A stretch of 42,190 nt of DNA from a virus: IMG/VR virus record IMGVR_UViG_3300048672_000850, positions 1-42,190 of that record. One strand, given 5' to 3'. The position numbers were made by a program, and so were the translations under genes. Numbering within the stretch: position 1 is the stretch's first letter; each line of letters opens with the position of its first letter. The notes beneath the pieces are model-generated. The model saw only the letters and a list, made by a program, of their open reading frames with translations. It did not search any database and had not been told where the DNA came from. Of the stretch, positions 1-42,190 are shown piece after piece.

Positions 1-70
<70 letters not shown>

Positions 71-71
71 C

Positions 72-100
72 ATGACAGCATAGGGGTACCCCTGTATAGT
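72..100 (+). promoter_or_regulatory. Sigma70-like early promoter with palindromic spacer
   Basis: A -35 ATGACA (72-77) and a -10 TATAGT (95-100) are separated by exactly 17 nt. The spacer holds the perfect 12-bp palindrome AGGGGTACCCCT (82-93), a natural operator position. Four bases after the -10 comes TCATCGG (105-111), which recurs at the same distance from a -10 candidate at 33357-33362. The promoter would drive the left-arm genes from position 166. That the palindrome is an operator is inference. Confidence 0.7.
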
Positions 101-165
101 TCACTCATCGGCTGAACGGTTGTGCCGAGACAAAACAACCAAGACAAACCTTTTAGGAAAACATC

Positions 166-780
166 ATGAGCGACGCTCAAACTGTGCAAAACTTTTCCAC
201 CGTGCCGATGACTTACAAGTTTCGTGCCGATAAGGAAACCAAGATTCGCCGGCCGGAAATTGTTGTGCAGGCTCCGGTGCCGAATCAAGCTGCCCTGGTT
301 CAATTTCTGACCAAGCCTGAACAGTTTGGCAAGGAATTGGAACTTGTCTTTGAAGCTTTGGCAGATGTTGTTCGTAACACTGGCTTGTCCATTGTTGCTG
401 ACACTGAAATCACTTCGGGTAACTTTCCGACTAACAAGTTGGATTGGACTGCCATTGCCCGGATGCCGAAAGAAGATCGTCGTTCTTCGACTATTTCTGA
501 CGAAGAATGGGTTGCCTTTGCCAAAGATTATCAGGCAGTTATGCCTGCCGCTTCTGGCAAGACTCAGACTCAGGTTGACAATGCTGTCAAATTGTTTGTC
601 GGCAAGTTGACTGTTGTGAAGTTCAAGCGTGATACGCTGAGCACTCTGCAACAACAATTGGCTATCTTCTTGGAACAGGAAGTTGCTGAACGTCACACTT
701 CTGTGATTGAGTTCCTTGCCAAGCGCATCGAAAACTATCTGGCTGCGGAAGATATCAACGCAGTGGCAGACAACCTGTAA
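166..780 (+). CDS. Unknown early protein, first gene of the left arm
   Basis: This 204-residue soluble protein is preceded by an AGGAAA ribosome binding site in the leader of the promoter at 72-100, and a strong terminator follows 20 nt after the stop. I recognise no domain. It has a basic N-terminal stretch (residues 18-30) and a mostly helical C-terminal half. Being the first gene, with its own promoter and terminator, suggests an abundant early product. Its order of motifs (basic segment, a VP-containing segment, a helix ending near NTG, a tryptophan-led helix) loosely resembles the protein at 34134-34835, which might be a distant paralogue. Confidence 0.85.
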   Translation: MSDAQTVQNFSTVPMTYKFRADKETKIRRPEIVVQAPVPNQAALVQFLTKPEQFGKELELVFEALADVVRNTGLSIVADTEITSGNFPTNKLDWTAIARMPKEDRRSSTISDEEWVAFAKDYQAVMPAASGKTQTQVDNAVKLFVGKLTVVKFKRDTLSTLQQQLAIFLEQEVAERHTSVIEFLAKRIENYLAAEDINAVADNL

Positions 781-798
781 AGGTTTCTGACTCAATGG

Positions 799-830
799 AA
801 GGCTTAGGGAAACCTAGGCCTTTTCTTTTG
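799..830 (+). terminator. Rho-independent terminator with GAAA loop
   Basis: AAGGCTTAGG (799-808) pairs with CCTAGGCCTT (813-822) through a GAAA tetraloop, with one G.U pair, and is followed by TTCTTTTG. It lies just after the gene at 166-780 and should limit transcription into the genes downstream. Its 3' edge is shared with the next inverted repeat (821-872). Confidence 0.85.
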
Positions 831-872
831 CCTATAGATATGAGTTACCAATTTTTATTAGGCAAAAGAAAA
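821..872 (+). promoter_or_regulatory. 14-bp inverted repeat covering the next gene's ribosome binding site
   Basis: TTTTCTTTTGCCTA (821-834) is perfectly complementary to TAGGCAAAAGAAAA (859-872), with a 24-nt loop. The right arm contains the AGG Shine-Dalgarno-like bases (860-862) and runs into the ATG at 872. The left arm begins in the U-tract of the preceding terminator, so the two hairpins compete for a few bases. The structure could block translation initiation of the next gene; that function is inference. Confidence 0.6.
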
Positions 873-1132
873 TGTCTACTTCCATGTATTCCCCTGCTTG
901 GGAAAGGCTTAAAGAAACCGAGACAGTAACCCTTATCGCTAATCCTGTGTTTCATGCTCGCATTAAAAAGGCTATGCAGAAGCGTAAGGATAAGGATAAG
1001 GGGTTCAAACTGTTCCTTATGTCTAAGGATAAGTTCTGCATTATGCGGACTGTGTCTGAGGGAAATACACTGACCTTCCGGCTTCAAATGCTGGACAGAA
1101 TACATTGGTCAGAAGATATGTTCAACGTGTAA
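872..1132 (+). CDS. Unknown small basic protein
   Basis: This 86-residue protein has a lysine-rich stretch at about residues 30-45, and I recognise no family. It follows a terminator, and its ribosome binding site lies in the right arm of a 14-bp inverted repeat, so expression may be conditional. It ends shortly before the next small gene in the same direction. Confidence 0.75.
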   Translation: MSTSMYSPAWERLKETETVTLIANPVFHARIKKAMQKRKDKDKGFKLFLMSKDKFCIMRTVSEGNTLTFRLQMLDRIHWSEDMFNV

Positions 1133-1152
1133 AGATTGTAAAGGATCGGGCC

Positions 1153-1386
1153 ATGAATGCTACGGCATATTGCCAAGGTAAAAAGAAAGTAACTACTGCA
1201 AAGGCAGTCTTGGTGCTTTTCTATGTTGCCTATGGTGAAGACATTTCTTTGGAAGAACGCCAGTTCTGGATTCCTTTGTCCCAGATCACACTTCATCCCT
1301 TGGATCAGGACGCAGCTGAGGATGACATTTGGTTTGACTGCCCTGTTTGGTTGCTGGAAAAGAACAACCTGTTTGCACCGGAGTAA
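1153..1386 (+). CDS. Unknown small acidic protein
   Basis: This is a 77-residue protein. I chose the ATG at 1153 because AAGGA (1141-1145) sits 7 nt upstream; an in-frame GTG at 1105 would overlap the previous gene and has no good site. No family is recognised. The C-terminal half is acidic, with several tryptophans and aromatic residues. It ends 3 nt before the next start, so the genes are probably co-translated. Confidence 0.75.
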   Translation: MNATAYCQGKKKVTTAKAVLVLFYVAYGEDISLEERQFWIPLSQITLHPLDQDAAEDDIWFDCPVWLLEKNNLFAPE

Positions 1387-1389
1387 GCA

Positions 1390-1719
1390 ATGAGTGAAAT
1401 TACTGTTGCTATCAAGGAAAAGATTCTTAATCTGGAGAGAACTCTGGTTGAGAAAGATCCCTTGATGCCGAATCTGCTGGCGGAAATTCACAAAACCCTA
1501 CGGCAGTATCCTGAGAATGTGACTTTGCTATCCGATGATGAAATTAATATCATCGTGAAGGGTTTGTCTGAGCGGCAAGGCATTGAACTGGCGCCGAAAG
1601 CTAAGGAAAAAGCGCCTGCTAAGTCTAGCAAGACTGATGCAAAATCTACTCTGGCAAGACTGAAGGCATCTTTGGCGACAACGAAGACTTCAAATGGACA
1701 AGCAGATATTGACATCTAA
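1390..1719 (+). CDS. Unknown protein with basic low-complexity tail
   Basis: The protein has 109 residues. The N-terminal 70 are predicted helical, and residues 72-100 form a lysine- and alanine-rich tail (many KAK, KSS and AKS repeats), typical of nucleic-acid-contacting or flexible segments. No family is recognised. The 3' end overlaps the next gene by 26 nt. Confidence 0.8.
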   Translation: MSEITVAIKEKILNLERTLVEKDPLMPNLLAEIHKTLRQYPENVTLLSDDEINIIVKGLSERQGIELAPKAKEKAPAKSSKTDAKSTLARLKASLATTKTSNGQADIDI

Positions 1720-2071
1720 CTTGGCTGAGTTAGAGCTTCGGTTGATTGCTTTGTCCCTATGTAAACCTTCAGTTCCTCTCAGCAATCCTGAGCATAAAAA
1801 ACTTAGGGATTGGCTGCTTCCAGAAGTTGAAGAATACTGGGCTGGAGTTAATCATGGCCTGCCTGTTCTGCCTGAAATATTTGCAGAACTACTAAGTTTG
1901 ATGCCATCACCATGCAGCACTTATCTGATTTTCTCTCTTCAGTTAGCGAAGGATCGCCTCTCGCATCTTTCCTTGGAGAGACAACAGAGCCTTCTATCCC
2001 TTATCAAGAGCCCGGATATGAGGGAAAAATTGATCCGAGGATTCGGCAACTGTCCTATTCCTCGCTCTTGA
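1694..2071 (+). CDS. Unknown protein overlapping the nuclease gene
   Basis: This 125-residue ORF starts inside the end of the previous gene without a strong ribosome binding site, which suggests coupling. The first 75 residues are a convincing acidic/helical protein. The last 53 residues (1912-2071) are read from DNA that also encodes the N-terminus of the nuclease in another frame, and they are leucine- and serine-rich like a shadow frame. Either the genes really overlap by 160 nt, or translation shifts frame, or there is an indel error. No family is recognised. Confidence 0.55.
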   Translation: MDKQILTSNLAELELRLIALSLCKPSVPLSNPEHKKLRDWLLPEVEEYWAGVNHGLPVLPEIFAELLSLMPSPCSTYLIFSLQLAKDRLSHLSLERQQSLLSLIKSPDMREKLIRGFGNCPIPRS

Positions 2072-2940
2072 CTTTACATGAATGCCCACGAAAGTTTGAG
2101 CTTGATAAGCTTAACCATCAGCAAAGAGCGCCGGAATCTTATGAAGATGGAATTACCTTTGCTTTTGGTCATGCTTTTGGTGAGGGCGTTCAGCTTGCAT
2201 TGCAAGGTAAGTCTTGGGAAGAAATCCTATTCACATTGTTTGTAGGCTGGAAGCCTGAATTGTTTGCGGAGAACCTCAAGCAAAAGAAAAGCTTCTGGAC
2301 TGCACTCACAGCAGTTAGCAAGTTCTATCAAATGAAGGATGAGCTGCTGGATGGATGGGAGTTGATGTATTACAACGGCAAGCCTAGTTGTGAACTGTCA
2401 GCCAGAATTCATCTTCCCAATGGGTTTAAGTACCGCTTGCACATTGATGCTGTCTTGAAACATGCAGAAACAGGCCAAGTAAAAGTTCTGGAGACAAAAA
2501 CTTCCAGTGCTAAAACCCTGAATCCTGCCATGTATAAGAACAGTGCTCAAGGGGTTGGCTATTCTGTTGTGATTGACAAGTTAGCTGGGGAGCTTTCGGA
2601 CTACGAAGTTCTTTATCTTCCTTACCAAACACTGTCTCAGGAATTTACTCCGATGCCTTTCACTAAGACGTTTTTGCAACGTGCTTTGTGGCTGAGAGAA
2701 CTCCTATTGGATGTGGACATCATTCAGATGTATCATGAGGCTGGGGTGTTTCCTATGCGGGGGGAATCTTGTATTTCTCGGTATGGCCGAGATTGCAAAT
2801 ACTTGCATAGCTGCACAATGGATACTTCCTATCAGACAAAAGTTTGTCGGGAAGAAGACGTAGATCAGAAAGAGTATGATATTGAAGTCACTCTGGAAGA
2901 ACTACTGGAAGCTCAATTCAGCAAAATGGAAGGAAATTAA
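1912..2940 (+). CDS. PD-(D/E)XK exonuclease, RecB/Cas4-like, with probable Fe-S cluster
   Basis: The 342-residue protein has the RecB/Cas4-type nuclease core: an N-terminal YSSL..HECPRKF segment with C58, the GxxxH-type motif ending at H87, D179 in HIDAV, E194-x-K196 in LETKT, and a Q213xxxY217 motif. Three C-terminal cysteines (C287, C295, C301) with C58 match the four-cysteine arrangement that binds 4Fe-4S in AddB and Cas4. It probably degrades DNA ends for recombination with the adjacent Sak4-like ATPase. The start is uncertain: the ATG at 1912 lacks a clear ribosome binding site and overlaps the upstream ORF. The nuclease family is confident; polarity and role are inferred. Confidence 0.88.
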   Translation: MQHLSDFLSSVSEGSPLASFLGETTEPSIPYQEPGYEGKIDPRIRQLSYSSLLTLHECPRKFELDKLNHQQRAPESYEDGITFAFGHAFGEGVQLALQGKSWEEILFTLFVGWKPELFAENLKQKKSFWTALTAVSKFYQMKDELLDGWELMYYNGKPSCELSARIHLPNGFKYRLHIDAVLKHAETGQVKVLETKTSSAKTLNPAMYKNSAQGVGYSVVIDKLAGELSDYEVLYLPYQTLSQEFTPMPFTKTFLQRALWLRELLLDVDIIQMYHEAGVFPMRGESCISRYGRDCKYLHSCTMDTSYQTKVCREEDVDQKEYDIEVTLEELLEAQFSKMEGN

Positions 2941-3810
2941 ATGGCCAAGTTATCAAATCTGGTGGCAGGAAGTTACAAGCATGTGCTTGTGTACGGTCCA
3001 CCTAAATCTGGCAAGACTCAATTAGCCGGAGAACTGGCAGAAGAGTTTGATCTGGTATTGTTTGACTTTGAGCGGGGTAAAGATACCTTATTCAAGCTAC
3101 CTTTGGAGTGGCAAGAACGCATTGAAGTTGTCTCAATCCCAGATACCCGGGACAATCCTATTGCAATTACGGTTGCTTTGAAGGTTGCCACTGGCCGCAA
3201 ATACAGTATTTGTGATGAGCACGGACTTATTGATTGTGCCATTTGCAAGAAAGAGTCTGCACCTTTCACTGAAGTACATCTTGCCGAAGACTCCCCGAAC
3301 AAGAAGCAGCGGATTGCAGTCTTTGACAGCCTGACTCAGCTAACTAACTCTGCCATTGCATTTATTTGTCGTGGAAAAGAAGTTGGTTATAAGCTTCAGC
3401 ATGATGACTGGCACCAGCTTGGCGTATTGATGGATACCTTTCTGTCTGCGCTTCAGCAAGCAAAATTTCACGTTCTTGTTATCAGCCATGAGGCTGAAGC
3501 AGAACTGGAAGACGGCAAGATGCGGATTGTTCCTGTTGCCGGCACACGTAACTTCTCCCGGAATACTGCAAAGTATTTTGATGAGGTTGTCTACGCCGCT
3601 GTCAGTAATGGCAAGCATACTTTCGGTTCAAGCACCGTGTTCAAGACTAATGTCATGACGGGTTCTCGATCTGGTGCAGTTCTTGAAAAAGACGCAAAGC
3701 CTAGCTTGCTTCCTATTTTCAAGGGTTTGGTTGTGACTCATAATCCTGCCACTGCTAACACCCCTGCTGGAAATGCTGCGGCTGCCCTGGCAAAACTTCG
3801 TGGAAAGTAA
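2941..3810 (+). CDS. Sak4-like RecA-fold ATPase, single-strand annealing recombinase
   Basis: This 289-residue protein has a Walker A GPPKSGKT at residues 19-26 and a Walker B ending at D129 (RIAVFD). A likely zinc knuckle insertion includes C91, C99 and C102. The layout matches phage Sak4/AAA_24-type ATPases, compact RecA-fold proteins that promote annealing of single strands. The start follows AAGGAAA and abuts the nuclease stop codon. Nuclease, ATPase and the ssDNA-binding-like protein at 4473 form a plausible recombination module. The ATPase fold is certain; Sak4 function is inferred from family layout and context. Confidence 0.85.
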   Translation: MAKLSNLVAGSYKHVLVYGPPKSGKTQLAGELAEEFDLVLFDFERGKDTLFKLPLEWQERIEVVSIPDTRDNPIAITVALKVATGRKYSICDEHGLIDCAICKKESAPFTEVHLAEDSPNKKQRIAVFDSLTQLTNSAIAFICRGKEVGYKLQHDDWHQLGVLMDTFLSALQQAKFHVLVISHEAEAELEDGKMRIVPVAGTRNFSRNTAKYFDEVVYAAVSNGKHTFGSSTVFKTNVMTGSRSGAVLEKDAKPSLLPIFKGLVVTHNPATANTPAGNAAAALAKLRGK

Positions 3811-3815
3811 ATATC

Positions 3816-4415
3816 ATGTTCTTCAAGATTCAACCTGAAAAGCTGGAACATTTCCTGTCAGAGCGACCCTTCGGTAAGCTGATTGCTTTTGCGGGACCTT
3901 CAGGTGTAGGCAAAGATACTGCTGCCTGGTTGCTTACTAACAAGATGCCTGGCAACTTTCAAAAGTTCAGTTTTGCCTCTCGACTGAAAAAGATCTGCTC
4001 GCAGATGTCTAATCTGCCTGTATCTCGTTTCAGTGATCCAGTGAAAAAGAATACACAGGATGATTTTCTGGGGGTGACGCCCAAAGAACTTGCTCAGTTT
4101 ATGGGAACTGAGATTCTCCGCAATCAGTTTCATCCTGACATTCACTTAATCTGGATGCACGAAGATCGACTTGATTCTGTCTGGGATCTTCATGTCATTA
4201 CAGATTTGCGTTTCCAGAATGAGTATGACTATGTTCAGGCTCAGGGTGGAACCGTGATTCAGCTTTATCGGGATGTTCCTGCCCGAGGAATTCCTGGTCA
4301 TGTGTCAGACAAGATTGACTTCAACCGTAAACCTGGAGATAAATATCATGCGATAGAAAACAATGGAACCATGCACGATCTTGAATTGGCCCTTAGTCGG
4401 GTCATAACCCTGTGA
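3816..4415 (+). CDS. Deoxynucleoside monophosphate kinase, T4 gp1-like
   Basis: The protein has 199 residues with a P-loop GPSGVGKDT at residues 27-35 and the TDLRFQNE segment near residue 130 typical of phage dNMP kinases of the T4 gene 1 type. These phosphorylate dTMP, dGMP and modified dCMP to the diphosphates in the cytoplasm. It lies 5 nt after the Sak4-like gene. With ThyX and the MazG-like protein it forms a nucleotide-supply group. Substrate range cannot be read from the sequence. Confidence 0.85.
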   Translation: MFFKIQPEKLEHFLSERPFGKLIAFAGPSGVGKDTAAWLLTNKMPGNFQKFSFASRLKKICSQMSNLPVSRFSDPVKKNTQDDFLGVTPKELAQFMGTEILRNQFHPDIHLIWMHEDRLDSVWDLHVITDLRFQNEYDYVQAQGGTVIQLYRDVPARGIPGHVSDKIDFNRKPGDKYHAIENNGTMHDLELALSRVITL

Positions 4416-4426
4416 GTTAAACTCAC
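4412..4426. promoter_or_regulatory. Palindrome at the stop codon of the kinase gene
   Basis: GTGAGTTAAACTCAC is a near-perfect palindrome (7-bp arms, one central base) containing the TGA stop. It is followed by a pyrimidine-rich, T-rich tract (4427-4447). It could be a weak terminator or an operator; I see no way to decide. Confidence 0.4.
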
Positions 4427-4472
4427 TTGCTCTTTTGTCTTTTCTTCAATCAAACCTAAGTAGGTAAATATC

Positions 4473-4952
4473 ATGGCACAAAAGCCCCTGAATCTGGATC
4501 TTGACGCACTGTTGGCCGGCACTGTTGATGACTTGGCAGATGTTCCTAGCATTGCCAACTGGGCACCCGGTGCTTATGTTGCTTCGCTTTCCATGAAGCT
4601 GGAAAACAACCTGAAGGACAAGAAAACTGTTGGCGTCAAGTCGACTTTTGTTCTGAAGGAAGTTGCCGAACTGTCCAACCCTGACAGCACTGCACCGAAT
4701 CCTGGCGACAAGTTCACCCTGATTGACTTCCTGATTCATCCGAAGGAAACTGTGGCTGAAATGGGTCAAGGCGCTTTCAAGGAAAAGGCCAAGGTTCTCA
4801 ATGAACGTTTTGGTTCGCGCCAGAACGCTGTTGTTGTGGAAGAAACTCAAGATATTGAAGTCTTGATTGTCACTGGCCTGCGTACTGTGGAAGCCCAAGG
4901 TGATAAGCCTGCCCGGGAATACATGGCCCTCAAGGCAATGTCCCTGATCTAA
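4473..4952 (+). CDS. Probable ssDNA-binding/recombination accessory protein
   Basis: The 159-residue protein opens with an acidic LDLDALLAGTVDDLADVP segment followed by a beta-rich body. I recall similar proteins next to Sak4-type genes in other phages, usually annotated hypothetical or putative ssDNA-binding, but no catalytic or OB-fold signature can be verified by eye. The start follows AGG, 9 nt upstream of ATG. Context (nuclease, Sak4-like ATPase, polymerase) supports a role in recombination or replication; this is inference. Confidence 0.75.
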   Translation: MAQKPLNLDLDALLAGTVDDLADVPSIANWAPGAYVASLSMKLENNLKDKKTVGVKSTFVLKEVAELSNPDSTAPNPGDKFTLIDFLIHPKETVAEMGQGAFKEKAKVLNERFGSRQNAVVVEETQDIEVLIVTGLRTVEAQGDKPAREYMALKAMSLI

Positions 4953-4961
4953 TCAGGTCTA

Positions 4962-4987
4962 GGGGAAGTTATTAAGTTAGCTTCCCC
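4962..4987 (+). terminator. Intercistronic hairpin without a clear U-tract
   Basis: GGGGAAG (4962-4968) pairs with CTTCCCC (4981-4987) over a 12-nt loop, followed by ATATTTAC. It sits 10 nt after the stop of the preceding gene. The weak U-tract suggests partial termination or transcript-end protection. Confidence 0.5.
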
Positions 4988-5007
4988 ATATTTACGGAGA
5001 CACACAC

Positions 5008-5073
5008 ATGCGTAATCCTTCCGCCGCGAAAAAGGGTCCTGGTCGTATTCACAAACAAGGACACAAGAAATGA
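5008..5073 (+). CDS. 21-residue highly basic peptide
   Basis: A short ORF encodes 21 residues, of which 10 are K, R or H. The ACGGAG ribosome binding site lies 8 nt upstream, and the stop overlaps the next start as ATGA. This arrangement supports real translation and coupling to the gene at 5070. Function unknown; a nucleic-acid-binding or host-targeting micro-peptide is possible, but it may simply be a leader peptide for the next gene. Confidence 0.6.
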   Translation: MRNPSAAKKGPGRIHKQGHKK

Positions 5074-5258
5074 ACTTCCTAGAAGCTTTTGAACTACTGC
5101 AACAAGGTTGCAAAGTTTGGCACCCTCAGCTGCCTGAACCAATTCAGGTTATTTCACTGGAAACCACCGGTCCGGCACTTTACCTAGTTGATGCTGGCAT
5201 ACCAATCACACTAGGTTGGGAGTTACTGAGTTCTTCCCAGTGGTCACGGATTGACTGA
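5070..5258 (+). CDS. Unknown 62-residue protein
   Basis: The small soluble protein begins with an MNFLEAFELLQQG-type helix followed by an aromatic/proline segment and a WELL..SQW ending. The first helix and the tryptophans recall small DUF2829-like phage proteins, but the match is too weak to name it. AAGGA lies 8 nt upstream, and its ATG overlaps the stop of the 21-residue peptide. Confidence 0.7.
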   Translation: MNFLEAFELLQQGCKVWHPQLPEPIQVISLETTGPALYLVDAGIPITLGWELLSSSQWSRID

Positions 5259-5280
5259 CCGGAAACAGGATTAATCCCTT

Positions 5281-5315
5281 GGGCAGATACTCTCTGCCTA
5301 ATAATTAATTTTGTC
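5281..5315 (+). terminator. Terminator-like hairpin
   Basis: GGGCAGA (5281-5287) pairs with TCTGCCT (5293-5299) over a TACTC loop, with one G.U pair, followed by an A/T tract (5300-5314) ending in TTTT. It stands 22 nt after the stop of the 62-residue gene and immediately before a long inverted repeat. A weak rho-independent terminator is likely. Confidence 0.55.
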
Positions 5316-5316
5316 T

Positions 5317-5417
5317 TGGGGTGTTAGTATCAGTAGGGGGTTTGGCTACCCTATGTGTAAGTTATGCGTTGCGTTCCACCAAAAATCCTGCCGTATGGAA
5401 GTGATGCTAACACCCCA
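5317..5417 (+). promoter_or_regulatory. 16-bp inverted repeat enclosing a 69-nt loop, candidate leader RNA
   Basis: TGGGGTGTTAGTATCA (5317-5332) pairs along its whole length with TGATGCTAACACCCCA (5402-5417), with a single G.U pair (5328-5406). The loop can form a small TAGGG/CCCTA hairpin (5334-5353). It lies between a terminator-like hairpin and the gene before the DNA polymerase, so it may control polymerase expression. Function is inference. Confidence 0.55.
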
Positions 5418-5438
5418 TCTTATTTAGAAAGCACTGCC

Positions 5439-5687
5439 ATGATTCAGCCCTCTTCTATCCCCGCTATCTTGGAAGCGTTGGGCAGACTACAATTTGAGTC
5501 TGGCAATCTTGAGTACCTTCCTAAGGATGCAAGTTCTATGGAAGATGTCAAAGTCTACAAGGTTGGCTTGCCTGGGAATTTTGTGATGCCTGTTAGGCTT
5601 GACACAAAGTTAGCTTTGGTGGACCTTGAAGTTGGACACCGTAAATTCTTTCTCGTGGATCGTATCCTCAAAATCACCTTTGAGTAA
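5439..5687 (+). CDS. Unknown protein just upstream of DNA polymerase
   Basis: I place the start at the ATG at 5439 (82 residues). A longer version from 5364 would begin inside the loop of the 5317-5417 inverted repeat and has no better ribosome binding site. The product is beta-rich with a hydrophobic C-terminus; no family is recognised. It ends 5 nt before the polymerase start, so the two are probably coupled. Confidence 0.65.
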   Translation: MIQPSSIPAILEALGRLQFESGNLEYLPKDASSMEDVKVYKVGLPGNFVMPVRLDTKLALVDLEVGHRKFFLVDRILKITFE

Positions 5688-5692
5688 TCATC

Positions 5693-8197
5693 ATGGCAAT
5701 TAGCTCGCAAGATAAAGTCAAACAGTTGGCGGAGCAAATTGCTGCACTGAGAAAACAAAATGTACCCTCTGCGCAGGACTTGAAAAAGTTTTCTGCTCAG
5801 AGGGCTTTTTTCTTTGGCACTCAGTTTGACAAAGCTTACAAAGCTCAGCTTACTCCCTTAATGGCAAACTGGGATCTGTCCTTTGGATTCCTGACATTGC
5901 CTAGCTTGGACAAACTTAAAGAACTTTGCACCGAACATGGCATTACTCGGGTAATTTCTACCTGTCCTGACTTGCTTAAAAAACTGGTTGAGTATCTTGG
6001 GGGAAACTCCAAGGAAGCTTCTCTGGATAACTATGCAGGTAGCATCTTCAAGTTTGAGGGCATTGAAGTCCTGTTTATCCATAACCTGAAGCGTATCTTC
6101 TCAGTTCCCTATGGCAAGTTCATGGCTGAGCGTTTCTTGTCTAAGTTCACTCACCCCCAGAAATGGGTTGAACCTTCCAGATTCGCCTGGGAGATGTTTA
6201 AGGCAGAGACTGCGGAAGAGACTTATAGCTTCTTTGTGCAGCAGTGTTTCCTGATTGCCTATGACATTGAAACAAAGCGTGAGCATCTGTCCATTGACAT
6301 AATTTCCTTCACCGGATTTTATTTTAATGAAGAGAAAAAGCTCTGCTCTCGTAGCATTGTTATCGAATTGCGAGATATGTTCTCTGTGGTTTGGATGAGA
6401 AAGTTCTTGTCCTGCCCAGTTCGTAAAGTAACACAGAACGGTAAGTATGATAACCTCTACTTGCTGAGATTTAATTCCCCTGCCACAAACTGGTTCTGGG
6501 ATACGGCCTATTTGTTTCATTCATGGTATGCTGAACTTCCGAAAGACCTTGGCTTCCTTAACGCTTTTTTCCTGCGTACAGTGGTATATTGGAAAGACCT
6601 CTCTAAGTCGGGGGATCGAGAAGATTATTGCAAGTATTGCGCCCTGGATAGTTGGGCTACTGGTAATGTTTTTCTTGCTCAGCTGGATGAAATGCCGGAA
6701 TGGGCAAAGAACAATTACCTACTGAAGTTTCGCTTGCAATTCCCTTCTCTACTGTGTGAGCATACTGGACTTGTTCGTGACTTTGATAGGCTAGAATCTG
6801 CCCGGGCTGAAGTGGATAACCAGGAAGAAGAAGCTTTGGAATCCTTGCGTAATATGCTTGGGGTTCCTGGCTTCAATCCTAACAGCCATACTCAAGTTAA
6901 GAACCTGTTGAGAGTTCTGGGTTGTGGTGATCTGGCAGATATATCTTCAGATGAGACTCATCTACAAAAGGCCGGATTCAGGCATCCTCTGAACAAGCGG
7001 ATTCTGGATAAAATCCTTGACATTCGTGGATTACGTAAGCTAAAGAGCACATACCTTCGCACTGAAGACGATAGCAAAAAGAATGGTGAAGGTGGGGCAA
7101 AAGAGTATAAGGGCATGATCCTGTATTCCCTGCATCCAACAGGTACAGAGTCTGGCCGCAACTCCAGTAAGTCAAGTTCTTTCTGGTGTGGCATTCAGAT
7201 TCAAAACATTCCTGCTGGACTTAGCCTGCCTAAGCAAACTCTCAGGGCACCAGAAGGTTTCTATATGGCAGAAGCTGATTTGGAGCAAGCTGAATCTCGG
7301 GATACCGCCTACATTACAGGTGACACTAACCTGATTGTGGCAGTAACTGAGAAGGGTGACTTCCATAGTTACAACGCTAGTAACTTCTTTGGTGTGCCTT
7401 ATGAACACATTTATGACGAAAAGACAAAAAAGAAACTGAGAAAAGACTTGCGTGATATGTCCAAGCCTATCAATCACGGAGCTAACTACAACATGGGACC
7501 AGATGTCATGATTGATAACATGACTTTGCCTATGGTATGGAAAGCAAAAGATTTGCTGGGTTTGCCCTTTCATCAAGCAATTGAAATCACAGAACATCTG
7601 TTAGTCAAGTTTCATCTGACTTACCCAAAGCTGCGCGGACAGATTCGTTTCCGTAGTGAGGCTGTCAGGCACTTCAACAAACTACCTGCTAATGACCACA
7701 AGTTGTTTGCTCCAGGAACCTATTATGAGTATGCTGCTGACTCCGTAAGGCTGACAAATAAGTTAACAAGTAGGGCCTTCCATCACACTGAGTATAACCT
7801 TAGCAAGTTTACTCCCGAAGAATACATTATTCGTGGAGACTGGACTCGCTACTGTTTCGGTCGGCCTTGGGAAAACAAACTTGACCTGAATAGCTATGCT
7901 GCCCACGGACCACAAAGTCTAAATGCAAGAACACTGGATGAGGCTTTTATGCAAGTGTTCTACAAAGTAGCACTTCCTAACCCTCAGACCTTTCGACTTA
8001 ATGCCCAAATCCACGACTCCATCTTGCATTGCTTTAAGATTGGACATGAACATCTTAGCCGTGAGGTTGCCAAACTCATGGAAATTCCTGTCTCAGTCCG
8101 AGACATATCTGGCATTACCCGTACCTTCACTGTCCCTGCTGCTATCAAAGCGGGAAAAGATGGGAAGGGAGTTACTTTTTGGAGTGATACCGAATGA
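5693..8197 (+). CDS. Family A DNA polymerase with 3'-5' exonuclease
   Basis: The 834-residue protein has both domains of a replicative Pol I-type enzyme. Exonuclease motifs are D191-x-E193 (exo I), N249GKYD253 (exo II) and Y315xxxD319 (exo III). Polymerase motif A is D529 in ADLEQAESR, the O-helix is R587xxxK591xxxH595xxxY599, and motif C is H774-D775-S776. H595 replaces the usual Phe/Tyr, and S776 replaces the usual Glu after the catalytic Asp; the catalytic aspartates and exonuclease acids are intact, so it should be active. There is no N-terminal 5'-nuclease. The end overlaps the next gene by ATGA. It is the phage replicative polymerase. Confidence 0.95.
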   Translation: MAISSQDKVKQLAEQIAALRKQNVPSAQDLKKFSAQRAFFFGTQFDKAYKAQLTPLMANWDLSFGFLTLPSLDKLKELCTEHGITRVISTCPDLLKKLVEYLGGNSKEASLDNYAGSIFKFEGIEVLFIHNLKRIFSVPYGKFMAERFLSKFTHPQKWVEPSRFAWEMFKAETAEETYSFFVQQCFLIAYDIETKREHLSIDIISFTGFYFNEEKKLCSRSIVIELRDMFSVVWMRKFLSCPVRKVTQNGKYDNLYLLRFNSPATNWFWDTAYLFHSWYAELPKDLGFLNAFFLRTVVYWKDLSKSGDREDYCKYCALDSWATGNVFLAQLDEMPEWAKNNYLLKFRLQFPSLLCEHTGLVRDFDRLESARAEVDNQEEEALESLRNMLGVPGFNPNSHTQVKNLLRVLGCGDLADISSDETHLQKAGFRHPLNKRILDKILDIRGLRKLKSTYLRTEDDSKKNGEGGAKEYKGMILYSLHPTGTESGRNSSKSSSFWCGIQIQNIPAGLSLPKQTLRAPEGFYMAEADLEQAESRDTAYITGDTNLIVAVTEKGDFHSYNASNFFGVPYEHIYDEKTKKKLRKDLRDMSKPINHGANYNMGPDVMIDNMTLPMVWKAKDLLGLPFHQAIEITEHLLVKFHLTYPKLRGQIRFRSEAVRHFNKLPANDHKLFAPGTYYEYAADSVRLTNKLTSRAFHHTEYNLSKFTPEEYIIRGDWTRYCFGRPWENKLDLNSYAAHGPQSLNARTLDEAFMQVFYKVALPNPQTFRLNAQIHDSILHCFKIGHEHLSREVAKLMEIPVSVRDISGITRTFTVPAAIKAGKDGKGVTFWSDTE

Positions 8198-8460
8198 GCA
8201 GAATCACAGTCAATCTTCCGCCAGATTTAGAAAAACTGGTGGTGGAAAAAGGTGTGTGGGTTCACACTAAGAGCCGTAAGCTTTACGAAGTCTTTGCGGT
8301 AACGAAACAGACCAAGATTCAGGGTGCCTGGATTCCAGAGCCTATGATCTGTTATCGGCCCTTTGAGTATTTTACCTCAGAGTCTTATAGCAGATTCCAG
8401 AGTGATTTCTTGAATTCATTCTCTGCTGTACCAATACCCAAACTTTCCAGGAGTCTGTGA
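8194..8460 (+). CDS. DUF1653-like small protein
   Basis: This 88-residue protein contains a KLYEVFAVTKQT...ICYRPFEY segment (about residues 30-64) that resembles the DUF1653 pattern of short beta-rich proteins. It overlaps the polymerase stop by ATGA, so it is translationally coupled. Its role is unknown, and the family match is by eye only. Confidence 0.7.
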   Translation: MSRITVNLPPDLEKLVVEKGVWVHTKSRKLYEVFAVTKQTKIQGAWIPEPMICYRPFEYFTSESYSRFQSDFLNSFSAVPIPKLSRSL

Positions 8461-8660
8461 TGCCTTTTGAACAGGTTAAGTTTCCAGGTGGGATAGTGCT
8501 AGTCATTACCGGCCCAGAGGAACTTGAGTTAATTAAAAAGACTCTGTCCAAGGCATTGAATTGTTGGGACACGGCACCTGCTGAGTTGAAAACTTTTGCA
8601 GATATAGTGATTGAAGGTAAGCCACTACAGGATTACTTGGTGTGGTCAAATAAAAACTAG
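8460..8660 (+). CDS. Unknown 66-residue protein
   Basis: The ATG at 8460 shares its A with the preceding TGA (TGATG), a classic coupling signal; an alternative GTG lies one codon earlier. The product has a short beta segment (VKFPGGIVLVITG) followed by helices. No family is recognised. It lies between the polymerase and the DUF3987-like ATPase genes, so a replication accessory role is possible. Confidence 0.7.
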   Translation: MPFEQVKFPGGIVLVITGPEELELIKKTLSKALNCWDTAPAELKTFADIVIEGKPLQDYLVWSNKN

Positions 8661-8669
8661 GGGACTTGT

Positions 8670-9935
8670 ATGCGGAACCGTAAAGACTGTTTTATTGAAC
8701 GGTTCATCGCATATATGGGTAACATGGAACCGCCCGCGATTTATAGTCGTTGGGCAGGTATTGTTGCTGTGGGTGCGATGCTTGGACGAAATGTCTATTT
8801 TCAGCACGGCCATAACAAGATTCACGCAAACACTTACTGCATGTTGTTGGGGTCCAGTGGAACCCGTAAATCCACCCCAATTAAATTAATCAAGAAACTG
8901 TTGACCAAAGCTGATTACACAACGATTGCCGCAGATAAATCTAGCAAAGAGAAATTCTTACTGGACTTGATGGGTGAAGTTGATAGAAGTCAGGAAGACA
9001 AACTAGCTTCATTTCTTGAGGCTGACGCCGACACCGATTTGCCCAAGGAAATGTTAGTTGCTGCCGATGAGTGGAATGACTTCATGGGCTTAGGAAACCT
9101 AGAGTTTATTTCCCTATTGGGAAGTCTCTGGGATTATGAGGGAATATACAAAAGCCGTCTTAAGAATAGCAAGAGCCCTGAAATCCCAAATCCGACTATT
9201 AGCATCCTAGGTGGAAATACCCCAACCGGATTCTCCCTGGCGTTCCCTGCTGAGTCTTTAGGACAAGGATTCTTCTCTCGCATTCTTCTTATCCACGGTG
9301 AGCCTACTGGCAAACGAATTACCTTTCCTAAGCCACCCTCAGAAGAAGACACACTCTGGCTGATTAAGCGACTAATGGAAATTAGGGCGTTCTTGCGAGG
9401 TCCTGTAAACTTTGCTCAGGATGCGTTGGATCTGGTAGATAAGATTTATCAGACTGACCCCCGTGTCGATGATGTCCGCTTTGAGTCATACTCTAGTCGC
9501 CGACTAACCCATCTTGTAAAGCTATGTGTAATACTGGCTGCAAGTAGATTATCTATGGAGGTAAGCCTAGATGACGTAATTGCTGCAAATACTTTCTTGT
9601 CTGCGGCCGAGGCTAATATGCCAAAGGCTATGGGAGAATTTGGTAAGGCTAAGAATTCTGACGTGACTTCCAATGTCATGCAGGTTATCGAAGCAGCCAA
9701 AACTCCAGTAGATGTGAGGGAAATCTGGTCCCATGTTCACCAAGACCTAGACGATTTGAAGGCGCTTGCTACCATATTGAATGGGTTAAGGGAAGCTGGA
9801 AAGATTCAGATCGTTACCTCACCCGACGGAAACCATTCAGGTTTTCTGCCCCTGAAAGCCGTGAATCGGCTAAGCAACAAATTGGCAGTTGATTTGAGTC
9901 TGCTAACAGCAGAAGAAAGAAAAGGTTTTTCATGA
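8670..9935 (+). CDS. DUF3987-like P-loop ATPase, probable replicative helicase
   Basis: The 421-residue protein has a Walker A GSSGTRKST at residues 61-69, a Walker B ending in D133-E134 (MLVAADEW), a polar sensor N183 in ILGGNTP and a candidate arginine finger R204 in GFFSRILL. This layout fits the DUF3987 family, found in phage replication modules as a primase/helicase-like protein. The C-terminal 90 residues look like a winged helix. GGGGA lies 6 nt upstream of the ATG. No primase (TOPRIM or AEP) motif is seen, so I call only the ATPase/helicase part. Confidence 0.82.
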   Translation: MRNRKDCFIERFIAYMGNMEPPAIYSRWAGIVAVGAMLGRNVYFQHGHNKIHANTYCMLLGSSGTRKSTPIKLIKKLLTKADYTTIAADKSSKEKFLLDLMGEVDRSQEDKLASFLEADADTDLPKEMLVAADEWNDFMGLGNLEFISLLGSLWDYEGIYKSRLKNSKSPEIPNPTISILGGNTPTGFSLAFPAESLGQGFFSRILLIHGEPTGKRITFPKPPSEEDTLWLIKRLMEIRAFLRGPVNFAQDALDLVDKIYQTDPRVDDVRFESYSSRRLTHLVKLCVILAASRLSMEVSLDDVIAANTFLSAAEANMPKAMGEFGKAKNSDVTSNVMQVIEAAKTPVDVREIWSHVHQDLDDLKALATILNGLREAGKIQIVTSPDGNHSGFLPLKAVNRLSNKLAVDLSLLTAEERKGFS

Positions 9936-10378
9936 CTGACGATTTGGATACACTTCTTAGCCCCGATCAATTTCCTAAAGTGGGCGTTGTAGTAGGAGGT
10001 AGTGGTGAGTACAGGATGTTGCCTTACGGAGATTTCGTTGGCACACTCTTCAAGAAAGAATCCTATGAACTCATGTTGCACCATGCAAAGGGTGGGGTCT
10101 GTGAGGAAGCGGGTGAAATAAGTTCTGCTATCAAGCGACACATTACTTATGGGGCTTCGCTGGATTCACTGACAAAGGATGGACAAACCCTGCATCAAAA
10201 CATTGTGGAAGAGTTGGGCGACCTGTTCTTCTATGCACAAGCGATTATGGGAATCCTTGGAATTTCTCTTGGTGAGGTTCTGCAACACAATGCAGACAAA
10301 CTGAGTACCCGATACGCCGGGTTGGTTTATGCAAATCAGTCTGCACTGGATCGTGCGGATAAACCTGAAGGAGATTAA
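9932..10378 (+). CDS. MazG-like nucleotide pyrophosphohydrolase
   Basis: This 148-residue protein has the all-alpha NTP-PPase signature: E58-E59-xx-E62 in the first helix pair and E93-E94-xx-D97 in the second, with N120 and K123 following, as in MazG-like Mg-dependent enzymes. Such proteins hydrolyse (d)NTPs to monophosphates or lower ppGpp, which may sustain host metabolism during infection. It overlaps the ATPase gene by ATGA. Substrate is unknown. Confidence 0.85.
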   Translation: MTDDLDTLLSPDQFPKVGVVVGGSGEYRMLPYGDFVGTLFKKESYELMLHHAKGGVCEEAGEISSAIKRHITYGASLDSLTKDGQTLHQNIVEELGDLFFYAQAIMGILGISLGEVLQHNADKLSTRYAGLVYANQSALDRADKPEGD

Positions 10379-10379
10379 A

Positions 10380-10838
10380 ATGGCACTCGCTAGTCGTGCA
10401 CCTAATCTGTTGTTTCGTTTTGGTGTAGATACCCAAACAGTCTCAGGTTCTGGAGATACCTCTGGAATTGTTACAGGTTATAATGATCTGTCAGCAGTTG
10501 CACCTACAACCAGCCGAGTTTTTATTGCTGATCTGGGCCCAAATTGGGCTGACTATTCTTTGGCAATGATTTCTTTTCGTTGTTCTGGGGCAACTGCATC
10601 TAGTCTGAGGCTGAGTTCACGGGATACAGTCCTTGGGCAAGATCGAATTTTGCCCTATGCGTACTCTGCTGCCAATGCCCCGAATAGCAACAATGTGACT
10701 GCAACATCAACAGCAGCATGGACTGTTCGATGCAATGGTCGTTATTTGGTAGCTCAGTTTACCAACAATGACGCAGTGAATCCGCTGACTTGGGCTGGGG
10801 CTTTTGACCAAATGCACCTGAACGTGTTCCCAGGTTAA
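10380..10838 (+). CDS. Beta-rich protein, possibly virion-associated
   Basis: I chose the ATG at 10380 because AAGGAG (10367-10372) lies 7 nt upstream; this gives 152 residues. The product is rich in S, T, N and A with many short beta segments, like capsid decoration or fibre proteins. No family is recognised. It sits among replication genes and ends just before a terminator, an odd place for a structural gene. A receptor-binding or decoration role is possible but unproven. Confidence 0.75.
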   Translation: MALASRAPNLLFRFGVDTQTVSGSGDTSGIVTGYNDLSAVAPTTSRVFIADLGPNWADYSLAMISFRCSGATASSLRLSSRDTVLGQDRILPYAYSAANAPNSNNVTATSTAAWTVRCNGRYLVAQFTNNDAVNPLTWAGAFDQMHLNVFPG

Positions 10839-10854
10839 ATATCCCACCAATATG

Positions 10855-10890
10855 AAGGAAGCTCTGGCTTAGCCATCTTCCTTTTTCTTT
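10855..10890 (+). terminator. Rho-independent terminator
   Basis: AAGGAAG (10855-10861) pairs with CTTCCTT (10877-10883), with an inner GGCT/AGCC stem, and is followed by TTTCTTT. It separates the beta-rich gene from the DHH gene. Confidence 0.7.
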
Positions 10891-10911
10891 CCCCCAAAAT
10901 TTGGAGTGGCC

Positions 10912-11859
10912 ATGGTTGAATTTGGAAGGCATCTGTGTATTTATCATGCAGGCTGTGCAGATGGTTTTGCCGCAGCTTTGGTTGTTCGTGAGGCCTACAA
11001 GCATCTGCCTAGCAATCTTCAAGTTCCTGACTGCAACTTTGTGCCTATGCAGTATGGACAAGTTCCTGAATGGTTGACTGAGGAAGCAGTTAATGCAGAG
11101 CAGCGATTGTTTCAAATTATCTACATCGTTGACTTCAGTTTCCCTTTACAGCTTCTGGCCAAAATGGCTAAGATTGCACGGACTGTTCGAGTCTTTGATC
11201 ACCACAAGACCTTTAAAGAAATGCTTACTCAAGCAAGTCAAGAAGGTTATGTGTTTCCTGAAAACCTGAGTATCAATTTCAATCCTGATATGTGCGGAGC
11301 CCAGATTGTGGCAGAAGCCCTGGATGTGAAGGATATTCACAAAGTGCTAATTGACTATGTGGGTGATCGGGACTTGTGGAAATTCAAACTTCCACAGAGT
11401 AAGGCAGTCAATGCTGTCGTTCAAAACACACCAAGGACTTTTGAAGACTATCGGCACCTTTCACGCAATGTGACTTTCAACTTCTCACAGTTGGTAGCTC
11501 AAGGTGACATTATCCTGGGTATTGAGAAGAAGCAACTAGACTACCTGGAAACTCTGGCACGTCCGATTGAAATTGAAGCTGGTGCTGGTGTTAAGCACAG
11601 GGGTTTGGTTATTAATGCGCCTGCATTATTTTCTTCTGAGCTAGGAAACAGGCTGGCCCAAAAAGCAACTTTTGGTGCTACATACTTTCAAGACTCAAAG
11701 GGAGACACAGTATTTTCCCTGCGAAGTGTGGGTGACTTTGACGTGTCTAATCTGGCCAAAGCTTATGGCGGAGGTGGGCACAAGAATGCTGCCGGATTTA
11801 AGCTGTCTAACCCCCAAGGCACAACTTTTTCTGGCGTAACTATTTGGACTGGAGCTTAA
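10912..11859 (+). CDS. DHH-family phosphoesterase
   Basis: The 315-residue protein has the DHH-family metal-binding motifs: D17 in CADGFA, D74 in IVDFS, D96-H97-H98 in FDHHKT, and D152 in VGDRDLW. A C-terminal GGGGHKNAAG (about residues 286-295) marks the DHHA1 substrate-binding domain. Relatives include NrnA-type oligoribonucleases and RecJ-like nucleases, so it may recycle short oligonucleotides. The ATG at 10912 has GGAG 5 nt upstream; the GTG at 10906 is too close to that site. Substrate is inferred. Confidence 0.87.
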   Translation: MVEFGRHLCIYHAGCADGFAAALVVREAYKHLPSNLQVPDCNFVPMQYGQVPEWLTEEAVNAEQRLFQIIYIVDFSFPLQLLAKMAKIARTVRVFDHHKTFKEMLTQASQEGYVFPENLSINFNPDMCGAQIVAEALDVKDIHKVLIDYVGDRDLWKFKLPQSKAVNAVVQNTPRTFEDYRHLSRNVTFNFSQLVAQGDIILGIEKKQLDYLETLARPIEIEAGAGVKHRGLVINAPALFSSELGNRLAQKATFGATYFQDSKGDTVFSLRSVGDFDVSNLAKAYGGGGHKNAAGFKLSNPQGTTFSGVTIWTGA

Positions 11860-11860
11860 C

Positions 11861-12181
11861 ATGACCCTCAAGTTTGAACTCTTTCCTCAGCCTATCATTG
11901 ACCTGGCCCAGGAAGTTCACAATCACCCTGAATTGTTGCAACTCTTGGATGAGCAAGAGGCACCTGACTTTTCTGAAGCTGCCTTGGGTTCATCTCTTCG
12001 TGATGTAGATCACAAGGGTGAGAAGAAAGAAGGCAAAGACATCTATGTGCAAATGCTGGCTATTGCCTCTTATTGCGGTATTGTGGTTGAGGGTTCGTAT
12101 GACATAAATGACATGGTGAACCTGGCCGGTATTCTGGTCAAGAAACTTTACGAACGCCGTACACAGATTGTGCTTTTGTAA
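11861..12181 (+). CDS. Unknown 106-residue protein
   Basis: The start has GGAG 6 nt upstream, inside the end of the DHH gene. The product is acidic and helical, with a hydrophobic C-terminal helix (residues 80-106). No family is recognised. It lies between the DHH phosphoesterase and ThyX genes with short spacers, so it is probably co-transcribed with them. Confidence 0.75.
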   Translation: MTLKFELFPQPIIDLAQEVHNHPELLQLLDEQEAPDFSEAALGSSLRDVDHKGEKKEGKDIYVQMLAIASYCGIVVEGSYDINDMVNLAGILVKKLYERRTQIVLL

Positions 12182-12190
12182 GGAGCTACC

Positions 12191-13195
12191 ATGTTTAAGG
12201 TTGAACACAATCCAGACAATGTGCCTGGTGCATCTGTCAAGGTAACTGGAAAGAATGGTGTCAGTGCTTTGGTGCTGGCTCATAGCACTCAGTACCACCA
12301 AAAGGATATCTTTTCTGTTGAGGCAACATACCCACGGATTGTTCATGCTGAGTTGCTAACTCACAGAATGTTGTCTCGCTGCTCTTCGAGTAGCAGGGCT
12401 ATCCCTTTTGCCAAAATGCTTGAAGCCTTGCAGGGTATGCCAGTCAGATTTGGTAAAGCAAATCCAGGAATGCAGGATACAGGTATTGACCACGATGCAC
12501 CTGTGTATCTGAACAAATTTAGGATGACACCTCAGGAAGCTTGGCTCCATGCCAGAGATGTGGTGTCTCAAATAGCATTGGCTTTCTATGCTGAAGGTTA
12601 TCACAAGCAGATTTATAATCGCTTCCTTGAGCCTTTCCAGATGATAAAGACCGTTATAACTGCAACGGAGTGGAATAACTTCTTCTGGCTTCGTGATGAC
12701 GTTGCGGCAGATCCAACACTGCAAGAGCTGGCACGTTGTATTAAGAGGGCAAAAGAACTTAGCGTTCCTATGTTGCTTCGTCATGGAGAATGGCATCTTC
12801 CATATGTTGAAGTGAAAATGCCAGCACTCGAAGACTCTGTGTATTATTACATTGATGACAGCGATCCACTGCTTCCATCTCAGGCTAGGCAGGTAAGCAG
12901 TGCTAGAACTGCTGCTGTGTCTTTCAGGAATGTTGAGTATGGGCTAACTAAGAGTGAAGAAGTCTTTGCTCGGCTTGTCGGGGATGAGCGAAAGCATGGA
13001 AGTGCTTTGGAGCATCAGGCTACACCTATGCAAAGTTATCTAATCAGTAGCTATGGTACAAATAATCCGCAGTACCCTGAAACTTGGGAAGACGGTATCT
13101 CCCATATGGACAAGGAGGGGAGGCTGTGGTCAGGTAATTTCTGTGGATGGATTCAGCATCGCAAATTGATTCCGGGTGAGAACATGCCTGGATAA
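12191..13195 (+). CDS. thyX: FAD-dependent thymidylate synthase ThyX
   Basis: This 334-residue protein carries the ThyX signature THRMLSRCSSSSR (residues 57-69), matching the RHRxxSxNxxSxR motif that binds dUMP and FAD. It methylates dUMP to dTMP using methylene-tetrahydrofolate and reduced flavin. A perfect AAGGAG lies 6 nt upstream. It is longer than many ThyX proteins but in the range of phage versions. It supplies dTMP for the kinase at 3816 and ends the left-arm operon at a bidirectional terminator. Confidence 0.92.
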   Translation: MFKVEHNPDNVPGASVKVTGKNGVSALVLAHSTQYHQKDIFSVEATYPRIVHAELLTHRMLSRCSSSSRAIPFAKMLEALQGMPVRFGKANPGMQDTGIDHDAPVYLNKFRMTPQEAWLHARDVVSQIALAFYAEGYHKQIYNRFLEPFQMIKTVITATEWNNFFWLRDDVAADPTLQELARCIKRAKELSVPMLLRHGEWHLPYVEVKMPALEDSVYYYIDDSDPLLPSQARQVSSARTAAVSFRNVEYGLTKSEEVFARLVGDERKHGSALEHQATPMQSYLISSYGTNNPQYPETWEDGISHMDKEGRLWSGNFCGWIQHRKLIPGENMPG

Positions 13196-13200
13196 AACAA

Positions 13201-13236
13201 AACCCCTAGTAGAACTCAATCTACTAGGGGTTTTTT
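13201..13236. terminator. Strong bidirectional terminator between convergent operons
   Basis: AACCCCTAGTAG (13201-13212) pairs perfectly with CTACTAGGGGTT (13221-13232) over an 8-nt loop. TTTTTT follows on the plus strand, and the AAAACAAAA tract before it gives a T-tract on the minus strand. It closes both the left-arm and the late operons. Confidence 0.95.
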
Positions 13237-13247
13237 GCGTTTTAACT

Positions 13248-16200
13248 TCAGTGGTTAAAACTACTTGAGCCGTCCATCAAGAGTTGAAGCTTGTAGGACA
13301 TTGGCTTACCGAGAGAGTCTCGGATTTGTTCTGCTTGAGACTTATTGGCATTCTTGTACAACTCCATCATGTAACGATTGAAGTTAACTTGCTTGCCACC
13401 AGACTCAGCATAGCTTTGTGCAAATTGCTGAATATGCTTTTCGTCAATACTTCCACCTTCCATCATGTGAGTCTTCATGACTTCAGCCAACTTAGCCCTC
13501 TTATCCCGATCTTGAGCTTCGTAAAACTTGTGTCGGAACAAGGTATCGTTGGTAAGTGCCTCATCCAAGGGACGGCCACCAACTAACCGAGAAGCAGTTG
13601 CAAGGCTGAACAGATCATGACTATATAGCAGACTCCCTTGATTAGTTGTACTGTGAACAGTTCCAGAAGGCACTCCCTGTAGCGTCTGGGCAATTCCAGC
13701 AAGGGGTCGTGAGATTCCTTGATGTTCAAGTCCCTGCAAGAGGGTTTCCCAAACCTTGCCACCAGAGCCAAGCTTAGATGCTGTTTCATACAAATTACCA
13801 AAGAATTTTGTCCATCCACCAATAGCCGGAATATCCATGAGATGAGTTGGAAGGATAGTCAGATTTCTCGGATTGATGTCTCCCCGTGAATACAGGTTTG
13901 TTTGCAGAATGAATGAAGGTGATCCATACAAGAACCAATTGCCCAAGTTCTTGCCAAGTGCACCATAGGTTGTGTCATACAAGTCAACATGATCTTTGTT
14001 TCCGCTGGCAGTGCCAACAATGTGTGAGTTAATGAACTGGAAACCCGGCAGAGACTGAGCGCCGTAAAGGGTACTTTGCAGACCCAACAACATTGCCATA
14101 TCTTTCTTAGTCCCCTCACCAATATACCTGAACAACTGTTGCATCAGGTTAAACTGGTAAGACTGGAACAATCCAATTGCTTGACCAATCGGTCCCTGGA
14201 AAACCATAGGACGCTGGCTAGCAATCATGTTGCCATCCACCCGGTTCACAAAAGTATTGATATATGCAAGAGATTCTTTCTCCGTCATAATACCGTGCTT
14301 CTGTGCCAGGGTAGTAAGTTGGTCCATCACATTGGCTGACACAAAGCGATTGAACTCTTCGGCCAACTTGTTTCCGGACAACTTCTGTCCAACCTCAGCA
14401 GTATCTTCCATCAGCTTCTTGGACTTAGCAAAAGCCTGGGCTAGCTTAGTTCGCAGCAAACCAACAGACTCAGTTCCATCCAAAGTCAGATCATCAAGCA
14501 ACAACTTGAACTGGTCAATGTGATCTTTCACATAGCCAGCATTGCGATACCTGTTCAACAGAGGTTGGCCCGGAGTACGCATATCCTCAAAGAAGTTATG
14601 GATTGCCTTAGTCTGTAACTTAACCGGAGAAAGAATTTCACTCTCAGTTCCGGGCAATTTGATCTTTGCCAGCTTTGACAGATCACCAGCGAGTTCTTGA
14701 TTACCTGCTTTAATTGCATTCGCAATGTGGGCAGTTTCAGTTCCTCGGAGGATGTTTGCACTGATTGCATTACTGACAGCATTCAGTGGATCAAGGCCCA
14801 GTGTAAACAAACTAAGCAGACCATTAGCACCACGAACAAACCTTGTGAGTTCGCCTTTAGGTGCAGTGTGGTTAGCCAGCAAGTCAATTGATGCAGTCTG
14901 ATATGCAGGTTTCAGTCCAAACTGATCAAGTAGAACATTGATCTTACTGAGTTCATCTGGTGTCCGTGCAGTTTCAAATGCTTTCCGAATTGCGGTCACA
15001 GGCTTACTGAACATAGATTCTGCTAGTGTAGCAGCTCCGAAATAAATCGGATGTTCATTAACCTTGGAAATGTCCAGAGCAGTCTTGATATAGTTGAAGT
15101 ACGGGTTATCACTGGTATTCTCCAGCGCAGCAATACTTCCACCGAAGCGACTTGTGGTAACTCGGCTAGTCTGCTTACCCAGATTCGTCAACTTATCAAA
15201 GGCCGGTTGATACCTCATCCGAACAGTTTCACGGACCAAAGCATCAGATTCCCGGGTGTGATGCTGAAGGATTTCATTGGCAATTGTTTCAGGATCAGTC
15301 TTAGGGAAGAAGTTACTCATTACCCCTTTGGTTTTCAGCTCAGAGTCAATCTGGTAAGAGTTCATTGCCTTTGACAACTCATACTCACCGCGAGCAATCT
15401 TGTACTCTTCCACATTCGCCTTGTTGATAACTCGGTAATGTGGGCCAATACGGCGAACTTCATCTTCCATACGAGCAAGCTCTTTCTCAGAAGCTGCCCA
15501 AATCATAGAAGTCTCGCCACCACCCATAACAGACTCATCCTTAACCAGACTAAAGAAGGGATACTTCTTAAAGTCAGGACGAACAGGACGAACAACTGAA
15601 GTGTCAACTTCTCGGTTGGCTACACCTCGTTGCTTATTCAGCAGCTGGAAATGATTGCCGGAAGTCTGACTAAGTTTCTGCCTGGCAGCCAGAACATTCC
15701 AAGTTTCCTTGTGAGTGACTTCAATCACATCATCCGCAAACTCATCGAGATGATTCAGAGTAACAGTTTCTGGAAGAATCCCAAGTTCCTTTGCAACCGC
15801 ATCACGTGCTTGCTTAGTAACAAGGAAGTTAACTCCGTCTGGACTTTCATGCAGGATAAAGCGTTTTGTGCTTCGGGTCAACTTTTGGTTAATGCCTTCA
15901 TGCTCAATAGCGGCTTCCAGCTTATTGCCCAAGGCAGACAATACAGGCAGAAGTTGTTGTTGCACACTTTCAGCGGCTTCCTTACGGATTGCGTTAGTCT
16001 GCCCACCAATGAATGACATGAAGGAACCGATAGTCCCATAATTGCCATTCTGTCCCTTGAGCATGGTAGGACTATCGCCATTACGGTTAGCTGTTTCCAG
16101 CATGTTATCCGTAATGTCCATCAGATTGCTGGAACGCTCACCAAGAATAATCGAGGCAGTTGCTTTAGCTTCAGTCTCATAAGCAGTTTGCCTGGCCTTG

Positions 16201-18110
16201 AAATAAGTCACGGCAGCAACCATATTCTCACTAATGTCTGCCTGCTCAGGAATACGGTAAGAGACCTTGGCATACTTAGGCAAGAACATCGGATCGGTCA
16301 ATTTCTCCCGCTCGATATTAATGCCACGCTTTGCCAAACTTTCCTGGAGATACGTCTTGGCATTCTGCCGAGCAAACAAATCTTCCATGTCACCCTTGAT
16401 ACTGGTTTTATCCAGCCAGCCCTTGCGAACATTGACCATATTCGCAACCATCTCAAGAGCCTGTTCTTCCCCGTACTTCGCCTTCTTCTCAAGGGCAAAC
16501 ATTTCATAGAAATGACCAGCAATACGCTCCTTTGAAGCTTTCAGGGTTTCCTTCAAGTTGACTGCATGACCCGGAATCAGTTCCAGTGAAGGGCCAGATC
16601 CAGTCACTAAATGGAAGTCTTCAAAGTTATCTTGCAAGGCCCGCTCAAGCAGAGGCAGATCATTCTCATGGATGTTCATACCTTTCTGCAATTGCACAAT
16701 ACGACCACTTTCCTGAGAAGCCCAGATGTATCGAGCATCAAGTTCCCGATAAAGCATCTTGACATCAGTAGTCTTGAAGCCAGGTTTTAGGCTGCTCAAT
16801 GGATCATAGGGAAGTGCAGTCTTCTTAACTGAGAAGTCATAGTTAGTAAGGGCCTTAAGCACACCTTCCTTTCCATGATACATATCACCAAGAGACATTG
16901 GCATAGGCATGTCCGTATGCACTGCACCCGCAGTATCTCCCATCAAGGAAATATATCTATGGGCATAAGCCTCTATTTCATTCTTAGGCTTACCCGCAAG
17001 CTTTGCCTTAGCCGCAAAATCTTCCAATGCAGAAGTTTCCCTTGGCAACAGAATCTCATCTGCATGAGCAAACTTCTCAAAGTAAGAGTTGGCATACCCT
17101 GGTGCAACTCCCCGATTAGTTGTACGGACAGGTTGGGATAGGTCAGCAACCAAGTTACCCAAACTATCATTACCCCCGGCCATCGTGCAAATATCCGTCC
17201 GTACTTCATTCAGTACAGTTTCTATACGCTGAAGATGAAGGGTTTGATCAACACCATAAGAACGAGAATACTCAAGAGGCAACGCACCAGAGAATTCCAG
17301 ATCATTTGTCTTAAGAATGATCTTTTCTGAACTAGCTGTGCTAGCACGTGGTTGAATTGAATCTGAGAAAGGGCGACGAGCAAGATCTTCTACTCCCCGG
17401 GCTTTGTTAAGGAAAGAGAAAGTTTTGGCACCTTCAATAGCGCCACCAACAACCCCACCAAAAATTGACCCCATTGCAATGTTCTTAACCAGATCACCTG
17501 CATCATGGTTATCAAGCATTGGTGCTGCACCCATTGTGAGTGCAATCATTGTTTCAGCTGCGGCAGCTTCCAACACATTCTGGTGAATACCAGCGGCCAG
17601 TGCCTTAAAAGTATTGGTGTTCAAGTTACCGATCATGGCAACTGAACTATTGATTTCTGCTGCTGAGGCTGCCCGGAAAGCTTGCAGACGGGGCACAAGC
17701 AAGTTGGTAGCAATGCTAAGATTGCCACCTAACTTACCTGTATTGAGTGCAGACTGGAGCAGTGTCAAACCTTTAGTACCTGCCATGCCAGGCAAAATAC
17801 TTCCGACAATAGCACCAGAAATGTCAATCAGTCTTTCATTCTCCCGGTAATACTTTCCCAGGTCAGAATCAAAAGACGAAATCAAGTCGCCAGTATCCTG
17901 GAGTTCGGTTTGTTTATCCGAAAACCAGTTACCGACAGTTTGTGCAGTACGGTAGAAACCGTTTACGGCACTAAGTCCTGTGGCCAAAACAAACTTTCCT
18001 GCATTAGCAGGATTTACCTCAAACCAAGACTTGCCGTCCCCCAAGATATTATGGGAGTCGGCAGCCCGGAGATAATCAGGAACATCCTGAAAAGCCTCAA
18101 GATCTGCCAT
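13248..18110 (-). CDS. Giant internal virion protein, probable DNA-ejection protein
   Basis: At 1620 residues this is the largest gene. It starts after AAGGAAA and follows two other long late genes. The N-terminal 260 residues include several Gly/Ala-rich hydrophobic stretches (about residues 95-115 and 210-225) that could insert in membranes; most of the rest is helical. I find no lysozyme or protease motif. Size, last position in the late operon and membrane-compatible segments fit an internal core/ejection protein like T7 gp16, but there is no recognisable sequence match. It ends 12 nt before the operon terminator. Confidence 0.85.
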   Translation of the reverse strand: MADLEAFQDVPDYLRAADSHNILGDGKSWFEVNPANAGKFVLATGLSAVNGFYRTAQTVGNWFSDKQTELQDTGDLISSFDSDLGKYYRENERLIDISGAIVGSILPGMAGTKGLTLLQSALNTGKLGGNLSIATNLLVPRLQAFRAASAAEINSSVAMIGNLNTNTFKALAAGIHQNVLEAAAAETMIALTMGAAPMLDNHDAGDLVKNIAMGSIFGGVVGGAIEGAKTFSFLNKARGVEDLARRPFSDSIQPRASTASSEKIILKTNDLEFSGALPLEYSRSYGVDQTLHLQRIETVLNEVRTDICTMAGGNDSLGNLVADLSQPVRTTNRGVAPGYANSYFEKFAHADEILLPRETSALEDFAAKAKLAGKPKNEIEAYAHRYISLMGDTAGAVHTDMPMPMSLGDMYHGKEGVLKALTNYDFSVKKTALPYDPLSSLKPGFKTTDVKMLYRELDARYIWASQESGRIVQLQKGMNIHENDLPLLERALQDNFEDFHLVTGSGPSLELIPGHAVNLKETLKASKERIAGHFYEMFALEKKAKYGEEQALEMVANMVNVRKGWLDKTSIKGDMEDLFARQNAKTYLQESLAKRGINIEREKLTDPMFLPKYAKVSYRIPEQADISENMVAAVTYFKARQTAYETEAKATASIILGERSSNLMDITDNMLETANRNGDSPTMLKGQNGNYGTIGSFMSFIGGQTNAIRKEAAESVQQQLLPVLSALGNKLEAAIEHEGINQKLTRSTKRFILHESPDGVNFLVTKQARDAVAKELGILPETVTLNHLDEFADDVIEVTHKETWNVLAARQKLSQTSGNHFQLLNKQRGVANREVDTSVVRPVRPDFKKYPFFSLVKDESVMGGGETSMIWAASEKELARMEDEVRRIGPHYRVINKANVEEYKIARGEYELSKAMNSYQIDSELKTKGVMSNFFPKTDPETIANEILQHHTRESDALVRETVRMRYQPAFDKLTNLGKQTSRVTTSRFGGSIAALENTSDNPYFNYIKTALDISKVNEHPIYFGAATLAESMFSKPVTAIRKAFETARTPDELSKINVLLDQFGLKPAYQTASIDLLANHTAPKGELTRFVRGANGLLSLFTLGLDPLNAVSNAISANILRGTETAHIANAIKAGNQELAGDLSKLAKIKLPGTESEILSPVKLQTKAIHNFFEDMRTPGQPLLNRYRNAGYVKDHIDQFKLLLDDLTLDGTESVGLLRTKLAQAFAKSKKLMEDTAEVGQKLSGNKLAEEFNRFVSANVMDQLTTLAQKHGIMTEKESLAYINTFVNRVDGNMIASQRPMVFQGPIGQAIGLFQSYQFNLMQQLFRYIGEGTKKDMAMLLGLQSTLYGAQSLPGFQFINSHIVGTASGNKDHVDLYDTTYGALGKNLGNWFLYGSPSFILQTNLYSRGDINPRNLTILPTHLMDIPAIGGWTKFFGNLYETASKLGSGGKVWETLLQGLEHQGISRPLAGIAQTLQGVPSGTVHSTTNQGSLLYSHDLFSLATASRLVGGRPLDEALTNDTLFRHKFYEAQDRDKRAKLAEVMKTHMMEGGSIDEKHIQQFAQSYAESGGKQVNFNRYMMELYKNANKSQAEQIRDSLGKPMSYKLQLLMDGSSSFNH

Positions 18111-18120
18111 TTTGATTTCC

Positions 18121-19782
18121 TTAGAACTTTGAGTTCACTGCCAACTTTTTAGCCAGAGCTTCCTGGTAATCAGCAGGGTTTGCGAGGTTAACCACTTTTG
18201 CCCCATTGACAATAACTGGATTACCCTCACGACTTCTGCGACCTTGGAAGCCTAGGGGAAGTTGGACTGTGACATTGTAGGTATTGGGAACCTTAATACC
18301 CATTGCATCAAACTGCCTAGAAGCTCGCTTAATCTGGTCAGCCCGTTGGATAACCTGAGCGAACTGAGCAGCTTCAGTTGATGTAAGAGTACCAGTCTTG
18401 ATCGCAGCCACCTGAAGATCCATCACATGATTCATGTCAGTGAGGGTTACGCCCTGATCCATCAGAGGTTTAAGTACCTTAGCAACCACAGGATACCGGG
18501 CGAATTCTGGTTTAACCAGATAATCATTCAGTGCACCAAGGTAGCGCAGGTTACTCGCATCAGGGGTCACAACTTCGGACTGTTTAAGAATGTCTGCCTG
18601 AACTTCCTTATTCAACCACTGAGCACGATTCTCAGCGTCTTCCTTAGACGTAGTTACCTTGAGAGCAGCACGTTTTTCTGCTGATAGGGACTCAAGTTTT
18701 TGCTTTGCCCGAGCAAGAACTCCCTTAGTAGCTTCAGCTTCTTCCCCCAGTTGAATAGGTAGCTTGGAGAAAGTATCAATAGCCCCTGCAGGAGTATAAC
18801 CAAACCGTCCTTCAGTCTTGCCATTGAGTACAGAATCCCCAAGCTTATAATAGACTTGAAACCTTGCACCCGCCTCAGTACCGAAGACACGCTTAGCCTC
18901 CTCTATTTCGCCCTTAGTGAGGGGCTTCTCCCCTGAGAGTTCACGGCCTTTATTAACTTTGTCAGCAAACAACTGGCCTTCTTGCAGTTTGAGTTCTCTT
19001 TCAGCAAGTTGATCGTTAAGAAGTACGCTACGAACTGACCATTCCTGTTCTTTCCGACGGGCATCCGCAACTGCAAGATCAAGATGTTTCTGAGCATTCT
19101 CAGCATTCACACCATGATACTTAGCATTAAGTTCTTCAGATGCAGCGGAGCGGGCAAGTTTAATGCCTTCCACGTTGTACTGAATAGCTTGCAACTCAGC
19201 CTGGTTACTTTGCAACCGGGAAGCCAACTTCAGAATATCAGCATTAGCTGCAATGCTTTCAGCCGTAAAGGTTTGCTTCAAACCAATATTAGCATTGACG
19301 GCTTGCTGAAGTGCTTGTTGGGTTGTCTGAACCTGACCCTTATAGAGTTCCAGACGGGCAACTGACTGTGCCAAGTCCTTTTCAACCCGAGGCTTGTCAA
19401 TCAGGTTACCCTTGATATATCCAACAGGATCTTTCAAGAATTCTGTGTTTTCAATCTTCTGCAAACCAAGCAGATTCTCTTCTGTGGTTTTTTGACTTTC
19501 ACGCAAACCTTGAAGCTGTTGAATAATCACACCGCCCTTGGCTTCAGGATCTACCCCCAAAGCACTTGCAGCTTTCAAGTTGGCTTCTTGAACTTTGAGC
19601 TCTCCGGTTTGTTTTGCGACTTCCGCTACAGCTTGGAGATTACCAATCTGATCGTAGATATCAGCAGAACTCTTAGCAATCTGCGAAGCTTTGTTAAGCT
19701 GAGCATTTGCTTGTCCGGTAGAGCCCTTTGAAAAATCCAAGTAGTCTTTCACGCTTACTTGGAGATCTTCATACAGGCCCAT
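18121..19782 (-). CDS. Coiled-coil internal virion protein
   Basis: The 553-residue protein is almost entirely helical, with long Gln/Ala/Leu/Glu heptad-like stretches (about residues 25-300). The C-terminal 80 residues are less charged and more beta-like. It lies between the 222-aa and 1620-aa late genes with good ribosome binding sites and short spacers. By position and coiled-coil nature it probably belongs to the ejected internal core, like T7 gp15. No motif proves this. Confidence 0.8.
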   Translation of the reverse strand: MGLYEDLQVSVKDYLDFSKGSTGQANAQLNKASQIAKSSADIYDQIGNLQAVAEVAKQTGELKVQEANLKAASALGVDPEAKGGVIIQQLQGLRESQKTTEENLLGLQKIENTEFLKDPVGYIKGNLIDKPRVEKDLAQSVARLELYKGQVQTTQQALQQAVNANIGLKQTFTAESIAANADILKLASRLQSNQAELQAIQYNVEGIKLARSAASEELNAKYHGVNAENAQKHLDLAVADARRKEQEWSVRSVLLNDQLAERELKLQEGQLFADKVNKGRELSGEKPLTKGEIEEAKRVFGTEAGARFQVYYKLGDSVLNGKTEGRFGYTPAGAIDTFSKLPIQLGEEAEATKGVLARAKQKLESLSAEKRAALKVTTSKEDAENRAQWLNKEVQADILKQSEVVTPDASNLRYLGALNDYLVKPEFARYPVVAKVLKPLMDQGVTLTDMNHVMDLQVAAIKTGTLTSTEAAQFAQVIQRADQIKRASRQFDAMGIKVPNTYNVTVQLPLGFQGRRSREGNPVIVNGAKVVNLANPADYQEALAKKLAVNSKF

Positions 19783-19800
19783 GATGTTTCCTTCTCTGTC

Positions 19801-20469
19801 TTAGACAGTTACTTTGAACTGAGGAAATTGCACCAGAGCAAGACCAATGCCATAAGACATAGGATCAAGAATCTTGGTTGCAATCACAGAACCCACAGAG
19901 TGCTTTTTCGTTCGGTAGAACTCATAGCGACTCAATACAAGCCACTTCCAGAAAGATGTAAACTTGGGATTCTTGTCACCCAACAAAGGCACAACATGAA
20001 TTGCCCAGAAATGATAACCGGCAAAGGTTACTGGATCTGGGTAAGGTGCAGCCATGTTACCCTTTGTGTAGGCATACAAGGAGATATAGCCCAAGTCTTT
20101 CAGTCGGGTGCAGATGATGGTTTTGAATCCACTCTTACCCGATTTAGTGGAGGCTTTGCTAGAGCTACTTTCAGCTGCCGTACCAGTTGTAATGGTTGTA
20201 GCAGTTGCCTTAGCCAGCTCACCTGCGAGTTTGGTCATAAAGTCTTGCGAAGCTAGTGTAGCAGTGCTAGACTTATTTCCGCCAACCAAACCTGAGCCAC
20301 TCAGAATATCGCTCAAGCCGCCAGCCTGAGACATACCTTCGTAGATAAATCGATCAATTGCAGCCTGGTTCAACTGAGTCTGTTGAATCTGCTGATTCTG
20401 ACCCTGCTTTGCCGTGGAGGCAGAGGTAGAACTCAAATTGAGTTCATTGTTAAAATCAACCCCAAACAT
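19801..20469 (-). CDS. Virion protein with low-complexity N-terminus
   Basis: This 222-residue protein has a Q/S/T/G-rich N-terminal 120 residues, then a compact domain beginning near CTRLKDLGY with GYHFWAIHVVPLLGD. I recall that domain pattern from other phage late proteins. It starts after AGGAGAG and heads the run of three internal-virion-type genes. A small internal or tail protein is likely; the exact role is unknown. Confidence 0.78.
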   Translation of the reverse strand: MFGVDFNNELNLSSTSASTAKQGQNQQIQQTQLNQAAIDRFIYEGMSQAGGLSDILSGSGLVGGNKSSTATLASQDFMTKLAGELAKATATTITTGTAAESSSSKASTKSGKSGFKTIICTRLKDLGYISLYAYTKGNMAAPYPDPVTFAGYHFWAIHVVPLLGDKNPKFTSFWKWLVLSRYEFYRTKKHSVGSVIATKILDPMSYGIGLALVQFPQFKVTV

Positions 20470-20478
20470 TTTGCTCTC

Positions 20479-20703
20479 CTAGAACAAGGCCTTGATTTTA
20501 GGCCAGTTTGTGAAAAAGTATCCTATAGTGCCGCCAATAAGTACCAGCACCCAAATTGATCCAAGACCCTTGTTTCGCAATGCAACGAACTCAGACAGAA
20601 TTTGCTCATGCTTATCTTGCCGAGCCTCTATTCTTTCTAGAACCTCTTTGATATGTTCCAGGTCCTTATCGTGCAAAGCGACTTTGATTTCGGTAGCACT
20701 CAT
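20479..20703 (-). CDS. XhlA-like small membrane protein, candidate holin or lysis accessory
   Basis: The 74-residue protein has an N-terminal charged coiled coil (residues 5-45) followed by one membrane helix (about 49-65) and a short basic tail. This is the layout of XhlA-type holin partners. It starts at the end of the M15 peptidase gene (4-nt overlap), which supports a lysis role. A different late holin candidate lies at 27984-28364, so this one may be an accessory. Confidence 0.7.
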   Translation of the reverse strand: MSATEIKVALHDKDLEHIKEVLERIEARQDKHEQILSEFVALRNKGLGSIWVLVLIGGTIGYFFTNWPKIKALF

Positions 20704-21167
20704 AATGCAACACCTTTCTTATCAGTGATGCCCTGAGCATATTTGTTTCCACCTAGCCAAGTTAATACTTCCCGCTTAGGTCCTTGAGGGTCCAAAGTGA
20801 AAGATATATGAACCCAAGAGTGTTCCAGGATAAGTTGGTTAAAAGGTAAAAGCTCTTTGGGAACCTTAACCAGTGCACGAACTATATCCAGTGGAGTACC
20901 AAACTTGGGGCAGATGAAATCAACCGCACTTGCTTTCATGTGATCACTAGTAGGACTACCACCAACTAACACATTAAGCGCCAAGCAACGATACCAAGAA
21001 CTGATCGAGATAGGAGAATTGTTAAGGCAAGCCCTAACCCTCTCCATACCTTTTGCAGATCTGATTGCGTTCAACCGAAGATTATCTGGGAGAGAATTAT
21101 CCACAGTCCTATGAAGGGTATGGATAACTTCTTCCCAGGAGAAGTGTTCCGTCAACAACTCACTCAT
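20700..21167 (-). CDS. M15-family peptidase, endolysin
   Basis: The 155-residue enzyme has the M15 zinc-peptidase motifs: H76 in SPTSDHMKASAVDF, D83, and H120 in SWVH, with E115 a candidate catalytic acid. Such enzymes cleave peptidoglycan cross-links (D,D- or L,D-peptidase). I chose the ATG at 21167, which has GGAG upstream; the longer reading starts at a TTG. There is no signal peptide or membrane anchor, so export would need a holin. Confidence 0.9.
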   Translation of the reverse strand: MSELLTEHFSWEEVIHTLHRTVDNSLPDNLRLNAIRSAKGMERVRACLNNSPISISSWYRCLALNVLVGGSPTSDHMKASAVDFICPKFGTPLDIVRALVKVPKELLPFNQLILEHSWVHISFTLDPQGPKREVLTWLGGNKYAQGITDKKGVAL

Positions 21168-21168
21168 C

Positions 21169-21501
21169 TTAGACTCCAATGGCGTACCAATGGTAATTCT
21201 TCAATACGCCAGGGTTTGTTATTGTGAAGCCTGTCAGTGAGTTTGTCCCACTTAACAGGCCCTGATTATCCACAGTGCTGACTGCTGAGATAGCACAATA
21301 CAGAACCTGCTTCCCAAACGGGTTACTGTAGTTAACGGCAAGTGAAGATCCACCGCCAACTTCTACTGTGCCACCTTGAAGGGTTAGTCCAGATATTGTT
21401 TGAGACCAAGAGGTCCCATCTGGATCAAAAAGAGTTGTTTGAAGGTTTTGACTTTCCGGACTAAGGGAAAGTTGACCAAGCAGCACTTGACCCTTACTCA
21501 T
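21169..21501 (-). CDS. Small beta-rich tail or fibre-tip-like protein
   Basis: This 110-residue protein is rich in S, T, G and V and ends in NYHWYAIGV, a pattern resembling the C-terminal strand of tail fibre domains that end WxAIG. It lies between the nozzle-like gene (8-nt overlap) and the endolysin. It may be a tail tip or fibre piece, but at 110 residues it would need partners. Inference only. Confidence 0.7.
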   Translation of the reverse strand: MSKGQVLLGQLSLSPESQNLQTTLFDPDGTSWSQTISGLTLQGGTVEVGGGSSLAVNYSNPFGKQVLYCAISAVSTVDNQGLLSGTNSLTGFTITNPGVLKNYHWYAIGV

Positions 21502-23206
21502 TTCCTGCTCCTGTCAACTTCATTTCAACTGACTTAAGGTCAAAGTCTCCAGTGATAACCAGAGAAAAATTCCGGCAAGCCAGCCTAGACAGATACCAAG
21601 AACTGCTGGGTATGCTAGCTACATAGCTCTTGAGGTATAAGGATGTAACGCCTACTTTGGTATTACCATCATAGGTATATTCTACCTTAACCCCATTTGC
21701 TCCGATCATCTTAAGTTCATGGAGTTCCACAAACTCATCACGACTCAATTGAAATTTACCTAGGATCAATACTGCATTGAAGTCTGAAACTGGAGTTCCA
21801 GCCGGCAATGCAACAGAAGCACTTCGGGCAAAGTCAATATAAATAGTGATGCCTGTATCCGGATTGTATAGGCAGAGCATATCACCCCGAGACATCATTT
21901 GCGTATGGGGGTAATAGATTCGGCCGTAACGCTTCAGTAGCCTGTCATAGATATAGACAAATTTATAGCGCTGCAACTCTGCTGAACTTCCGCCGAAAGA
22001 AAAAGTATAAGAACCTCTTCCAGCCGATACACAAACATACCGGTCATTATGCAGAATAATCGGGCACTGACGCAATTTAGTGGATGAGTAGTAATAAGGT
22101 TTCTGGACAGCAAATCCCTGTACATCATCCATGTCATGAATACGAACTCCCCAGGTATCTGTAGCTGAGTCATACGTATCAATAACACTCATGCGTTCCA
22201 AGAAAGTAGACAGCTCAGGAGCTACTAACTCTGAGGAACTTCCAGAAAGCATACTGACATTACCATCAGCAGAAACACAGAAAGCTGTGTCAGCGCCAGA
22301 AGATACAGTAGTGTTCTCAGGTTTAGGTACAACTCCCGCATTGCTAACCTCATGAAACTTGAATGGATACCGACTATTGCCCGTGTAAACTGCCTGGATA
22401 ATGTTCGTACCAGTGAAGATATAGAACCCAGTGCTAGTTGCTCGCAGATGCAGGATGTTAATTGGATTGTTATTAGGATCAATACTACCTGCACCTGTCA
22501 CAAGACTGCTAGTGAAGTCTAAGGGGTTAGATAGGGATGACCAATAGATAGTGTTATTATTCGCCAGAATCAAGTAATTGAAGCTTGTGGTTGCTGCATG
22601 AATGTTATTCAGGCTAACAAAGTTAACTGGCGAGAATACCACTGCGAAGAAAGCCAAAATCCCGGCAGTAGATAACACTTCATACACAATATTTTCAGGG
22701 CTAACACCCAGGTGCACAAAGAGAAACACCCGAGAACCAACTTTCAGTGAAGTGATTTCTGTGATGGTTTTATAGTCAGCTTGAGCAATCCAGGGAAAGT
22801 CAACAGACTGAGTCCATGTAGCTACTTGGCCATATTGGCATACAGCTTTCAGCTGAGTAGCGGTAACTGGAATCTTAAGTTTCACCTGGGTGAAGATAAC
22901 CTGACCAGACGAGGTATCTGGAACAAGGATATCAAACTCCTTGAAATAAGTTTCTTTGACCAAACCAATTTCAGGGTTATAGGCATTAAGCGACGAATAC
23001 CCTTCAACTGTGGGCATCACATTAGCCATGTAAGTGGCTTGAGGAATACCCACAATCTTAGTTTGACCATCAGGGTCAATCCGTTTGTCGTAGTTCTGAT
23101 CCGCACCCGGATCAATAACCGTGGGACCCAAGTCTGCTGCGGATGCAAAGGGGAACAATGCAGCAGAAAGATTTGCCCGATAAGGAATGATTTTGTTTAC
23201 TGACAT
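21494..23206 (-). CDS. Tail nozzle-like protein
   Basis: The 570-residue beta-rich protein contains NTIYWSSLSNPLDFTSSLVTGAG and TGFYIFTGTNIIQ-like segments (about residues 220-275). I recall these from podoviral nozzle or stabilisation proteins (P22 gp10/T7 gp12-type), which close the short tail. It follows the two connector-like genes, the expected position. The exact family is not certain. Confidence 0.75.
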   Translation of the reverse strand: MSVNKIIPYRANLSAALFPFASAADLGPTVIDPGADQNYDKRIDPDGQTKIVGIPQATYMANVMPTVEGYSSLNAYNPEIGLVKETYFKEFDILVPDTSSGQVIFTQVKLKIPVTATQLKAVCQYGQVATWTQSVDFPWIAQADYKTITEITSLKVGSRVFLFVHLGVSPENIVYEVLSTAGILAFFAVVFSPVNFVSLNNIHAATTSFNYLILANNNTIYWSSLSNPLDFTSSLVTGAGSIDPNNNPINILHLRATSTGFYIFTGTNIIQAVYTGNSRYPFKFHEVSNAGVVPKPENTTVSSGADTAFCVSADGNVSMLSGSSSELVAPELSTFLERMSVIDTYDSATDTWGVRIHDMDDVQGFAVQKPYYYSSTKLRQCPIILHNDRYVCVSAGRGSYTFSFGGSSAELQRYKFVYIYDRLLKRYGRIYYPHTQMMSRGDMLCLYNPDTGITIYIDFARSASVALPAGTPVSDFNAVLILGKFQLSRDEFVELHELKMIGANGVKVEYTYDGNTKVGVTSLYLKSYVASIPSSSWYLSRLACRNFSLVITGDFDLKSVEMKLTGAGNE

Positions 23207-23213
23207 GATACAC

Positions 23214-23795
23214 TCACTTCACTGCAATAGATGCAGACTTTGTTTGTTTCAAGAAGTTCAACTGTTCCCGGGCAACCTGAGAGAAGGCATCTGCCTTTTC
23301 CTTCTGATTAGTTGCTCGGAAGATAATTGCAGCAGCTTCTGTTGCAATCAGGTCAGGCATCTCATCACAAATGAAAGATACCCCATCAGCCAAACCTGGA
23401 TCTGGATAAGTATATACGCCCACAAGAATTTGTGTGCTTGCATCAACCGAGTTGATGGATATATTGGTATTGTCCACAGTAAACGAATTAAGTTGACTTG
23501 TAGAACCAAAGAACTGTTCAGGTGGACTATAGTGATGAGGAATAGCAGGACCCGTTACTGGCAATCGTTTGATATAAGCAACTTGCCGAAACAAGGGGTA
23601 GCGAGTCTTGTATGGGATAGTTTGATAACTCCCAACAGTACCAAAAGTGATAGTCTCCACAGTTACATCCTGAGGAAAATAACCACTTGAATGAAACTTA
23701 CGTGCAGTTGCTTTGACCGCACTCTCAGTGAGTGAATCCAAGTCGGGACGATTTGTATACAGAATAACCAAGTTTTTGAGGGAAGCCAAGGACAT
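23214..23795 (-). CDS. Head-tail adaptor/tail-tube-like protein, paralogue 2
   Basis: This 193-residue protein shares with the upstream 197-residue gene the order LV...T.RPD, AVKA...HS, F..DV, TF, Y K, FR over the first 75 residues. The size and position between capsid and nozzle genes fit a connector or tail-tubular-A-type adaptor. GGAG lies 9 nt upstream. A terminator lies between the two paralogues, so their expression levels may differ. Confidence 0.75.
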   Translation of the reverse strand: MSLASLKNLVILYTNRPDLDSLTESAVKATARKFHSSGYFPQDVTVETITFGTVGSYQTIPYKTRYPLFRQVAYIKRLPVTGPAIPHHYSPPEQFFGSTSQLNSFTVDNTNISINSVDASTQILVGVYTYPDPGLADGVSFICDEMPDLIATEAAAIIFRATNQKEKADAFSQVAREQLNFLKQTKSASIAVK

Positions 23796-23820
23796 GGTAT
23801 AACTCCAGAAAGTTGACGAG

Positions 23821-23859
23821 AAAAAACCGACCTAGGAAAAACTCCCTGGGTCGGTTTTT
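23821..23859 (-). terminator. Terminator between the two adaptor paralogues
   Basis: On the minus strand a 15-bp stem (23845-23859 with 23822-23836, one G.U) with an 8-nt loop ends in a T tract. It starts 2 nt after the stop of the 197-residue gene. It probably reduces rather than abolishes expression of the downstream late genes, which have no other visible promoter. Confidence 0.85.
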
Positions 23860-23861
23860 GT

Positions 23862-24455
23862 TCATTGGAAAGATCCAAGAGAAATTTGATCCGCAAGCAA
23901 TTGAGCCATTGCCTCTTCAGCAAGGTTCTTGTGAGTTCCTGCAGAAGTGGGATCTTTCAACGCGCGAAACACTGCTGAGGCAGCAGCATATATCACAGCG
24001 TAAGGGTAACTATCAGCAACCCAAGAAGAATAACCAGCATCAGTGATAACTGGAAACTCATAAGCTGCAATGAGAGCATACTTAAAGGGAATATCTGACT
24101 TGATGTACAGATTATCCCCAGCAAGTACACAAACATTTGGACGAATCACCCCGTAGACATCTTTAAAGTGACTCACAGGAATCATTTCTAGGGGTCCAGC
24201 CAAGGGAACTTGATTTGCGTCACAGATGATCACAGAATCAAATAACCGAAACCGAGCAAAGATATCTTTGTAAGCCACCACTTGATCAGTCAAGGGGCTT
24301 GCAAACGTGACGAACTGTGAATTCACATCACGTTTAAACAAGTCCTTGCTATGAACTTGCAGGGTTGCAGCCTGAACAGCTTGTTTGATCAAGTTGCCTT
24401 GGTCAGGCCGTCCAGTTATCTCAATGACTGCTTGGACCAGTTCAGGCTTGTTCAT
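23862..24455 (-). CDS. Head-tail adaptor/tail-tube-like protein, paralogue 1
   Basis: This 197-residue protein is the paralogue of the gene at 23214-23795, sharing the N-terminal pattern of RPD, HS, F.RDV, TFA, YK and FR. AAGGTTAAG precedes the start. A head-completion or adaptor role is inferred from position just after the capsid genes. The stop is immediately followed by a strong terminator. Confidence 0.78.
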   Translation of the reverse strand: MNKPELVQAVIEITGRPDQGNLIKQAVQAATLQVHSKDLFKRDVNSQFVTFASPLTDQVVAYKDIFARFRLFDSVIICDANQVPLAGPLEMIPVSHFKDVYGVIRPNVCVLAGDNLYIKSDIPFKYALIAAYEFPVITDAGYSSWVADSYPYAVIYAAASAVFRALKDPTSAGTHKNLAEEAMAQLLADQISLGSFQ

Positions 24456-24458
24456 GAC

Positions 24459-24866
24459 TTAACCTTTTTTGAGGGCATCCAACATAGCAGCCGCATCTTC
24501 AGCTGCCAGGGTAGTTGCAATTACCGGAGCCAACGTGACTTGACCAATGTCAGTTGTGCTGGTAGGAACCAATTTTTGTTGCTCCGAATCCGGCAAAACA
24601 CCTGCATTCTGGGCAAGTTCACGCAGAAGTTCTTCACGCATAGCAGCACGAATAGCCACCATCGGATCAATCTTCTCTGCGTCACGGACCAAATCTTCTT
24701 GATCCTGCCACAAGTTCGGAGTGTTGTTGGTGATTTCCTTCTTCAAATAGTTGGCGATACGTTCATCGGGCGTGACGTACTCACCACCAACAAAATTGAT
24801 TGTTTGCCCATTAGGCAAAACCATGCGCATCGAAGATACGCCAGACTTGAAAACGTGGTATTGCAT
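24459..24866 (-). CDS. Unknown head-region protein
   Basis: I chose the ATG at 24866 (135 residues); a longer TTG start would overlap the next gene. The N-terminus is beta-like (YHVFKSG...PNGQTINFVGGEYVT), then acidic helices and an alanine-rich C-terminus. No family is recognised. Position just downstream of the capsid gene suggests a head stabiliser, decoration or completion protein. Confidence 0.7.
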   Translation of the reverse strand: MQYHVFKSGVSSMRMVLPNGQTINFVGGEYVTPDERIANYLKKEITNNTPNLWQDQEDLVRDAEKIDPMVAIRAAMREELLRELAQNAGVLPDSEQQKLVPTSTTDIGQVTLAPVIATTLAAEDAAAMLDALKKG

Positions 24867-24871
24867 GTTGC

Positions 24872-25066
24872 TCAACCTGAAATGAGGAGAAAACGGTTGG
24901 GAATGGAAAAGAAAGCAGTAGCAATTTCTGCCTCTACTTCAATCATCCCTTCTTCATCTGGCTCACAGACAACGGTATTACCGGAAGCATCTTTGAAAGC
25001 GATAGCTTCGATATAACCGGTATCAAATGAGCCAAGACCTGAGGGATTAACCTTGATCTTGGCCAT
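24872..25066 (-). CDS. Unknown 64-residue head-region protein
   Basis: The protein is short, beta-rich and acidic. Its leader (AAGGAAATCAAA before ATGGC) is identical to that of the 1620-residue gene. It lies between the capsid gene and the 135-residue gene with short spacers. It may be a decoration or accessory head protein. Confidence 0.7.
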   Translation of the reverse strand: MAKIKVNPSGLGSFDTGYIEAIAFKDASGNTVVCEPDEEGMIEVEAEIATAFFSIPNRFLLISG

Positions 25067-25076
25067 TTTGATTTCC

Positions 25077-26282
25077 TTAGCCAGCTGCGCCGGCAGTCAA
25101 GTTCCAGATCACAGCATTTGCAGGAGGGTTCTTCACAACTGCGGTCAATTCCGTAGTCAGGGTTCCACCAACAGCATCAATGCCATCATCACCAAGGATG
25201 TCTTGATACATCGTCTTACGCTTGCCCAGATAGGCAACACGGAAACTCGACATATCAACTGCAACAGCCAACTTGCTCCAATCAGCATTGGAGTTAAACA
25301 GGCCATGTTGGACCATGTTAAACTTGCCCCGCGGAATACGGAAGGAGTTGAATTGCAGTCCATAGGAATTCTGGCCATCTACCAGTTGGTACTGACCATT
25401 CAAACGACCAATGTCATTGATCACATTGAAAGCGCCACCACCAACAAACAGGGCACGTTCGCTACCAGCCTTCGGATCAGTCATCTGATTGAAAACCGGA
25501 TCAAGCATGTTCTTCAGCTGCGTATAGTTCGTGGTAGAACCGGCAGTGTAAACATTGGTAGCGGCAGTTCCCGGCGGATAGTAGGACAGATTACCTACAA
25601 TGCTCAGCAAACCATCCATGGTACGGAAAGGTTGGCCATTGCGCACACCTGAACTCTTCACACCAAAGATCAAGCCAGTTTCGATATCAACTGCGTGGAA
25701 ACCAGCGCAATCTTGCTTGGACTCTGCAACAGTGGCCTCACCTGCAATCACTTGAGTTTCAGCAGCAGAACCGCTAACTGCCCAAGTGTTTCGGAAGGTT
25801 TGAGTCAGATTCGTGATTTGCACTGGGTTGATTTGCAGCGCATTCGGACGAACAGAGCTTTCTTCAAAGGCAGTACCAATCTGATACCACTTATCCGAAA
25901 CGTTAACCGCAGTAGCAGTAGAGCCAATGCCTCGAATGATCTGAACCTGGGTAGGACCAGAAACACCGGCAATCATGATGACTTCGCTAGTGCGTTGATT
26001 ACGCATCAACATATTCTGCAAAACGTTCGCAGAACTAGCCACATACATGGTCACATCCGTAGACAACGCAGCCAAGCTGGAAGTCAACGAAGGAAAGACC
26101 ATCGTCTTGGTAAAGAAACCGTGTTCAGGCTTGACAGCGGTTTCAGTCGGCAACATGGAAGTCATGCCAAACAAGGGCACGCTACCATTGGGGGCCAGAC
26201 GGGTAATAAGCTGAGCAAAACTCGGCTTAATCAGGTTAGGCGTAGAACCTACGCCGGCGGTGTTGAAAATACCGGTAGTCAT
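25077..26282 (-). CDS. Major capsid protein
   Basis: The 401-residue protein has the order expected of HK97-fold capsid proteins of the DUF5309-like type: an N-terminal arm, then NPVQITNLTQTFRNTWAVSGSA (about residues 151-172) and a long beta/alpha core. Position downstream of the scaffold gene, size and the G/A/S/T-rich composition support it. AAGGGAAAAG precedes the start. The HK97 fold is inferred from family resemblance. Confidence 0.85.
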   Translation of the reverse strand: MTTGIFNTAGVGSTPNLIKPSFAQLITRLAPNGSVPLFGMTSMLPTETAVKPEHGFFTKTMVFPSLTSSLAALSTDVTMYVASSANVLQNMLMRNQRTSEVIMIAGVSGPTQVQIIRGIGSTATAVNVSDKWYQIGTAFEESSVRPNALQINPVQITNLTQTFRNTWAVSGSAAETQVIAGEATVAESKQDCAGFHAVDIETGLIFGVKSSGVRNGQPFRTMDGLLSIVGNLSYYPPGTAATNVYTAGSTTNYTQLKNMLDPVFNQMTDPKAGSERALFVGGGAFNVINDIGRLNGQYQLVDGQNSYGLQFNSFRIPRGKFNMVQHGLFNSNADWSKLAVAVDMSSFRVAYLGKRKTMYQDILGDDGIDAVGGTLTTELTAVVKNPPANAVIWNLTAGAAG

Positions 26283-26303
26283 GTTGACTTTTCCCTTCTT
26301 AAA

Positions 26304-26696
26304 TTAAGAGATACGCAGCGAGTAAGCACCCGTACCAGTCTTGGTAACCACAATATGTTGCAGACTATTAAACAAGGTTGTTCCGCTAGTAGCAGTCCAG
26401 CCAGAAGGCAGACTGAAAGAACCCCCATTAGCGCCACCCTTGATAAAGAATGACCAACCCTCACCAACATTCAAGTCAGCAAAAGCAACATCCATATCAG
26501 CCACAGTGGGCAGAGTAATCACTTTAGCGGTAGAGAACAAAGTAATGTTCCACAGACCCTTAATCAGGTCAGAAGGAACAACAGTTGTTGCAGCATCGCT
26601 GAAAACCAGGCACTGAACACCAAACGTCACACCCATACCAGGGCCTTGTTTGGTTTCCATGCCATCCAAATATACACAAGGACGCGGAAACGGCAT
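26304..26696 (-). CDS. Possible capsid decoration protein
   Basis: I chose the ATG at 26696, with GGAGG 6 nt upstream; a longer start at 26741 would overlap the scaffold gene. The 130-residue product is beta-rich with a C-terminal SGWTATSG...VVTKTGTGAYSLRIS repeat-like region resembling virion decoration or fibre-knob strands. It lies between scaffold and capsid genes. Role inferred. Confidence 0.7.
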   Translation of the reverse strand: MPFPRPCVYLDGMETKQGPGMGVTFGVQCLVFSDAATTVVPSDLIKGLWNITLFSTAKVITLPTVADMDVAFADLNVGEGWSFFIKGGANGGSFSLPSGWTATSGTTLFNSLQHIVVTKTGTGAYSLRIS

Positions 26697-26725
26697 ATTG
26701 CCTCCAAAGAAAATTGAAGAAAAGA

Positions 26726-27493
26726 TTACCAAGAACCCCAATCTGGTTCACCCTTAGCCGAACTAGTAGGGTTAGCCGCAGGAACTTGTTGCTTATTGGT
26801 ACTTGCCGTAAACACACCAGCAACTTCTTGCAGATATGCTCGGGCCTTTTCGTTGATTTCCTGAGCAGTTGCACCAGGAAACTTCGTTTGAAGCTGTTGT
26901 GTCACCAAGTCAATAACCGGAGCAACAGCAGCATGAGCGAAAGCAGGATTTTCTCCAACCAAATCCTGTCTAGCAACAGTATTGCGAATCTGATTTGGAA
27001 GGGTGTTTGCCAACCGTTGTTCAGCCGCAGTCAATGTATGTTGATTGATCTTTCCAGCAGACACAGTTGCCTGGATATAAGCAATCTTTGCAGCTTGATT
27101 CAACAATGACATCAAAGCTGGTCCAGCACCTTCTCCGCCAGCCAAAGCTGCTTGCAATTGAGCGGGATCAAACTGATTAGTAAAATCAGCTTTACCGGCA
27201 GCTTCTTGCAACTTGCTAATGTCTAGCAAATCTTGCGGGGCTGTTTGTTGTTCTGACTGTTTGGGAGTTTCCCAGAAGTCCTTCAGCGAATCCAGCGGGG
27301 TAGGCGCGGTGTAGTTACCTACAGGCACAGTTCCATTGGATGCAGTTCCAGGACTTTGTTGGGTCGTATTCCCAGGAACATTCTGAAAGTTATTCGTGGG
27401 ATTCTGAACAGCCGGTGCCGGGGTATTAATCGGAGTTTGCACAGGTTGTTTCGGGGCAGTCAACAGATTACGGAAAATATCAAGGGCAGACAT
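26726..27493 (-). CDS. Scaffolding protein
   Basis: The 255-residue protein has a long P/Q/N/T-rich disordered N-terminus (about 20-90), a helical middle and a short C-terminal tail (EPDWGSW). This is the pattern of podoviral scaffolds, and its position between portal and capsid genes agrees. I chose the ATG at 27493 because GGAG lies upstream. The name rests on position and composition. Confidence 0.75.
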   Translation of the reverse strand: MSALDIFRNLLTAPKQPVQTPINTPAPAVQNPTNNFQNVPGNTTQQSPGTASNGTVPVGNYTAPTPLDSLKDFWETPKQSEQQTAPQDLLDISKLQEAAGKADFTNQFDPAQLQAALAGGEGAGPALMSLLNQAAKIAYIQATVSAGKINQHTLTAAEQRLANTLPNQIRNTVARQDLVGENPAFAHAAVAPVIDLVTQQLQTKFPGATAQEINEKARAYLQEVAGVFTASTNKQQVPAANPTSSAKGEPDWGSW

Positions 27494-27522
27494 GGAGAAC
27501 TCCAAAGAAAGGTTGTTGGGGA

Positions 27523-27777
27523 TTACCCGTTGTATGCAGTGTCAGAGTTTTCCAACACTGCTCGCAAAGCCTCAATCCGTCCCTGAAGTTTTGCTCTTCG
27601 CACGAAGAATTCAGTTGGGTTAGAGACATCAGGTTCAAGCGCAATTAACTCTTCGGCATATGTTGCCATCTGAGTTTGAATACACTTAACTTGAAGAGCT
27701 GATAACAAACTTCCTGTAACCACTTCTTGAGGTGTCAAGTCATGGTGGAAGAAAGTGTTATAAATATCTGGATTCAT
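27523..27777 (-). CDS. Unknown small head-region protein
   Basis: The 84-residue helical protein contains a RRAKLQGRIEALRAVLE segment that may form a coiled coil. It lies between the structured intergenic island and the scaffold gene. No family is recognised. Confidence 0.7.
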   Translation of the reverse strand: MNPDIYNTFFHHDLTPQEVVTGSLLSALQVKCIQTQMATYAEELIALEPDVSNPTEFFVRRAKLQGRIEALRAVLENSDTAYNG

Positions 27778-27801
27778 GATGAAGACTCACAAGATTAGAC
27801 A

Positions 27802-27972
27802 ACGCTACGATCTACGTTAGGGCTGCGCCCGCCGGGAAGCTTAGTTTATGTCCATCCTGCGTATCAAGGCACGCTCCGCTCTTTGGCCTTGACACTTGAG
27901 GTACATAAACCGCTTCGCGTCGTCACTACGTTCCTGCGGGCAAGCCTACACTGCGATCTTCGCTCGGGCCAA
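27802..27972 (-). ncRNA. CpG-rich structured non-coding island in the late operon
   Basis: A 206-nt gap holds several nested inverted repeats: GGGCT plus GCCCGC (27820-27832) with GCGGGC plus AGCCT (27936-27947); GTTTATGT (27844-27851) with ACATAAAC (27903-27910); and GTATCAAGGC (27861-27870) with GCCTTGACAC (27886-27895), one mismatch. Together they make a long branched fold. The segment has far more CpG than its surroundings, and three imperfect copies of a CTACGATCT...GGGC motif occur. It may be a regulatory or packaging RNA or an acquired repeat element. Strand is taken from the operon. Confidence 0.5.
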
Positions 27973-27983
27973 GACAAACAAGG

Positions 27984-28364
27984 TTAGCGATTCTTGTTAG
28001 TCATAGCAGAGACAACTTCAGGCAGAATCTTTTCAGCCGAGCGGCCAATAGTATAACCGCCTACGGAAACTTCAATGATGCCCCAAAGCTTAAGAATCTC
28101 TGCTTCGCTAAGGTTCGGCGCCGCAAAACCAAGCCAGCGGGCAACAATCAAACCGGCAAAAGTCAGCATCAGGAGCGGACGCCAATTCTTGGCAAGCCAA
28201 CTATCTGAGTTGATTTCTGCCAAGACAAGAGAAGATCGAGCCTGAAGTTCCGCTAATACTAGCGTAACCTTTTGCTTTTCTTCTTCTCCGGCGTCAGGCC
28301 AAATCTTGTTAAGGGCAGTTTTGCCCAAATCAAGCAGGCCATCTACTGGGTTAAGGCTAGACAT
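27984..28364 (-). CDS. GTA-type 3TM holin family protein
   Basis: The 126-residue protein has the pattern of the GTA_holin_3TM family: a charged N-terminal helix, NWRPLLMLTFAGLIVARWLGF (about 60-80), then a hydrophobic C-terminal segment with VGGYTIGRSAEK (101-112). Such proteins form membrane pores that release endolysin. AAGGGG precedes the start. It is far from the M15 gene but in the same operon. Confidence 0.85.
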   Translation of the reverse strand: MSSLNPVDGLLDLGKTALNKIWPDAGEEEKQKVTLVLAELQARSSLVLAEINSDSWLAKNWRPLLMLTFAGLIVARWLGFAAPNLSEAEILKLWGIIEVSVGGYTIGRSAEKILPEVVSAMTNKNR

Positions 28365-28381
28365 GACTATTTACCCCTTAT

Positions 28382-28696
28382 TCAGGTAGCAGACTCAAAA
28401 AGTTTTTGCTTCAACAAATAACCCTCCAGCTCCCAGATCTTCCCCCTTGCTTGGGCTTTTGCTAAGTCCCTCCCAATCTGGGCGTCAAAGTTTGCCAGAC
28501 TAGCAGCAGCGCTCTGCCCCAAAGTATTGAATCCGTTTGTTAGTGTAAGGCAACAAACAGTTAAAGTAGTTCCTGGGAAGACATAATAGGCTTCCTTAGC
28601 AATACATGAATCAATTTGGCTAGGAGTTAGTCGGGGAGCAGTTTTACCCGCGTCCTTGATGCGTTGCTCAATTTGAGCTTCAGAAGTAGTGTTCAT
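28382..28696 (-). CDS. Gp49-like phage protein (PF13876 type)
   Basis: The 104-residue protein matches the Phage_gp49_66 pattern well: TPSQIDSCIAKEAYYVFPGT, TLTVCCLTLTNGF, and a C-terminal NFDAQIGRDLAKAQARGKIWELEGYLL. The family has unknown function and is widespread in phages and prophages. GGAG precedes the start, and an UUCG hairpin lies just upstream. Confidence 0.9.
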   Translation of the reverse strand: MNTTSEAQIEQRIKDAGKTAPRLTPSQIDSCIAKEAYYVFPGTTLTVCCLTLTNGFNTLGQSAAASLANFDAQIGRDLAKAQARGKIWELEGYLLKQKLFESAT

Positions 28697-28711
28697 GATG
28701 AGTTTTCTCCA

Positions 28712-28727
28712 AAGGCCCGAAGGCCTT
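28712..28727 (-). terminator. UUCG tetraloop hairpin after the portal gene
   Basis: On the minus strand AAGGCC-TTCG-GGCCTT forms a stem with a C(UUCG)G loop. It begins within the portal stop codon and ends just before the GGAG of the next gene. There is no long U-tract, so it is more likely an mRNA processing or stability element than a full terminator. Confidence 0.65.
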
Positions 28728-30714
28728 ATTGTTGTGCGGATTGGTTAGGTCCGCCTGCCTTGTTAGGGTTCTGGTTTGCCGGAACATACCCGAACTGTTC
28801 AGGAGTAGGCTGAGGTACATTGAACGCAGCCTGTTTCTGAATTGCCAATTGTGCCAACTGAGACCACTGAGCAACTGCTTGTTCGTAAGCCAATTGTTCA
28901 GGGGATTTCTCAAAGGGGGACAAATCAACATTTTCTTCCTTCATAATAAAGGAGAATAGCTGACCGATGTTATAAGCCCCTGCAAGACTAGGACTGGTGC
29001 CAATCACTTGCATTGCAGTCTGCCGAGCCTGGGTGCTCATAACCTTATCCTTCGGCAACATGCCATCTGTAACTTTGAAAGTCAGGTTAGCTTTCCGAAG
29101 TTCTAGAGGATCAATTTGAACCTCTTCTTTTGCCGAAGGGGAATAAACTGTTCCAGCCCCTTGGAATTGAAGAATGTTCAACTTGATAATTTCCTTCATC
29201 GGAGAAAACACCGTTGCCTCATAGACAAGGGCCATTCTCAAATCCTTTGAAGTGGCATTGCTCATGACACTAGACCACTGTTCGTTAGTCTTATTGCCTT
29301 GAACAAACTGACCTTGACGGGCAGGATTGTTGCCATTCAACTTGTCTGCCAATCCAATAAACAACTGGATTGTCTGCATGTTGTCTGAGGCTTGGTCATC
29401 CCGAAAAGGAATCTGGTGAACAGCTTCACTAATCGGTTTACCGAAAGCATTCGGGCGCACACGAATTCGGGCCGCCGGGTTCGGATTATTGATGTCACCT
29501 TCATTAACTCGAGACGGATCATAAATGAACCTATCAAACACAGCCCGGCGCCGTGCATGAATAATCGAGTTTGCCAATGCACTTGCAATAGATTGGAAGG
29601 GCAAGGCATCTTCTGTCAGTGACTTTGAGTTATCCCCCAAACCATCTTCTGCTGGCCGCCCACGAAGAACTGGGATCTTGTTGTGAGCATTTGTCATTCG
29701 CTCAGCTGAGATGATCACACTGTGGTTAACAATGTAGAACAACCAGACTTGAGGGGTGTTCTTGGCCGGAACATTGATTTTGTGCTCAGCCGGAAGAATA
29801 CGCAGGTAGAGTTTGGTCAACTCATAAACACCTTTGTATGAGATCTTTCCATCATTACTCTGAGCTAGACCTGCCCAAGCATTCCAGTCTTCTTCATCTT
29901 TCCGCTCAACTGTAGATTCGGTTACACGCAGGGAAGGTGTGTAATAGCCAATCCCGTTTGCGCCAACCCCGTTTCCAGTTACCGTGGTTGCCGATTCATA
30001 GGCTTCCTTGGCATTCTTGATGATCTTGTTCGGCAGGGAATGGAACAGAGTTTTCAGGGCTGTTTTGGAAATAATCCGGACAGTTCCTGCAAACTCACCT
30101 TCCTCTGGCAAGTCTTCAGCAAGGCAACGTGTATCAACAAAACTGTTGTACATATCCCAGCGATTCAGGACATTACCTTGCCAAATTGTGTCAGTAGTAG
30201 GCTTACCTTCTGAGACTGAATAAGACAAGTCCGTAACCAGGGAAGGGACTGTTCGCTTTTCCCAGGAAACTTCAACCAGGGAATCATTGTAGCGAGCCCC
30301 ATCATGAAAAAATAGCATCAGCTCCTTAACCCAACCGGCTGAGATGCTATTTTCTTCAATAACAGCCTGAAGCTGCTTAGCCTTATCCTGGTTATAGGGA
30401 TCAGCAGATACCCCAAAGATGGGATAGTCAGTTAGAAACACACTGGTTTGATAACCAACCTGCGCTTCAATCTGAGGCTTGATGATTGGGATCGTGACAT
30501 TCTGGAACTTAGACTGATCCCCGGCACGATTAGCCCGAACAGCCTTGTTATGCTCCTTGCTAGCTTCCACTTCCCGCAAATAATTACGGTCCAAGGATTC
30601 TAGCCGATTCCGGTAGGAACTCTGTGTGCGGCCCAGCAATGTGGCAAGTTTCTTGTAATAGTCAAGAATGCTTTGCTCACTCTCAGTTGAAAGTGTGTAG
30701 GCAGGAATTGCCAT
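28726..30714 (-). CDS. Portal protein
   Basis: The 662-residue protein starts with a helical N-terminal clip/stem region and continues with portal-like segments (VTIPIIKPQIEAQVGYQ, then WDMYNSFVDTRC). The C-terminal 100 residues are Q/P/N-rich. Size, and position directly after the terminase, identify it. It would form the dodecameric ring at the capsid vertex. AAGGAA precedes the start. Confidence 0.88.
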   Translation of the reverse strand: MAIPAYTLSTESEQSILDYYKKLATLLGRTQSSYRNRLESLDRNYLREVEASKEHNKAVRANRAGDQSKFQNVTIPIIKPQIEAQVGYQTSVFLTDYPIFGVSADPYNQDKAKQLQAVIEENSISAGWVKELMLFFHDGARYNDSLVEVSWEKRTVPSLVTDLSYSVSEGKPTTDTIWQGNVLNRWDMYNSFVDTRCLAEDLPEEGEFAGTVRIISKTALKTLFHSLPNKIIKNAKEAYESATTVTGNGVGANGIGYYTPSLRVTESTVERKDEEDWNAWAGLAQSNDGKISYKGVYELTKLYLRILPAEHKINVPAKNTPQVWLFYIVNHSVIISAERMTNAHNKIPVLRGRPAEDGLGDNSKSLTEDALPFQSIASALANSIIHARRRAVFDRFIYDPSRVNEGDINNPNPAARIRVRPNAFGKPISEAVHQIPFRDDQASDNMQTIQLFIGLADKLNGNNPARQGQFVQGNKTNEQWSSVMSNATSKDLRMALVYEATVFSPMKEIIKLNILQFQGAGTVYSPSAKEEVQIDPLELRKANLTFKVTDGMLPKDKVMSTQARQTAMQVIGTSPSLAGAYNIGQLFSFIMKEENVDLSPFEKSPEQLAYEQAVAQWSQLAQLAIQKQAAFNVPQPTPEQFGYVPANQNPNKAGGPNQSAQQ

Positions 30715-30725
30715 GATTTGATTCC

Positions 30726-32330
30726 TTAAAAAAGACAGACCGAACTGTCTGAAACTGGCGGAGCTTCTGCAATTTCTTGCATTTCATACACTTGTGAGTT
30801 AGCTAGGGCTTCCTCAAACTCAAGTGGGATTCTTTGGGCATAAGTCAGCAAGTCCAAGATACCATCCGTATTATTTGATTTCAACGGATTGAAGGAAGTA
30901 ATCTGTGAAATTACTTGACTCCAGGTGTCTCCGCCAATTAACAGTTCACCTTCTAGAAGTGCCGGGAACATTTTCATGATCCGGGTATTCTTAGATCCGC
31001 CCTTAGGCAGAATAGGTACAACCATAATACCGGAGATGCCTGCTAACTCTAGCTCTCGGTTAAAGATCCAGCAGAGCGTATGTTGATAGGCTACGGACTC
31101 AACAAAGATCAGCCTACAGCCTGACTCAAAACACAACCTGATGGAGTTCTCAACTACCTTACCAGGGGAAAAACTTCCTTCCAGAATCTTTTTAGACACC
31201 GGCTTACCGTCAAACAGATGAAATAACCCAATACTATTTGCGTCAGCATTAGGTTTATCTGTTGCCGGATCAATGATGATGAATTGTGCCTGGGGCAGTT
31301 CATCTGAGCCATAGGGGTTTTGAGGTATCCTGGAAATGTCAATTGACTTGTTTACGCTAGCATTTTCATCATTTAACACCTCAGCATAAAATACTTCAGG
31401 CCGACCACTACTTTGGTCATTCCGGAATTCCGCAAGCAATTGCTTAATTGGCTGAAGCTCTTCCCACAAAGAAGTTCCATCAGCTAGAATCCCGCCAGCA
31501 ATTACTTTAGACCAGTTAGGGTTATGCTTGATCCGACGCAACAAACTCCACTTGGTTGGATACATGTTTGCAATGAAAATAAACAGGCAGCCTTCTGGGC
31601 TCTTGCTTTTCATCGCAGTACCATACATCCACTGCTCTAGCTTATCTGAGACTTCCTCAGAATTAGCTTCTTCCCGAGTTTGGATATCATCAAAGATAAT
31701 TACGTCCGGCCGAGTATTCTCAATTGTGATACCACGAATATCTGATTGACTACCCGCAGCAACAATAATTATCTTTCTCCCCCGAAAGGAGAATAACTTC
31801 ATGTCCTGCCTGTCAATGTCTACGGCAATCTTCCAGTCCCCAAAGACGGTTTTAATATTCTTTTCACTTAGGGAACTACATATATCTAGCAGGATGTTAT
31901 TTGCTTTTGTCTGCGTACCCGCTATAAGCAGTATGAACTTTTTCTTTGTGAAAAGTATGCAGTACAGGACAAACAGTTTAACTACCATCGTCTTACCAAA
32001 ACCCCGTGGCAGACCAATAGCTAGTTGACTGAAGTCCCGAACTTTATGGGCATGAAGGATTAACCAATCCCAGATTGCCTTGAAAACCTTTGGGAAGAGG
32101 TACTTGAAAACCAATGGCATTGCCAGACCGGCAAAGAAATCCATGCTTTCTTTAGCAGCTTTCTCGATCTCTATTGATTTCAACAAAGCCTGCTGGACTT
32201 CATCCACAGGTTCCGGAGCCTTACCAATACCTTCAAATACTGAGGAGGCTAACTCTTTTTGATTAGCCTCTACCTTAGAAGTACTTGGCTGTCCTACATC
32301 CAGGTCAGCTAGATTCGGCTTTCTTGCCAT
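30726..32330 (-). CDS. terL: Terminase large subunit
   Basis: The 534-residue protein has a Walker A GLPRGFGKT (residues 106-114), a Walker B ending DVIIFDD (209-215), and a C-terminal RNase H-like nuclease beginning with D354 in FIIIDPATD; a later TDGILDLLTYA gives another acidic residue. It drives DNA packaging and cleavage with the small subunit and portal. There is no strong ribosome binding site, and its start lies inside the upstream 62-residue ORF. Confidence 0.93.
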   Translation of the reverse strand: MARKPNLADLDVGQPSTSKVEANQKELASSVFEGIGKAPEPVDEVQQALLKSIEIEKAAKESMDFFAGLAMPLVFKYLFPKVFKAIWDWLILHAHKVRDFSQLAIGLPRGFGKTMVVKLFVLYCILFTKKKFILLIAGTQTKANNILLDICSSLSEKNIKTVFGDWKIAVDIDRQDMKLFSFRGRKIIIVAAGSQSDIRGITIENTRPDVIIFDDIQTREEANSEEVSDKLEQWMYGTAMKSKSPEGCLFIFIANMYPTKWSLLRRIKHNPNWSKVIAGGILADGTSLWEELQPIKQLLAEFRNDQSSGRPEVFYAEVLNDENASVNKSIDISRIPQNPYGSDELPQAQFIIIDPATDKPNADANSIGLFHLFDGKPVSKKILEGSFSPGKVVENSIRLCFESGCRLIFVESVAYQHTLCWIFNRELELAGISGIMVVPILPKGGSKNTRIMKMFPALLEGELLIGGDTWSQVISQITSFNPLKSNNTDGILDLLTYAQRIPLEFEEALANSQVYEMQEIAEAPPVSDSSVCLF

Positions 32331-32493
32331 GATCAGTTTCTTTCTTCAGCGAAGACTTCATTTTCTGCCGAAGCTCCTCAAGGGAACTCTCTGACTTAAT
32401 AGGTGAAATTCCTGCTAAAGAATTCCGTATGTTAAAAAGGTGTTTCTTTGCAGAACTTTTATCCTTTTCCACTAGGCTTGTTTTCCAACACAT
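32305..32493 (-). CDS. Small basic ORF between terminase genes
   Basis: This 62-residue lysine- and serine-rich ORF overlaps the end of terS by 35 nt and the start of terL by 26 nt. GGAG lies 8 nt upstream of its ATG, better than for terL, so translation may pass through it to terL. No family is recognised. It may be a coupling ORF or a packaging accessory. Confidence 0.6.
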   Translation of the reverse strand: MCWKTSLVEKDKSSAKKHLFNIRNSLAGISPIKSESSLEELRQKMKSSLKKETDHGKKAESS

Positions 32494-32983
32494 TTATGTT
32501 CTCCAGGGCTTTTGTAGCCATGCCAGCTATACCGTTTGAAGGCATTGTTACCAGGGTTTGATCACCTGCCTGCACAACTTGGTTGTTACCATTAACAATG
32601 AACTGATTAATGATAACAGAGGGCAGAGAAATCTTTGACACATCTGAGGAATCCAAGCCAAGGTTATCCTGACTTAGTTGTCCGCGCCGCTTAGCAGCAT
32701 TAACCCGTGCCAGAGTATTAGCAATATCCCTTGGATTTGTCATGAAGACAACTGAATCATTCAGTTTCTTAAGAAGCTTTTCTTCCAATACATCGTAGGC
32801 ATCATCCAAAGTCTGCGCCCTGGATAATCTTTGGATGCCAAGCCTAGTTACTTCATCCTTAAGATGTGGTTTAAGTTCTAGCAACTGCGTAATATAACTC
32901 GGCGTGCACCCTACTGCTTGCGCCACAATTGTTGCCGGATAGCCTTGACCCAACAGGGCCACTACTTTATCTTCCGGGACCAT
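32459..32983 (-). CDS. terS: Terminase small subunit
   Basis: The 174-residue protein has an N-terminal helix-turn-helix (about 8-33, GQGYPATIVAQAVGCTPSYITQLL) followed by helical oligomerisation segments and a polar C-terminus. Its position directly before terL supports terminase small subunit, which binds the packaging site. AGGAG lies upstream. First gene of the late operon. Confidence 0.85.
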   Translation of the reverse strand: MVPEDKVVALLGQGYPATIVAQAVGCTPSYITQLLELKPHLKDEVTRLGIQRLSRAQTLDDAYDVLEEKLLKKLNDSVVFMTNPRDIANTLARVNAAKRRGQLSQDNLGLDSSDVSKISLPSVIINQFIVNGNNQVVQAGDQTLVTMPSNGIAGMATKALENINVLENKPSGKG

Positions 32984-33335
32984 GTTTGCTTCTCCTAAAT
33001 TCTTGATTGTTTCTATGATAGCCAGGACTTGCTAGGGTAGCTAGTGGGGGTAAGAGGAAAGGGGTTAAGATAAGGTAGGTTAGTTAACTTAAGGGGAAGG
33101 TAAGAGGGAAATTTTTTAGAAATTTTGGGGGAGTTTCATAGATAGGCAGCCCAGGCCCCACCCCCTAAAAAGTCCTACCCCCCGGGGTCTAAATGCGAAT
33201 CATTCTCATTCTCAGTCCGGCTTTGCCTTAGTTAGTTAGCACTAACTGACTTTTGCCCTGCTTTTGCCCAGGTCAGGTTAGGATTAGGTTAGGGTTTTTC
33301 CTTACCTGACATGAACTTTTCTTTGCCTGACATGG
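32984..33335. promoter_or_regulatory. Divergent control region
   Basis: This non-coding stretch between terS and the right-arm genes holds G/A-rich and TTAGG-rich segments, an AGTTAG-CA-CTAACT palindrome (33234-33247), a Fur-box-like sequence (33195-33213), and CCTGACATG at 33305-33313 and 33326-33334 (21 bp apart). A weak leftward promoter (TGAGAA, 17 nt, TAGACC, 33214 down to 33186) overlaps the Fur-like site. No clear consensus late promoter is found. Confidence 0.6.
33195..33213. promoter_or_regulatory. Fur-box-like sequence
   Basis: GCGAATCATTCTCATTCTC matches, in reverse complement, about 14 of 19 positions of the classical Fur consensus, including two GAxAAT hexamers. It lies between the divergent operons and overlaps a weak leftward promoter. 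Whether the host Fur protein binds it is unknown; a chance match is possible. Confidence 0.4.
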
Positions 33336-33373
33336 TTGCATTTTGGTTTTCTGTGTTAGACTAGCGTCATCGG
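33336..33373 (+). promoter_or_regulatory. Probable right-arm promoter
   Basis: TTGCAT (33336-33341) and an extended -10 TGTTAGACT (33354-33362) are 15 nt apart, a short spacer. Four nucleotides after the -10 comes TCATCGG (33367-33373), exactly as after the -10 at 95-100. This shared distance is the best support. It would drive the gene at 33427. Confidence 0.5.
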
Positions 33374-33386
33374 TTAGTTAGATGTT

Positions 33387-33402
33387 CTGTCCTACGGGAC
33401 AG
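33387..33402 (+). promoter_or_regulatory. Hairpin with UACG tetraloop in the 5' leader
   Basis: CTGTCC-TACG-GGACAG forms a 6-bp stem with a very stable C(UACG)G tetraloop, 24 nt before the start codon of the first right-arm gene and about 18 nt after the predicted transcription start. It may stabilise the leader. Confidence 0.6.
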
Positions 33403-33426
33403 CAAGAAAGGAACAGGAAAGCAGAT

Positions 33427-33576
33427 ATGTATCAGGTAACTTACATTCTTGCAGGCAGTCTCCATACTGTTACCACACCTAGCACAGTCGTGGCTTACAA
33501 AACCTTTTGGGCTATTCGGTGCAAAGCCGGTATGAATGCCAGACTTTGGGGGAAAGACAAGAAGCTTATCTTCTGA
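33427..33576 (+). CDS. Unknown 49-residue protein
   Basis: The start at 33427 has AGGAAAG upstream; a longer version from 33382 would run through the leader hairpin. The small basic protein has no recognised family. It is the first right-arm gene, transcribed from the promoter near 33336, and is followed by an AAACCCCTAGGGGTTT hairpin. Confidence 0.65.
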   Translation: MYQVTYILAGSLHTVTTPSTVVAYKTFWAIRCKAGMNARLWGKDKKLIF

Positions 33577-33587
33577 ACCTAAACCCT

Positions 33588-33606
33588 AAACCCCTAGGGG
33601 TTTATT
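33588..33606 (+). terminator. Palindromic terminator-like hairpin
   Basis: AAACCCCTAGGGGTTT (33588-33603) is a perfect 16-bp palindrome, followed by ATTC. It is either a short terminator or an operator, and lies directly before the 17-bp inverted repeat. Confidence 0.5.
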
Positions 33607-33661
33607 CTAAATGTGCTGAGTGGTTTGTAAGGTTCACGTAAGATAGCATATTTAGAATAAA
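33601..33661 (+). promoter_or_regulatory. 17-bp inverted repeat with candidate -10 element
   Basis: Bases 33601-33617 pair with 33645-33661 along all 17 positions, with one G.U, over a 27-nt loop. The right arm contains TAGAAT (33653-33658), a good -10, followed after 4 nt by TTCTCGGTTAG (33663-33673), similar to the initial region TCATCGGTTAG of the upstream promoter. No good -35 is seen, so a regulated promoter or leader hairpin is possible. Confidence 0.5.
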
Positions 33662-33682
33662 GTTCTCGGTTAGATAAACAAT

Positions 33683-33694
33683 TGGCCTAGGCCA
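33683..33694. promoter_or_regulatory. Perfect 12-bp palindrome in the leader
   Basis: TGGCCTAGGCCA lies 14 nt upstream of the ATG at 33709, between the inverted repeat and the ribosome binding site. It could be a protein-binding site. It shares the CCTAGG core with other palindromes of this phage. Confidence 0.4.
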
Positions 33695-33708
33695 GAAAGT
33701 AGGATGAT

Positions 33709-34011
33709 ATGCTGGACCCTAACCATTACTTCTTTACTCAGACGATCAAGTGCCCCTGGGACAAGTCCCGTACCATGACTCGAATTGTCGTAGGGGAAGC
33801 CCCTAATAGGCAGGAGTTCATTAAGATAGCAGGGTCCATGGGCTTTGCAAAAGTTTATTATTCACGGAAAATAGTTTTTGGTTCTCCGCAGTGGGAAAGG
33901 CTGGACAAGGCATACCCACAAATCCCTGTGGTTTACTCTCCTATGGGTTATATGTTTTGGGTCAGCCATTACAGGCTTGATCCTACCTTATATAATCTGC
34001 TGGAGTGCTAA
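33709..34011 (+). CDS. Unknown 100-residue protein
   Basis: The protein is basic and rich in aromatic residues (CPWDKSRTMTRIVVGEAP; VYSPMGYMFWVSHYR). AGGA lies 5 nt upstream. No family is recognised. It ends at the start of a TAACCC repeat array. Confidence 0.75.
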   Translation: MLDPNHYFFTQTIKCPWDKSRTMTRIVVGEAPNRQEFIKIAGSMGFAKVYYSRKIVFGSPQWERLDKAYPQIPVVYSPMGYMFWVSHYRLDPTLYNLLEC

Positions 34012-34040
34012 CCCAGTAACCCTAACCCTAACCCAAACCC
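34009..34040. repeat. Telomere-like TAACCC repeats
   Basis: Five tandem or near-tandem copies of TAACCC or CCCTAA-like units span this stretch, followed by AAACCC-TCAC-GGGTTT. Related GGTTAGG/CCTAACC units occur at 33274-33294, 34849-34881, 35455-35468 and 36408-36430, all intergenic. The function is unknown. Confidence 0.7.
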
Positions 34041-34060
34041 TCACGGGTTTAGGTTTCTAT
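34031..34060 (+). terminator. Terminator-like hairpin before the leader element
   Basis: AAACCC (34035-34040) pairs with GGGTTT (34045-34050) over a TCAC loop. ACC and GGT extend the stem with one mismatch, and T-rich bases follow. It precedes the leader hairpin at 34062. Confidence 0.5.
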
Positions 34061-34061
34061 C

Positions 34062-34099
34062 TTCAGTGTCTCAATTCCGGGACATTGAAACCTAGAAAC
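34062..34099 (+). promoter_or_regulatory. Leader hairpin element, copy A
   Basis: TTCAGTGTC (34062-34070) pairs with GACATTGAA (34081-34089) over a TCAATTCCGG loop, and TGAAACCTAGAAAC (34086-34099) follows. The same layout occurs at 35814-35853 with a different but also complementary stem (compensatory changes) and the same 14-nt box. It lies 35 nt upstream of the gene at 34134. Probably a structured regulatory RNA. Confidence 0.65.
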
Positions 34100-34133
34100 C
34101 GGGCTATTCTGCCCATTGTGTATTGGAGCCATC

Positions 34134-34835
34134 ATGTCGGTTATTTCTTCGCGTCATCAAGTTCTGCCCTTTGTTTCTGGCAAGTCTTCTGCCTTGACCG
34201 GTCAGCGTATGTTGAAAATCGGTTATAAGGAAAGCAAGGGTAAGAAAGCCAAGTTCCCTCCGCACTTTGCTAGCGTACCTAAACTGGCATCCTTTGCTGA
34301 ACTGGCTGAAACTATCACCGGCAAGAATTTGCTTGCCATTGAGGAGTATTTGATTGAAACCTTGGAAAAAGCCCAGAACGAAACCGGAAAAGCCTTGTTT
34401 GAGAAAGCCAATGGCAAACTGGCCGGACTGGACGATTCAGATATTGATCTGGCCGCAATCAATGCTTTTCTGTCTGAAACTTCAAGTTCTTCAGGGCGCC
34501 TGACGAAGGAATTGATTACCCAGTGGTTCGATTCCTGTCTGGCTGAGAATCTTGCAGTCTTGATTGCGGGTAAGTTCAAACTGCCCGATTCCCCGGAAAG
34601 CTTGAAGAATCCCTCAGTGGTCCAGCAGATCAACATTCTCCGGGCGAACTTTGAAGCTTTCAGCAACCCTAATGCTGTCTTCTCTGAACTTCAGATGAAG
34701 AATGTGAAGAGTGGTTTGCAATTGTCCGATGACGAAGAGCACTTTGTGCAGCGCAAGATTATTGCCCGCATCACAGAAATGGAAAAGCCGATTGTGGTTG
34801 AGGAAGCTATTGATTTGTCCAGCCTCATGGATTAA
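34134..34835 (+). CDS. Unknown protein of 233 residues, abundant early-type
   Basis: The start at 34134 follows GGAG. The protein has a basic N-terminus (residues 24-42, KIGYKESKGKKAK), then helices and an acidic C-terminus. I recognise no family. Its segment order loosely matches the first left-arm gene (166-780): basic segment, VP, TG, W-led helix. With the leader element at 34062 it may be highly expressed early. Confidence 0.8.
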   Translation: MSVISSRHQVLPFVSGKSSALTGQRMLKIGYKESKGKKAKFPPHFASVPKLASFAELAETITGKNLLAIEEYLIETLEKAQNETGKALFEKANGKLAGLDDSDIDLAAINAFLSETSSSSGRLTKELITQWFDSCLAENLAVLIAGKFKLPDSPESLKNPSVVQQINILRANFEAFSNPNAVFSELQMKNVKSGLQLSDDEEHFVQRKIIARITEMEKPIVVEEAIDLSSLMD

Positions 34836-35240
34836 ACCTATGGCAATGGTTTAGGGTTAGGTTCCCTTGGTTAGGTTAGCTAGAATAGTTAACTTATCCC
34901 GGGGGAGTCACCACGGTCACGAATTCCCGCCGCGTCTGTGCTGACTGTACAGACTGCCCTGACCGCCCTGACTGTTGTGACCGTGACCCGTAGCCCCCTG
35001 CCTACCCGCCCCCTGCCTGCTGACCTTTAACTTAACTGACCATATCTAACCTTATCTACACATCTTTGGATTTGCCTAGCACTACCTAGCGTAGTCTAGG
35101 TAAGTATAGATACGTGTATATAAGCTTATGTATATCAGTGTATATTAGGGTATTATTTCAATTTTTATTTTAAAAGTACCCTTAAAAAACAGCGTGGAAA
35201 GAAAAACACATGAAAATAACCTAACTACCTTCTGGAAGCA

Positions 35241-35318
35241 TTAAGTATGTCTAAGGGAGTATTAAGTAGGGTACTTAAGCCTGTTTCGGGGTACTTAACA
35301 GCCCTTCAATGTACTTAA
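35241..35318. repeat. Five phased TTAAGTA/TACTTAA motifs
   Basis: TTAAGTA occurs at 35241 and 35262, and its reverse complement TACTTAA at 35272, 35292 and 35312. The steps are 21, 10, 20 and 20 bp, multiples of about one helical turn, so all sites face one side of the DNA. This fits iterons bound cooperatively by an initiator or regulator. The last three are preceded by G (GTACTTAA). Confidence 0.7.
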
Positions 35319-35386
35319 CATTCACGGAACTAGCTAATATAAGCCCATGCACCCCGGGCCTTGCCCCGGACCCCCCTATGTGCTAC

Positions 35387-35420
35387 AGTCACAGCAGTCA
35401 CCGGAGTCACAGCAGTCACC
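35387..35420. repeat. Tandem 16-bp direct repeat
   Basis: AGTCACAGCAGTCACC occurs at 35387-35402 and again at 35405-35420, a period of 18 bp. It borders the 19-nt repeat at 35420-35438. It may be part of the origin or a regulator site. Confidence 0.7.
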
Positions 35421-35486
35421 CGTGACCGCCCTGACTGTAGCCCAACGCCCCGTCAACCTAACCTAACCCCTACAGGAGAACTTAAA

Positions 35487-35747
35487 ATGGCATATATTCT
35501 AGAGGCTTGGCACCTTACACCTAGCGGTGAGGGAGAAGAAATGCACGAAAAACTTCGTGTTAATTCCACCTTTAAAGTTCAGGGAAGCATAAAAGCTTTA
35601 AAAACTGTCGGGGTTGTGCGCATTACCCTTGCACGCTCAGAAAAACCCGATGATCTGAAAGACTTGTTTAGGGGAACTAACCGTCGCTTAGAATTAGATG
35701 GTCCTATGTATGTTTTCAGGGACAGGGAGTTTACCCCGAAAGCTTAA
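35487..35747 (+). CDS. Unknown 86-residue protein
   Basis: The start at 35487 has AGGAG 8 nt upstream, which favours it over a longer reading from 35361 that would translate the repeats. The soluble protein has no recognised family. It lies between the origin-like region and a terminator. Confidence 0.75.
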   Translation: MAYILEAWHLTPSGEGEEMHEKLRVNSTFKVQGSIKALKTVGVVRITLARSEKPDDLKDLFRGTNRRLELDGPMYVFRDREFTPKA

Positions 35748-35765
35748 AAACAAACTGAATTACTA

Positions 35766-35810
35766 AGGGACTAGGAGGCTAACCACTCCCCTAGTCCCTA
35801 GGCTGTTTTT
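35766..35810 (+). terminator. Rho-independent terminator
   Basis: AGGGACTAGG (35766-35775) pairs with CCTAGTCCCT (35790-35799); TTTTT follows at 35806-35810. It stands right before leader element copy B. Confidence 0.75.
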
Positions 35811-35813
35811 ATC

Positions 35814-35853
35814 TTCAGCCCATCTAATTCTGGGTGGGCTGAAACCTAGAAAC
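35814..35853 (+). promoter_or_regulatory. Leader hairpin element, copy B
   Basis: TTCAGCCCA (35814-35822) pairs with TGGGCTGAA (35835-35843) over a 12-nt loop containing AATTC, and TGAAACCTAGAAAC (35840-35853) follows. Stem bases differ from copy A at 34062 but stay paired. Both copies are preceded by a terminator-like hairpin and lie 30-35 nt before a start codon. Confidence 0.65.
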
Positions 35854-35883
35854 ACTGGCCTAATAAGGTCAAAAGGGAATACC

Positions 35884-36093
35884 ATGTACTATCGTGACAT
35901 TGAAACCGGCGCGCAAATTCGCACCTTTGATGAGCATGGCAAGCGGATTATTGTTTCTGCGGGCACTCTCCACGACCAGGAACAGGCGGATAAGGCAATC
36001 CGTCGCCGTCGGTCAGGGCTGGAAAAATTTCACCGAGTCAATGGTATGACCAAAACCTTGCAGCGTAAACTGCGTAAGGGATTCCAAAGTTAG
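35884..36093 (+). CDS. Unknown 69-residue basic protein
   Basis: The protein has an RRRRSG-like segment and many Lys/Arg residues in the second half, which suggests nucleic acid binding. AGGGAA lies upstream. No family is recognised. The stop lies in the loop of an 8-bp hairpin (ATTCCAAA 36081-36088, TTTGGAAT 36095-36102). Confidence 0.7.
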   Translation: MYYRDIETGAQIRTFDEHGKRIIVSAGTLHDQEQADKAIRRRRSGLEKFHRVNGMTKTLQRKLRKGFQS

Positions 36094-36110
36094 GTTTGGA
36101 ATCAGTTAGA

Positions 36111-36145
36111 GCAAAACAGGCTACTTAGGTGGCCTTTTTGCTTTT
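36111..36145 (+). terminator. Rho-independent terminator
   Basis: GCAAAACAGGCTAC (36111-36124) pairs with GTGGCCTTTTTGC (36129-36141), with one bulge and one G.U, over TTAG, and TTTT follows. A second 8-bp hairpin lies just before it (36081-36102). Confidence 0.75.
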
Positions 36146-36180
36146 CCACTTATTCCCTAAAGTAAACTGAAAGAAAAATC

Positions 36181-36393
36181 ATGTCACCTTTTCTTGGCGC
36201 CGATATTACTAAGCCCTTATACCCAGAATGGGAATATTTCCAAATATCAGACAAAATGTACTTTCAAGATTTTAAAAAGGGATTCTTGCGTAATAGCTTT
36301 TCCCGTAACAGGCCCCATGAGGCTGAAAAAGTTTGGTTTGAAGAAGATTGTAAACTATCTCTCGGTGAACCTTACCCAATTTTTCGCCTGTAA
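36181..36393 (+). CDS. Unknown 70-residue protein
   Basis: GAAAGAAA lies upstream of the ATG. The product is aromatic-rich with no recognised family. An overlapping reading frame (36194-36424) is less likely because it lacks a good start site. It precedes the four-member paralogous family. Confidence 0.6.
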   Translation: MSPFLGADITKPLYPEWEYFQISDKMYFQDFKKGFLRNSFSRNRPHEAEKVWFEEDCKLSLGEPYPIFRL

Positions 36394-36451
36394 AAACCTT
36401 TCAGTTTTGACCCTTAACCCTTAACCCTAACTTAACAGAATTGGAATTAAA

Positions 36452-36841
36452 GTGAAAACCGCAACGCCTAATCCAGTTATTTTTCCCGTGTCTTTCAGAA
36501 CCCTGTGTGATCAATTAGGGGGTTATACCAGAAAACACCCGGATTACAATAAGCCAATCTGTAGTTATTTAAGAGATACTTACGGTAATAGATATGAAAA
36601 AGCATTTCAAGTTCTTCTTCTGGAAGAGTTTCCTAACCTGTACGGATGCTTTCATGCAGTAATTTACGCCCCCATTAACTTTTACTACCAATGTGACAAA
36701 AACTGCGGTTATACAGACGGTGCTGATAGTAAGTTACGAAAAAGATTCATCAAAAAACTTATCCGTCGTCTTGAAAGTATGAAAGGTGAAGACAGAATTA
36801 TCTTTATCCAAGCTCCTAGTCACAAAGCTTATCTCTACTGA
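36452..36841 (+). CDS. Paralogous family member 1 of 4
   Basis: The 129-residue protein begins with GTG; GGA lies 6 nt upstream. It shares three blocks with the genes at 36862, 37283 and 38139: an SFRxL...Y...C37 segment, KAFQVLLLEEFPN (50-62), and LRKRFIKKLIRRLE (95-108) followed by GEDRIIFIQ (112-120). The segment between blocks 2 and 3 is hypervariable and here has two cysteines (C81, C85). No known family is recognised. Tandem duplication and divergence suggest an arms-race function such as host takeover or anti-defence, which is inference. Confidence 0.8.
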   Translation: MKTATPNPVIFPVSFRTLCDQLGGYTRKHPDYNKPICSYLRDTYGNRYEKAFQVLLLEEFPNLYGCFHAVIYAPINFYYQCDKNCGYTDGADSKLRKRFIKKLIRRLESMKGEDRIIFIQAPSHKAYLY

Positions 36842-36861
36842 AAACCTAAAAGGAAAACCAA

Positions 36862-37263
36862 ATGTATCAACCAAACCCTGCTGACAGGCAAATTCATCAA
36901 GTATCTTTCAGAGAAATCTGTGCATTTCTTAAAGAATATCAGTGTTATTACCCTTTGGCGGATATGCCTTTGTGTACTTATCTTTCAGTGCGTGGAACCA
37001 CTTCTCATAAAGTAGCTTTTCAAATTATCTTACGGGAAGAGTTCCCTAATGAGAGTGGGTGGAAAATTAACTTCCCTCAAAACGCGTTAATTTCTGAACT
37101 ATATATGCGGGACAGGTCCATAACTACCAGTCAAACCGCATTACCCAGAGAAAATTCTTATCTTCGCAAAGAGCTTATCAAAAAGCTTTTTGCTAGGTTA
37201 GAGACTATGGGTGAGGGGGATCGAATTATCTGTGTGCAACTCCCTGACTATTACTCCTATTAA
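36862..37263 (+). CDS. Paralogous family member 2 of 4
   Basis: This 133-residue protein has AAAGGA upstream. Its conserved blocks are SFREIC...C38TYL, KVAFQIILREEFPN (50-63), LRKELIKKLFARLE (101-114) and DRIICVQ (120-126). The spacer between blocks differs from member 1 in length and sequence. The function is unknown. Confidence 0.8.
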   Translation: MYQPNPADRQIHQVSFREICAFLKEYQCYYPLADMPLCTYLSVRGTTSHKVAFQIILREEFPNESGWKINFPQNALISELYMRDRSITTSQTALPRENSYLRKELIKKLFARLETMGEGDRIICVQLPDYYSY

Positions 37264-37282
37264 CCAGAAAGGGAGATACCAA

Positions 37283-37636
37283 ATGAACTATATTGAAATA
37301 AAGTTTAGCGAAGTAGTTGCTGCCCTAGAAAGCTACCGGAAGGACTGCCCTAAATGTAACGCATTTATGTGTAATTATGTGGGACTACACTATTCCTGGG
37401 CCACCAAAAAAGCTCTGCAAATTCTCCTTAAGGAAGATTACCCTAACAGCAAGGTTCCCGGGAGTTCTTCTATTTATAACCAAGCAACGGATGACTTAAC
37501 TTTGGATGGTATGCATACCATCGTTAAGTCAAATCTGGAAAGGGAGAAATTTATTGAAAAGATGATTCATCGTCTTGAACTCATGCCTGCCGGGGAAGAC
37601 AGAATTTTCTGTATTACCTCCTTTAATGCTTACTAA
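37283..37636 (+). CDS. Paralogous family member 3 of 4
   Basis: I chose the ATG at 37283, with GGGAG upstream, rather than 37211, which overlaps the previous gene. The 117-residue protein has C30NYV, KKALQILLKEDYPN (42-55), LEREKFIEKMIHRLE (85-99) and GEDRIFCI (104-111). It carries extra cysteines (C22, C25) near C30 that could bind a metal. It is the shortest spacer version. Confidence 0.8.
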   Translation: MNYIEIKFSEVVAALESYRKDCPKCNAFMCNYVGLHYSWATKKALQILLKEDYPNSKVPGSSSIYNQATDDLTLDGMHTIVKSNLEREKFIEKMIHRLELMPAGEDRIFCITSFNAY

Positions 37637-37660
37637 ACTCATTAAAAGGGAAAAACCCAA

Positions 37661-38050
37661 ATGTCTGCCCAAGCAACCAAAAAATATCGTCCATACATGT
37701 CTCTGGCTGAAATGCAAACCTTGCAAGTCTTGCTGGGTAATCATCTTCAGGCGGCTGACGGAGTTAACCGGACAAAAGAGAATCTTTCCCTGTTTCGTTA
37801 TCTGGAACGCTACATTGAAGACATTGAAGGTGAAATTAAAACACCTTCTGTTATTGTGGCGGCACCGATTCAGAAACCTGTGACTAAGGCAAAGATTGAC
37901 CCTGTCAGTCTTTATGATTCTTACCAAGAATCAGGTATGGGTGTATTCTCCCCTGAAGAAAAGGCAACTCTTGAAGAGTATATGTACGTCAATAAACTTT
38001 TCACCCCTGAACAGGCAAAGCACTATGAGCAAAAACTCTTTCAAATCTAA
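37661..38050 (+). CDS. Unknown protein within the paralogous array
   Basis: The 129-residue protein is not related to its neighbours. The first 65 residues are helical, followed by a proline/alanine linker and a second helical part (about 85-129). AAAAGGGA lies upstream. It sits between family members 3 and 4 and may work with them. No family is recognised. Confidence 0.75.
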   Translation: MSAQATKKYRPYMSLAEMQTLQVLLGNHLQAADGVNRTKENLSLFRYLERYIEDIEGEIKTPSVIVAAPIQKPVTKAKIDPVSLYDSYQESGMGVFSPEEKATLEEYMYVNKLFTPEQAKHYEQKLFQI

Positions 38051-38126
38051 CCCTTTCCTCACGGCAGTTAAGGCTGGCCTAGTTATTTGGGTTGTCTTTC
38101 TCTGCTATTATCTGGCAACAAACTAA
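38025..38126 (+). CDS. Small membrane peptide
   Basis: This 33-residue ORF overlaps the end of the preceding gene by 26 nt. Residues 15-30 (VKAGLVIWVVFLCYYL) form a likely membrane helix, after a short polar N-terminus. A weak AGG lies upstream. Supported only by the hydrophobic helix and the space it fills before member 4. Confidence 0.5.
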   Translation: MSKNSFKSNPFLTAVKAGLVIWVVFLCYYLATN

Positions 38127-38138
38127 GGAGAACTGAAA

Positions 38139-38498
38139 ATGCCTAAAGTTAAATTTGTCCCCATGTCTGAGCTGATTGAGGCTTTACATGCATACAGGGT
38201 ATTCCATCCAGATTATTCAGAATATGTGTGTGTTTTCTTAGAGGATTCCTTAATGCGTCGGGACCTTAAGAAAGTCCTTCACATCTTGCTTGCCGAGGAA
38301 TTTATCTATAACGTAGGCTTTATCAGTTTTGGTGAAGCTGCTAGAACTAACTTATCCATAGCATTGTGGGCGGAAACGGACAGCTACCCAAATTTAAGAT
38401 ATCCCCCTTCCAGTATTTTGCGCAAAAAGTTTATTGAAAAAATCCTACGTCAGCATGAACTTAACAAAAAGGAAAGGATCTTCTGCATTATGGACTAA
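38139..38498 (+). CDS. Paralogous family member 4 of 4
   Basis: The 119-residue protein has a strong AAGGAG 7 nt upstream. Its blocks are MSELIEALHAY...P..YVC31VFL, KKVLHILLAEEF (44-55), LRKKFIEKILRQHE (94-107) and ERIFCI (112-117). The middle region is the most divergent, and the GED of the other members is replaced by KKE, so it may have a distinct target. Confidence 0.78.
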   Translation: MPKVKFVPMSELIEALHAYRVFHPDYSEYVCVFLEDSLMRRDLKKVLHILLAEEFIYNVGFISFGEAARTNLSIALWAETDSYPNLRYPPSSILRKKFIEKILRQHELNKKERIFCIMD

Positions 38499-38545
38499 AT
38501 AAACCAACGTCTTTCTGAGCTTTCTTAATTAAATAGGTGCCTAAA

Positions 38546-39577
38546 ATGAAATTAATCTGCAAAATCTCTGGAATCATCTTCTCTGTCCCAGAATTCCATA
38601 ACTTGATTCTGGGTGAAAGGGGCGAGCAAATCTTTCATCCTGTCTTTTCTGTTCCCCAGAAAACCTTGCTTGCCCAGACTGCTCAGTGGGCAAAAGGAAA
38701 TTTTGCCGGGGAAGAGAATTTCCTGCTTTTCTTGGCTCTGCTGAATTCCAGCAACCTAGTTAAGTTTCGTTCAACAGTTCGATTCACTGAAAACAGTGAG
38801 CAGATTGTTGCCCAGAATTATGAAATACTTCTTAAGGCGCTGGTCAGATTAAATTCAATCTCAGCCTATGAAGAGAAGTTTCCTCATGTGGTGATATCTA
38901 AGGATAACCAAGGACTGGAAAATATCCGGGGGATCATTACTAATTGGCTTGATTGCCATAAGGCTATTCGGGAAGGTTATACTTCTGCCGCAGATTTCCG
39001 GGCACTTAACATTCGTGAGACTGCCCTGGAAAGAATGATTAAAAATCCCCATAAGGATATTAAGCATTATGGTGGCCAGTTAGCTGAATGGGCCGCAATG
39101 GCCGGAAATTTCCCTGATTTTTCAGTTACCATTCATGGCAAGACTCGCATCTTGTCTGAATATTGGAAGGAACTGATTAAGAAATGCTGCACTTCTAAGA
39201 ATGTTTTTGACTTGGAAGTCAGAGATTTGAAGGAATTGCAAGAGCATTGCCTTGATAACATTGAAATGGGAAGTCTGTATTCCCAGCAACTGTTCAAGGT
39301 TTTGGATTCTGCCCTTGAGCGGAAACAGAATTATCTGGGAAGTGGTGAGATTGATATTTCTACCGCTTACCAAATCTTGGATAATCCTATGACGGCTGAG
39401 CAAATTAGCTTGCAGGTTTCTGTTATGTCAGCACCTGAAGTTGAGCCTAAGCTGGAAGATTACCCTTCTCGCTTTGAATATGTCCGGGCAAAAATGCGCT
39501 GGCAGATGAAAAGTACAATTGAGGCGAAAGCTAAGATTGAAAAGAAAGATTCTGGTACACCCTGGAGCAATGTATGA
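38546..39577 (+). CDS. Unknown 343-residue protein upstream of the helicase
   Basis: I chose the ATG at 38546 (AGG upstream) over a GTG at 38537. The protein is largely helical; the last 35 residues are charged and lysine-rich. No motif is recognised. Its position beside the helicase operon suggests a replication accessory such as a helicase loader, initiator or primase-like protein, but nothing proves it. Confidence 0.75.
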   Translation: MKLICKISGIIFSVPEFHNLILGERGEQIFHPVFSVPQKTLLAQTAQWAKGNFAGEENFLLFLALLNSSNLVKFRSTVRFTENSEQIVAQNYEILLKALVRLNSISAYEEKFPHVVISKDNQGLENIRGIITNWLDCHKAIREGYTSAADFRALNIRETALERMIKNPHKDIKHYGGQLAEWAAMAGNFPDFSVTIHGKTRILSEYWKELIKKCCTSKNVFDLEVRDLKELQEHCLDNIEMGSLYSQQLFKVLDSALERKQNYLGSGEIDISTAYQILDNPMTAEQISLQVSVMSAPEVEPKLEDYPSRFEYVRAKMRWQMKSTIEAKAKIEKKDSGTPWSNV

Positions 39578-39981
39578 ACTTCCAACAACAAGAACAATTG
39601 CAGTTGAAACTTGGCCTGCAAGACTTGGAACGACAGGAAGTTAATCAAAACTCCCCGGTTATTAACGTACTAACTTCAGCTTGGAATGTGCCGGAGTTTG
39701 TCAAAAAGCGGGGATGTACTAACTTCTTTCGGCGCTGGAAAGGAAAATTCTTTTTCAGCAAGATCGAGAAAGAATTATTCTACCCTGGCCAGAAGTCTCG
39801 GTATATCCGATGGGAAAATAACTTCTTCAAGATCAAACCTCACAAGACAACCTGGGAAGAACTTCAGGCGGCTGAAGAAGTTTTCCTGTCTTTCCGAAAA
39901 ACTAAGGACATGCCGATTGGTTACTGTCTTGCTAAAGTCTTCTACCCAAACGAAAACTGCCCACCCCTTGACACGCCCTGA
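39574..39981 (+). CDS. Unknown 135-residue protein
   Basis: The start overlaps the preceding stop by ATGA. The product is basic in the middle (KKRGCTNFFRRWKGKFFFSK) and aromatic-rich, with no recognised family. It stands between the 343-residue gene and the helicase. Confidence 0.75.
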   Translation: MNFQQQEQLQLKLGLQDLERQEVNQNSPVINVLTSAWNVPEFVKKRGCTNFFRRWKGKFFFSKIEKELFYPGQKSRYIRWENNFFKIKPHKTTWEELQAAEEVFLSFRKTKDMPIGYCLAKVFYPNENCPPLDTP

Positions 39982-39996
39982 AATGTGTGTTAACCT
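39968..39996 (+). promoter_or_regulatory. Candidate promoter before the helicase
   Basis: A perfect -35 TTGACA (39968-39973), a 17-nt spacer and an extended -10 (TGTTAACCT, 39988-39996) are present. The -10 hexamer TAACCT is a poor match, so activity is uncertain. It begins inside the end of the 135-residue gene and lies 30 nt before the helicase ATG. Confidence 0.45.
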
Positions 39997-40025
39997 GTCA
40001 TTCCTTTCACGTAATTGGATTCTGT

Positions 40026-41729
40026 ATGTTTGACAACAACCCAGCAAAAACTCTGTCTCTCTTGGAAAAGCTCCGGGCTAAACGCTTGGCAATGGCTCAA
40101 GAAATTGAGCGAAACACCTTACCTGAGAGGACTGAAGTAGCAAAGGTTATCCCTTCGGTTATTTTGCCTGAAGAAAATCTGACAACAACTGATCGGTATG
40201 GGAAAGTCATTTCCCTAAACAAGAAACAATCTGAGTTTGTCCGGCTTATTTCTGAAGGTAAGTCTGCTGTTCTTATCGGTGCAGCAGGTACAGGTAAAAC
40301 AACTTGCCAAGGTGCAGGTATTCATGCACTTATTCAGGTTGGAATTGCTGGCACTTTGGTTGCTGGCGCACATAAAAATCTTATTTCCGGGACTCCCGGA
40401 ATTGTGGTTTGTGCTTACACCCGGCGAGCTGTCACAAACATTAAGCGGGGTCTGTCAAAAGATCTTCAGAATAATTGTCTGACCATTCATAAGTTGCTGG
40501 GCTTTCGTCCGAACTTTGAAGAAGTCTATGATGAAAAGACTGGAGACTATCGCACATCTATGCGATTTGAGCCTGCTTATAATGCGGCCAATCCTTTGCC
40601 TTCTTCTATTAAGGTAATTATTGTAGAAGAGTCTTCAATGCTGGGCACAGATTTGCATAACCAGCTTGAAGCAGCATGTCCCCATAAACCACAGATTATT
40701 TATCTGGGGGACATTCAGCAGCTTCCACCGACTTTTGGCAGTGCAATTCTGGGTTTCAAGTTATTGGAGCTTCCAGTTATTGAACTCACCGAAGTCTATC
40801 GGCAAGCTTTGGAAAGCCCGATTCTGTCTTTGGCTTGGAAAGTTCTGCGGGGAGAAACCTTTGACTCCGAAGAGTTTGCTAAGCTCTCGGTTGCAGGTAA
40901 ACTCAAGATTCATCCCTGGAAAAAGAAGATTGCCACGGATGTGGCCACCGGTACATTGAAGCAGTTTCTTATTAAGGCTGCTGAGAATGGACAATACATT
41001 CCTGGTGAAGACATGATTCTTATGCCCTTTAACAAGGGGTGTGGAACCATTGAGATTAACTTGGCTATAGGTAATTATCTTGCCAAGAAAGCTCAGCGAA
41101 CTGTGTATCATGTCCTGTCAGGATTTGATTCCCATTACCTTTCCATTGGAGAAAGTGTGATGTATGACAAGGAAGATGCAACAGTTATTGACATTTACCC
41201 TAACCCAGATTACTCCGGGCGCCAGCCACACATGGCCAGTGTGACTTTGGATTATTGGGGAAATGATTCTGTGGTTCATAATGAACTTGATTTGGAGACT
41301 ACTTCAGATGCGGAAATTGAAGCAATCCTGGCTCGTGCGGCTTCTTCGGAAGATCGTGTTAAGCAAAGTAGCCATAGTGTGGTTATCAAGCTTTCGGCGT
41401 CAGATGAAACTGTGGAACTTTCCACGGCAGGGGAAGTAAATAAACTCTTGCTTGGTTATGCCTTGACAGTTCACAAAGCGCAGGGTTCTGAGTGGAGAAA
41501 GGTATTCTTTCTTACTCATCATTCTCATTCACGGATGCTGCAGCGAGAACTTATCTACACTGCAATTACCCGGGCAAGGGAAGAACTCTATATCATCTGT
41601 GAGCCTGATATGTTCCAGAAAGGGATTCTGTCTCAGCGGATCAAGGGTGATACCTTGGCTGAGAAGGCTGAGTTTTTCAAGGGTAAAGTGCGTGCAAACA
41701 ATCAACTTATGGAAGAGGAAATGGCATGA
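40026..41729 (+). CDS. SF1 DNA helicase, RecD/Dda-like
   Basis: I chose the ATG at 40026; the GTG at 39987 would include promoter-like sequence. The 567-residue protein has a Q-motif-like LNKKQSEFV (64-72), Walker A GAAGTGKTT (85-93), EESSM (201-205) as Walker B, GDIQQLPP (228-235) as motif III, and C-terminal YALTVHKAQGSEW and YTAITRAREEL (motifs V and VI). It resembles RecD2/Dda-type 5'-3' helicases. Roles in phage include origin firing and recombination. The gene overlaps the next start by ATGA. Confidence 0.9.
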   Translation: MFDNNPAKTLSLLEKLRAKRLAMAQEIERNTLPERTEVAKVIPSVILPEENLTTTDRYGKVISLNKKQSEFVRLISEGKSAVLIGAAGTGKTTCQGAGIHALIQVGIAGTLVAGAHKNLISGTPGIVVCAYTRRAVTNIKRGLSKDLQNNCLTIHKLLGFRPNFEEVYDEKTGDYRTSMRFEPAYNAANPLPSSIKVIIVEESSMLGTDLHNQLEAACPHKPQIIYLGDIQQLPPTFGSAILGFKLLELPVIELTEVYRQALESPILSLAWKVLRGETFDSEEFAKLSVAGKLKIHPWKKKIATDVATGTLKQFLIKAAENGQYIPGEDMILMPFNKGCGTIEINLAIGNYLAKKAQRTVYHVLSGFDSHYLSIGESVMYDKEDATVIDIYPNPDYSGRQPHMASVTLDYWGNDSVVHNELDLETTSDAEIEAILARAASSEDRVKQSSHSVVIKLSASDETVELSTAGEVNKLLLGYALTVHKAQGSEWRKVFFLTHHSHSRMLQRELIYTAITRAREELYIICEPDMFQKGILSQRIKGDTLAEKAEFFKGKVRANNQLMEEEMA

Positions 41730-41971
41730 AAGACTTTGTTATCCTGATGGTGTTAGCTTCAGTGATAGTATTTGTAGTCCATAAACTACAAGAACAAGAC
41801 AAGGATTTCGGAGAACAAAGGCAGGCTACAATTAAAGCAGATGCTGCAAGACTTCGAGAACTTGGTTGTGTTCCTTCCCGAAAGATAGGTCACGGGGCGA
41901 CAGCCCCATATACTTATTGGGTTTGGAAATGTCCTGGTGTGACGGATGAGATTCTTTTTCTCGGAGAGTAA
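41726..41971 (+). CDS. Membrane-anchored small protein
   Basis: The 81-residue protein has an N-terminal hydrophobic helix (residues 4-18), then a charged helix and a C-terminal domain with two cysteines. The stop of the helicase overlaps the ATG (ATGA). It could be a spanin-like or inner-membrane protein, but a family cannot be named. It lacks a lipobox. Confidence 0.65.
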   Translation: MKDFVILMVLASVIVFVVHKLQEQDKDFGEQRQATIKADAARLRELGCVPSRKIGHGATAPYTYWVWKCPGVTDEILFLGE

Positions 41972-41973
41972 AA

Positions 41974-42171
41974 ATGGCAATTCATCAAGTGATCTTGGTA
42001 GCTATGCTGATTCCAGTAGCTTTTATGCAGCTGATTATCTTCTATGCTGTTGTGAAAAACAGGCTCAACGGAAAAGGCATCGACTGGCCTATGGTATTTC
42101 TCATGTCAGCTAGTTGTTGTACAGTAGCCTTTCTTTTTTGGAGTATTTACGATTACTCTAGACTTATTTAA
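41974..42171 (+). CDS. Small two-helix membrane protein
   Basis: This 65-residue protein has two hydrophobic segments (about 5-28 and 39-58) with a short basic linker, a holin-like layout. It begins 2 nt after the preceding stop. No family is recognised. It is the last right-arm gene before the end of the contig. Confidence 0.65.
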   Translation: MAIHQVILVAMLIPVAFMQLIIFYAVVKNRLNGKGIDWPMVFLMSASCCTVAFLFWSIYDYSRLI

Positions 42172-42176
42172 GCTCA

Positions 42177-42190
42177 GGGGGGGGGGGCTT
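42177..42190. other. Poly-G tract at the right end, probable artefact
   Basis: Eleven G residues follow the last gene, then CTT. On the opposite strand this is a 5' C tract, the same as at the left end. Together they suggest tailed physical ends of a linear molecule or library, not genome sequence. Confidence 0.7.

Follow-up and report, generated by a model that had tools for sequence, protein, structure and literature searches.

Processing of phage messages of the T7 type is already known and is a textbook case, one that rests on few phage groups. RNase III recognizes its substrates by structure more than by sequence, and at the T7 site R1.1 the cut is documented at T7 nt 5887 (PMC8708148). 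Other described RNA elements that invite comparison are the put RNA of phage HK022, ~70 nt long, composed of two stem-loops and located downstream of early promoters (PMC9378689), and the 5′-terminal stabilizing stem-loops of mRNAs of the ompA/papA type (among the references given in PMC3997798).

The window analyzed here is an entire virus record of 42,190 bases. It contains two copies of an intercistronic hairpin that are probably RNase III-type processing sites giving the downstream mRNA a 5′ hairpin, and a separate uncultured phage group appears to have a T7-like device, represented by dozens of examples that have diverged and covary.

Genomic setting and fold of the two copies

The phage has SU10-type capsid and portal genes together with a family A DNA polymerase, and its terminase is distantly similar to those of Pseudomonas phage 119X/PaMx41 and Aeromonas phage P5. 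Structural genes run leftward, and rightward genes extend from ~33.4 kb to the window end and then from the window start to 13.2 kb. Copies 1 and 2 lie near the beginning of the rightward region (33.4 kb), each between two same-strand genes that are presumably co-transcribed: the ORFs before them end at 34011 and 35747, and those after them, encoding proteins of 233 and 69 aa, begin at 34134 and 35884. The elements, called leaders in the preliminary description, are thus intercistronic and directly follow an upstream stop codon rather than heading a transcript at a promoter.

Both copies are present with the stem-loop-stem-box layout first described, at 34062 and 35814, and the box TGAAACCTAGAAAC has two exact occurrences in the window, at 34086 and 35840. 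Folding reveals a larger structure, in which each copy is a two-tier hairpin with an 8-bp outer stem, an internal loop and an inner stem (Table 1). The 2x3 internal loop, UC/ACC, is common to both copies, and the identical box is not a separate element, since in 5′ to 3′ order it takes in the last bases of the inner stem, the ACC of the internal loop and then the outer stem's 3′ strand. Differences between the two inner stems are compensatory, as had been claimed, and the box-to-ATG distances of 34 nt (copy 1) and 30 nt (copy 2) agree with the gene placed 30-35 nt downstream. None of 200 dinucleotide shuffles is as stable as either copy, the minus strands of both fold more weakly (z about -3.6), and in a window-wide scan the copies rank among the most stable local folds. 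A small hairpin with a short stem of 4-6 bp, hereinafter P3, begins 0-1 nt past the two-tier hairpin in both copies. A probable third two-tier hairpin, whose sequence differs from that of copies 1 and 2, lies ~50 nt upstream of the gene at 5364; its fold is likewise more stable than all 200 shuffles.

A terminator-like hairpin had also been reported upstream of each copy. The one before copy 2 is strong, so that some transcripts may end ahead of this copy, and the GTTTTTAT found a few bases past it itself belongs to the copy 2 outer stem; the one before copy 1 is weak, with a poor T tract, and the claim is partly right. The two-tier hairpins are themselves followed by GGGCTATT and CTGGCCTA, not by the immediate T run of an intrinsic terminator.

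Table 1. Positions of the hairpins and neighboring features in the window.
Feature	Position	Strand	Details
Terminator-like hairpin before copy 1, short, weak	34035..34050	+	-5.9 kcal/mol; poor T tract
Copy 1, two-tier hairpin	34052..34100	+	folding, z -6.78
Copy 1, outer stem, 8 bp	34052-34059/34093-34100	+	GGUUUCUA/UAGAAACC
Copy 1, inner stem, 11 bp	34062-34072/34079-34089	+	UUCAGUGUCUC/GGGACAUUGAA
Copy 1, terminal loop	34073-34078	+	AATTCC (RNA: AAUUCC)
Copy 1, ACC, 3′ side of internal loop	34090..34092	+	predicted cleavage region (geometry; analogy with T7 R1.1)
Copy 1, small hairpin P3	34101..34114	+	folding; GGGC-UAUUCU-GCCC
233-aa gene downstream of copy 1	34134..34835	+	dozens of IMG/VR contigs have it with the terminase locus of the phage group
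Terminator-like hairpin before copy 2, strong	35766..35799	+	-18.5 kcal/mol
Copy 2, two-tier hairpin	35804..35854	+	folding, z -6.22
Copy 2, outer stem, 8 bp	35804-35811/35847-35854	+	UGUUUUUA/UAGAAACA
Copy 2, inner stem, 13 bp	35814-35826/35831-35843	+	UUCAGCCCAUCUA/UGGGUGGGCUGAA
Copy 2, terminal loop	35827-35830	+	
Copy 2, ACC, 3′ side of internal loop	35844..35846	+	predicted cleavage region (geometry)
Copy 2, small hairpin P3	35856..35871	+	folding; UGGCCU-AAUA-AGGUCA
69-aa gene downstream of copy 2	35884..36093	+	
Probable third two-tier hairpin	5266..5313	+	10 bp + 3x2 internal loop + 9 bp; z -4.40

The 233-aa protein has no significant match in Pfam or PHROGs, no confident fold match (pLDDT 81, pTM 0.47) and no tblastn match in named phages, and the 69-aa gene has no relatives among the fetched IMG/VR loci. 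A DNA similarity search against phages gave no match. Exact-pattern scans of IMG/VR returned chance matches for the 14-nt box and none for both arms.

The rightward region has other repeated features. Runs of CCCTAA/CCTAACC-like repeats recur in its intergenic stretches (33580-34030, 34850-34870, 35450-35470 and 36410-36435). Positions 34890-35480, ~600 nt without a convincing gene and partly G+C-rich, contain a strong inverted repeat (35379-35404/35419-35444) as well as 9-nt repeats of the GTCACAGCA/GACTGCCCT type and are a possible origin or packaging region; the related locus L124 has a similar G+C-rich gap past the same 233-aa gene. In the divergent region of both phages a AATGCGAAtcATTCTCATT-like sequence adjoins a CCCCCGGGGT-like palindrome (window 33195-33215, L124 ~1740-1765), a pair that resembles a conserved control site.

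Covariation and the outer stem in relatives

Relatives were collected from IMG/VR as 80 loci aligned through the terminase and 61 aligned through the 233-aa protein, which is found beside the terminase locus in most of the fetched loci. Among 78 distinct leaders of the 233-aa gene, 35 (type A, the window counted) contain a two-tier hairpin. It mostly ends ~25-60 nt before the start codon and, by manual count, starts no more than about 20 nt from the stop codon of the upstream ORF in ~30 of the 35. Total pairing averages 21.9 bp in the best folds, about two turns, and the internal loop is near-constant among the elements. The best type-A hairpins have a mean energy of -24.3, compared with -13.3 in shuffles (p 2e-18), type A having been chosen partly on energy.

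An alignment of 13 relatives supports the pairing directly: 10 of 15 consensus pairs of the inner stem show both-sided compensatory changes, so that the stems are kept as expected of a T7-type RNase III signal. Few nucleotides are invariant across the whole set of elements, and a subfamily follows the consensus GAUUGYCC-stem-GGAUGCAAUNNYGCAUC. A covariance model (R1) built from the 13 relatives finds further copies before other genes in loci L216 and L172 and does not match the window copies, whose tie to the relatives' family is one of position and architecture.

In the relatives, the pairing partners of the bases 5′ of the inner stem belong to P3 as well, lying in its 5′ arm or its loop, as in GAUUGU with GCAAUC, UAUUGU with GCAAUA (L216) and AAAAUC with GAUUUU (L140). 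In most relatives P3 thus shares bases with the outer stem's 3′ strand, whereas in the window it lies just beyond. The permutation test first applied to the outer stem (-7.59 vs -4.49) was discarded because hairpins picked in the same way from shuffled leaders gave an equal contrast (-7.8 vs -4.3). In its replacement the inner helix was selected blind to the flanks, which removes most of the selection bias. Matched flanks then pair at -6.26 kcal/mol and unmatched flanks at -3.30 kcal/mol (0 of 5000 permutations), a contrast that still contains kinship among some loci, and shuffled leaders treated by the same blind rule show only a weak effect (-3.25 vs -2.27). A folding advantage of the coding strand, seen in 33 of 39 elements, was kept out of the evidence since the elements were picked on that strand.

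Pairing is thus present in homologues in both tiers, the inner stem covarying and the outer stem holding in the flank permutation test. The structure is under selection, as first claimed from the two copies, and what the folds of the window (z -6.8/-6.2) indicated is much strengthened by the comparison with relatives.

Further two-tier hairpins occur at other intercistronic gaps of the relatives, at ~4550-4790 in L161/L163, two loci with the same lower stem but upper stems of unequal length, and at ~7720-7770 in L247.

Exchange with sigma54-like promoters

Many leaders of the 233-aa gene have a promoter in place of the large hairpin. A sigma54-like promoter, defined as TGGCAYR-N4-TTGCW with at most 1 mismatch within 140 nt, occurs in none of the 35 type-A leaders and in 22 of the 43 others (Fisher p 8e-8), and the two features are mutually exclusive. 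In 17 of the 22 promoter-class leaders a P3-like small hairpin begins 7-14 nt, modally 10-12 nt, after TTGC. About 10-12 nt past TTGC is where +1 falls at sigma54 promoters, and P3 lies close to the point at which the promoter-born mRNAs are predicted to begin. The message of the 233-aa gene therefore seems to start at P3 either way, through initiation or through processing. The element itself was rejected as a promoter, because its covarying stems imply an RNA and because a promoter substitutes for it in other leaders.

The sigma54 promoters of the relatives are a further oddity and look unusual in phages of this kind. Strong sigma54 (RpoN) -24/-12 promoters precede the 233-aa gene and other genes (L123-L211; for example L130 3524-, L156 3745- and 3813+, L193 8544-, L140 8927-), and some of them form divergent pairs oriented toward the terminase operon. 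Strict matches number 30 vs 1.4 expected, and 20 records hold 8 matches vs 0 in a reversed control. The window itself has no such promoter, and no sigma54 activator domain exceeds the Pfam cut-off in the relatives' records. Repeats of the AATTGTCA/TGACAATT type lie near some of the promoters (L156 3813+, L186 658+, L205 2873+ and the L240 leader) and look like upstream activator sites.

Likeness to T7 sites and the proposed processing

As a yardstick, the T7 sites R0.3, R0.5, R0.7, R1, R1.1, R1.3, R3.8, R4.7 and R6.5, at their approximate places, were folded with the algorithm used for the elements. R0.3, R0.5, R1, R1.1, R1.3, R4.7 and R6.5 fold into two-tier hairpins that have 17-25 bp and a short internal loop, and R0.7 and R3.8 give no clean two-tier hairpin under the folding settings used. 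The elements described here have the same build, a duplex of about two turns in which lower and upper stems are split by a short internal loop (8 + 2x3 + 11 or 13 bp in the window, mean 21.9 bp in the relatives), and the 2x3 size of the internal loop in R1 and R1.1 is exactly that of the window copies. The documented cut of R1.1 (nt 5887) is located in the 3′ side of its 2x3 loop, as far from the hairpin 5′ end as the ACC of copy 1. T7 sites and window copies are alike intercistronic, the former before early or middle genes, and the next start codon is mostly a short distance away. In contrast, the window copies and the T7 sites have no primary sequence in common, the phage group has head genes of the SU10/119X type and does not belong to the Autographiviridae, P3, which in most relatives overlaps the outer stem, is an addition, and cleavage, documented for R1.1, is here predicted from geometry.

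In the processing that we propose, a long message would be read from upstream through the element, and about two turns of interrupted duplex (8 bp, 2x3 loop, 11/13 bp) would fold right past the upstream gene. Host RNase III would bind the duplex and cut in or close to the ACC that forms the 3′ side of the internal loop in either copy. The upstream mRNA would retain the hairpin at its 3′ end, and the downstream mRNA, that of the 233-aa or the 69-aa gene, would gain a new 5′ end beside P3, which would protect it. Where the outer stem's 3′ strand and P3 (its 5′ arm or loop) share bases, as in most relatives, cutting would free this strand to fold P3. The host enzyme is presumed since none of 20 phage records has an RNase III domain; recognition being mainly structural, the sequence by itself proves no particular enzyme. 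As expected for a general processing signal, elements are also found before unrelated genes (copy 2 in the window, and those in L216 and L172). P3 resembles the ompA/papA-type stem-loops in lying at the predicted mRNA 5′ end in relatives and differs from them in that it would become available through processing as well as initiation, its stabilizing action being presumed.

A more ambitious reading, which we regard as possible and put forward tentatively, is that of a composite RNA module that belongs to this phage group alone: the outer strand of the processing hairpin would be the 5′ half of the protective cap hairpin of the next mRNA, the cut would switch the folds, and the whole would be evolutionarily exchangeable with a sigma54 promoter starting the message at the same hairpin. 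In the open-licence papers examined we found no description of this phage group, of its dozens of diverged examples, of the P3 overlap or of the sigma54 promoter swap. The dozens of covarying elements would form a natural data set on the substrate requirements of RNase III, and the leaders would offer a case of promoter and processing site replacing each other with the mRNA start unchanged.

The main rival is a stabilizing intercistronic hairpin of the REP type, which would shield the upstream mRNA 3′ end from exonucleases, the ends being made by RNase E or other enzymes and not by cuts in the hairpin. The elements are strong hairpins directly past the upstream stop codon, and position alone fits this reading equally well; we nevertheless judge it unlikely, since it leaves unexplained the near-constant internal loop, the two-turn length, and P3, which is shared with promoter-born mRNAs at their transcript start. 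Cleavage by an agent other than RNase III, either a phage nuclease or the RNA itself as a ribozyme, would follow the same positional logic and could draw on the base sequence conserved in the subfamily (GAUUGYCC...GGAUGCAAU). It appears improbable given that the window and 11 relatives have no Rfam match at the gathering threshold, that few nucleotides are invariant over the whole set, and that the host enzyme is the simple choice where the 20 phage records have no RNase III domain of their own.

Promoter exchange and the copies before unrelated genes tell against both remaining readings. Autoregulation, in which synthesis of the 233-aa protein would be controlled by the element as translational operator or riboswitch, might be read from the fact that most of the relatives' elements precede that gene, although the search was centered on it. 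Given that in the window, in L216 and in L172 copies stand ahead of unrelated genes, that many homologues have a promoter instead of the large hairpin, and that Shine-Dalgarno sequences lie outside the stems, we consider it very improbable. A put-like antitermination RNA, which would bind RNA polymerase and make it ignore the terminators nearby, recalls HK022 in its two stem-loops 0-1 nt apart in a phage early region, and it is scarcely credible and was rejected on position. Every one of the 22 leaders with a sigma54-like promoter close by lacks the large hairpin, contrary to what an antiterminator next to its promoter would require, and the hairpin is present mid-operon behind a gene. The second stem has 4-6 bp, which is short in comparison with put, whose two long stem-loops have defined bulges that contact the zinc-binding domain of RNA polymerase.

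Follow-up and report, generated by a model that had tools for sequence, protein, structure and literature searches.

Background

Host-takeover genes are found in the early accessory regions of lytic phages, as in the host-takeover module of the lytic phage SPO1, where 26 small early genes are clustered (PMC6873191). In rudiviruses (SIRV) the anti-CRISPR AcrID1 is encoded by small early genes that occur in several copies in close proximity, and duplication followed by functional diversification has been proposed for them (PMC11065993). PaMx41, which belongs to the same wider phage group as the virus described here, encodes Acb2 (Vs.4), a small anti-CBASS protein, from the gene acb2 (PMC10419184).

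In this paper we describe four genes, F1 to F4, in a record of 42,190 bases from an environmental virus of bacteria, the whole of which is referred to as the window. The genes resemble those of AcrID1 in being small, present in several copies and closely spaced, and probably also in timing, which is early for AcrID1. We compare the four proteins with each other and with the contents of the same region in related phages, and weigh what such a set of genes might do.

Results

Genome context of the four genes

The helicase, terminase, portal, capsid, polymerase, primase and Sak4 of the window match phage families. The nearest isolates or named records are Pseudomonas phage 119X (Fredfastierviridae) and its kin PaMx41 and PaP2, Polaromonas phage Tiera, Aeromonas phage P5 and EBPR podovirus 3; individual proteins share 30-45% identity with theirs. 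Many IMG/VR contigs are nearer, with up to 60% identity in the helicase (55-60% in the closest related contigs) and 62% in the terminase. Judged from these protein matches, the virus is related to the Fredfastierviridae-like podoviruses (119X/PaMx41, Tiera, EBPR podovirus 3). A gene B profile, used as a host clue, gave no match in species genomes. Long C and G homopolymers lie at the ends of the record (1-70 and 42175-42190) and are probably a library or assembly artifact. The rightward operon appears to continue past the right end into 0.17-13.2 kb, and the record is probably cut within that operon. Two adjacent paralogous genes are also found in the structural region on the minus strand (23214-23795 and 23862-24455; 27% identity, E about 3e-11).

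The terminase genes run leftward, and a rightward transcript starts opposite them at about 33.4 kb. Its order is gene A (34116), small genes, F1-F3, gene G, F4, gene B, gene C (39574) and a Dda-like helicase (39987); coordinates are collected in Table 1. Because the family is placed on the helicase transcript, we infer that it is expressed early.

Table 1. Coordinates of the four-gene family, its shared motifs and the conserved genes around it
Feature	Position	Strand	Basis and remarks
Gene A, conserved early gene, left edge of variable region	34116..34835	+	homologs in 30 of the first related loci, 51 loci in scan
F1, family member 1	36452..36841	+	ORF; 129 aa, GTG start, pI 9.3; 38% identical to F2
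Motif Q[IV][LI]LxE[ED][FY]PN	36608..36637 (F1), 37021-37050 (F2), 37418-37447 (F3)	+	DNA pattern, 0 expected by chance
Motif [FL]I[KE]K[LM][IF]xRLExM	36746..36781 (F1), 37174-37209 (F2), 37550-37585 (F3)	+	DNA pattern, 0 expected by chance
F2, family member 2	36862..37263	+	ORF; 133 aa, ATG, Shine-Dalgarno AAAAGGAAAA; homologous to F1, F3, F4
F3, family member 3	37283..37636	+	ORF and homology; 117 aa, ATG 37283 favored over GTG 37211
Gene G, widespread early gene of the phage group, unrelated to the family	37661..38050	+	homologs in related loci, alignment of 15
F4, family member 4	38139..38498	+	ORF and homology; 119 aa, ATG, Shine-Dalgarno AAGGAG; most diverged copy
Gene B, conserved early gene, right edge	38546..39577 (alternative start GTG 38537)	+	homologs in 61 related loci; 60 loci
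Dda-like SF1 helicase, downstream core gene	39987..41729	+	phrog_325 E=3e-61; Pfam AAA_19, UvrD_C_2

A first-pass annotation of this DNA, made from the sequence alone, had reported four genes in tandem. ORFs do open at all four positions named (36452, 36862, 37283 and 38139) and encode 117-133 residues, but the array is 3+1: gene G (37661-38050), which is unrelated, separates F3 from F4, so that the family stands on both sides of it. F1-F3 are direct neighbors separated by some 20 bases, every one having a start region of its own, and the start contexts of F2, F3 and gene G are alike (AAAAGGAAAACCAAATG, AAAGGGAGATACCAAATG and AAAAGGGAAAAACCCAAATG). The mechanical ORF of F3 opens at GTG 37211, within F2; the ATG at 37283, preceded by AAGGGAG, is the best start.

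Gene G aligns with the family at shuffle level, that is, with no similarity. Its homologs are found in many related phages, usually immediately upstream of gene B, and it therefore belongs to the conserved set. Gene G and these homologs share an invariant K-x-R-P near the N-terminus and have no Pfam match. An ORF of 33 aa (38025-38126, plus strand) overlaps the end of gene G and has one hydrophobic stretch (MSKNSFKSNPFLTAVKAGLVIWVVFLCYYLATN), and may encode a small membrane protein.

Homology, conserved blocks and the variable center

Pairwise identity among F1-F4 is 25-38%. BLASTP within the set gave E values of 7e-21 (1-2), 5e-13 (2-3), 6e-11 (1-3), 2e-10 (1-4), 1e-7 (3-4) and 3e-4 (2-4), and Smith-Waterman scores of all six pairs lay 8 to 29 standard deviations above 500 shuffles. 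Since every pair has E of 3e-4 or lower and a shuffle z of 8-29, the alignments place it beyond doubt that F1-F4 are true paralogs of one homologous family. The first-pass annotation had raised the prospect that the four might not align significantly; all pairs do.

Conservation is uneven along the proteins. Mean pairwise identity is 32% in block 1 (alignment columns 14-66) and 45% in the C-terminal block 2 (columns 107-135), versus 17% in the center between them (columns 67-106), where most internal length changes fall and where just two positions are invariant in the four-sequence alignment. An intervening segment variable in both length and sequence had been described, and these values bear it out. 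Two degenerate DNA patterns drawn from the blocks have exact matches in F1-F3, and neither matched in any of 100 shuffled windows. The motifs first described as common to all four genes are thus exact in F1-F3, whereas F4 keeps the layout with altered letters at both (EEFIY and KKERI). The family alignment has one invariant cysteine, C37 of F1, which had been assigned to the end of the first helix and which begins the second predicted helix. Apart from it the four-sequence alignment contains no conserved set of cysteines or histidines, and it shows no evident group of conserved residues of catalytic type.

The proportion of amino-acid-changing differences (pN) follows the same division, at 0.29-0.44 in the C-terminal block, 0.45-0.57 in block 1 and 0.56-0.66 in the center, and most comparisons among F1-F4 have nearly saturated synonymous sites. 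The low pN of the blocks beside near-saturated synonymous sites indicates that both blocks are under constraint and that the duplications are old, and all four copies look maintained. With synonymous sites so close to saturation and no orthologs found, the pN of the center is no measure of positive selection.

Such a pattern may also be read without specialization. The genes could be paralogs specific to the lineage, retained through drift or for dosage, all doing one shared job, for instance attachment to a single host factor or to phage nucleic acid, with the center an unconstrained linker. The two invariant positions of the center and the low confidence with which it is modeled would fit, and the simple tandem pairs that other, unrelated orphan genes form in this region of some relatives suggest that duplication there may need no special reason. 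Divergence to 25-38% identity with both blocks recognizable in every copy nevertheless exceeds what is expected of redundant copies, and we hold this reading to be possible, at clearly less than even odds.

Searches for relatives of the family

No family model in Pfam, PHROGs, NCBIfam or PADLOC matched F1-F4, with nothing below E of about 0.03, and PDB sequences gave no match. Relatives were likewise absent from phage records searched by tblastn with F1 and F4 and from plasmids searched at the DNA level. Scans of viral contigs and species genomes with degenerate peptide and DNA patterns, which demand exact short matches, returned no homolog; two matches, one to a dissimilar protein and one to a protein that by eye is glycosyltransferase-like, were rejected, neither scoring above chance. 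A HMMER profile of the family was run with all filters off against six-frame ORFs of about 200 related loci and found nothing below E of about 0.4 besides F1-F4. A search of whole records of about 90 related viruses found the family only in the window, which served as positive control. When the family profile was compared with profiles of 1,037 small gene clusters of relatives, nothing but the family itself exceeded a probability of 11%, and early regions of relatives collected with profiles of the neighboring genes did not contain it.

Further candidate relationships were discarded. Small early proteins of relatives were suspected of sharing a motif at the C-terminus; the profile built from hand-picked seeds recovered essentially only those seeds and missed the family. 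A gene of one related contig (L132:3596-3895) had hinted at a wider phage protein type, marked by a Leu-x-Cys helix and, at the end, an Arg-x-x-Trp/Phe helix; a regular expression for this type returned F4 alone, and PHROG and tblastn searches returned nothing. The paralogous genes of EBPR podovirus 3 showed no kinship with the family.

As far as can be seen in the collections searched, from which records very near the window may be missing, the family is a lineage-specific orphan. Its earlier description as matching no described family agrees with the Pfam, PHROG, NCBIfam, PADLOC and PDB results, and of two further checks raised at that time, the profile search gave only F1-F4 themselves in the related loci and a match to a well-characterized enzyme family did not appear.

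Predicted structures

AlphaFold2 was run on the four-sequence alignment for F1 and F4. The F1 model has pLDDT 71 and pTM 0.69, with 2 of 5 models poor; for F4 the values are 75.6 and 0.71, and all five models are similar in confidence. Because only four sequences were available, the models are only moderate in confidence. Both have the same order of elements: a strand, three helices, a low-confidence center with a short helix, a long helix and a strand. Different folds in different members had been thought conceivable, and the agreement between F1 and F4 speaks against this. The variable center coincides with the low-confidence portion of both models, and the first view of the family as the product of duplication plus diversification stands on this one predicted fold in two members together with the homology of all four. 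Foldseek found no match at E <= 0.001 for the F1 and F4 models (pLDDT only 71-76) among viral models (BFVD), or for the F1 model (pLDDT only 71) in the PDB.

The isoelectric points of F1-F4 are 9.3, 7.6, 6.3 and 7.8, with net charges of +8, +1, -1 and +1. F1 is a basic protein with a Lys/Arg-rich final helix, and the family is co-directional with the helicase and replication genes. One could imagine from this that F1-F4, being near the Dda-like helicase, serve phage DNA metabolism as small enzymes or as proteins that bind nucleic acid, for example as helicase partners. We consider that very improbable: the net charge is not conserved, the family was not found in relatives that have the same helicase, and the moderate-confidence models gave no significant fold match.

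The early region in related phages

Genes A and B occur together in 30 contigs, the window included. The interval between them has a median length of 2,250 bases and a median content of 6 ORFs, and 65% of the ORFs in it lack homologs in all other loci compared. By this survey of gene content it is a hypervariable accessory interval upstream of the Dda-like helicase. Over 57 distinct early regions there were 11 paralog pairs among 383 small early genes versus 1 among 555 other small genes. The F1-F4 family itself makes up 6 of the 11, and one (L133) was left out of the count as low-complexity, alanine-rich sequence. Four genuine pairs remain, in L023, L029 and the sister contigs L132 and L143, so that two of the four are in sisters. 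EBPR podovirus 3 has two further tandem pairs in the same early region, mutually unrelated. Gene comparison indicates that tandem duplication of orphan genes occurs in the early region of some relatives, and that four diverged copies are seen only in the window.

Other features of these regions were observed in passing. Three small genes with MPDIYLIY or MPDIYVIY lie around gene G in L132:4110-5468 and L143:4121-5465 and form another tandem orphan family. Small HExxH proteins that resemble metallopeptidases of the SprT-like type are found repeatedly in early regions of relatives (L117:1315-1764, L093:4296-4778, L105:3215-3670, L012:3292-3678 and L029:1665-2051), and long alanine/asparagine-rich repeats occur in early proteins (L133:2645-3385 and 3982-4824, L117:2420-2944 and L016:4241-4690). 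One contig has its two ends (L015:4-5122 and 13899-19017) in a large inverted repeat, probably an assembly artifact.

Small size, an early accessory location and several diverged copies, as in AcrID1 of rudiviruses (PMC11065993), together with the anti-CBASS gene acb2 carried by PaMx41 in the same wider group (PMC10419184), invite the narrower proposal that F1-F4 are a multi-specific set of inhibitors of one defense class, be it anti-CRISPR, anti-CBASS or anti-restriction. Nothing in PADLOC, Pfam, NCBIfam or PHROGs matches them, however, and no aca-like HTH domain was recognized among the neighbors scanned (Pfam, 10 proteins, a subset of the small ORFs). DNA-mimic anti-restriction proteins of the Ocr and ArdA type are strongly acidic, and with a pI of 6.3-9.3 F1-F4 are not. 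So specific a role appears unlikely.

Discussion

The reading that we prefer, with a probability of about one half, is that F1-F4 encode a small early accessory protein that has been copied and diversified to bind different host or defense targets, a function proposed from the features of the genes and their location. Repeated local duplication of one gene for a small soluble protein in the early accessory region would have produced the four copies. The conserved blocks would form a common scaffold of a strand, three helices, a long final helix and a strand, in which the end strands are probably paired, and the center, which is different in every copy, is likely to be a loop at the surface or a short helix. 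The proteins are most likely made early in infection on the rightward early transcript, a timing suggested by synteny. Their size, the lack of catalytic-type residues and the type of region suggest that they most likely bind host proteins or defense components, and the divergence of the copies suggests that each would have a different or shifted target.

The homology of the four genes, the element order shared by the F1 and F4 models, the constrained blocks, the accessory location between genes A and B and the orphan pairs in relatives all favor diversified binding proteins. Against this count the failure of any anti-defense or takeover family to match, the moderate models and a center that could merely drift. 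The first-pass annotation had pointed to anti-defense or host-takeover genes; the hypervariable early accessory location suits that suggestion, and position and the survey of gene content place F1-F4, as in host-takeover modules, among small genes of an accessory region on the early transcript, although location does not show function. Its term "undescribed system" goes too far for an orphan gene family that lies where relatives keep other orphans, sometimes in tandem pairs. On present evidence F1-F4 are a new family of orphan proteins whose kind is familiar, the diversified small genes of a phage early accessory region, rather than a new kind of system. A bolder idea, which we regard as a long shot, is a scaffold set with interchangeable binding centers, in which a new alpha/beta fold in four versions, each aimed at a different host or defense protein, would be a type of counter-defense repertoire undescribed in bacterial viruses.

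If the copies do have different targets, they offer a natural scaffold whose variable center reveals the surface that meets the host, and four proteins of 117-133 aa are a set small enough for a laboratory test in one experiment. The interval between genes A and B in this large group of uncultivated podoviruses is worth screening for counter-defense and takeover genes.

Among known systems, the early interval of 119X/PaMx41, Tiera, EBPR podovirus 3 and the IMG/VR contigs occupies the same place between genes A, G, B and the helicase and contains orphan small genes, which in a few contigs form tandem pairs; in the relatives searched none has the F1-F4 family and no other has four copies. Acb2 (Vs.4) is, like F1-F4, a small protein within the wider phage group, but F1-F4 match no Pfam or NCBIfam family. 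AcrID1 comes from an archaeal virus, and F1-F4 are without a family match. For SPO1 it is established both that the genes form a cluster and how this acts on the host, whereas early timing and an effect on the host are proposed for F1-F4, and unlike the genes of that module F1-F4 are paralogs of one family. By analogy, then, we regard SPO1, AcrID1 and PaMx41 acb2 as parallels in mode of life and not as evidence of membership.
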